From Oligoflexales bacterium (GTDB taxonomy: Bacteria > Myxococcota_A > UBA9042 > DTJE01): 41,331 nt of DNA. The stretch covers positions 1-41,331 of the forward strand of contig DUVQ01000169.1 in assembly GCA_012840965.1 (NCBI GenBank), read 5' to 3'. Position 1 is the stretch's first letter. Every line of letters starts with the position of its first letter. The position numbers were made by a program, and so were the translations under genes. The notes beneath the pieces are model-generated. The model was not told where the DNA came from and made no database searches. It was given only the letters and a program-made list of their open reading frames with translations. This document shows positions 1 to 41,331 of this stretch, one piece after another.

Positions 1-1109
1 ACATATTTACCCTCCGCTAGGAAACGATAATTTTCCTCGTCTCGCTTTTCAATTCCTTCAGTTGGCGTGTAGGTTGGCTCAGTGATACTACCGCCAGGAA
101 CTCGATTTCCATAAGCATCCACAAGGCTATAACCAAGCTTGGCCGTTTCACGAAGCTTATATGCTGGTTTTGACGGGATCATGAAAAGCTCAAGACCGGC
201 CGGCTCGCCCGCTTCGACCTTAAGTTTTGCACCCTCCAGTTCAACATCGTCATTTTCATCTTTAGGCTTACATGTGACATCCCAAAGACCAGCAGTTTGA
301 CCAGTGATTGTCGCGCCCTTCACGATTAATTCAGGGGCAGCGTCTATCCAAAGGTCAGCTCCTGCAATTTCGTTCATGTAGGCATCATAACCTTTACAGG
401 TCGCGGTAGTAGATTCGCCAGCAACAATCGTCTCGTCAGCCAGTGTGGTTTTGACACGCGCCAAGTCCCCGGCCTCCACTCTGACATATGCTGGGGAGGT
501 GTCTACGATGGAACCATCAGATGACCCACAGGCTATCTGATAGTTGGCGGCCAATGTGGCCGAGAAAGTGTAGCCATCTTCAGCTTTTTCAAGCTTGGTG
601 TGCTCGGAAGGAGTCACGCTGATCTTGTAATCAAACTCGATCTCGTTATCTTGATCATCAAGTCCCACACATCTGACCGTGGCTGTTTCATCAGTGGTTA
701 TCTTGTTTGGCTCCACCACTGTATCAACCGTTACCGGGCGGCCACCAGTCACTGTCACGGTTACGGGGGTTTCGTCCTTCACATCTAGGTCGGGTGCTGT
801 GCAGGCAACCTCATAAGTGCCCAGTTTCACGAATGTAATCAGTAGTCCATCTTGTTCATAGCCAGAATTACCAGAGACCTCCACTTCGGTGGTAGTGGCA
901 ACCCTGAATTCCCCAGCTAAAACTGTACAGGTCACACTGACTGTAGTGCCGGAAATCACTTCTGTTTCCGAGACCTCAGTTTCGACCACCACAGTTACGC
1001 CATCTGGAATTTCGTCGGGGTTGATGACTTCCCTATGATCACCGCCGTTTCCTCCACACGCGAGGGCAAGGGCCGAGATAAATGCCAAAGCTAGGTTAAG
1101 TTGACGCAT
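1..1109 (-). CDS. Secreted lipoprotein with repeated Ig-like/invasin-like domains, truncated at the window edge
   Basis: Reverse-strand reading from ATG at 1109: MRQLNLALAFISALALACGGNGGDHREVINPDE..., a signal peptide with a lipobox-like LALAC. Repeated units follow (VTVVVETEVSETEVISGTTVSVTC..., VTVDTVVEPNKITTDETATVRC...). The frame stays open to position 1, so it is absent from the ORF track. Confidence 0.8.
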   Translation of the reverse strand, partial: MRQLNLALAFISALALACGGNGGDHREVINPDEIPDGVTVVVETEVSETEVISGTTVSVTCTVLAGEFRVATTTEVEVSGNSGYEQDGLLITFVKLGTYEVACTAPDLDVKDETPVTVTVTGGRPVTVDTVVEPNKITTDETATVRCVGLDDQDNEIEFDYKISVTPSEHTKLEKAEDGYTFSATLAANYQIACGSSDGSIVDTSPAYVRVEAGDLARVKTTLADETIVAGESTTATCKGYDAYMNEIAGADLWIDAAPELIVKGATITGQTAGLWDVTCKPKDENDDVELEGAKLKVEAGEPAGLELFMIPSKPAYKLRETAKLGYSLVDAYGNRVPGGSITEPTYTPTEGIEKRDEENYRFLAEGKY

Positions 1110-1209
1110 AAATAGCCTCCGTAGGCAAAATTCAACATATTTTAGGGTTTTTGTAGGCACATGGGAAGTCGGAAATGATCGGTTCTGGACAGGGGCGGGG
1201 CAGGAAGAC

Positions 1210-1420
1210 GTTTGTGCTGATCTGCAGGGTTTGGAGCTAAAAGGCGGTCGAGAGGGCACCTTGCAACATGGCCCGAAAGGATGCCCCCGGACATGTTTTA
1301 AAACTATAACGAAGAGATAAAACGCTAAAAAGAACAAACAATCGGGCATCAAAACGTGCTAATTGACAGGATCCGTAGCATGTTCAGGTACAGGGGCATG
1401 AACAGGGGCGGCTTTTTAAT
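1210..1420 (-). repeat. Dispersed intergenic repeat, copy 1 (best-conserved core 1272-1326)
   Basis: Reverse complement of 1272-1326 (agcgttttatctcttcgttatagttttaaaacatgtccgggggcatcctttcggg) matches 41210-41264 with 4 mismatches in 55 nt. Weaker similarity extends on both sides. Confidence 0.8.
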
Positions 1421-1448
1421 ATTTCAGGCGGTGATTTGGGGATAAATC

Positions 1449-1477
1449 TTGACATTGTTCTTAGCTTAGGCTAGAAC
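1449..1477 (+). promoter_or_regulatory. Putative sigma70-type promoter of tRNA-Phe
   Basis: TTGACA (1449-1454), 17-nt spacer, TAGAAC (1472-1477), about 18 nt upstream of the tRNA. Confidence 0.5.
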
Positions 1478-1494
1478 ACCGTCTGCTTTTGCGG

Positions 1495-1567
<73 letters not shown>

Positions 1568-1593
1568 CAAGTTGTTGATTTTATTGTCAAAAA

Positions 1594-2985
1594 CTACGAG
1601 TCGTTTTCGTCTATTCCGTACTTTGCAAGCTTGTACCTTATGGACCTGAAAGAAATTCCAAGCAGTTCTGCTGCATCCTTGCGAATGCCGTTGGTTCTCT
1701 TTAGCGCGTTCAACAGCAGTTTTCGTTCGATTTCAGCCAGATGTGCCTCGATATCCATGCCATCTGGCGGGATCGTGACCAGATCCTGTTTGCCCCCTAA
1801 ATCTTGGCTTCCGCCACGGATGTGATCTGGTAAAGCATCTGGGGTTATCTCGCCACCTGTAGCAAAAGTTACCGCGTGTTCAATCAGGTTTTCCAGTTCG
1901 CGAACATTGCCTAGATAAGGCTGTGACAACAAAATTTCCATGGTTTCTGGACTAAAGGACTGTACATCACGGCCCAATTCCTGGTTGTATTTGTTAAGGA
2001 AATGCCTAGCAAGATAGGGAATATCATCGCGGCGCTCCCTAAGTGGAGGTAGGTGAATCCTGATGACATTCAAACGGTAGTAAAGATCCTCTCTGAAAGT
2101 CCCCTTTTCCACCTCGTCGGCCAAATCCTTGTTAGTCGCCGCAACAACTCGAACATCAACGGCTATTTCTGAAATGCCTCCTACCATTCGGATCTGGTGT
2201 TCCTGAAGAAAGCGCAGCAGTTTTACCTGCATAGGCAGCGAAATCTCACCTATCTCATCTAAAAAAATCGTGCCCCCATTTGCTGCCTCAATAAGTCCCT
2301 TTTTTGTCGTATGAGCACCTGTGAAAGCTCCCTTAGCGTGGCCAAAAAGCTCCGACTCCATAAGCGTGTCAGGAATGGCCCCACAGTTAACCACAATAAA
2401 GGGCTTGTCCTTCCTAGGAGAGTTGAAGTGAATCGCCCTAGCAACCAGTTCCTTACCAGTTCCGCTGGCCCCAGTAATTAAGACGCTTGTTTTAGTTGGC
2501 GCAACTCGACCAATCCGGTCAAAAACCTGTTGCATCTTCGAGGATTTTCCAATGATATGTTCGAAACGGTAGCGTTCAGAAAGCTCCTGCTTCAGCCTGA
2601 TGTTTTCCAAGGATAATTCGCGTTTTTCCAGGGCCTTTTCAATTGTTATGCTTATTTCTTCCAACTTGAAGGGTTTTCCCACATAGTCGAAAGCACCACG
2701 ACGCATTGCATCAATAGCCGTCTCAACGGTGGAATACGCTGTCATCAAAATAACCTCGGTCTGAGGGTATTTTTCCTTTACATGACTAAGGATTTTGAGG
2801 CCTGACATCCGGCCCAACATCAGATCGGTAAGTATCAGGTCAAAATCCTCAAGGTCAGAGTCGATAACAGAAAGTGCGTCCTCACCACTAGAGGCGCTTG
2901 TCACGTCGTGATTACTCTTGACCAGGAACATAGAAAGTACCTGTCGCAAGGAATCATCGTCTTCGACGACTAAAATTCGTGCCAT
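1594..2985 (-). CDS. Sigma-54-dependent response regulator (NtrC/AtoC family: REC, AAA+, Fis-type HTH)
   Basis: [15 protein letters not shown] receiver; Walker [15 protein letters not shown] loop ([11 protein letters not shown]); [12 protein letters not shown]-terminal [33 protein letters not shown]. Start taken at the internal Met (2985). Confidence 0.95.
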
Positions 2986-3045
2986 GAACCCTCGTAACAC
3001 AAGACGCCGTCATTCTAACAGCCGCAACCCATCCCCTGCAAGTTT

Positions 3046-3105
3046 GGGGGCAGGGACGGGGACAGGGACAGGGTCAGGGGCAGGATCAGGGACAGGGACA
3101 GGTAC
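3046..3105. repeat. G-rich GGGACA/GGGGCA hexanucleotide array
   Basis: gggggcagggacggggacagggacagggtcaggggcaggatcagggacagggacaggtac, imperfect 6-nt period. Confidence 0.8.
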
Positions 3106-3228
3106 ATAAATCGTACTTTCAATTCCGGAATTGAAGAGTCCTGAAAAGTGATATTTGTTGTTGACACGAGGAGTTCAATCGTCCGAAAATTGCTCGTCTA
3201 CGCCTTATTGGCGCATGGGAGGAATCTT

Positions 3229-5856
3229 ATGAAGTTTAAGGTTGCGGTTGCTGTTTTGGCACTGGCCTCGATGGCCGCGTGCGAAGGGCTTGATGGCGAA
3301 CAGGGCATCGCCGGAGAAGCCGGAAAATCCTGCACCGTTATCGACAATCAAGATGGGACCAAGACTCTGTCTTGCGAGGACGGTACATCGGTAACCATTT
3401 ATGACGGCGCCCAGGGCTTGATTGGACCAACTGGCCCCCGTGGCGAAGGTCAACCAGGTAAGGATGGTGTCGATGGGGAGAAAGGTGATCCTGGTGAGCC
3501 CGGTGAAGACGGCCTCCCCGGCGAACCCGGTGCTCCTGGTGAACCCGGTGCTCCTGGTGAACCTGGCGCCCCTGGCGAGCCCGGTGAACCTGGCGCTGAT
3601 GGTGAACCCGGTCAACCTGGCCAAGATGGCACATCTTGCACCGTAGCTGACAACGGCAATGGCTCCAAAACCATCTCCTGCACCGATGGCACTTCTGTTA
3701 CCGTGTATGATGGCGCTGATGGTGTCCCTCTCAATGTTGTGAACTTGGCTGTCGAAATGCCTGCCAAACTGTTCATGACCATCAACAATATCATCATCGA
3801 CGGAAAGCCAGAGGTCCAATTCACGATTACTGATGAATTCAATCGTGGAGTGGTTGGTCTGCCAAGCAATGCGATTCGCTGGATTATGGCGAAGTTGGTC
3901 GATGATACTGCCACTAAGACCACCTATTGGGTGGCGTACAACCGTAATGCCAATACTGGTATACCCACCACCGATTCTGGTGGGACGTTTATTGACAATG
4001 GTGACGGAACCTATGTTTATACCTTCCGTACTGATGTAACCAACGTGGCCAACCCTGTGGAAGTGATTTGGGATCCGAATACTACAACCAGACTTAGTGG
4101 CCAATTAAGCGGCAACGTGAACGGTAGGCCCCTTCCAGGCTTGAACTTCGTCAAGGACTTTGTTCCAAACGGTGGAGCCGTCACTCTGACTCGCGAAGTT
4201 TCAAGCACAGCCGCCTGCAACGAGTGTCATGACAAGATGGCCTTCCATGGCAGCCGTACTGAAATGGGTTACTGCGTCACCTGTCACTCCCGTGGTGTTG
4301 AGGACACATTGGGTAACAACGTTGATATGGGCTACATGATTCACGCTATCCACGGTGCGTCGGTTCGTGCTGCTAATGGCGGACCTGAGTATGAGATCTA
4401 TTCGTCATACTGGAGGAAAACCTATAAGTTTGGGGATATTGTCTATCCCCAAGCTGTAACCAACTGCTTAAAGTGCCATGACGCTGCAGTGACATCTGAG
4501 GGTGGTCACTGGAATGACAAGCCCACTTATGCTGGTTGTAAGGGCTGTCACGAAGGGGCTGCTGGATGGACCGGTCACGACAACATAGCACAGCTTACCC
4601 CCACAACCAACTGCACTGGCTGTCACAGGCCGGCTGGTAATAAAAGCGCCATGAAATCTCACCCAAGTGTGGACAACTCGCCAAACGCTGTTGGCGTGGT
4701 CGAAGGAGCTGCTAATTTTGTTTACAACGTGAAGAGTGCAGTTGTAAATCAGGACAATAGCCTTGATATCGTCTTCCAGATTCTCAGGGACGGCGAATCA
4801 ATGGACCTGGTAGATCTACCAAGTGATCTGACTGGTGGCCCATCCTTCTTGCTGGCTTATGCAATGCCTCAAGATGGGATTGCCGAGCCTGTTGATTACA
4901 ACAACTTGGGTAGGACCGCGGCTCAGCCTTCCAGTGTTTCCTTGGCTAATCTTCGGAGTGGCACGCTTGGTAGCATTGTCGCGGATACCGAGGAGGGCTT
5001 CTATCTTGCCAAGGTAAACGCTGACAATGCTTTCCCAGCTGGTGCCACCCTGCGTGCAGTTGGTCTCCAAGGCTACTTTACTCAGGCTTTGACTGGTGGT
5101 AGTACGCTGGCTCGACACACACCAGCTTCGCACGTTGCAGTCACTGGTGACGCACAGCGCCGTGTGGTTGTTGATGATGCCAAGTGTGCTAACTGCCACG
5201 AGTGGTACAAAGGCCACGGTGGAAACCGCGTTTACGCAGTTGGCGTATGTGTAATGTGTCACGTACCAAACCTGTCAACCAGCGGTGCGAGCTCTAATAT
5301 CGCCAACTTGAAGCCAGCAATGCGTGATGCACTTGCGGCCAATGGTTACGATCCAGATAACCCCTTGACCTATCCGGAATCTACGAACAACATGAAGGAA
5401 ATGACTCACGCGATCCATGCTGCTTCTGTGAGAACCACCCCATACGAGTTTGTTCGTAACTCTGGAACTCGTGGCATCAACTACTACAACTTTGCAGACG
5501 TTGGATATCCTGCCAAGCCTAACAATTGCTTGATGTGTCACAAACCTGGCACATTTACCAGCGTTCCAGCCGGTGCCTTGGCCACCAACTTTGTGACTGA
5601 CAATGGAGCCATTAATACCCCAGATGATGCCGACGCAGCACGTGAGACTGTTCCAAACACGATGGATGAGGTTGTTTCCCCGTTCGCATCATCCTGTATC
5701 GCATGCCACGACACACCGTTGGCCGCAGCGCATATGGCTCAAAATGGCGCTTTTGTTTATGGAGCAAGGGGCGACATGGGCAACTCGGTTGAAACATGTG
5801 CCCTCTGCCACGGCCCTGGCCGCTCTGCAGACATCGTCACGGCTCACGGTTTGTAG
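3229..5856 (+). CDS. OmcA/MtrC-like decaheme c-type cytochrome lipoprotein with N-terminal collagen-like (Gly-X-Y) stalk
   Basis: ATG at 3229 with GGGAGG upstream; MKFKVAVAVLALASMAAC lipobox; GEPGAPGEPGAPGEPG repeats; ten CXXCH motifs (CNECH, CVTCH, CLKCH, CKGCH, CTGCH, CANCH, CVMCH, CLMCH, CIACH, CALCH). Confidence 0.9.
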   Translation: MKFKVAVAVLALASMAACEGLDGEQGIAGEAGKSCTVIDNQDGTKTLSCEDGTSVTIYDGAQGLIGPTGPRGEGQPGKDGVDGEKGDPGEPGEDGLPGEPGAPGEPGAPGEPGAPGEPGEPGADGEPGQPGQDGTSCTVADNGNGSKTISCTDGTSVTVYDGADGVPLNVVNLAVEMPAKLFMTINNIIIDGKPEVQFTITDEFNRGVVGLPSNAIRWIMAKLVDDTATKTTYWVAYNRNANTGIPTTDSGGTFIDNGDGTYVYTFRTDVTNVANPVEVIWDPNTTTRLSGQLSGNVNGRPLPGLNFVKDFVPNGGAVTLTREVSSTAACNECHDKMAFHGSRTEMGYCVTCHSRGVEDTLGNNVDMGYMIHAIHGASVRAANGGPEYEIYSSYWRKTYKFGDIVYPQAVTNCLKCHDAAVTSEGGHWNDKPTYAGCKGCHEGAAGWTGHDNIAQLTPTTNCTGCHRPAGNKSAMKSHPSVDNSPNAVGVVEGAANFVYNVKSAVVNQDNSLDIVFQILRDGESMDLVDLPSDLTGGPSFLLAYAMPQDGIAEPVDYNNLGRTAAQPSSVSLANLRSGTLGSIVADTEEGFYLAKVNADNAFPAGATLRAVGLQGYFTQALTGGSTLARHTPASHVAVTGDAQRRVVVDDAKCANCHEWYKGHGGNRVYAVGVCVMCHVPNLSTSGASSNIANLKPAMRDALAANGYDPDNPLTYPESTNNMKEMTHAIHAASVRTTPYEFVRNSGTRGINYYNFADVGYPAKPNNCLMCHKPGTFTSVPAGALATNFVTDNGAINTPDDADAARETVPNTMDEVVSPFASSCIACHDTPLAAAHMAQNGAFVYGARGDMGNSVETCALCHGPGRSADIVTAHGL

Positions 5857-5959
5857 TGCTTACTAGTCATTTCTCGATTCCTCAAGGTCTTGTGATTCTG
5901 GCATTTATCTCCCATCAGGCTATAATAACCGCCACGAAACTGCGTTTAAGGAGGCAGGG

Positions 5960-7738
5960 ATGCGACGTTTGCTAGTGCTTTTGGCCGTTTTTGGCATGAT
6001 ATCCTGTTCAGATCCGGCTGACCCCAAAGACGATTTGGGCGGTATAGACAATGTTGGGGACCAAGGGGACGTCCAAGATGTTGATGATGTAAACGGCGAA
6101 GATGTGGATTTTGATGACGGAGCACCCGATTTAGACCACGACGCAGACGTTTCCGATGCTGATACTGAGCCAACCGAAGACGTAACCCCTGATGAAGACG
6201 TAACAATTGATGAAGACGTAACAACTGATGAGGGCGTCATAAATCAAGAGCCAGATTTTGAGGCGCTGGAGCGTGAGCATCCTGCTGACGGCAAACTGCC
6301 AAGAGAACTTCCTTTTGCCTTTGTAAGGCCACCAGTTGGAGAGCCAATTGATCAGGCGGAAATAACGGAATTCACCAAAACAATAGCCGCCGCTTATAAA
6401 GAAATAGGCTTTTTTAGGTGGCTGCTTCGTACCAGCACCGGCGTTGATCACACAACAGGCAAAGACGACTTTCTGGCGTGGTACAACGACACAATTGCTG
6501 TTAAGTCTGGTGACACAGTCACTTTTGAGCAGCGGGGCGGTGAACACAACATGTGGATTCCTGGTGGAGTAGTTCTTACCTCCGTTTTGAACGGTTATCT
6601 GCATACTGGGGACTGGGAAATGGCGCGTTTAACCGAGCAGTATTGTAAGGGGCTGACCGCCGTGGTCAAAGGGTTTATTTGGGGGGCAGAGGACCCAGCG
6701 CCTTACTTGATGGCACGGGCCATCTTCCCTATGGATCAAGAGTTTGTGCTTGACGCTGACTTTTGGAAAGACGATGGACGTAAAAAGAATGTAAAGTTTA
6801 CCACCGCTTACAGGGACGAGGACCATTGGAATGCCCAGACCTTTGCTTGGCCTGAAAACCCAACGTGGGGCTCGATTTGGGTCACCAACATGCGCTCCAA
6901 GGACGACGTTCGATCCATTTCCAGAACATCTGTTTTCCTGCCTTACCTGATTGAAGACGCCAAGGACGACTGGGTGCGGGAAGCCTGCCAGGAAACTTGG
7001 GACACAATGGTTGGTTTCCACAAGGACATTGTTGACAGCAACTACTCCATCAGGACCAAGGACTCCAATGGTGTGGCTTATACTCTCCCATGTGATGACC
7101 AAAAGGATTTAGGGTCTTATAACTGCTTTAGCGTGCTTGATGAGAAAAGTGAGTGCTGCGCAAGGCTGTCTGCCGACATGCTCGCCTATGGCCATCGCAA
7201 AACCAACGATTGCGGAACTTGTACTGGCAGTTTATTTGATGCATTCGCCTCTGCGGCACACTACTATAACATCCCAATTATATGGGACTATCACATGGCA
7301 GGTCTTGGGTCATCTTTGTTGAAAAAGCAGTATAAAGACGCTTGGTTTACCTTGGTTGGTCTGGCTGAGCGGATTGACAGTTACATGTTCCCTGACGAAT
7401 ATGAGCCTGGTCCCAAGGATGCTAGATGGAACAGGGATATGGCCCAACTTCTGGTTCAGGCGGCGTCCATGGGGCTGCCACTTACTGACCATGAAGCCCG
7501 CCACATTCAGAAATACTGGCTTCAGACTGCGCAATATCTGAAGACTTGGACTAACTGGGACCTGTGGGATGAATCGGTTCCAGATGGCGAATATCGGCTT
7601 AGACCCCCGAACAACAATGATGCAGTCGAAGTTGAAGCCTTTGCAGTCATTTTCGAATACTGTAGCAGCCCATTTAAGAACCCAGCTGGCGCTGCATTTG
7701 TGGATTGTGATGTTTTGGCCGATGTTGCCAACTGGTAG
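5960..7738 (+). CDS. Secreted lipoprotein with acidic low-complexity linker and uncharacterised catalytic-like domain
   Basis: MRRLLVLLAVFGMISCSD signal and lipobox; Asp/Glu-rich linker with DEDVTIDEDVTTDEG repeats; long Trp/Cys-rich globular region. No family confidently recognised. Confidence 0.8.
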   Translation: MRRLLVLLAVFGMISCSDPADPKDDLGGIDNVGDQGDVQDVDDVNGEDVDFDDGAPDLDHDADVSDADTEPTEDVTPDEDVTIDEDVTTDEGVINQEPDFEALEREHPADGKLPRELPFAFVRPPVGEPIDQAEITEFTKTIAAAYKEIGFFRWLLRTSTGVDHTTGKDDFLAWYNDTIAVKSGDTVTFEQRGGEHNMWIPGGVVLTSVLNGYLHTGDWEMARLTEQYCKGLTAVVKGFIWGAEDPAPYLMARAIFPMDQEFVLDADFWKDDGRKKNVKFTTAYRDEDHWNAQTFAWPENPTWGSIWVTNMRSKDDVRSISRTSVFLPYLIEDAKDDWVREACQETWDTMVGFHKDIVDSNYSIRTKDSNGVAYTLPCDDQKDLGSYNCFSVLDEKSECCARLSADMLAYGHRKTNDCGTCTGSLFDAFASAAHYYNIPIIWDYHMAGLGSSLLKKQYKDAWFTLVGLAERIDSYMFPDEYEPGPKDARWNRDMAQLLVQAASMGLPLTDHEARHIQKYWLQTAQYLKTWTNWDLWDESVPDGEYRLRPPNNNDAVEVEAFAVIFEYCSSPFKNPAGAAFVDCDVLADVANW

Positions 7739-7786
7739 CCGTGCTGAGTTTGACCGGCTATGATGGCTGGTTTGTCGGAGGGGCGC

Positions 7787-7936
7787 ATGTCAGACGGAAT
7801 GTTGACAGCTGTAGTAATTGCAAACGTGGTGTTAGGCCTTATGACGCTTGGTGTTGCCGTCTATGTGTTTGGCGGTGGTATTGTCAATACGCTCCGTGCT
7901 AAAAAGCAGGCTTCCCAGAAGGACAGCACCAGCTAG
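7787..7936 (+). CDS. Small single-TM membrane protein (49 aa)
   Basis: Translation MSDGMLTAVVIANVVLGLMTLGVAVYVFGGGIVNTLRAKKQASQKDSTS*, preceded by GGAGGGG. Below the length cutoff of the ORF track. Confidence 0.65.
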   Translation: MSDGMLTAVVIANVVLGLMTLGVAVYVFGGGIVNTLRAKKQASQKDSTS

Positions 7937-8030
7937 AAGCTTCCAGGTTGCTAATTTTCAATCAATTACAAAAAAGGTCCTTGATTGGGGATGGGTTCCT
8001 GTAACTTGTAATAGTGTTAAATCGTTGAGG

Positions 8031-8954
8031 TTAGTGGTTGTCAGCACTTAGGCCAAAGCGCTCGTCGTGAGCCCCAGCCCCTTCTGGTTCAACATGTACT
8101 ACAACATCATAAACAGATTGGAGGTCACCTTTGATTGCCTGCTCAACAGCGGTCGCAATTCTGTGAGCTTCTTTCACTGTCATTTCAGCCTTTACTTCAA
8201 TATCAAGGTCGATCATCAGGTTAGAGCCTAGCCGTCTAATCCTGCATCTGTGTGGATTCATAGCCCCTGGTACTGAAGCTACGGCAGCAAATACAGCCAC
8301 ATAAAGCTGATGCTCAGCCCCGCCATCCATTAGTTCGGTGTTTGCGTCCTTGAAGATTTCATAGGCATTTTTGATGATCCACAAAGCTACTAGGGCGGCC
8401 AGCACACGATCCAGCATCGGTATACCCAACAAGAAAGTGATGCCCAGGCCCACTAGGATTGAGACTGAGGTCAGGATGTCCATCTGCATGTTCTTCGCGT
8501 TGGCCAGCAGCATGGGCGAATTGGCTCGCTTACCATAGCGGCGTTGTGTAGAGGCTAAAATGAGCTTTCCAACGACGGAAATTCCTGTGGCAAGCAGCGC
8601 AAAAGTCGACGGCATTTCATGTTGGGTGTTTTTGATAAGACCAGAAATGGCACCCCACAGAAGCTGGGCACCCGCAAAGAATATGACGAATGACAAAACT
8701 GTTGTCGCAACTGTTTCTGCTCGACCATGTCCATAGGGGTGCTTACGATCACTCGGCTTTGCTGCAACCACGGCGGCATACAAGGTCATTAACGAGATTA
8801 CAACGTCGGTGCTGGAATCAATGCCATCACCCAAGACCGCAAGACTATTACCAAAGTAGCCCGCACCCAGCTTCAAAAGGGCCAAAATGGAGTTGCCCAC
8901 TATGGCAATCCAGGATGCCCGTTTCAACAAAGCTTCGCGTGACTCTTGGTGCAT
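8031..8954 (-). CDS. Cation diffusion facilitator (CDF) family transporter
   Basis: KRASWIAIVGNSILALLKLGAGYFGNSLAVLGDGIDSSTDVVISL...KHPYGHGRAETVATT: CDF TM and HPYGHGR motifs. Start at the internal Met (8954) abuts the stop of the upstream gene (8956); the longest ORF starts at 9005. Confidence 0.9.
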   Translation of the reverse strand: MHQESREALLKRASWIAIVGNSILALLKLGAGYFGNSLAVLGDGIDSSTDVVISLMTLYAAVVAAKPSDRKHPYGHGRAETVATTVLSFVIFFAGAQLLWGAISGLIKNTQHEMPSTFALLATGISVVGKLILASTQRRYGKRANSPMLLANAKNMQMDILTSVSILVGLGITFLLGIPMLDRVLAALVALWIIKNAYEIFKDANTELMDGGAEHQLYVAVFAAVASVPGAMNPHRCRIRRLGSNLMIDLDIEVKAEMTVKEAHRIATAVEQAIKGDLQSVYDVVVHVEPEGAGAHDERFGLSADNH

Positions 8955-8955
8955 A

Positions 8956-11391
8956 TCAACCGTTTCCAATTGGGCTAAGTTCTCCAATTTCCAATCGTTT
9001 TGCAAGGATGTCGGCAGAAGCAGTGGCGTCTTGTGACCATCTAGGTAGCTTTTTCAGCATGTCAGCGGCAGCTCTTAAACTGTTTTCAGCCGCAGACATC
9101 GCGGCAGCAGAGGTCATTATGCTTTGACTGTTACGATTATGCTGGGGTAGCAAAAATCGGCATGAAACGTTGTCTTTTAGAGCAAGTCTGGCAAAGTCTT
9201 CAATTTCATGGAGATTGGCCAAAAGGATTACCATGCTGTAGACGATTTCTCCGTCAAACTTTCCTTGGGATTTTGCGGCTTGCAACGCCTCTAAATTCTT
9301 GCGTATTGTGGTCCAAGAAACCCCACGATTTACCATTTCAAATGTCTTGGGTGAGGCTGCATTCAAGCTAACAGTAATCGACTTAAAGGGCAGTTTAGGA
9401 AGTGACTCAATCCACTTTAGCGTCAGTAGAGAGCCATTTGTAACCAGCCCAATAGATGGCTTTAAATCAAGGGTAGCCAGCCTTTCAATCCACTGGCGAA
9501 AGTATGGCGAAGTCAAAGGCTCGCCACCGTTTATGTCCACTGTAGTGCCATTTTTTATCCACTTTTCGATGTCATTCCAAAACTCAGGCGAGCGCTGGTC
9601 GTCGAGAGTGCCCTTTTCACCACAGTCACACATCAGGCAGTTATAGTTGCAAAAAGAAGTAACTGGGATCCCAATGGAAAGTGGGGCGTGATCAACTTCT
9701 ATTTTGCCGTTGATCATCGCCTGTGCGACTTCTAATTGCCTTTCTAAATTGCTATCCGCGGTCAACACAAATCTGGCTAGCGTTTCCTGGCCACTTACCA
9801 AAATTGGGCAAGTGGACCTGCAGCCAGGTGGATGTTGGCTTGATACCATTTCTTTACGATATTCCTTGAAAAGGTTGTCTTTCCAAAGGGTTGAGGGGTT
9901 TGAGTTTTCAGGGGCAAAATGGCGCGACGACATGTAGTCTGCACAGCATGGACCAAAGGTGTTTTCATCGTGCAGCTCAAGACGGGTCCAAGGTCTGGTA
10001 CACAAAATAGCCGGCAAATTATCAGCCCCAACCAATTCCCCAAGGGATATCTGCCCCCGTCCCTGCCCCTGCCCCCGCCCCAGCACCTCCAAAGCCCTGC
10101 GTCGCCACCCCTCAATCAACGGAATAGGGTGCAAATTCTGGATCCCAAACCGCCTAGCATATGGAGCCGGCACCCCAAGACAAGTGTCATCCTGGGCACA
10201 GTTTTTACAGGTTAATGACTTCACCCAAGGCTTAGAAAAATCTTCATAACCGGTTTCTTCTTTAGAAATTTTAGGGCGATTAACCATCATTGCTCGCTGA
10301 TCGGGCGTCACAAAACACGGTGGTATTGACGCATGGGTGCTGCTGACCAAAGGCGCCATTGGAAGGCCTGATCTTGCAGCAGTTTCAACGGCCAACTCAA
10401 GCAGTGGGACAAGCTCTTCATATGGTATCAGCCATTGGTCTGACTCTGGACGATGGGGAGGGCACATCAGGACTGAAACATGCAGTTCTGGAAGGGGCAG
10501 GCCCATCAGCAATTCAGGCAGATTTCGCGCTAAAACAGCGAGATGTGCAGCATTTCTGGAACCAACGACAACATTGACAATCACACGATGCCCAGCCCCA
10601 AGGAGGTTTTTCAAGCCCTTGATTGCAAGCGGCATTTGTCCCTTTGTCTGGGTGATTTCATCGTACAAGTGCTCGTCAATCGAGTGTAACGAGACAAACC
10701 ACAAAAGCCTGGGGTCTGGTTGTATAGCAGGGGCAGATTTTGCAAATGAAACAGCATTCGTCTGGACTTGGACTCCTTCAACTTCGCGCGAAGCCAATAT
10801 TTGGCGCAAAACATCGACCCAATCTTTTCGCAGGGTTGGCTCACCACCTGTAAGGGTAATCAGGCTTCCTGGAAACTCAGTTATTGCAGCTTGGATGCCG
10901 GTTTGCAGCTCTGCATCCGCTGGCTCGGCGCAGTCAGGTGCGCTACAAAAGGGGCAGTTTTGATTACAAACAGGTGTAAGACGCAACAAAATCTGGGCCT
11001 TTGTGGCACCAGTGGAATCATGCGCCATATCCACGCTGGCAAAAGGAAATCTACGTGAAAACTCCCGAACGGCCATCTCGGGGCCACCTGCAGTCCAATC
11101 AGTCGGAAGCTTTTCTTCAAGCCTTGTCAAAATGGCGATTGCTAGGTTAATCAACGACATCCAATCGCCTGTATTTTCTTGGAAAATCTTGTATCTATAA
11201 GCGAAGTTTTTGGTTGATTTGTAACAGGGTTCTGTCGAATCAGGGCGTGACATATAAATGCTAGCGCCATTGTCACCAAGCTCAAAGGTCAAAACGCCAT
11301 GTTTAGCGAAAATCGAGCCTACTGGAACACCAGCTCGCCGCATCAGTTCTGCCAAGCGAGAAAGCCAGGAAGTTTTGGCAGAATCGTTCAT
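8956..11391 (-). CDS. Double radical-SAM protein (two CX3CX2C domains with a SPASM-like Cys region between)
   Basis: CNQNCPFC with LTGGEPTL; CNYNCLMC with INGGEPL; intervening CTRPWTRLELHDENTFGPCCADY...HPPGCRSTCPIL resembles SPASM/twitch Cys patterns. Confidence 0.88.
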   Translation of the reverse strand: MNDSAKTSWLSRLAELMRRAGVPVGSIFAKHGVLTFELGDNGASIYMSRPDSTEPCYKSTKNFAYRYKIFQENTGDWMSLINLAIAILTRLEEKLPTDWTAGGPEMAVREFSRRFPFASVDMAHDSTGATKAQILLRLTPVCNQNCPFCSAPDCAEPADAELQTGIQAAITEFPGSLITLTGGEPTLRKDWVDVLRQILASREVEGVQVQTNAVSFAKSAPAIQPDPRLLWFVSLHSIDEHLYDEITQTKGQMPLAIKGLKNLLGAGHRVIVNVVVGSRNAAHLAVLARNLPELLMGLPLPELHVSVLMCPPHRPESDQWLIPYEELVPLLELAVETAARSGLPMAPLVSSTHASIPPCFVTPDQRAMMVNRPKISKEETGYEDFSKPWVKSLTCKNCAQDDTCLGVPAPYARRFGIQNLHPIPLIEGWRRRALEVLGRGQGQGRGQISLGELVGADNLPAILCTRPWTRLELHDENTFGPCCADYMSSRHFAPENSNPSTLWKDNLFKEYRKEMVSSQHPPGCRSTCPILVSGQETLARFVLTADSNLERQLEVAQAMINGKIEVDHAPLSIGIPVTSFCNYNCLMCDCGEKGTLDDQRSPEFWNDIEKWIKNGTTVDINGGEPLTSPYFRQWIERLATLDLKPSIGLVTNGSLLTLKWIESLPKLPFKSITVSLNAASPKTFEMVNRGVSWTTIRKNLEALQAAKSQGKFDGEIVYSMVILLANLHEIEDFARLALKDNVSCRFLLPQHNRNSQSIMTSAAAMSAAENSLRAAADMLKKLPRWSQDATASADILAKRLEIGELSPIGNG
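10051..10084. repeat. In-frame GGGGCAGGGACGGGGGCAG-type hexanucleotide array inside the radical-SAM gene
   Basis: + strand ctgcccccgtccctgcccctgcccccgccccag, encoding (minus) GRGQGQGRGQ. Confidence 0.75.
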
Positions 11392-11397
11392 CTTCAG

Positions 11398-12783
11398 CTA
11401 GTCCCCTAAAGGTGCGCCACTTAAACCTTGCCAGTATCGATTGGTCCAGTGCGCCACCTCTGACATACGTAAAGCGTTGGCCATGTTGTCTATAAACGGC
11501 AAGACGCCTGCAAATCCCAAAAATGGTCTGTCTGCAAGACAATGGGTATGAAAGGAAGGAAAACCAAACTCAACAGAGGCCAGACCTTCTTGGGCAACCA
11601 TGCCGATGCCTGCCGTGTTTGAAACTAAAAGGGCTAGCCTATGCTCAGTGATCCGCTCACGCATCAACTTCAGCATCGGTTTTAGCCTTGGATAGATAAG
11701 CAGATGCGTCTGCGGTTCAAGCACCTTATCTAAGCCTGCAGCCTGCGCACGCGGATTGGTGATAATTGCAAAATCTAGTTGCAGCCCCAGCAATCTGGCT
11801 GTTTGGGCAAAACCCTTGGCTAGGTGGGGGTCTCCAAGATAGCCTGCTCGGCGATTTTGAAACACATATGGAATCAAAAACTCTAAAGATGGCACGATTT
11901 TAGCCAATTCCTGGTCAATAAATGCTTCGGCCTTGTCGCTACAGCCAAATTCTGCGCCAAGTTGCCTTACAAACTGTTCAGTCGCCTCCAACCCAAAGGG
12001 CAAGTCGCAGTGAATCAGCCTAGCGCCTGTCCGCTTGGCCAGCCAAGTCGCGGCTTTCTTCCCATAAGGCAACGAAATTATGGCTTCGGCATCCTTTACC
12101 TTTGATAAATCGGCAAAACTGTCACCACAAAGCCATATGGAGACAGGGTCAAGGTCCAAAGCCGCCAATATGCGCTTGAGCTCTGCCACGTTTGCCCGCT
12201 GGTCGCCTTCGTTACGGTCGTACAAGTGCCCAATAATGGCCACCTGCCTTGGCTTTGGGGTCCCTCCAGATAAATCTAGTTGCCTAGCCAAAGATACTAA
12301 CACTTCTTGGTATCCATCCATCCAGTCACCAGACAGCGATTTTCCTTGCACATGGATCACCGTTTTGCCTGTATCCTGCTGGATGCCGCGACAAAGCCGC
12401 TCATAGTCCGCACCAGTGATTACCGCCATCGGCATGGACGTCATGAAAACACCACCAACAACTGGGTGGCTGGCGATCTTTTTCAGGGTCGTTTCTATCG
12501 CGGCTTCCCTGGATTTCGCCATAAAGTGGGGATGTAACGCGGTGTTTGCTATCCTGTGATGACCTGAAACGCTGGTAAGGGTTGAAAGCCAGTCATGATT
12601 TCCTTGGACATACTGCGATTTCAGGTGGGTGCAGTCAGGTCCCTCAACCATGGTAAAGGCGTCTTTTATGGCATTAGTGGCAAGATAAACGCCCACCATA
12701 AAGGTGTACATGATTCTTTGGCTGTGGTCCAAAGATGCTGCATCTTCTGGCTTTGTAGGTTTGCTCATCTGGTTACTCCACAC
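11398..12783 (-). CDS. Nitrogenase component-1-like (NifD/NifK/BchN superfamily) subunit, 461 aa
   Basis: MVEGPDCTHLK resembles GPxGC; SGHHRIANTALH; PMAVITGADYERL resembles VIGDDLE; VIHVQGKSLSGDWMDGYQEVL resembles NTPGFxGxxxxGY. Tight operonic spacing with neighbours. Confidence 0.75.
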   Translation of the reverse strand: MWSNQMSKPTKPEDAASLDHSQRIMYTFMVGVYLATNAIKDAFTMVEGPDCTHLKSQYVQGNHDWLSTLTSVSGHHRIANTALHPHFMAKSREAAIETTLKKIASHPVVGGVFMTSMPMAVITGADYERLCRGIQQDTGKTVIHVQGKSLSGDWMDGYQEVLVSLARQLDLSGGTPKPRQVAIIGHLYDRNEGDQRANVAELKRILAALDLDPVSIWLCGDSFADLSKVKDAEAIISLPYGKKAATWLAKRTGARLIHCDLPFGLEATEQFVRQLGAEFGCSDKAEAFIDQELAKIVPSLEFLIPYVFQNRRAGYLGDPHLAKGFAQTARLLGLQLDFAIITNPRAQAAGLDKVLEPQTHLLIYPRLKPMLKLMRERITEHRLALLVSNTAGIGMVAQEGLASVEFGFPSFHTHCLADRPFLGFAGVLPFIDNMANALRMSEVAHWTNRYWQGLSGAPLGD

Positions 12784-14620
12784 GCAACCCTTCTGGGGTA
12801 CGGGCCAGCCACTTTTGGTAACGCCGGTAAAAGGGAGTTTTGCAGATTCCTATGATTCTTTCTAGGGTGCGAATCGCCCCTGCGTGGCCCATCTCGAATA
12901 CCTGCAGTGAGAGACGATTCTTTCCAGCTTCGCTGACACGCCAGTCAAAGAAATGGTAGGACAAGACAGCATCTGCTTTAGATTCATTTAGTCGCTGCCT
13001 CAATAGTTCAAAGGAATTAAAGGCTTTTATGATGTGGCGTTGGGGGTGTTCAAACTGGGCCAAGACCGTTTTCGCGGCCTCGCGTGCAGCCTCTCGTTGG
13101 TCAACCTTTATAAAGATATCCAGTCCAAAACCAGCCTCTTCCAAGAATGCAATCAAAGGGATACCCCAGGTTCTTGATGGGTAGGTCAAAAGCGCCAGTT
13201 CCTGGACACGCACAACAATTGCGATACGGTAGTTTGCCGCTTGTTCGCGCAGAGCCTGCCATCTTTCCAAAAGCTTGGCCTGTGCGTTTTCCAACACTTC
13301 ATCAACGTCGTTTTGCTGGTCAACCGCCTTCGCTACAGCTTTTACCCACCTATTAGTTGCCTCGAAACCAAAAGGAGCCTCGGGAGTTATTATGGTTGTC
13401 CTGGTCTCAGAGGTCAGATGCTGGTAGTGATTGTCCCACACGTTATTTGGGTACATCACCGAAACGGCCGCCTTTGGCAGCGCCCTGATCCGATCCGAAC
13501 TAAAAGTTGGAATGAGGTGGGCGTTTACGGTTATTCCACACTGCGCCAGCAATTCCTTTAGCTCGGCAACTGGCTCGTCCTCCGCAAATCCAATCAGATT
13601 GACCATATTGGGATCTGGGGCAGGTGCCTGTGCCTCGTATGTCAAGCGCCTTGCCTCAAGCAAGTCTTTGAAGACATTGAACATGCTAAATGGCGTCACT
13701 GTCAGATAAACCAAGGAAATGCCACTTTCTTTGGCTGTTTGCCTGACAACAGATTCAACATCTTCTCCAGTAACCATCGGGACGCATGTATTGCTGAAAA
13801 AGGTAATTTTATCCTTGTCTTCCGTTGTGGCTACCACATGGTCCAGAACTTCCCTCACTAGGCCAGGATTGCCCATAATGACGTCATGTTCGTTCAGGTC
13901 CGTAGTCACCATGCTGTTTACGCCAGGGTCCAGCGGCGTTTTATCAATCGGCAGATCAAAGCTTTTGGTCCTGTTGTCCCACGGATACTCGACCAAGGAG
14001 ATCAAGGGAGCCACCCCGTGGGGGGAAACTTGCAGGCACTCGTTATCACAATGCTGCACAAACCGGAATGACCCGGACAAATCGACGCTATCTAACTGGC
14101 CACGCTGGATCTCACCAGACGCGAAAAACTCAGCATACGCCCCAGCACCTGCCCAAGAATTCAACAAGTCCTCTACTTGGCGGCCCAAATACTTACGGAT
14201 TGTTGGGAGCTGCGAAATCTCAGGATCCTGCTGAATCTTTGCCAGCAGGTCCTCAAGGGTAGCGTCTCCAAGGCGCGTTGGAGCATGCAGACTGACCGCA
14301 GCATCTACGCTTTCATCTATTGTCTCGATCCCTTTGTATGACAACGCCAGATTTTTTGTAGCGACCCAAGCTCGCTCGCCAGCCTTGTTGTCCTTTATGG
14401 TCAGCACCATGCTGGGAGCTTTTGGCTGCGGCCCTAACAAAACCTCAATGTGGTCATCGTACCACACGACAATCTGGACCTTTAGGTGGTCTGGAGCCTC
14501 TTTTAGCCCCAACAGATGCTCAAATGCAGCTCTGCTGGCCTCCCCGCCACGAATACGCAGGGTATCTATCGCCTGTTCTTCAGGATCCAGCGCTACAGGT
14601 ACAGTATGGTGAAAGGACAT
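12773..14620 (-). CDS. Nitrogenase component-1-like (NifD/NifK superfamily) subunit with extra N-terminal domain, 615 aa
   Basis: VTTDLNEHDVIMGNPGLVREVL resembles TxLxExDxVFG; FFSNTCVPMVTGEDVESVV resembles TTCxxxVIGDDLE; CDNECLQVSPHGVAPL. Overlaps the 461-aa gene by 11 bp. Confidence 0.78.
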   Translation of the reverse strand: MSFHHTVPVALDPEEQAIDTLRIRGGEASRAAFEHLLGLKEAPDHLKVQIVVWYDDHIEVLLGPQPKAPSMVLTIKDNKAGERAWVATKNLALSYKGIETIDESVDAAVSLHAPTRLGDATLEDLLAKIQQDPEISQLPTIRKYLGRQVEDLLNSWAGAGAYAEFFASGEIQRGQLDSVDLSGSFRFVQHCDNECLQVSPHGVAPLISLVEYPWDNRTKSFDLPIDKTPLDPGVNSMVTTDLNEHDVIMGNPGLVREVLDHVVATTEDKDKITFFSNTCVPMVTGEDVESVVRQTAKESGISLVYLTVTPFSMFNVFKDLLEARRLTYEAQAPAPDPNMVNLIGFAEDEPVAELKELLAQCGITVNAHLIPTFSSDRIRALPKAAVSVMYPNNVWDNHYQHLTSETRTTIITPEAPFGFEATNRWVKAVAKAVDQQNDVDEVLENAQAKLLERWQALREQAANYRIAIVVRVQELALLTYPSRTWGIPLIAFLEEAGFGLDIFIKVDQREAAREAAKTVLAQFEHPQRHIIKAFNSFELLRQRLNESKADAVLSYHFFDWRVSEAGKNRLSLQVFEMGHAGAIRTLERIIGICKTPFYRRYQKWLARTPEGLRVE

Positions 14621-14622
14621 TG

Positions 14623-15444
14623 TCAGCCCTCGTGATCCCTAAGGAATGCAAACACTTCGTCGTCAGTCATAGGTGTCGGTAATGGCACTTCCTGTGGGTC
14701 AATTTTAAGCAAAGCTTCGCCAAGTTCCTTGAACGCCAACGATGCAGGTGCATCTGGCTCATACTCCAGGATGGTTCGCTGGTGCTTTTCCGCCTCTTGG
14801 ATGCGTGGATCGCGCTCAACTACCGTTATCACTTTGGTGTTTAAACGGTCCGCGAAAGCGTGCAGCAGATTTACGTTTGCCTCGTTGGAACGCAGGTTCA
14901 CAACAAGCCCAGCAAGACACACCCCATTACTGCGGTAAATATCAATGGCCCTAGCAATATTGTTGGCTGCAAAAATGGCCATGGGTTCTTCAGACAGGAC
15001 GATTAACACTTTCTTCGCAAAGCCATCGCGCAGCGGCGCCGCAAATCCGCCACAAACGACGTCTCCCAAGACATCGAACAGGGCTACATCATAGCGTCCA
15101 GACTGCAAAAGCTGCATTTCATCCAGGGTCTCGATCATTCTGGCAACACCACGGCCTCCACAACCAACTCCTGGGGTAGGCCCACCTGCCTCACAGCAGT
15201 CGATTTCATAGCGGCCAGTAGTCAGGATCTCCTCGGTCCCCATCGCCTCGGGGTCTTCCCGCAATACGTCCAAAACTGTTCGAATTTCCTGGCCTTCTTT
15301 TAATAAGCGCATGGCCGAATCATGTTTTGGATCACACCCGACGTGAAGTACTTTATTTCCGTTTTGCGCATAGTGAACGCTAAGGCTGGTGGCAACCACG
15401 GATTTGCCAATTCCACCTTTACCGTAGATTGCTATCGTTTCCAT
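14623..15444 (-). CDS. NifH/BchL-like ATP-dependent iron protein
   Basis: METIAIYGKGGIGKSVVATSLSVHYAQNGNKVLHVGCDPKHDS; both [4Fe-4S] cysteine contexts present: PGVGCGGRGVARMIE and FDVLGDVVCGGFAAPL. Confidence 0.93.
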   Translation of the reverse strand: METIAIYGKGGIGKSVVATSLSVHYAQNGNKVLHVGCDPKHDSAMRLLKEGQEIRTVLDVLREDPEAMGTEEILTTGRYEIDCCEAGGPTPGVGCGGRGVARMIETLDEMQLLQSGRYDVALFDVLGDVVCGGFAAPLRDGFAKKVLIVLSEEPMAIFAANNIARAIDIYRSNGVCLAGLVVNLRSNEANVNLLHAFADRLNTKVITVVERDPRIQEAEKHQRTILEYEPDAPASLAFKELGEALLKIDPQEVPLPTPMTDDEVFAFLRDHEG

Positions 15445-15479
15445 TACTTCTCCTGGTGCTAGTCGATTTAACTAAGCTT

Positions 15480-15540
15480 CCAAACGGGCAAATCAATATT
15501 TCAGTTTCCTTTGGGGCGTTTGGTCAATAAAACTGCCCGT
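15480..15540 (-). promoter_or_regulatory. Candidate structured leader upstream of the NifH-like gene
   Basis: TGCCCGT (15534-15540) is complementary to ACGGGCA (15484-15490); CGTTTGG (15517-15523) is complementary to CCAAACG (15480-15486). The two pairings overlap. Confidence 0.35.
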
Positions 15541-15605
15541 CACAGTATCCATTTAGCAAAAGCCCACGTCAACCCGTGATAAATTAAGCCATTCAAAATT
15601 AATGC

Positions 15606-18539
15606 CTAAGACTGGCGAGATCTTTCAGTTAGAAGCTGTCCGATAAAATCCCTAAATGATCTGAACCCTCTCCATTGCGCGGGGCTTCTGATGGGAGAGT
15701 CTTCTGGATGGCGCAGCGTCACCCTGCCAATTTTGGCAAGTGCTGCCGCTTGATTAGGTCGAATATCAACAATGATATCCAGTGGTTCGTCGCTGTCTTC
15801 CAAGCCAACATGGATTTCTCCTGGGCTTAAGGTCACTATCGTCACAATCTTATACCCCGAGAATGACCTGTCTTGGACTTGCTTAAACACACGCGCCAAA
15901 AAAGCCCCTGCCCTGACGGTTGCTGCATCGATCTCCTGAACTTCTGTGGTCGTGTTGGCAGTTCCTAGTGCATGGGAATTGGCCCGCTTTGCCTCAACCA
16001 TGGCCTGCCAAAAGTCTCGTTGAAATACGTGCTTGTGCCACCAGACAAAGACCTGGCCTGACAGTGGGATAAAAGGCTTCCCCTCGCGATACAAAGTGAC
16101 GCATTCTCGTTCGATCACAATCTCATCTGCCAGCCCAACATAATTGGCCAAAGGCGTCCTAAGTGAAGTTTTACCAACTTGACATCTGAAGCGGTAATGA
16201 GAGTCTGCGTTTGAGGCTTTTGCACTGCCAATTTCTGACCCCGAGCCGGCCAAGGGGTCCTCAAGTGGAATCAGCTCGACCATGGCCCCCTGTTCATCAC
16301 TGAATAGCAGAGTTGGATGCTGAAGCTGTGCTATGTGGCGTTCAAACTGCTCAGGTGCCACCTCTCTTTGGCGTTCCAGCACAAATCTGGCCCTACCCAG
16401 TGCGACATTGCAATTCGCTTCACAGGGAATGTATTCCAGGCCCACAGAGGCTGGATGCAGCTCAAATGGGATTTCATCAGGCGCTGCTATTCTTCGTGTG
16501 ATGTGCATCCAGAAGGTTGAGTCTTGTAGGGCCGACGCTTCCAAAGCCATAGCCTTTGAGCAGCATTCTGGATAGCCAAGGAGCTTTCCTATCTCAGAAA
16601 TAGTGTCCTGTCGTTCTTCAATGACGATATCCGTATCGATCCCAGTTTGCGCTAATTCGTTCAGGTGCAGGGTTAATTCAATGGCCCTGGATACTTCCTT
16701 TGGGTTTTTGCCAAAAAAGGCCTCGTAAAAACTAGTATCGGGTCTTTTGACCAGCCTCAGATTAGGCAGTGAATCGCACGCTTTCCACTCGTTCACCATC
16801 TGGGATTCGATTGGCTCAATCTTGCTGACTGGCTTCACATCGAGGATACACTCAAGTGGAACTTTCAGCTCCTTGTCACTTCCGCGTATAAAGTCCTGGG
16901 GCGAAGGGGGTGGAGGTTCATTAGATGGGTGACTAATATTGGGTTTTGCTACGAAGCGGCGTCCCTCGTCTAATAAATCTTCCACGGAAGACACGGTCTT
17001 CAAGAGGTTTTGTCTTATCACAGCCATCTGCACTATGTGTCTAGCCAAATTGATGACTGAATTTCCCGAAGACCGACAATTCAAGGCCAGCTCAGTAACT
17101 ACGGTTGTCAATTCATCAAAGTCGGCTGGTACTCTGTCGTTTTCGATGCGAAGAAGAACCTTGCTTACGTTGTCCAAAACCGGATTGGTAAACCGCCACG
17201 GTGCTTCATGGTCGTAAAGATTGAGCGAGGCGGTGTCAAGGAGGGGGTCGTCATAACTTTTGGTCAGCAGTTCATCTTGTTTCGCACGCCAGTACAGGGG
17301 TAGGGTTGGATAAAGGCGCAGTCGCCCCGATAAGAGTTTCCCCGTGATGTCTTCCAGTTGAAGAAGCCTAGTTATCGATAGGTTAAGCACCAGTTCTTCA
17401 GGCTCAGTCCATGGCGTCATGGTGATCAGGCTTAGTCCACCATGCCTCCTGAAACCAAAGTGGTTAGGCCATTGGCGTTCTAGCTGAAAGAGAATCCGAA
17501 GCGCCTTCAGATTGGTTAAACCATCAAATCCTTTGTTAAGTCTGTCCAATTCTTTGGAGCTAAAGTTCTCGATACCAATCAGGCTCATTTCGATTCTGTG
17601 GGTACTGCCCTTCAGCTCAGGAAGCGCCCTTTTGAAATCCTCAAACCGCCAGCCCAACATGTCAGAGCGGCAGTCAAACAAAAAGTCCGAGCCTGGTAAG
17701 CTTGATTGAACAATGCTTTTTACAGTTGATTCAAGGTGTTTGATAGGGGCCTCGCCCTGCATTCGAATCATCAGACGTTGATTAGTTGACGGACATGTTA
17801 GGGCTATTGCCTCTAGCTGGTCTCGTACCGCTTGATTCGGATCCACCGCCTCCCAGACCGATTTATCACTCTCTGGGCGGGTACAAAAGGCGCAGCCTCC
17901 GCGTCGAATCAAGGCGCCTTGGTGCTGCTTGCCAAGAAAAGGGTTCGAAGAAAAGGGCCTGTTGTACAGGCAGGGATCTCCCGCAATCAAGAAGGGCAGG
18001 GGATTAGTTGTAGACGCAGCCGTATTTCCAGGAATCCAGCCATAATCTGGGATCTGACCAGCCAGATTTGTAAGAAGACGGACGTTGTCATCTGAATCTG
18101 GAAACGCAGGGCCGTCTTCCCAAAGGCTGGCAATGGGTTTTGAGTTTCGACTGTCTGCTGGGCCAGCATGTAGGATCTGACAGTCAGGCGCTGGTAGTGA
18201 CAAGTCCTTAAGAAGATTAGTAGATGGGGTAAGGCCAAAAAGAATATGGGTGGGATTCCAGCTATCCAAAAGCCGCCTAAGTACTGCAGTGTCTTCTTGA
18301 TTTAGCGAGACTCCAACGGATTCAAATTGGAGCATGTTGGCAGGATCCACGCCAAATCTCACCCATTGAACTTCGTGACTCTTCTTGAGTCTCCCCTTAA
18401 TGAAGGGAAACCACTCAGCACGGTGGAAGCCAGCGGTGGCGGCAAATTCGACTAACAACACTCTAAAAACCAAAGATTTTTCCCCGCCAAAAGCACGGTT
18501 TACGATGATAGAGCATGCTATTAGAAACTGCAAAACCAC
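15606..18539 (-). CDS. Degenerate B12-binding/radical-SAM-like protein with GYPECC (DUF483-like) region, 977 aa
   Basis: N-terminal VLLVEFAATAGF...; RRGGCAFCTRPE; radical-SAM-like IEMSLIGIENFSSKELDRLNKGFDG...LITMTPWTEPEELVLNL...RLRLYPTLPLYWRA; GYPECCSKA...EYIPCEANCNVALGRA. True start is probably internal (the paralog suggests TTG near 18473). Confidence 0.7.
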   Translation of the reverse strand: MVLQFLIACSIIVNRAFGGEKSLVFRVLLVEFAATAGFHRAEWFPFIKGRLKKSHEVQWVRFGVDPANMLQFESVGVSLNQEDTAVLRRLLDSWNPTHILFGLTPSTNLLKDLSLPAPDCQILHAGPADSRNSKPIASLWEDGPAFPDSDDNVRLLTNLAGQIPDYGWIPGNTAASTTNPLPFLIAGDPCLYNRPFSSNPFLGKQHQGALIRRGGCAFCTRPESDKSVWEAVDPNQAVRDQLEAIALTCPSTNQRLMIRMQGEAPIKHLESTVKSIVQSSLPGSDFLFDCRSDMLGWRFEDFKRALPELKGSTHRIEMSLIGIENFSSKELDRLNKGFDGLTNLKALRILFQLERQWPNHFGFRRHGGLSLITMTPWTEPEELVLNLSITRLLQLEDITGKLLSGRLRLYPTLPLYWRAKQDELLTKSYDDPLLDTASLNLYDHEAPWRFTNPVLDNVSKVLLRIENDRVPADFDELTTVVTELALNCRSSGNSVINLARHIVQMAVIRQNLLKTVSSVEDLLDEGRRFVAKPNISHPSNEPPPPSPQDFIRGSDKELKVPLECILDVKPVSKIEPIESQMVNEWKACDSLPNLRLVKRPDTSFYEAFFGKNPKEVSRAIELTLHLNELAQTGIDTDIVIEERQDTISEIGKLLGYPECCSKAMALEASALQDSTFWMHITRRIAAPDEIPFELHPASVGLEYIPCEANCNVALGRARFVLERQREVAPEQFERHIAQLQHPTLLFSDEQGAMVELIPLEDPLAGSGSEIGSAKASNADSHYRFRCQVGKTSLRTPLANYVGLADEIVIERECVTLYREGKPFIPLSGQVFVWWHKHVFQRDFWQAMVEAKRANSHALGTANTTTEVQEIDAATVRAGAFLARVFKQVQDRSFSGYKIVTIVTLSPGEIHVGLEDSDEPLDIIVDIRPNQAAALAKIGRVTLRHPEDSPIRSPAQWRGFRSFRDFIGQLLTERSRQS

Positions 18540-18593
18540 CCAAGAATTGAGCGAGACTTTCTTTTCAACGAGTCATTGATGGCCAGTTCCCAA

Positions 18594-21086
18594 TCATGAA
18601 GCTGTTTTTGGGTAGGACAGAATCTGTTTAATGACGTCCTTAAGAGAGTTGAATGCACTCCACTGCGCCGTGCTATTGATTGGGGATTCTGGAGGGTGAC
18701 GGAGCGTCAGCTTACCAATTTTTGCTAGTGCCGCTGTCTGGTTTGGCCTGATATCAACTATGATATCAAACGGTTCACCACTGCCCTGTAGCCCGATGTG
18801 AATCTCTCCTGGGCCGGCGATAACTACACTCCCAATCTTGTATCCAGCGAATGATCTTTCTTGTAGCTGCTTAAACAAACGTGCCAAAAAATTGGTTGCC
18901 CTGACGGTTTTGGAATCGACTTCCTGAACTTCCGTAGTAGTCATAGCACTTGTAGCTGCATGGGGATTGGCCATTTTTGCCTCAAGCATGGCCTTCCAAA
19001 AATCACGCTGAAACACGTGTTTATACCACCAAACAAAGACTTGGCCGGACAGTGGAATGAAAGGCCTACCCTGGCGATACAATGTGACACGCTCACGACC
19101 AATCGAGATTTCATCAGCCAGCTTGATATAATCGGCCAAAAAGATTCTCTCAGAAATCTTACCCACTTGAAATCTGAAGCGGTAACAGCACTCCGTGCCC
19201 GGCGATTTTTCGTTGCTATTCTCTGGTGCCATAGTTGAAACTGTTAAAGGGTCCTCAAGCGGAATCAGTTCGACCATGGCCCCTTGCTCATCACTGAAGA
19301 GCAAGGTTGGATTCTGAAGTGGTTCTATGTTGTTCCTAATTTTCTCGGGAGCAGTCTCTTCCAGACGTTTGAGCAATAATCTGGCTCTCTCAAGAGCAAC
19401 TTCGCAATCTGCTTTACAGGGAATAAATTCAAGGCCAATCGAGGCTGGATGTAGTTCAAATGGGATTTAATCAGGCGCTGCGACTCTACGTGCAACGTGC
19501 ATCCAGAAACCAGAATAACTAAACGGATTAGTCTTAAAAGCCAATGCCTTTGAGCAGCATTCCGGGTAGCCAAACAGCTTTCCTATCTCGGCTACGGAGT
19601 TGCGTTGCTCCTGTGAAATACTATCAGCATCGGGTCTGGCCAGCTCGTTCAAAGGAAATGTTAACTCAATGCTTCTGCAAACATCTTGAAGGTTTCTGCC
19701 GAAAAAAGCATCGTAAAAACCGTTGTCAGGCCTTTTAACCAGTTTGAGGTTAGGCAACTGTTTACATGCTTCCCACTTGTCCAACTGCTGAGGTTGAATG
19801 TATTCGATTTTGCTAACTGGTTTTACATCAAGGATGCACTCAAGTGGTAGTCTTAGTCCACCCTCAGCGCCGCGTAAAAAGTCCTGGGGTGTTGGAGCAG
19901 GGGCCTCATTGTACGCGTGACTGACATCTGTTTTTTCTACGAAGTTTTGTCCTTCTTTCAATAAATCTGTTGTGGAGAGCTCGGTCTGTAAGAGATTTTG
20001 CTTTATGACAGCCATCTGGACTATGTGTCTGGCCAAACCAACGAGCGAGTGTCCTGAAGATCGACATTTTGAGACAAGCTCAATCACTTTGGTTGTCAAT
20101 TCATCGCGGGCGGCGGGTACATCGTGATTTTCCATGCGAAGAAGGATTTCAATTACATTATCCAACACCGAATTGGCGAACCGCCACGGTGCTTCATTGT
20201 CGTGGTGATTGTGTGGTGTGGTATCAAGTGGTCCTTCATCATTGAGCTCAAGCAGACTTTTTATCGAAAGGTCTAGCACCACCTCTTCTGGCTCAGTCCA
20301 TGGTGTCATGGTGAGCAGGCTTAATCTGCCATGCCTCCTGGGAACAAAGTGCTTGGGCCATTGGTGTTCGAGCTGGAAAAGAACCCAGAGCGCCTTCAGA
20401 TTGGCTATGCCGTCAAATCTGTTGTTGTGTTCGTCCAACTCCTTGGAGTAGGAGTTCTTGATTCCCGTCAGGCATACTTCAATTCTGTGGGAAGAGCCCT
20501 CAAGTTGGGGAAGTGCCCTCCTGAAATCTTCAAATCTGCTCACCAGCATGTCTGGGTGGCATTCGATCAACAAATCTGAGCCTGGCAAGTCCGATTCCAC
20601 GATGTCTTTTAAAACGGCTTCAAGGTGGTTAATAGCGGATTCACCCCGCATTCGAATCACCAGACGCCGGCCATCTGTTTTGTATGTTTGGGCTAACTCT
20701 GAGGCCGCAGGTTCATCGACCAAAAGGCCGGCAGTAGGGGCTGAGTTTGTACTGTTGGTGGGGGCGGCATGAATGATCTGGTAGTCAGGTGATGGTAAAG
20801 ACAGGGCTTTAAGGAGAGATGTGGAGGGGGGCAAACTAAAAAGGATATGGGTAGGGTGCCAGCTATCTAAAAGCCCGCTAAGTGCTGCTGTCTCTTCATG
20901 ATTCAGCGAGACCCCGTCTGATTCAAACTGGATCATCTCCGTAGGATCCACGCTGAATCTAGCCCATTGAACCTGATGATTTTTATTAAGCAATTCTTTG
21001 ACTATGGGAACCCACTCGGTGAGCTGAAAATCAGCTGTGGCGGCAAAATCAACTAGCAAAACTCTAAGAACTACCAATTTTTTCAA
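18594..21086 (-). pseudogene. Tandem paralog of the 977-aa gene, interrupted by an in-frame TAA (19467-19469) and lacking two internal segments
   Basis: The 539-aa and 260-aa ORFs are in the same frame. Readthrough gives VARRVAAPD*IPFELHPASIGLEFIPCKADCEVAL, matching ITRRIAAPDEIPFELHPASVGLEYIPCEANCNVAL of the intact copy. Confidence 0.88.
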
Positions 21087-21232
21087 ACAAAAGGACGGGT
21101 AAGCAATAGTAGTTCATGTCACCAGAAACTGCAAAATCGTCCAAATCACTGCTCGCAGTATTGTCTTTTGATCGAATTTGGGAAATACTTCCAAGGTCTT
21201 AGCGGCCTTAGACAATACTACCTGGAGGAGCT

Positions 21233-22414
21233 GTGGATCTTGGTGTGGTTTGTACCGGTTGTGGCTCACCTGTTGAGGAGTTGGAACCTGATTGCCTGAA
21301 ATGCAAAACCGTTCGCCCAGCGGCTGGATGGCGGCAAGACCCAAGGCTAGGGCTGGTGATGCCGGATGGGCGAACCATAACAAGGCGGCTTGGGTTTGGG
21401 CTGACTGGAAGCGTTTATCTGGCGACCCGCGAAGCAGGCCAAGACCCTGTTGCAATTAAGGTCTTGAAGCGCGAACTAGCTGGTGATCCTGAGTTGGCCC
21501 GCAGATTTCGCCAGGAAGCGGTGCTTATGAGGTCCATGCAGATTCCCCATATTGTGCCAGCCTATGAGTGGGGGACATTGCCTGATGGTTGTCCTTATTT
21601 TTCCATGGAGTACGTGGAAGGGGTTGGCCTTGAGCAGGTTTTGGCTTCCCAAAAGCAGTTGGACTTCGACGTGGTGATTGGTATCGCCAGACAGGTGTTG
21701 ACGGCCCTCGGCGCGGCCCATGATTTGGGGGTGATTCACAGGGATTTAAAACCCGGAAACCTGATGCTGATGCCTGGGCCTGATGGCAAATCAGAGGTGC
21801 GAATCCTTGATTTTGGTTTTGCCCGCCTGCTTTCAGACAGGTCAAGCAAGTCTGAGAAGGATGACCCTTTTCGCCTTACCCAGACTGCAACGGTTTTTGG
21901 AACCCCCACCTACATGTCGCCAGAGCAGGCCAGAGGTTCCCTTGTTGCAGATGCGCGGTCTGATTTTTATAGCCTTGGGGTGATTTTGTATCAAACCATT
22001 GCGGGGCGCCCACCGTTTGTGGGAAGCAAGGTCGCCATTTTGGATCAGCACATCAACGTTCAACCTGAGAAGCTGAGGGAGTTTCGCAAAGACGTGCCGC
22101 CAGCTTTAGAAAAGATAGTTGACGGCATGTTACAGAAGGACCCCAATAAACGGCCCTCTTCTGCTGCTAGTATCCTAAAAAGCCTGGACACTGCGTTCGG
22201 GCCTGACACAAATCGTATCGACACCGGGAAATATAGGGCGTTACCTAGGTCTGAACTAGCGGCTCAGGTGACTCGCCATGTCCTGAATACCGATTCCCTT
22301 CCAGTAATTCGGGATGTTCCGCAGGAGCCACCCAAGTCGCGGGTGAAATGGGTGCCTGTGATTGTGGTTGGGGTTATTGTGGTGGTTGCGGTTTTATATG
22401 TGATACTTCTCTGA
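21233..22414 (+). CDS. Ser/Thr protein kinase with N-terminal zinc ribbon and C-terminal TM segment
   Basis: CTGCGSPVEELEPDCLKC; LGFGLTGSVYLA; VAIKVLKRE; GVIHRDLKPGNLML; DFGFARLL; GTPTYMSPEQARG; C-terminal hydrophobic helix. GTG start. Confidence 0.93.
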   Translation: MDLGVVCTGCGSPVEELEPDCLKCKTVRPAAGWRQDPRLGLVMPDGRTITRRLGFGLTGSVYLATREAGQDPVAIKVLKRELAGDPELARRFRQEAVLMRSMQIPHIVPAYEWGTLPDGCPYFSMEYVEGVGLEQVLASQKQLDFDVVIGIARQVLTALGAAHDLGVIHRDLKPGNLMLMPGPDGKSEVRILDFGFARLLSDRSSKSEKDDPFRLTQTATVFGTPTYMSPEQARGSLVADARSDFYSLGVILYQTIAGRPPFVGSKVAILDQHINVQPEKLREFRKDVPPALEKIVDGMLQKDPNKRPSSAASILKSLDTAFGPDTNRIDTGKYRALPRSELAAQVTRHVLNTDSLPVIRDVPQEPPKSRVKWVPVIVVGVIVVVAVLYVILL

Positions 22415-22692
22415 ACTTTGGCTTGTATGTCACTAACTTCCTCCTATCTGTTGGATGTCGGTGCTTAAACGTCCGGTATTTTAAGGTGTTTTTTTTAGGT
22501 GGCTTGTTTGACAAAAAGTTGCTGCTAAAATTTTTGATAAAAGCCGGGTCGCTGGTACTATCAGGCGATATTTTGGTGTCGGCTCACTGGCGCTGACGCC
22601 CCCTAAATTCTCCGCCAAACCGCAGGCCAACCATTGTGTGCAGGGCGGCCATGTGAGCGGGGAACAGGGTACTTTCAGTATTGGATGAAACG

Positions 22693-24114
22693 ATGCTTTT
22701 TCACAGTATTGACTACATTTTATTTCTTACCTTGGTGGTGATTGGATTTTGGAGTCTGGTTCGCCACGGTAAGGCTCGAATCATATGGCTGTTTTTGGCC
22801 TCCTGCCGATTTTACATGGTCTGGCATCCGGCTTATGTCGGCTTGATACTAGCGTCTTCTGTAATCGACTGGTTGGTTGGTAGAAATCTTCCAAAGGTCC
22901 AAAATCCAAAGAAAAAGAAGGCTGTTCTTTCTATAAGCATTCTGTGGAACCTTGGGGTTTTGGGAATATTCAAGTATTTCAACTTCTTTTCGCAATCTGT
23001 GGAGGCCGCTCTTGGATTTTTGGGACTCCAGGTTTCAATGCCGTTTCTCAATGTATTGCTGCCAGTTGGAATATCGTTTTATACCTTCCAGACGATGTCT
23101 TACACCATTGACGTTTACAGAGGCAAGATACAGCCAGAGCCCAGCTTGCTGAACTACGCAACCTACCTCTTGTTTTTCCCGCCACTGGTGGCTGGCCCCA
23201 TTGTCAGGGCCGCGGATTTGCTGCCTCAACTGCGTGGTAAGCCGGGTCTGAGTCCCGCAATGGCTGGTGAGGGCGTCTTCTTGATCATGCGAGGGCTTCT
23301 GAAAAAGGTGATAGTTGCGGACTACTTAGGTTTAAACTTAGTTAATCGTGCCTTCGATAACCCTGCGGCCTTCACTTCGCTGGAATTGTTGGTGGCTCTG
23401 TACGCTTATACCATGCAGATCTATTGCGATTTTTCAGGATACACCGACGTTGCTCGTGGCTCGGCAATGCTGATGGGGATTAAGCTTCCAGAAAACTTCA
23501 AGCGTCCATACAAGGCAACCAGCCCGGCTGCTTTCTGGCGAAACTGGCACATGACCTTGTCTTCTTGGTTGCGTGACTACGTGTATTTCCCGTTGGGCGG
23601 TTCTAGGTGTAGCCCAGCTAGGACTTATTTTAATCTCTGGATGACCCTGTTTTTGATAGGTATTTGGCATGGTGCCGGGTGGAACTTTGTCGTTTATGGA
23701 ACAATCCACGGTCTGGCCATGGTGATTCACCGTTATTTCTACAAGCGCTCTGGTAGAACCAAGACAACAGTTGACCCCAAGTGGATGGTCGTCTTAAAGA
23801 TTTTCGGGACATTTCACTTTGTGGTGCTTTCGCGAATTCTTTTCAGATCTGACAGCCTGTCGTCGGCCTGGACTATGGTTACTCAACTGGCCAAGGGAAC
23901 TACCTCTTTGGCCCAGATTTCGACTGGCCTGTGGGTGCTTTTGGGTGTCACATATTTGATTCACTGGCTGCCTGTGTCATGGACTGAAAACTTAAAGGCT
24001 TTGTACATAAGGATGCCCGCTGTGATTCAGGGGCTGATTTTTGTGGCGGCTGCGGCTGTTATGGTTAAATTGGCTTCAACTCAGGTTGTGCCGTACATAT
24101 ATTTCCAGTTTTAG
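22693..24114 (+). CDS. MBOAT family O-acyltransferase (AlgI-like)
   Basis: Polytopic; LPVGISFYTFQTMSYTIDVYRG; NFKRPYKATSPAAFWRNWHMTLSSWLRDYVYFPLGG; IGIWHGAGWNFVVYG. Alternative TTG start at 22681. Confidence 0.93.
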   Translation: MLFHSIDYILFLTLVVIGFWSLVRHGKARIIWLFLASCRFYMVWHPAYVGLILASSVIDWLVGRNLPKVQNPKKKKAVLSISILWNLGVLGIFKYFNFFSQSVEAALGFLGLQVSMPFLNVLLPVGISFYTFQTMSYTIDVYRGKIQPEPSLLNYATYLLFFPPLVAGPIVRAADLLPQLRGKPGLSPAMAGEGVFLIMRGLLKKVIVADYLGLNLVNRAFDNPAAFTSLELLVALYAYTMQIYCDFSGYTDVARGSAMLMGIKLPENFKRPYKATSPAAFWRNWHMTLSSWLRDYVYFPLGGSRCSPARTYFNLWMTLFLIGIWHGAGWNFVVYGTIHGLAMVIHRYFYKRSGRTKTTVDPKWMVVLKIFGTFHFVVLSRILFRSDSLSSAWTMVTQLAKGTTSLAQISTGLWVLLGVTYLIHWLPVSWTENLKALYIRMPAVIQGLIFVAAAAVMVKLASTQVVPYIYFQF

Positions 24115-24151
24115 AGGTGCTGGTTTACGACTGACCTGCAAGGAGGTTAAC

Positions 24152-25699
24152 GTGTGGTGGGATTTGCCACCTAGCGACCCAGCTAAGATTCAAGACCCAG
24201 GATCCTATCGTATGGGTTTATGGCGGTTAGCTATAATTTTTGGAACAGTGGCCATATCGGCCGGTTTAACATATGTAATTCCTGGACTTGAAGACTGGCG
24301 CCCATGGGTCCCAGGCGAAAAGATACCTTTGGCCAGCATCGTGAGTTTTAAACCCTCGGTGGGGCAAAGTAGTACTGCGGATAGTGCCCCAATCGATACC
24401 CTTGAAAGGGCCCAAGAGCTAGCCGCCCAGACGTTGGGAGAGGGCTTGGCTGCAAACCTTGGGCAAGAGGCCATAGGGGTCGAGGAGGCTGATACTGGTG
24501 ATGAGAAGGTTGTCGTCAATCTGGAAATAGATGAAAGCGAGCTTGAAGGGCTTGTTTTGGAACTGGAAGACCCTTCTGGTGTAGCTATGGATTCCTTTTA
24601 CAAGGCCCTTGCTGAGACTGCATCTGAAGAGTCGACAAGAATCACTAGGATTGCTCATTGGGGTGATTCGACGATTGCTGCCGATGACGTTACTTCGACC
24701 TTAAGGCGGCGTTTTCAAAAGCGATTTGGCGATTCTGGCCATGGTTTCCAACTAATTGGTAAGGGCACCATGCCTTACCGCCACAAAGACGTGGTTTCTG
24801 TGCAGACAGGCTCTTGGAACGAGCACTCGGTCATCAGAAAAGGCATCGCCAACGGGCGTTACGGTTTTGGCGGAGTCGTTCACAAAAGCCGTGGTGGCGG
24901 CCAGGCAAAATATCAAACGGTCAGTAAAGGACCCATTGGTAAGAACGTCGGCAGTTTTGAGCTGTTCTACCAGCGTCATCCCGGCGGCGGTAAGTTCCAG
25001 ATGATAGTCGACGGCGGGGCTCCGGTGGTTATCGATTCGAAGAGCGAAATTTTGGAAGACGCATGGGAGCTTATTACTGTTGAAGATGGGCCACATACCC
25101 TGGAACTGCGTACTTTGAGTGGCGGCGAGTCCATCATGTACGGCATCGCCATGGAGCGGCCGCAGGCTGGTGTTGTCTATGATTCTCTTGGGATAGTCGG
25201 GGCCAGAGCCTCAAGGATGCTGAACTTTGATGAAGGGCACTTGGCCGGGCAGATAGCGCACAGGTCTCCGGACCTGCTGGTAATTGCCTTTGGTGGTAAT
25301 GAGGCGTCGGACAAAGGCATGAATTTCGAGCGATACCGCAATGTTTTAACGCAGGTGATTACCCGCGTGCGTGCTGGTAATCCGAACGCGTCTTGCATGG
25401 TGATGGCTCCGTTGGACCAGGGTGAAAAGGACAGCCGTGGCAGGATTCGAACCATGCCCAACGTGCCGCAAATTGTGGCGGCCCAGCGTGAGATTGCCGC
25501 TGCCCAAGGTTGTGCATTCTTTGACACCTTCCAGGCCATGGGTGGAGAAGGAGCCATGGGGCGCTGGTATAACGCCAAGCCTCGCCTTGGTTGGGGAGAC
25601 TATCGCCACGCTACCCCAGCTGGTTATGAGGTCGTCGGAAACATGCTCTACAAGGCGATGCTAAAGGGCTTTTCTGATTATTTGAAACGGTCGAACTGA
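24152..25699 (+). CDS. SGNH/GDSL-like hydrolase, membrane-anchored, probable partner of MBOAT
   Basis: GTG start after AAGGAGG; TM near the N-terminus; RIAHWGDSTIAADD (GDS block); IAFGGNEASDKG; terminal GDYRHATPAGYEV (DxxH). Confidence 0.8.
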   Translation: MWWDLPPSDPAKIQDPGSYRMGLWRLAIIFGTVAISAGLTYVIPGLEDWRPWVPGEKIPLASIVSFKPSVGQSSTADSAPIDTLERAQELAAQTLGEGLAANLGQEAIGVEEADTGDEKVVVNLEIDESELEGLVLELEDPSGVAMDSFYKALAETASEESTRITRIAHWGDSTIAADDVTSTLRRRFQKRFGDSGHGFQLIGKGTMPYRHKDVVSVQTGSWNEHSVIRKGIANGRYGFGGVVHKSRGGGQAKYQTVSKGPIGKNVGSFELFYQRHPGGGKFQMIVDGGAPVVIDSKSEILEDAWELITVEDGPHTLELRTLSGGESIMYGIAMERPQAGVVYDSLGIVGARASRMLNFDEGHLAGQIAHRSPDLLVIAFGGNEASDKGMNFERYRNVLTQVITRVRAGNPNASCMVMAPLDQGEKDSRGRIRTMPNVPQIVAAQREIAAAQGCAFFDTFQAMGGEGAMGRWYNAKPRLGWGDYRHATPAGYEVVGNMLYKAMLKGFSDYLKRSN

Positions 25700-25769
25700 G
25701 TTTCCAGAATTTTCAGCTACAATCCTGGATATCAATTAGCTTTTGATTTAACTGTTGATTTTGGCAACG

Positions 25770-27068
25770 CTACTTCTTCTTTGCCGGGCTTTTCGCCTTA
25801 GGTGGCAGCAGCAGGTTTAAAATCACCTCGCCCATTCGCTGATACCCGACTCTTGTAAAATGGATGTGATCTTTCAAGGCCACCGGAGGGTCTGCATTAA
25901 CCCACGATGGCATGGACATATCCCCACCCATAAAGGCGACGGTGTCAAAAAAGGCGCACCCAAACTCCACGGATATCTTACGCTGGACCTCGACAACCTG
26001 AGCCGTTCTGGGCCGTGATTGCCAGGTCCCATCCTCTTCGTTAAGCAGCGGCCTGTCCGACGGCCCAATCAGCAGGCACGACGCCTCGGGGGCAATTTCC
26101 CGAATGCGAGCCATCACCTTGCGCAAGGCCTCTTCGTACTCTTCAATCGGCTGGTCATCATCTCCAGCCTCGTTGGTTCCATAAGCCAGCGAAATGAAAT
26201 CAGGCTTGCGCCTAGCCAAGTGCTCGCGGTAAAGGGAGTCCTCCCAATCAAGGTGGTAAGCCGCCCTTGATCCTGGAATTCCAAGGCTATCGACTATGAC
26301 TCCAGGCTTTTTACGTTCCAAAACGACGCCAAAGAGCCTGACCTCACTATCGCCCTTAGGTCGAATCTCCATTGAATGGGGGCCGTCTCGCAGTAAAAAC
26401 TCGTGATAACCGCCGCGCTTTTGTGGCGCCTCGGTCGAGATTTCGCGCCATGGTCCCTTATCAATGCGCACTTGTAGGGTTCCACCACCTGGTTGTTCCA
26501 GGGTCCAAAGCTCGAACTTATCGACTTTCCTGCCAATAGAACCCTTCTTTTGGGTGCCAATAATTGAATAGTCTTCGGGGTTTGACGACGCGACACTTGA
26601 ACCGGCCAGTCCATACCAACCATCAGGCACTGCATCGGCCTTATCGATCCTGTCAGTACGCCACGTATTAGTTGAATTCATGTAAATGTCGTCATGGCCG
26701 TAATAGCGCCAAGGTCTTGCTGCCACAATAAACCCATGGCCGGCGTCTCCATAACGCTTTTGCAACCCACGTCGGATAACCCCAGTATAGTGGTCAGACG
26801 AGGTATGCGATGCCCCATAAAATACCAACCGCGCCTGGCCCTTCGATTTTTTCACCCTCTCAAGCGCCTTATGCAGCTGGTCCAGAGCCTGCCCAGACGG
26901 GTCATACAAAGGAATAGCAAGCCCCATCTTCTCGGCCATCTTCTTAGCCCGCAATTGCTTATCCACCGGCTTAGCGCAAGTGGCAGTTGCAACCAAACTT
27001 GCAATGGCGATGGATGTAATCAACGGAACAGTAAAAAGGATTTGGAATTTGGTTGTAAAAGTTTTCAT
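25770..27068 (-). CDS. Secreted SGNH/GDSL-like hydrolase, paralog of the convergent neighbour
   Basis: Signal peptide MKTFTTKFQILFTVPLITSIAIASL; RLVFYGASHTSSDHYTGVIRRGLQKRYGDAGHGF; LAYGTNEAGDD; LKDHIHFTRVGYQRM. Aligns along its length with the 24152-25699 product. Confidence 0.78.
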   Translation of the reverse strand: MKTFTTKFQILFTVPLITSIAIASLVATATCAKPVDKQLRAKKMAEKMGLAIPLYDPSGQALDQLHKALERVKKSKGQARLVFYGASHTSSDHYTGVIRRGLQKRYGDAGHGFIVAARPWRYYGHDDIYMNSTNTWRTDRIDKADAVPDGWYGLAGSSVASSNPEDYSIIGTQKKGSIGRKVDKFELWTLEQPGGGTLQVRIDKGPWREISTEAPQKRGGYHEFLLRDGPHSMEIRPKGDSEVRLFGVVLERKKPGVIVDSLGIPGSRAAYHLDWEDSLYREHLARRKPDFISLAYGTNEAGDDDQPIEEYEEALRKVMARIREIAPEASCLLIGPSDRPLLNEEDGTWQSRPRTAQVVEVQRKISVEFGCAFFDTVAFMGGDMSMPSWVNADPPVALKDHIHFTRVGYQRMGEVILNLLLPPKAKSPAKKK

Positions 27069-27193
27069 GGAAAGCATAGTCGCGGATTTGGAGCAAACAG
27101 TCAACGTCGGATGTTTGGGTACAGGGTCGGGGTCGTGTTTGGCGTGGTGGCTCATGGACCAATGCTGCTAGTCGGCTGCGGTCAGCTTTTCGC

Positions 27194-27242
27194 GACCGAG
27201 ACGGTCCCAGCGTTCGCGGTGGCTATCTAGGCATCCGCCTAG
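27194..27242. repeat. Two small intergenic inverted repeats
   Basis: GACCG-AGA-CGGTC (27194-27206) and CTAGGC-ATCC-GCCTAG (27227-27242). Confidence 0.5.
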
Positions 27243-27290
27243 CAAGGACCGTACCCTAGTTCCGCTTTGTTTCAGCTTTAATCTCGAATT

Positions 27291-27908
27291 GTGGTATTTT
27301 ACTGCCGGTTTGGTGCTTGGTGCCGACTTTGTTGTTGTGAGGTGGTTTTGGGGGGCGTTGTTGACGAGCCGCTGACGCTGGTTAACGCTATTGTGTTGGT
27401 CCATGACGACCCACGGGCGTTGGCTTTGATGGACTTGGCCATTGAAGGCTGTGTTGAGGCCGGTGGTCAGGTCAACTGCATCCCTGTCAAGATTGCTGGG
27501 CGGCGTGGGACTAGGCTTGGTACCTTGGATGAAAAGGCCATTGGGGAACTGAAGACCGCCTTGCTGGGTGCCAGTGGTCTGTTGATTGCCCTTTCAGCCG
27601 CAGAGCCCGAGTATGGGGATTTGGTTGAAGAGGCCATCGCTAGCTTGGATGATGATTGGCCGTTGTCTCGGAATATTGTCGGCATCTTGGGTGTTAGTCG
27701 TAAGCAGTCCGAGGACTTGTCGTTGATTGACCACGTCTGGGATTGCTTGGTACAGGCGGGTGCCTTGGTCATCCCTGGCGCTGTGGTCGTTGATGCCCAG
27801 GCAAAGTCCTTTGATGCCAATGGGTTGCCCAAGGTTGCAAGACACCGTGCCTCGGCGCGAGATGTTGGCGCCAGCGTGGCTAGGTTGGTCAAGCGCATGG
27901 GCCTTTAA
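27291..27908 (+). CDS. Flavodoxin-fold NAD(P)H-dependent FMN reductase-like protein
   Basis: IVLVHDDPRALALMDLAIEGCVEAGGQVNCIPV...ASGLLIALSAAEPEYGDLVEEAI...KSFDANGL; true start uncertain. Confidence 0.5.
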   Translation: MVFYCRFGAWCRLCCCEVVLGGVVDEPLTLVNAIVLVHDDPRALALMDLAIEGCVEAGGQVNCIPVKIAGRRGTRLGTLDEKAIGELKTALLGASGLLIALSAAEPEYGDLVEEAIASLDDDWPLSRNIVGILGVSRKQSEDLSLIDHVWDCLVQAGALVIPGAVVVDAQAKSFDANGLPKVARHRASARDVGASVARLVKRMGL

Positions 27909-27931
27909 GCCTATTTTGTGGAATCAGACCT

Positions 27932-28621
27932 ATGAAAAGATTAGACTTCATTCCCATGAAAGCTGGAAACCTGATAAAAATCTTCGTCCCGCTCGTTACA
28001 GTAACAATCCTGGCCCTGCCTAGCCTCGCCCACTGTGAAGACGGCGGGACTGCATTGATCCAGGCGGTCCAGACCTACTATGACGGCGTGACCGACTACA
28101 AGGCCAAGTTCCAACAGGTGGTAAAACGGCGCAGCCCCAAAAGGACATTTACCAGGTCTGGAACTGTCTATTTCAAGAAGCCAGGTATGATGCGCTGGGA
28201 CTATAAAAAGCCAGATGCCGTTCATTATGTCAGTGATGGTACGGTGTTGTGGGCCTATGACGTGACCGAGGGCGTCGCGTACAAGATGTCCGTTGAAGGG
28301 TCTGAACTCTTTTATTCAATTGGGTTTTTGACTGGAACAGCCGCTTTGGTTGACGTTTTTAAAATCGAGGTTGGAACCGCCAATGACGAGGGGTTGGTCC
28401 CGCTGAAAATGTCACCAAAAGATGACAACGACACCAGCTATCGTTTCGTCACGCTCTTTGTGGACCCGGCCACTGGCCAAGTGCATCAAACTGAGGTCGA
28501 AGACCCAGTAGGAAACATTTCCCACCTTTGGTTTGAAAAGCCCTCTTTGAAACGCCTGCCTGAATCTGGTTTTAACTTCAAAGTGCCTAAAGGTGTAAAG
28601 GTCGAGGATATTGACAAGTAA
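27932..28621 (+). CDS. lolA: Outer-membrane lipoprotein carrier protein LolA
   Basis: Signal peptide; YYDGVTDYKAKFQQVVKRRSPKRTFTRSGTVYFKKPGMMRWDYKKPDAVHYVSDGTVLWAYD is characteristic of LolA. Confidence 0.85.
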   Translation: MKRLDFIPMKAGNLIKIFVPLVTVTILALPSLAHCEDGGTALIQAVQTYYDGVTDYKAKFQQVVKRRSPKRTFTRSGTVYFKKPGMMRWDYKKPDAVHYVSDGTVLWAYDVTEGVAYKMSVEGSELFYSIGFLTGTAALVDVFKIEVGTANDEGLVPLKMSPKDDNDTSYRFVTLFVDPATGQVHQTEVEDPVGNISHLWFEKPSLKRLPESGFNFKVPKGVKVEDIDK

Positions 28622-29979
28622 TGGCCGACCGTTCATCTCCCAAAAAAACTCGCTTTGCTGGCAAGGTCTGGGCCGTTACTTTGGGCTGCCCTAAAAATCG
28701 GGTGGATACCGAGGTAATGCTTGGAGATCTCTTGTCAAATGGTTATGCCTGGACCTACGAGCCTGAAGATGCCGATGTCGTGCTGGTGAACACCTGCGGG
28801 TTTTTGCAGTCGGCGCGCCAAGAATCCCTTGAGGTGCTAGGCGATATCGCCGCTTTGATTTCGCCACACGCCAAGCTAGTTGCAGCAGGTTGCATGGTCC
28901 AAAGCTTCAAGCAACAGATCCAGGACGCCGTTCCAAGGGTTGATGTCTTTGTTGGGGTAAACGAGCTGCTGACGTTGCGTCAGATCCTTGAAGAAACGCC
29001 ATCAAATCAGCTGGTTGCCAGTCGTCCAACAGCGGCCAATCCTCGCTTGGTTACATCCCTGCCCCCAAGCGCTTATCTGAAGGTTTCAGATGGGTGTAAC
29101 CGCCGTTGTTCCTTTTGCATAATCCCCCACATCAAGGGGCCGCAGTACAGCAGGCCAGTCGACGATGTGCTAAACGAGGCCTCGTCTTTGGCGATGTCCG
29201 GGGTGCGAGAGCTGGTTTTGGTGGCCCAGGACCTGTCGCGTTATGGCGTGGATCTGGCCGAAAAAACGACGCTTTTTCATCTGCTTGACCGCATGGTAAA
29301 GGAACTGCCCAAAATCGACTGGATCAGGTTGATGTACCTGTATCCCCAAGACCTGGACGACCGCGTGCTTGAATTGATGAACCATGAAGGCTCTACGAAG
29401 CTTTTGAAATACTTGGACATACCAGTCCAGCATGCGGATGATAACGTCCTTAAAGCTATGAGGCGTGGAACCAAAGCAGAAGACATGCTGTCGACCATAG
29501 AACGAATCCGCGGCAAAGTGCCTGGTGCCATGCTGCGGACGACTTATCTAGTAGGGCATCCAGGTGAAACAGACCAGGCCTTTGATAACCTGATAGCCTT
29601 TGCCAAGACAGCCAAATTTGACATGGCCGGGGTTTTTGTGTTTTCCCCCGAGCCTGGCTCACACGCGGCAAGTCTGCCTGATCAAGTCCCAGACGATATA
29701 AAAGAGCAAAGACTTCAAAGGCTTGAGGAAGTCTTAAGTGACATTGCTGCCACCAAAAGGGCGGCCCAAATTTCAGAAATCCATCAAGCAGTCGTGGAAG
29801 ACCTTGATTTTTCAAGGCGAACACGGCATCAAGCCGTTGGCAGGTTTTGGTTCCAGGCGCCTGAAATCGATGGTTCAGTTATTTTCAAGGCACGGAACAT
29901 TGAACCCGGTCAGATGCTGGACTTGCGGATTGTAGACATAAAAGATAATGACTTCATTGGTGAAATAGTTTCTCGCTAA
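28621..29979 (+). CDS. rimO: Ribosomal protein S12 methylthiotransferase RimO
   Basis: VTLGCPKNRVDTEVMLG; LVNTCGFLQSARQES; SDGCNRRCSFCIIPHIKG; TTYLVGHPGETD. Confidence 0.94.
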   Translation: MADRSSPKKTRFAGKVWAVTLGCPKNRVDTEVMLGDLLSNGYAWTYEPEDADVVLVNTCGFLQSARQESLEVLGDIAALISPHAKLVAAGCMVQSFKQQIQDAVPRVDVFVGVNELLTLRQILEETPSNQLVASRPTAANPRLVTSLPPSAYLKVSDGCNRRCSFCIIPHIKGPQYSRPVDDVLNEASSLAMSGVRELVLVAQDLSRYGVDLAEKTTLFHLLDRMVKELPKIDWIRLMYLYPQDLDDRVLELMNHEGSTKLLKYLDIPVQHADDNVLKAMRRGTKAEDMLSTIERIRGKVPGAMLRTTYLVGHPGETDQAFDNLIAFAKTAKFDMAGVFVFSPEPGSHAASLPDQVPDDIKEQRLQRLEEVLSDIAATKRAAQISEIHQAVVEDLDFSRRTRHQAVGRFWFQAPEIDGSVIFKARNIEPGQMLDLRIVDIKDNDFIGEIVSR

Positions 29980-30006
29980 AAGCCAATAATTCAAGGAGGT
30001 AACGTA

Positions 30007-30651
30007 GTGCACCCGGTTCTTGACGGAAAGAAAGCTATCATCTTTGACCTAGATGGCACCTTGGTAGATTCGTTCCCAGATATCCAAGCATCAATTAATT
30101 ATGCCCTCAGAAAACGTGGGCTTAGCGAGCTTTCCATTGAGCAGGTAATGGAATATGTTGGCAGTGGTGTGAAAGTGCTGATAAATGGCTGTATTCCAAC
30201 AATGAGTGACGAAGAATTCGAGGCTGCCTTGGCCGACTTTCGTGGATACTATGCCCAGCATCCGGTGGACCTTTCCAGGCCTTATGAAGGCGTGGAACAA
30301 GCACTTGTCGCTTTAAGCGACTTTGCTTTGGGGGTGCTTACTAATAAACCACACGGGCTGGCTTTAGAGGTCTTGAAACAATTGAACATCGACCACTACT
30401 TCAAGGCCATCTTTGGGGCGGATTCGTCGTCCGCTCTGAAACCAGACCCAGCCGCGATGAAGCAGGTCCTTGATGCTTTGGAGGCCGGCGCAGAACAAGC
30501 TGTAATGGTTGGGGATTCTTGGGTCGATGCGGCTGCGGCCAAGGCCGCCGGGATGCAGTTTGTGCTGGTTCGTACTGGAATGTGGAAAACCGTTGAAGTA
30601 AACGACGATATGGTTGTCTTGGACCAGATTAAAAACCTTGTAAACATTTAA
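30007..30651 (+). CDS. gph: HAD phosphatase, phosphoglycolate phosphatase-like
   Basis: IIFDLDGTLVDSFPDIQASINYAL; GVLTNKPHG; KPDPAAM; MVGDSWVDAAAAKAAG. GTG start (30007) after AAGGAGG. Confidence 0.85.
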   Translation: MHPVLDGKKAIIFDLDGTLVDSFPDIQASINYALRKRGLSELSIEQVMEYVGSGVKVLINGCIPTMSDEEFEAALADFRGYYAQHPVDLSRPYEGVEQALVALSDFALGVLTNKPHGLALEVLKQLNIDHYFKAIFGADSSSALKPDPAAMKQVLDALEAGAEQAVMVGDSWVDAAAAKAAGMQFVLVRTGMWKTVEVNDDMVVLDQIKNLVNI

Positions 30652-30653
30652 AA

Positions 30654-31559
30654 ATGAGTGACGGATTGCATAACTGCTACGCAAAGTTAAACCTGTGTCT
30701 GCACGTAGGACCCAGACGCAAAGACGGCTTTCACGAGCTTGGAAGCGTCGTGGTACCAATCCCCTGGGCCGATGAATTGTCCGTAGACGTAAAAAAGGGC
30801 AGCGGCCGCGTTAGCTTGGAATTGGGCAAGTCCCACATTAAGGTGCCAAGCGATGAATCCAACCTTGCGTTTAAGGCCGCCGTCGAATTCCTAAAGCTCG
30901 TTGGCAGCAATTATGACGTCCATATCAAGCTTACAAAGAAAGTCCCAATTGGGGCAGGCTTGGCCGGAGGCTCTGCAGACGGTGGCCATGTCCTCAGGAT
31001 TTTAAACGACCTCACAGGCAAGCCCCTAGACACCGCAAGCCTAATAAAGCTAGCCTCGCAGCTAGGCTCTGACTGCCCCTTTTTCATCGACCCCAAACCT
31101 GTATGGATGTCTGGTAGAGGCGAAAAACTGGTGCCATTGACTGATCTTGGCTGCATCTTGCCACCCCTTTATCTAGTCGTAGCAATTCCAGACATTTCCC
31201 TCTCAACTGCTGAAATATTTCGCCTGTTTGATCAAAGAAGTAACAATCACTCACTATTGACTCAAAGGGGCACTTGTGCTATACATCCCTGCCTTTTGGC
31301 CCGGGGTGATTCGTTCGAAGCCCCAGTCTTTTATAACGACTTGGCTGAAGTGGTATTTGAAATATCTTTGCAATCCCGTGTGCTGCGTGATGCTTTGCTT
31401 GATGCAGGTGCTTATGCCGCAAGCGTCACCGGAGCAGGTTCTGCCGTTTTTGGTGTCTTTGATACTCCCGAACGGGCCGATGCTGCTGCCACTAGGATAG
31501 GAAGTGCGGATCCAGGTGTTATTACCGAGGTGTTTTGGACGGCAGGGTCGTCGTCCTGA
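30654..31559 (+). CDS. ispE: 4-diphosphocytidyl-2-C-methyl-D-erythritol kinase IspE
   Basis: AKLNLCLHVGPRRKDGFHELGSVVVPI; KKVPIGAGLAGGSADGG; SVTGAGSAVFGVF. Confidence 0.92.
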   Translation: MSDGLHNCYAKLNLCLHVGPRRKDGFHELGSVVVPIPWADELSVDVKKGSGRVSLELGKSHIKVPSDESNLAFKAAVEFLKLVGSNYDVHIKLTKKVPIGAGLAGGSADGGHVLRILNDLTGKPLDTASLIKLASQLGSDCPFFIDPKPVWMSGRGEKLVPLTDLGCILPPLYLVVAIPDISLSTAEIFRLFDQRSNNHSLLTQRGTCAIHPCLLARGDSFEAPVFYNDLAEVVFEISLQSRVLRDALLDAGAYAASVTGAGSAVFGVFDTPERADAAATRIGSADPGVITEVFWTAGSSS

Positions 31560-31573
31560 GGTTGGAGGCTTCG

Positions 31574-32185
31574 ATGGAACATCCGTTGATTTTGGCTAAG
31601 GGCCGTAACATTGTGGGCAAAGGCGTTGCCCGAAAGCTGCGTGCAATGGGCTTCGTTCCCGCCGTGCTGTACGGTGGTGATGGCGAGACTCGCGGGCTGG
31701 TTGTTAATTCCAAGGCTGTTACAGACGTTCTGAAAGGTAAGGGCGGACGAAACAGCGTTGTCCGTTTGTCCATTGATGACGGCAAGGCTTCAGAAGAGAC
31801 GACTGCGATTGTTCGCGAATTCCAGGTTCATCCACTCAAGCGCACTCTGCTTCACTGCGATTTCATGAGGGTGGACGACAACACCGAAATCAAGGTAAGA
31901 GTCCCCGTGCGAATTACAGGCAAGGCTGAAGGCGAGAAGCTTGGAGCTAAGCTGAATCTGGCCGTCCGTCAGGCTAATCTGCTGTGTAAGGCCGGCAGCG
32001 TGCCAGACGAGATTGTCGTTGATGTGACCAACTTCAAGGTTGGCCAAGTCATGACCTTGTCCCAGCTCCCACTGCCTCAGGGTGCCCGCGCTGTGTTCGT
32101 TAAAGACAATGCTGTCGTGACCTTACGAATGCCACGTGCTGAAAAGGGTGCCGCAGGTGAAGAAGCAGAAGATGCCGCTGAATAG
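31574..32185 (+). CDS. rplY: 50S ribosomal protein L25/general stress protein Ctc
   Basis: RKLRAMGFVPAVLYGG; VHPLKRTLLHCDFMRV; C-terminal TL5/Ctc-type domain. Confidence 0.92.
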   Translation: MEHPLILAKGRNIVGKGVARKLRAMGFVPAVLYGGDGETRGLVVNSKAVTDVLKGKGGRNSVVRLSIDDGKASEETTAIVREFQVHPLKRTLLHCDFMRVDDNTEIKVRVPVRITGKAEGEKLGAKLNLAVRQANLLCKAGSVPDEIVVDVTNFKVGQVMTLSQLPLPQGARAVFVKDNAVVTLRMPRAEKGAAGEEAEDAAE

Positions 32186-32197
32186 TGGGGTCTTTTG

Positions 32198-32830
32198 ATG
32201 AAACTGGTTTGTGGTCTTGGAAACCCCGGTGCTAAGTACAGCAGAACACGCCACAACGTAGGTTTCATGATCGCTGATGCGCTGGCCGATTTTTTGGGTG
32301 CCAGCTGGAATGAGCGGTTCAATGCCAGAGTCGCCAAGGGCTTGCATGATGGGAGCGAGCTTTTGCTGGTTGAACCTTTGACATTTATGAATTTATCCGG
32401 ACACGCCTTGGTGGCCGCGTCCCAGTTCTTTAAAGTAGCGATAGACGATATTTTGGTTGTTCACGACGACGTCGACCTAGAGTTTGGCCGCATTATGCTG
32501 AAATCAGGTGGCGGAGACGGGGGCCACAAGGGGATCCGCTCCATAATTCAGCAGCTTGGCGCCAGAGATTTCGCCAGGTTGCGGGTTGGGGTAGGGCGCC
32601 CAGTAGGGGCTGGAGACGTTACAGACTACGTGCTATCGCGATTTCATGAATCGGAGCTTGAGCCTCTTGACGACACCATCAAGGAAGCCGTCAAGGGGAT
32701 TTTGGCTTGGGCTGAAGGCGGGTGCCTTACAGCTCAGAACCGGGTAAACCGCAAGGTTCGCCCTGAAGGGGTGCCTTCTTGCCCAGGTGAACGCCGTGAC
32801 CCTGGGCCAAAAGACCGTGAGGAGGTTTAA
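32198..32830 (+). CDS. pth: Peptidyl-tRNA hydrolase
   Basis: MKLVCGLGNPGAKYSRTRHNVGFM; FMNLSGHAL; VHDDVDLEFG; GGDGGHKGIRSI. Confidence 0.94.
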   Translation: MKLVCGLGNPGAKYSRTRHNVGFMIADALADFLGASWNERFNARVAKGLHDGSELLLVEPLTFMNLSGHALVAASQFFKVAIDDILVVHDDVDLEFGRIMLKSGGGDGGHKGIRSIIQQLGARDFARLRVGVGRPVGAGDVTDYVLSRFHESELEPLDDTIKEAVKGILAWAEGGCLTAQNRVNRKVRPEGVPSCPGERRDPGPKDREEV

Positions 32831-33342
32831 TGAGTACGGCTATGAGAAAGTATGAGACGGTGGTAATCACCAAGACCGACGCTGGCCACGAAGCCCTGCG
32901 TAAGCTTTATGAAAGGCTTACTGAGCAGATGGCCAAGGGTGGCGCTCGTCACCTGCGATTCGTGGTGTGGGGTAAACGACGCCTGGCGTACCCAATCGGG
33001 AAATCGCTAAAGGGTCTGTATCTGTACTTTTCCTATCTGGCGGATGGCGATTTTGTTCGCGAATTCCAAAGGACACTGCGTTTGTCAAATATCGTTTTGC
33101 GATACATGACCGTTGTCCTTGAAGAGGGAATTGACCCAGATACCTTTGATTACGAAAAGGAATCTCAGTTCGACAACCTGCCATCTGACAGCGACGATTC
33201 AGATCGCGACCGCCCGACCACTGGATGGGATGCTGAGTACGCAGCTTCCGTCGAGTTCGCCGGCGGAGGTGACGATGATGACGACGAAGATCTGGATGTC
33301 GATTTGGACGACGACTATATTGACGATGGCGAGGAGGATTAA
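32830..33342 (+). CDS. rpsF: 30S ribosomal protein S6 with long acidic C-terminal extension
   Basis: [24 protein letters not shown]; followed by [23 protein letters not shown]. Syntenic with rpsR and rplI. Confidence 0.93.
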
Positions 33343-33344
33343 CC

Positions 33345-33617
33345 ATGAGCGCAGCCAGATTCGACCGCAGTTCTGACAAGAAAAAACGCCGTGGACCACC
33401 AAGGCGGAAAGTTTGTCCCTTCTGCGCTGACAAAAACGCAAAGATTGACTATAAAAATCCCGCGGCGCTTAAGCGCTTGGTTACGGAACGTGGCAAAATC
33501 GTGCCGCGCCGTATTTCTGGGGTTTGTGCAAAGCATCAGCGGCAAGTTGCCTTGGCCATTAAGCGCGCAAGACACATTGCATTGATGCCATACGCGGCTA
33601 CTGGAGCTGCCGCCTAG
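33345..33617 (+). CDS. rpsR: 30S ribosomal protein S18
   Basis: [51 protein letters not shown]. Confidence 0.96.
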
Positions 33618-33638
33618 GCCAACAAAGGAGGATCGAAA

Positions 33639-34082
33639 ATGAAAATCATCCTGACGCAAGATGTGGAAGGTGTTGGTAAGGCTGGTCAGATATTGGAAGT
33701 AGCTGATGGATACGGACGCAACTACTTGATTCCTAAGGGAATGGCTATGGCCGCGACTTCTCGCTCCATCGCTCAGGTAGAGCACCGCAAGCGCATAGTG
33801 GCTGACCGCATTGCCAAAGAGTTGAAAACTGCCGAGGCAATCAAGGCGAAATTGGAAAGCCTGTCTTGTAAAGTCGCCCGTGAAGCTGGCGAAGAAGACA
33901 AGTTGTTTGGCTCTGTTTCCGCCCGTGATATTGCTGACGCGCTGGCAGATGAAGGTGTCCAGATTGACCACCGCCAGATTCAGCTAAAGACCCCGATTAG
34001 GGCACTGGGTTCCTATGATGTTTTGGTTAAGCTGGCTACCGACGTTGTTGCCAATGTCAAGGTTTGGGTAGTGGCCAAGTGA
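33639..34082 (+). CDS. rplI: 50S ribosomal protein L9
   Basis: MKIILTQDVEGVGKAGQILEVADGYGRNYLIPKGMAMAA. Confidence 0.96.
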   Translation: MKIILTQDVEGVGKAGQILEVADGYGRNYLIPKGMAMAATSRSIAQVEHRKRIVADRIAKELKTAEAIKAKLESLSCKVAREAGEEDKLFGSVSARDIADALADEGVQIDHRQIQLKTPIRALGSYDVLVKLATDVVANVKVWVVAK

Positions 34083-34840
34083 CGTTCCCGCGAGTCCTCG
34101 TGCCTGACTTGGGTGTCTTGCCCAATGCTAGGCTGATTCCCACCGAATCCACCCTTTGGTATCTTCGCCATGTGCTTCGCTTGGGGGCTGGTGCGTCTGT
34201 ACTGGTGGTCGATGGGGCTGGCCAACCGTGGACTGCAAAATTGGTTGAGGGTGCGGCAGGCTTGGAGTTTTTGATTCTGGAGCCAAATCCATCGGCCAGA
34301 GTTGTGATTTCGCAGCTGCAAATCGAGCTGATCATCGCCTTACTCAAGGGTGACAAGACTGAAATCGCCATCCAAAAGGCAACCGAATTGGGTGTAAGCG
34401 CGATTCGGGTTGTTATGTGTGAACGCTCGATTCCGAGGATTAAACCTGCTGAAATTACAAAGAAACTGGACAGATTCGCAAAGGTTGCCATGGAGGCTAC
34501 TAGGCAGTGTGGGCAGGCCACCCAGCCTGAAATTTCGCTGGACCTGAGTCTCGAAGAAGCGATTTCCAAAGTAAACTCAGCTCTTCCAAGGTTTGTCCTG
34601 GATGAGCGCGGTGGAGCACACTCCTTGGCCTGCCAGCTTGCCAACTTGGAAAAGCCAGTTAAAGGCGTTGTTTTGGCTGTTGGCCCTGAAGGCGCACATT
34701 CCGACAGGGAGCGCCTGCTTTTGGAAAAAATGGGCTTTCAGCCAGCTGGATTGGGTCCAAGGGTGCTAAAAGCTGAAACAGCTGGTATAGTTGCGGTCGC
34801 CATTAGTCAAACCATTATTGGTGATATGGGGACCATCTGA
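34079..34840 (+). CDS. rsmE: 16S rRNA (uracil-1498-N3)-methyltransferase RsmE
   Basis: HVLRLGAGASVLVVDG; KGDKTEIAIQKATELGVSAI; AVGPEGAHSDRE; LGPRVLKAETAGIVAVA. GTG start overlapping the rplI stop. Confidence 0.9.
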   Translation: MTFPRVLVPDLGVLPNARLIPTESTLWYLRHVLRLGAGASVLVVDGAGQPWTAKLVEGAAGLEFLILEPNPSARVVISQLQIELIIALLKGDKTEIAIQKATELGVSAIRVVMCERSIPRIKPAEITKKLDRFAKVAMEATRQCGQATQPEISLDLSLEEAISKVNSALPRFVLDERGGAHSLACQLANLEKPVKGVVLAVGPEGAHSDRERLLLEKMGFQPAGLGPRVLKAETAGIVAVAISQTIIGDMGTI

Positions 34841-35532
34841 TGGGTAGTCCAAAACTGTTCGCAAAAGCTGGGTCATGGTCAGGTCGGATGATAGCTGGGT
34901 TGCTGGATCTGATTGTGCCGGCCGGATTGACAGTTGGTTTAGCCTTGCTGACTGACCAGTTTGGTGAGCTTGGGCCAAGATATTGGAATTATTTCGATTA
35001 TTTCGTTGATATCATAAACACTCATGTCCAAACAATTGGAAAACTTGGGCTTTATTTCGCTGCCTTTTATGTGATTTGGGAGACCATATTTGTTGCTGCT
35101 ATTGGCAATACCCCAGTCGCTATTTTCTTTGGATATCGCGTAGTTAGCGGTAAGGGTAAGCGGATTGGCGTCCTTAGAGCCTTTTTTAGGGCGGTATTTA
35201 GCCTAATCTTCGCTGGTTTTTTCCTGATAGGTCCTCTTTGGGGGCTTGTAAGTCCACGGCGCAGGATGCTCCATGATACAATCAGCGGCTGCCACGTAGT
35301 GGTAGGTGCCCCCAAAGCTGCGGCGTCCAGCACGCCCGCTAGGGAACGCTTGGGACCGTTTGCAGCCGGTCCAAAGCTGCCAGGATTTGGGATATCTGGC
35401 GAGCTTGGTGGAGACGACGCAGCAGACGAGTCCGAATTGACTGTTCGCGATGCTGCATACGTAGCGGAAGATGAATTGACGGTTCGCGATGCTGCGTACG
35501 TAGCGGAAGATGAATTAACGGTTCGCGATTAA
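34840..35532 (+). CDS. RDD family membrane protein with C-terminal tandem repeat
   Basis: AGSWSGRMIAGLLDLIVPAGLTVGLALL; TPVAIFFGYRVVSGKGKRIGVLRAFFRAV; RRRMLHDTISGCHVV; then ELTVRDAAYVAED repeats. Confidence 0.85.
   Translation: MGSPKLFAKAGSWSGRMIAGLLDLIVPAGLTVGLALLTDQFGELGPRYWNYFDYFVDIINTHVQTIGKLGLYFAAFYVIWETIFVAAIGNTPVAIFFGYRVVSGKGKRIGVLRAFFRAVFSLIFAGFFLIGPLWGLVSPRRRMLHDTISGCHVVVGAPKAAASSTPARERLGPFAAGPKLPGFGISGELGGDDAADESELTVRDAAYVAEDELTVRDAAYVAEDELTVRD
35434..35529 (+). repeat. 39-bp in-frame tandem repeat (about 2.5 copies), encoding ELTVRDAAYVAED
   Basis: Units begin at 35434, 35473 and 35512 with a few substitutions. Confidence 0.92.
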
Positions 35533-35560
35533 GGCGGGATATTTTGGAAGGAGAGCAGTG

Positions 35561-36295
35561 ATGCTAAATAACTTTCGTTGGCTGGCCAGCAGTGCTTTCA
35601 TTGGGCTTTTCTTCATTTCGGCCGTAGCCTTTGCAGCCCCAGGCGACGTTATTACAACGCCTACTGGTGCCAAAATGGTCAAGTACCGCGGTTCGATCAT
35701 TGATGAGGCTGGTAAGCCTGTCAGCGGTATATATCCAATGACATTCAAGCTTTATTCGGGAGTTAGGTCGAAAAAACCTGTGTGGTCCGACTCACTTTGG
35801 GTGGCTGTGGATAAGGGCAGCTTCGTGCTGACCCTAGGTGATGATAAGCCTCTGCCTAAGTCCGATCTGTCAACGCTTGTATTGGCAGTGGAGATCCGTG
35901 GCGCAGGTGAAATTGTGCGGGAGCCCTTTGTATTGGACCCAACACCAACAGCTGTTGTGGCTAAACCTGCAGCCGGCAAAGATCCGGCCGGTGCCAGCGT
36001 GAGATATGCCGACACTGCAGGATATGCAGTGGAGGCGGATCATGCCAAGAATGCTGACCGCATTGGAAATATGACCTTGGAAGAGGTCTCTAGGCGAATC
36101 GCCACCGAGGCTGGTGCTGGTGGTGGTAAGTCCAAGGTGGGCGCATCAAAAAAGGCGGGAGCAAGCGTTGGAGGGCCAGGTGGTACTACGGCCTATGAAG
36201 ACTCTTGTCCCAAAGGCTGGGTCGTTACAGGCATCCGCGGTATGCATGGAAACGTGATCGACTCAATTCAATTAGTATGTTCACCAATCGAGTAG
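35561..36295 (+). CDS. Secreted protein of unknown function
   Basis: MLNNFRWLASSAFIGLFFISAVAFAAPGD signal peptide; KYRGSIIDEAGKPVSGIYPMTFKLY; C-terminal CPKGWVVTGIRGMHGNVIDSIQLVC. Confidence 0.75.
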   Translation: MLNNFRWLASSAFIGLFFISAVAFAAPGDVITTPTGAKMVKYRGSIIDEAGKPVSGIYPMTFKLYSGVRSKKPVWSDSLWVAVDKGSFVLTLGDDKPLPKSDLSTLVLAVEIRGAGEIVREPFVLDPTPTAVVAKPAAGKDPAGASVRYADTAGYAVEADHAKNADRIGNMTLEEVSRRIATEAGAGGGKSKVGASKKAGASVGGPGGTTAYEDSCPKGWVVTGIRGMHGNVIDSIQLVCSPIE

Positions 36296-36331
36296 GTAAA
36301 TCTCAATTAATAAACAGATTAAGAGGTAGTT

Positions 36332-38101
36332 ATGTCCAGGGATAGACGGACTCACACGTGTGGCGCTTTGCGGGCAGCCAACATCGGACAAGAGGTGGTA
36401 CTTTTGGGATGGGCGGCCAATGTACGTGACCATGGCGGCTGCGTTTTTATAAACCTTCGTGATCGTTATGGTATCACCCAGATCAAAGCCGACCAAGCCG
36501 ATTCGGCCAAGCTGTATCAAGCGGCCGCCTTGATCAAACCAGAGTCTGTCATCAAAGTCGTCGGTGTTGTTATTGACCGAGGGACCAATCGCAATCCCAA
36601 TATGCCAACTGGCGAGGTCGAGGTAGAACTGAAGGAAATTGAGGTGTTAAACCCATCAAAGCCAGTGCCTTTTCCAATCGCCAATGAAATCGACGCTAAT
36701 GAAGTCACTCGTTTGACCTATCGTTATCTGGATCTGCGTCGGCCGGCCTTGATGCGCAATCTGGTGCTGCGTGCCCAGATTGTCAGGCAAGTCCGCAAGT
36801 ATTTGGATTCCCAGGATTTTGTTGAGGTTGAAACCCCGATTTTGACCAAAAGCACGCCTGAAGGCGCACGAGATTATCTGGTGCCATCACGAGTTCACCC
36901 AGGTGAGTTTTACGCACTTCCGCAATCACCACAGACGTTTAAGCAGATTTTAATGGTCGCTGGTTTGGATCGTTATTACCAAATAGCACGTTGCTTCAGG
37001 GACGAGGACCTAAGGGCGGACCGCCAGCCTGAGTTTAGCCAGATAGATATTGAAGTCTCTTTTGCGACTCCCGAGTTGATGTATGAGATCGTCGAGGGCA
37101 TGCTGGCAAGCGTTTGGAAAGATGTGTTTGACATCGATATTCCAACACCTTTCCCAAGGATTCCTTATGGTGAGGCGATGGAAAAGTATGGCTCAGATAA
37201 GCCAGACCTGCGCTTTGATCTGCCTTTGGCTACCATCACCGAGGTGGTTGCAAAGTCTGGATTCAAGGTCTTTAGCGATGTCGCAGAGGCTGGTGGTGTT
37301 GTAACTGCCATGCGAGTCCCAAACGCTGAAAGCTGGTCTCGTAAGGACCTAGATGGGCTCACCAAGGTTGCCACTGAAAACGGCGCTAAAGGCTTGGCTT
37401 GGTTCAAGATTGGGGCGGATGACTGGACAGGCTCGGCTGCCAAGTTTCTCGACGAGGGCGTTCGCCAGGCCATGATGGACGCACTGTCGGCTGAAGTGGG
37501 CGACCTGATCTTGGTGGTTGCTGACGCTGCCGGCCCCGCCAGACAGGCATTGGGTGCGATACGTTTAAAAGTTGGGGATCGCCTTGGCTTGCGTCCCTAT
37601 GACAAATGGTCATTCCTGTGGGTTACCGATTTTCCGATGTTTGAGTGGGATGCCGCAGCCAACCGTGCAACAGCAGTCCACCATCCATTTACAAGCCCGG
37701 TTTTGCAGGATCTTGACAAGCTTGAATCCGCGCCGCTGCAGTGTCGGGCAAGGGCCTACGATGTTGTGCTTAACGGCACCGAGCTTGGTGGTGGCTCCAT
37801 CAGAATCCACAATCGCGAGACTCAACAGCGCGTGTTCAAGGCTTTGGGGCTTTCCGAAGAGTCTGCCAGGGCTAAATTTGGCTTCTTGCTTGACGCGTTT
37901 GAGTACGGGGCTCCACCTCATGGTGGCGTTGCGCTTGGCTTGGATCGCATGGTCATGTTGATTACTGGTGCCAGCTCGATTCGAGATGTGATTGCCTTCC
38001 CAAAAACTACGGCGGCGTCTTGTTTGATGACTGAGGCCCCATCCCAGGCAGACCCGGCTCAATTGGCGGAGTTGCATCTGGCGGTTACCAAGTCATCATA
38101 A
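36332..38101 (+). CDS. aspS: Aspartyl-tRNA synthetase
   Basis: RTHTCGALRAANIGQEVVLLGWAANVRDHGGCVFINLRDRYGITQ; YRYLDLRRP; TPEGARDYLVPSR; ALPQSPQ(TF)KQILMVAGLDRYYQIARCFRDEDLRADRQPEFSQID; GLDRMVMLI. Confidence 0.97.
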   Translation: MSRDRRTHTCGALRAANIGQEVVLLGWAANVRDHGGCVFINLRDRYGITQIKADQADSAKLYQAAALIKPESVIKVVGVVIDRGTNRNPNMPTGEVEVELKEIEVLNPSKPVPFPIANEIDANEVTRLTYRYLDLRRPALMRNLVLRAQIVRQVRKYLDSQDFVEVETPILTKSTPEGARDYLVPSRVHPGEFYALPQSPQTFKQILMVAGLDRYYQIARCFRDEDLRADRQPEFSQIDIEVSFATPELMYEIVEGMLASVWKDVFDIDIPTPFPRIPYGEAMEKYGSDKPDLRFDLPLATITEVVAKSGFKVFSDVAEAGGVVTAMRVPNAESWSRKDLDGLTKVATENGAKGLAWFKIGADDWTGSAAKFLDEGVRQAMMDALSAEVGDLILVVADAAGPARQALGAIRLKVGDRLGLRPYDKWSFLWVTDFPMFEWDAAANRATAVHHPFTSPVLQDLDKLESAPLQCRARAYDVVLNGTELGGGSIRIHNRETQQRVFKALGLSEESARAKFGFLLDAFEYGAPPHGGVALGLDRMVMLITGASSIRDVIAFPKTTAASCLMTEAPSQADPAQLAELHLAVTKSS

Positions 38102-38115
38102 AGTCGGTTTTGTTC

Positions 38116-40560
38116 TCAGCCACTGTAAAGCTTTAAAGTCGATAACCACTGATTCCAATTGACAGCTATCGAGATAGCAAGCCACAACAGTAGCGCAAGT
38201 CCGGCTGACAAAATGTCCGGCTTGAAAACATGTCTTGTTGGTGGTGGTTCCAAGCCTTTTTTTGAGACCGCAAAATCAAAGATAAGCAAACTGATTATCA
38301 ATAACACCGCGATTAATGAGATAAATGCCCAGATTTTGCTTGGCCTAAATTGGTACTCGATAGTGTGAGTGCCTTGTGGCACATAAACTGCTCTGAAAAT
38401 GTGATTGGCCTTTAAAATTTCGGTTTTGTTACCATCGACAGTCGCCTGCCATCCAGGGTATTCGCGGTCTGACAGAACAACAAAGCCGTCAGACATCATT
38501 AAGGCCTTTAACACCACGTGATCATGTTCATATTTGTCTATTGTGACTGTGGATGGCGGTGAATTTGGGTTTTGCCGTGGCAAAGATTGGGTGGGTTGCT
38601 TTGATAAAAAGACCTTTGATGCCAGGTCAGAACTGGCTAAAAGCTTGGAAACTCGCTGCTTTGGATCGGTTTCCACCTCGAAGCTATGGACTGCATAAGC
38701 TCGTGGCAACGCGCTTTTGTCTTCCCAGACCGAGATTGGCCCATCCAATACTTGGCGAAATTGTGGACCTTTTGGGGCAACAGCTGTCACCAGCCATCTG
38801 GCGCCAAAAAGGCCAAAAGAGGCGTTGTTGTCATAGTAAATAGGCTGATAAACATTTAAAAATTCGCGGGATCTCAAGGGAACAATGCCATCAACAGAGT
38901 GCAAGTCATAAAGCATTGCCTGGTTGTAAATCAAAGACTCCATGGCACCTTGATATTGGGTCTTATCAAGGAGCCAGCCCTTTGCCAGATATTTTGTGGG
39001 GACTTTTCTAAAGGCTACCCGTTCGATCCGCTGCTCGATTGTTGGATGGTCTTGATCTGGCGGTTTTTGGGCGTCTCTGGCGGCTAAAATCGCCTTAACT
39101 GTATTGGGGGTGTCCCAGTAGCTTGGATCAATGGTCGGGACCTGGCGATGGCCAAAGTCGGCAAGTGGCAAAATGGTGGCGATTGCGAGCAATAAAAAGC
39201 TGGTGCGAGGCTTTGATAGTAATGCTGCGGCTATCAGTACGCCCAAGGCCACGGCCGCAATCACAAGATCTCTGATTAGTTCTTGTTTTAAAGGTCCTTT
39301 GATGTCATTTCGATATGTAAGTGCCAGGACTAGCAGTGTTGGGATGACCACTGCTAGTGTTGTTAAGATGATGTCTAATGGCTTGATTCGCTTACTTAAA
39401 ACCGCTTCGACGCCACCGGCTGCCGCAAAGGATGCAAAAAAGGCTATCTGCAGGTTGAAGCGATCTGGAAAACGCAGGCTGTTGATGATTGGAAGGCGAT
39501 AAATCTCTTTGATTCCAAGGGTTAGTGGGCCTAGTGCTATCAACACGAATAGCGCGGTAAAAATGACCCAAGGGGATTTTTGGCGCAGAGACAAAAGGCC
39601 AAGGATTACCACTGCAATTCCCATGTAAATATCAAGCATTGGCCTTGATTGGCCACCTGGATTTAGCCAGGCTGTGTCCATTCCCGCGGAACCAAAGGCT
39701 GATGGAACGACTGCTGCAACAATGGATTGCAAGGTGATGTGCTGTCCCATCTGGTCCGCGACTGTTAGTCCTTCGGCGCGGACTGAATCCTTTGCTAGTT
39801 CCATTGCTGGAATTAGATGGACTATGTACATGGCTGCTCCCAAAAGGATGGCGGCCACAAAAAATGCGGCTAACTTTGGGATCTGTTTGGAGGGAAAGAT
39901 GGCTATTCTTGCAATTCCATAGATTGCCAGCGCCATCCCTCCCTGTATTGTTGTCTGAGGATGGCCGGCCAAGGCCATCAGACCTAGGGAAAGGGCTGTT
40001 AAGGCCAAATACTTCACACGTCTGGTTTGGACCATCTTTTCAAAGGTGGCGAAGGCCGCTGCTGTAAGTGCTGCAGCTTGGACGATGTTGATGTGCATGT
40101 GGTGGACAGCCAAGAATCCGGTAAGTCCGAAAACGGCGCCTCCAATGAAAGCGGCAGGGCGACTTAGGTGATTTGTCAGGAAATAAAAGGTGCAAACAGC
40201 GGCCACGGCCAGGTGCCCAACAAATAAAATCCCATATGCATACCATGCTGGAAGCAGGGCAAAGAGCCAGTTTGGAGGGTAAAGTGGCCCGACTTGGCCT
40301 TCAGCAAACAGGGGAAAGCCGGTGTAAATTCCTGGGGCCCAAAGGGGAAACTGACCTTTTGCCCAGGCCTGACCAAAGAAGTGGCGCAGTGGGACGTGGA
40401 ATTCAGTGATGTCATTGAAAAACATGCTCTGGCCAAGGATTATTGGCAGGTGTACAACTGCGACTAGTAAGGCTAATGAAATGTCCCAGGGCAGGTTATG
40501 TCTAGTGTGTTGGTCTGGCAAAGTTAAAAGCGCCCTTAATACAGGCGGCAAGTGTAGCAT
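38116..40560 (-). CDS. YfhO-family polytopic membrane protein
   Basis: DITEFHVPLRHFFGQAWAKGQFPLWAPGIYTGFPLFAEGQVGPLYPPNWL and many TM segments, as in YfhO-type proteins. Confidence 0.8.
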   Translation of the reverse strand: MLHLPPVLRALLTLPDQHTRHNLPWDISLALLVAVVHLPIILGQSMFFNDITEFHVPLRHFFGQAWAKGQFPLWAPGIYTGFPLFAEGQVGPLYPPNWLFALLPAWYAYGILFVGHLAVAAVCTFYFLTNHLSRPAAFIGGAVFGLTGFLAVHHMHINIVQAAALTAAAFATFEKMVQTRRVKYLALTALSLGLMALAGHPQTTIQGGMALAIYGIARIAIFPSKQIPKLAAFFVAAILLGAAMYIVHLIPAMELAKDSVRAEGLTVADQMGQHITLQSIVAAVVPSAFGSAGMDTAWLNPGGQSRPMLDIYMGIAVVILGLLSLRQKSPWVIFTALFVLIALGPLTLGIKEIYRLPIINSLRFPDRFNLQIAFFASFAAAGGVEAVLSKRIKPLDIILTTLAVVIPTLLVLALTYRNDIKGPLKQELIRDLVIAAVALGVLIAAALLSKPRTSFLLLAIATILPLADFGHRQVPTIDPSYWDTPNTVKAILAARDAQKPPDQDHPTIEQRIERVAFRKVPTKYLAKGWLLDKTQYQGAMESLIYNQAMLYDLHSVDGIVPLRSREFLNVYQPIYYDNNASFGLFGARWLVTAVAPKGPQFRQVLDGPISVWEDKSALPRAYAVHSFEVETDPKQRVSKLLASSDLASKVFLSKQPTQSLPRQNPNSPPSTVTIDKYEHDHVVLKALMMSDGFVVLSDREYPGWQATVDGNKTEILKANHIFRAVYVPQGTHTIEYQFRPSKIWAFISLIAVLLIISLLIFDFAVSKKGLEPPPTRHVFKPDILSAGLALLLWLAISIAVNWNQWLSTLKLYSG

Positions 40561-40648
40561 TCACAAGCGCAAGGGGTAAAGTTGGGCATCGCAGAATTGA
40601 CACGCGGGGCCCATGCCTCTATTCTTGTTGCGATTTTGGAGGCTTTAT

Positions 40649-41125
40649 ATGTATATCCGAAAATTATTTCCGCTCTTGATGCTGACGCTGGTTGCCTGTG
40701 GTCCCAAATATATTCCTAATACTGAGGTGCCGGATAATCCAAAGAATCGTGAAATTGTTGAGTTGGTGGAGCGTTATCGCCAAGCTGTTGAAGAGCGTAA
40801 CATTAATGCTCTAAAGGAAATGATCTCCAGGAGTTATTTTTCCAACGCTGGGACTACCTCGGATGATGAAGACGATTATGCTGCAGAGTTGGTTGAGCAG
40901 ACGATTTTGCCGTTTTTGAAGCAAAACATTAAGAAAGTTCAGTATGGCATATTTGTGAAACGTGTGCGTTTTGAGAGTCCTACGAGGGCTGTGGCTGAAT
41001 TTGAGCACTCGTTTCGATATTTGTACGTTGTTGATGGGAAGGATCGTTGGCAGCAACGAATCGACTTTAACCGCCTGGAATTCGCGCTAGAAGACGATGT
41101 TTGGCGCATTACCGGCGGGTTGTAG
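40649..41125 (+). CDS. Lipoprotein with SnoaL/NTF2-like fold
   Basis: MYIRKLFPLLMLTLVACGP lipobox; IVELVERYRQAVEERNINALKEMIS...YFSNAGTTSDDEDDY...RVRFESPTRAVAEFE. Confidence 0.7.
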   Translation: MYIRKLFPLLMLTLVACGPKYIPNTEVPDNPKNREIVELVERYRQAVEERNINALKEMISRSYFSNAGTTSDDEDDYAAELVEQTILPFLKQNIKKVQYGIFVKRVRFESPTRAVAEFEHSFRYLYVVDGKDRWQQRIDFNRLEFALEDDVWRITGGL

Positions 41126-41138
41126 TAGCCGCCGGATG

Positions 41139-41320
41139 TCCCCGGCCCTGTCCCTGCTACAGATCGTGCTAACTTGTCTGTTTTGGCTCCCGATTGTTCA
41201 ATCTTTTTTGGCGTTTGATCTCTTCGTTACAGTTTTAAAACATGTCCGGGGGCATCCTTCCGGGAGCCAGCTCGCCGTGCCATCCCAACGGTCACTTTAG
41301 CAACGCCCGAGCCGGCGCAT
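41139..41320 (+). repeat. Dispersed intergenic repeat, copy 2 (best-conserved core 41210-41264)
   Basis: ggcgtttgatctcttcgttacagttttaaaacatgtccgggggcatccttccggg matches the reverse complement of 1272-1326. Confidence 0.8.
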
Positions 41321-41331
41321 GGTCGCAAAAG

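Follow-up and report, generated by a model that had tools for sequence, protein, structure and literature searches.

The locus considered here sets a reductase of the nitrogenase superfamily beside several radical-SAM proteins, and the question it raises is what such a reductase acts on and whether its radical-SAM neighbours take part in the same chemistry. It lies in a window, by which we mean the whole stretch of DNA that was analysed, of 41,331 nucleotides from an Oligoflexales bacterium (contig DUVQ01000169.1, assembly GCA_012840965.1). A preliminary description had proposed an undescribed nitrogenase-like system, encoded in one minus-strand operon together with a double radical-SAM protein, a degenerate radical-SAM-like protein and a cation transporter. 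The reading that we favour, and regard as reasonably probable, is that the NifH-, NifD- and NifK-like proteins (NflH, NflD and NflK) form a two-component, ATP-driven, low-potential reductase resembling DPOR and COR, and that the double radical-SAM protein (rSAM2x) and probably the radical-SAM-like protein D483 act on the same substrate.

Organisation and conservation of the locus

Four genes on the minus strand, nflH (14623..15444; a NifH-like ATPase and electron donor of 273 aa), nflD (12773..14620; a NifD-like subunit of 615 aa), nflK (11398..12783; a NifK-like subunit of 461 aa) and rSAM2x (8956..11391; the double radical-SAM protein), follow each other head to tail, with junctions at 14623/14620 and 11398/11391 and an overlap of nflD with nflK (12783/12773). 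Downstream of rSAM2x lies a minus-strand gene for a CDF-family cation transporter (8031..9005), the junction being 8956/8954 provided that an alternative in-frame ATG at 8954 is the start. The proposed single operon is thus borne out by gaps and overlaps from nflH through to the CDF gene, but D483 (15606..18539, minus strand) begins a less certain part of it, lying 161 bases upstream of nflH, and may or may not be transcribed with the other genes. The open reading frames and their family assignments were confirmed by Pfam, with matches of the NifH-like protein to PF00142 (E 1.9e-80), of the NifK-like protein to PF00148 (E 1.3e-49), of the NifD-like protein to the same family over residues 231-555 only (E 2.6e-32), of the double radical-SAM protein to PF04055 in two stretches (E 1.2e-31), of the CDF protein to PF01545 (E 3.8e-44) and of D483 to DUF483 (E 1e-6).

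The core of nflH, nflD, nflK and rSAM gene was found again elsewhere in the family and also outside it. The N-terminal half of rSAM2x, with the domain that it shares with NflD, occurs in 11 of 379 sampled genomes of the phylum, and all 11 also carry this NflD (Fisher p 2.7e-15, relatedness ignored); in four loci (L051, L052, L053 and L094) this half is a separate gene 38-111 bases from nflH. The C-terminal half, by contrast, is also present in genomes without NflD, as are, in many genomes, proteins with the D483 core, so that of the radical-SAM-type partners thought to be dedicated to the reductase only the N-terminal half of rSAM2x looks so. Among the 37 NflK loci having full flanks, 14 showed no radical-SAM match within 6 kb. 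The CDF gene is tied to the operon only inside the genus, and its proposed role as a functional part was dropped for this reason. An OPT transporter gene adjoining a paralogous locus (C84) was likewise seen only within the genus. Related clusters carry further radical-SAM genes, a B12-radical-SAM family and carbamoyltransferases, a gene content suggestive of a specialised-metabolism setting, which we counted in favour of our preferred reading.

Position among nitrogenase-like families and the predicted cluster

On these comparisons of sequence NflHDK is outside every characterised clade tested. The NCBIfam scores of NflH remain below the cut-offs for the NifH equivalog (279.5 against 394.35), BchL (198.5 against 345.15) and CfbC (269.3 against 402), and those for the catalytic subunits of DPOR are far lower (BchN, 45.2 against 419.95; BchB, 41.9 against 490.35). 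The NflH tree contains a clade of NifH and MarH (99/94) that excludes the NflH of the window; a set uniting the latter with the Elusimicrobia paralogs is supported at only 94/69 and takes in BchL as well. In a quick tree of NflK, with the references on long branches, 58 rows including the window and the Elusimicrobia paralogs fall in one clade (SH-aLRT 99) outside NifK, NifN, BchB and BchZ. Scores and both trees therefore agree with the placement claimed for the reductase, and the radical-SAM partner does recur in homologous loci; the preliminary description had named a known clade and a lack of co-occurrence as the two outcomes that would count against it, and neither of them was seen. The best PDB sequence matches of NflD are 9d9u and 9fmg, titled 'Nitrogenase', which we take to be structures of Mar, the methylthio-alkane reductase.

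'Undescribed' is nevertheless too strong a word, since the wider clade includes genes of Elusimicrobia. Meheust et al. 2020 reportedly named uncharacterised nitrogenase paralogs of groundwater Elusimicrobia 'group VI', and these are said to lie near radical-SAM genes and to be multicopy, both of which features were found here. The Elusimicrobia NflK relatives in the clade of the window, many of them beside radical-SAM genes and multicopy, are probably these published paralogs, the comparison relying on descriptions in citing papers and assuming that the Elusimicrobia MAGs found here belong to the published set. The system is thus probably part of a large nitrogenase-like clade of (uncultured) Myxococcota and Elusimicrobiota corresponding to group VI, and the locus adds a variant to a kind already described. 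It differs from group VI in belonging to a Myxococcota subclade whose radical-SAM protein is a fused double one, whose NflD and rSAM2x have an N-terminal domain in common, and whose D483 carries a DUF483 tail.

The residues that could hold metal clusters point in a particular direction. NflH conserves the P-loop GKGGIGKS and the cluster cysteines C95 and C131. Of the six P-cluster cysteines the alignment shows only three retained, two by NflD and one by NflK, together with an acidic residue: on the minus strand, NflD C195 (14036..14038) aligns with NifD C88, NflD C279 (13784..13786) with NifD C154, and NflK C51 (12631..12633) with NifK C95, a cysteine of NifN and the cluster Asp of BchB. C195 and C279 are present in all collected homologs having the site and C51 in 92 of 98, and the position of the third NifK P-cluster cysteine is mostly Pro in the NflK homologs. 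NflD E170 (14111..14113, minus strand), 25 positions ahead of C195 and mostly acidic across homologs, might be the fourth ligand, although this is guessed from how it is spaced and conserved, and the alignment to NifD is poor in this part of the protein. The FeMo-co cysteine is absent, the position of NifD Cys275 being Pro391 in NflD. A nifB gene was not found in the genome (best TIGR01290 match 19.7 bits, cut-off 343.65), which at 95.7% completeness is strong, although not absolute, evidence of its lack. From the three remaining P-cluster cysteines, the missing FeMo-co cysteine and the missing NifB it follows that the enzyme should operate in the manner of DPOR, with an organic compound as its substrate; NflHDK very probably does not fix nitrogen. 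A classical nitrogenase was rejected on the incomplete six-cysteine set, Cys275, NifB and the NifH score.

Scores, trees and cluster residues also ruled out membership in DPOR, COR, CfbCD, Mar or Isr, each of which is in some respect alike. DPOR (BchLNB) and COR (BchXYZ) pair an ATP-driven H component with a heteromeric catalytic component that holds a simple cluster and is without a FeMo-co ligand, and NflDK, with a predicted cluster, likewise lacks the FeMo-co cysteine; yet BchN supplies three cysteines and BchB an Asp, against two in NflD and one in NflK. CfbCD has no K subunit, whereas one is present here. IsrBHDK shares the H-D-K operon, an rSAM partner (essential in Isr) and the missing FeMo-co ligands, but its partner is of another type, and only one of its conserved cysteines is in D, the other three being in K (PMC11423573).

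Radical-SAM partners and the shared domain

The double radical-SAM protein consists of an N-terminal domain, a first radical-SAM domain (CX3CX2C at residue 142), a twitch-like linker and a second radical-SAM domain (CX3CX2C at residue 581), and resembles MoaA and SPASM/twitch enzymes. Its N-terminus is homologous to residues ~22-125 of NflD (14246..14557, minus strand), which lie in an extra N-terminal region of ~230 aa outside any Pfam match; the two gave an hhalign score of 40.9, whereas five control profiles reached at most 15.7 and 30 column shuffles at most 14.4. The model of the NflD domain is confident (pLDDT 87.6) and has an alpha/beta fold, for which a search of the PDB returned no match at E<=0.001. 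An anti-phage system was discarded, viperins having been matched by the generic radical-SAM domain only.

D483 is a conserved relative of the cobalamin radical-SAM enzymes with an expanded cysteine motif. Its AlphaFold model (pTM 0.83) has as top PDB match the cobalamin-dependent radical-SAM enzyme OxsB (Foldseek E 2.1e-9, probability 1.00, but with a modest TM-score of 0.42), and the predicted fold of its core is thus the likeness to that family. In place of CX3CX2C, however, it has C190, C216 and C219 (CX25CX2C), followed by a C-terminal DUF483 region with GYPECC. Because this invariant triad is conserved as CX(22-26)CX2C in ten homologs from two phyla, to call D483 degenerate was wrong. The genuinely decayed element is its upstream tandem copy (18594..21086, minus strand), two ORFs without the three-cysteine segment, which the preliminary description had left out of the system.

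Candidate substrates and significance

In the mechanism that we favour, the NflH dimer would pass electrons from its [4Fe-4S] cluster to NflDK, coupled to ATP hydrolysis. Where nitrogenase has its P-cluster, NflDK would hold a simple cluster, ligated by NflD C195 and C279, NflK C51 and probably a carboxylate such as that of E170; having no FeMo-co-type cofactor, it would reduce an organic substrate directly in its cavity. The same substrate would be modified by rSAM2x before or after reduction and, in this genus, probably also by D483, and the common N-terminal domain would bring NflD and rSAM2x to a shared substrate or carrier. A cofactor or a specialised metabolite is the most likely product. 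A bolder form, which we put forward only tentatively, is that NflHDK-rSAM2x-D483 constitutes a biosynthetic machine whose nitrogenase-type reductase shares one carrier- or domain-bound substrate with the radical-SAM enzymes through a common recognition domain of no known fold, with a cluster of two plus one cysteines and a carboxylate undescribed in the nitrogenase-like enzymes compared, and yields specialised metabolites or cofactors of an unknown class.

The substrate could, more specifically, be a tetrapyrrole, NflHDK reducing a corrinoid-, porphyrin- or chlorin-type macrocycle while the radical-SAM enzymes modify its side chains, a form that we consider possible but doubtful. DPOR, COR and CfbCD all act on tetrapyrroles; HemB is encoded in this genome and most of the family, and HemC in this genome; and the cobalamin-radical-SAM-like fold modelled for D483 would suit such a role. 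In papers that cite the 2020 work on Elusimicrobia, group VI is presented as a potential modifier of tetrapyrroles. On the other side, no tetrapyrrole gene was identified among the annotated genes of the window or among those neighbours that were scanned at other loci, two genomes of the family with NflD-like proteins (G002 and G008) had no detected HemB, one of them being only 86% complete, and Isr offers the precedent of a nitrogenase-like enzyme without FeMo-co ligands that acts on a small non-tetrapyrrole (PMC11423573).

That the radical-SAM enzymes and NflHDK modify a ribosomal peptide bound by the shared domain is unlikely, even though the halves of rSAM2x score against the peptide maturases HxsC and N_Twi_rSAM (NCBIfam) and SkfB, since MoaA, a small-molecule enzyme, scores equally high. 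In RiPP systems recognition domains are common to several enzymes, as one N-terminal domain is to two different enzymes here. The alpha/beta fold of this domain and its lack of a PDB match mean, however, that no known recognition element is identified, and a search for a precursor gene, covering 5 kb around the core at 21 loci, most of them from the close clade, turned up no small ORF that is conserved.

Appreciably less probable is a maturation system in which NflDK serves as scaffold, like NifEN, and rSAM2x as maturase, like NifB, for a metallocluster used elsewhere in the cell: NifE is the best NCBIfam match of NflD, the cysteine content is asymmetric as in NifEN, and this genome holds several paralogous NflDK pairs with only two NifH among them, but rSAM2x resembles MoaA and SPASM/twitch enzymes, NifB was not detected, and no enzyme came to light that could be the target by virtue of an unusual cluster. 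Least probable is a scavenging role, in which C-S or other small-molecule bonds would be cleaved to gain nutrients in the manner of Mar and Isr, with their adjacent radical-SAM gene and documented B-H-D-K gene logic (PMC11423573), given that NflH stands apart from the NifH/MarH clade, the cysteine pattern differs from that of Isr, Mar employs nitrogenase metalloclusters (PMC12552129) whereas here no NifB was found and the FeMo-co cysteine is absent, and the locus showed no identifiable genes for sulfur transport.

The reading of NflHDK as a DPOR-like reductase, apparently assisted by radical-SAM enzymes of its own, bears on a superfamily with only a handful of assigned functions, of which the newer ones, F430 synthesis and methylthio-alkane and isethionate reduction, brought unexpected reduction chemistry. 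The locus reduces an uncharacterised branch to a compact unit of four core genes, one shared domain and a distinctive cluster-ligand pattern, ties a radical-SAM partner to that branch by co-occurrence and gene fusion, and draws attention to a conserved family of radical-SAM-like proteins whose cluster motif is expanded to CX(22-26)CX2C. It could thereby reveal the products of the expanded nitrogenase paralogs in Elusimicrobiota and Myxococcota.

The operon and its radical-SAM partner

NflHDK has an apparently dedicated radical-SAM partner. The minus-strand gene positions of the preliminary description were correct, and Pfam and NCBIfam searches bore out the NifH-like protein (nflH, 14623..15444), the two nitrogenase-component-1 proteins (nflD, 12773..14620; nflK, 11398..12783), the protein with two radical-SAM domains (rSAM2x, 8956..11391), the CDF transporter (8031..9005) and the DUF483 protein (D483, 15606..18539). 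The tiny gaps and overlaps taken to indicate a single operon hold for all these genes except D483, which lies 161 bases from nflH. The H-D-K-rSAM2x order recurs in genomes G009, G012, G005 and G004 and, where contigs permit, in further family members. Four loci (L051, L052, L053 and L094) encode the N-terminal half of rSAM2x as a stand-alone gene 38-111 bases upstream of nflH, and L051, which reads D483, rSAM, H, D, K, rSAM, contains the window's own set of parts. All 11 phylum genomes with this half also carry a window-type NflD, a count uncorrected for kinship; enrichment with NflD holds for the C-terminal half and for the core of D483 too, yet both are also found without it, and linkage of CDF to the operon is confined to the genus.

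NflD residues ~22-125 are themselves homologous to the rSAM2x N-terminus (hhalign score 40.9; five other profiles reached at most 15.7, and 30 controls with shuffled columns 14.4). The AlphaFold model of this shared domain is a confident alpha/beta structure (pLDDT 87.6, pTM 0.79), and a fold search of the PDB gave zero matches at E<=0.001. In paralogous NflD-NflK clusters (L020:9143-17211 and L030:272-8628) the rSAM protein keeps the N-terminal domain and is missing radical-SAM 1; an OPT-family transporter follows the cluster in both genomes of the genus.

Ten D483 sequences, including the window's, from Myxococcota and Elusimicrobiota have in common C190, C216 and C219, arranged as CX(22-26)CX2C, together with radical-SAM-like GIE...NKG and TPWT motifs. 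For the D483 core, the structure prediction matches that of OxsB (E 2.1e-9), a cobalamin-dependent radical-SAM enzyme. Upstream lies a decayed tandem copy (18594-21086, minus strand), in two ORFs and without the segment carrying three conserved cysteines. Elsewhere in the window, 3148-5853 (plus strand) encodes a 902-aa protein with collagen triple-helix repeats and OmcA/MtrC-type outer-membrane multiheme cytochrome domains.

Relatives and distribution

The window's proteins score far under the NCBIfam cut-offs of all curated nitrogenase, DPOR, COR and CfbC equivalogs; CfbC was compared by this score, the tree set being built without CfbC and Isr references. The NflH tree places NifH, MarH and a Treponema homolog in one clade (99/94) with the window outside, grouped with family members (98/81, nine rows). 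The NflK tree, made by a quick method and with long reference branches, unites 58 Myxococcota, Elusimicrobiota and own-genome paralogs (SH-aLRT 99), separate from NifK, NifN, BchB, BchZ and the Treponema protein. Treponema saccharophilum carries on plasmid pTS1 (L116:6001-9174) a NifH-like gene and two nitrogenase-component-1 genes, surrounded by ABC transporter genes, one for an iron ABC permease.

NflD relatives occur in 23 of 379 sampled phylum genomes, of which 11 belong to the family of the window, and an NflK scan of GTDB species genomes yielded 74 loci, nearly all from uncultured Myxococcota/Deltaproteobacteria and Elusimicrobiota, with one Spirochaetes MAG besides. One locus (L043, DYKK01000095.1), labelled as an Anaeromyxobacter dehalogenans MAG, encodes NflHDK 56-74% identical to the window's and matches G007 of the window's family; its name may be misassigned. 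Judging by organism names, the Elusimicrobia MAGs found here are probably the group VI set. Papers citing Meheust et al. 2020 apply 'group VI' to the Elusimicrobia paralogs, as putatively tetrapyrrole-related, and one such paper credits that study with several nifDK-like copies per genome.

The window's own assembly encodes 11 PF00148 proteins as against two NifH-like proteins above cut-off. Its NifDK-like genes lie at six loci (contigs C43, C62, C84, C119, C120 and C169, that is L020-L024 and the window), and six such loci for two NifH-like genes suggest that one NifH is shared by several NflDK complexes.

The cluster site

NflD and NflK were aligned with NifD, NifE, BchN, BchY, NifK, NifN, BchB and BchZ. 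NflD C195 and C279 align with NifD C88 and C154, and NflK C51 with NifK C95; counted over groups, the former two are kept in every one of 93 NflD sequences that has the site and the latter in 92 of 98 NflK. The other three P-cluster cysteines are missing from NflDK in this alignment, and the acidic E170, 25 residues ahead of C195 and by spacing at the position of NifD Cys62, may serve as a cluster ligand. This two-plus-one pattern matches neither Isr, with one cysteine in D and three in K, nor the D subunits for which PMC11423573 gives three cysteines. The FeMo-co cysteine is also missing, Pro391 occupying the aligned NflD position, and a search of the genome for NifB found none, as the preliminary description had it for the window. 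The NflHDK reductase is apparently FeMo-co-free.

Neighbourhoods and the nature of the reductase

A conserved small precursor-like ORF was sought up to 5 kb from the core in 21 loci, mostly of the close clade, and none was found. HemB and HemC are present in the genome, which still allows for a tetrapyrrole substrate. Carbamoyltransferase-family proteins, typical of natural-product tailoring, lie near Elusimicrobia and Myxococcota NflDK clusters (L074:12313-15816, with relatives in eight more loci). Clusters elsewhere include additional radical-SAM proteins, members of a B12-binding radical-SAM family and carbamoyltransferases, neighbours which would point to specialised metabolism. The mechanism of NflHDK is inferred from these data. 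NflHDK itself is a real, conserved nitrogenase-like reductase, and its locus is a fresh variant of a kind of reductase already described, though uncharacterised.
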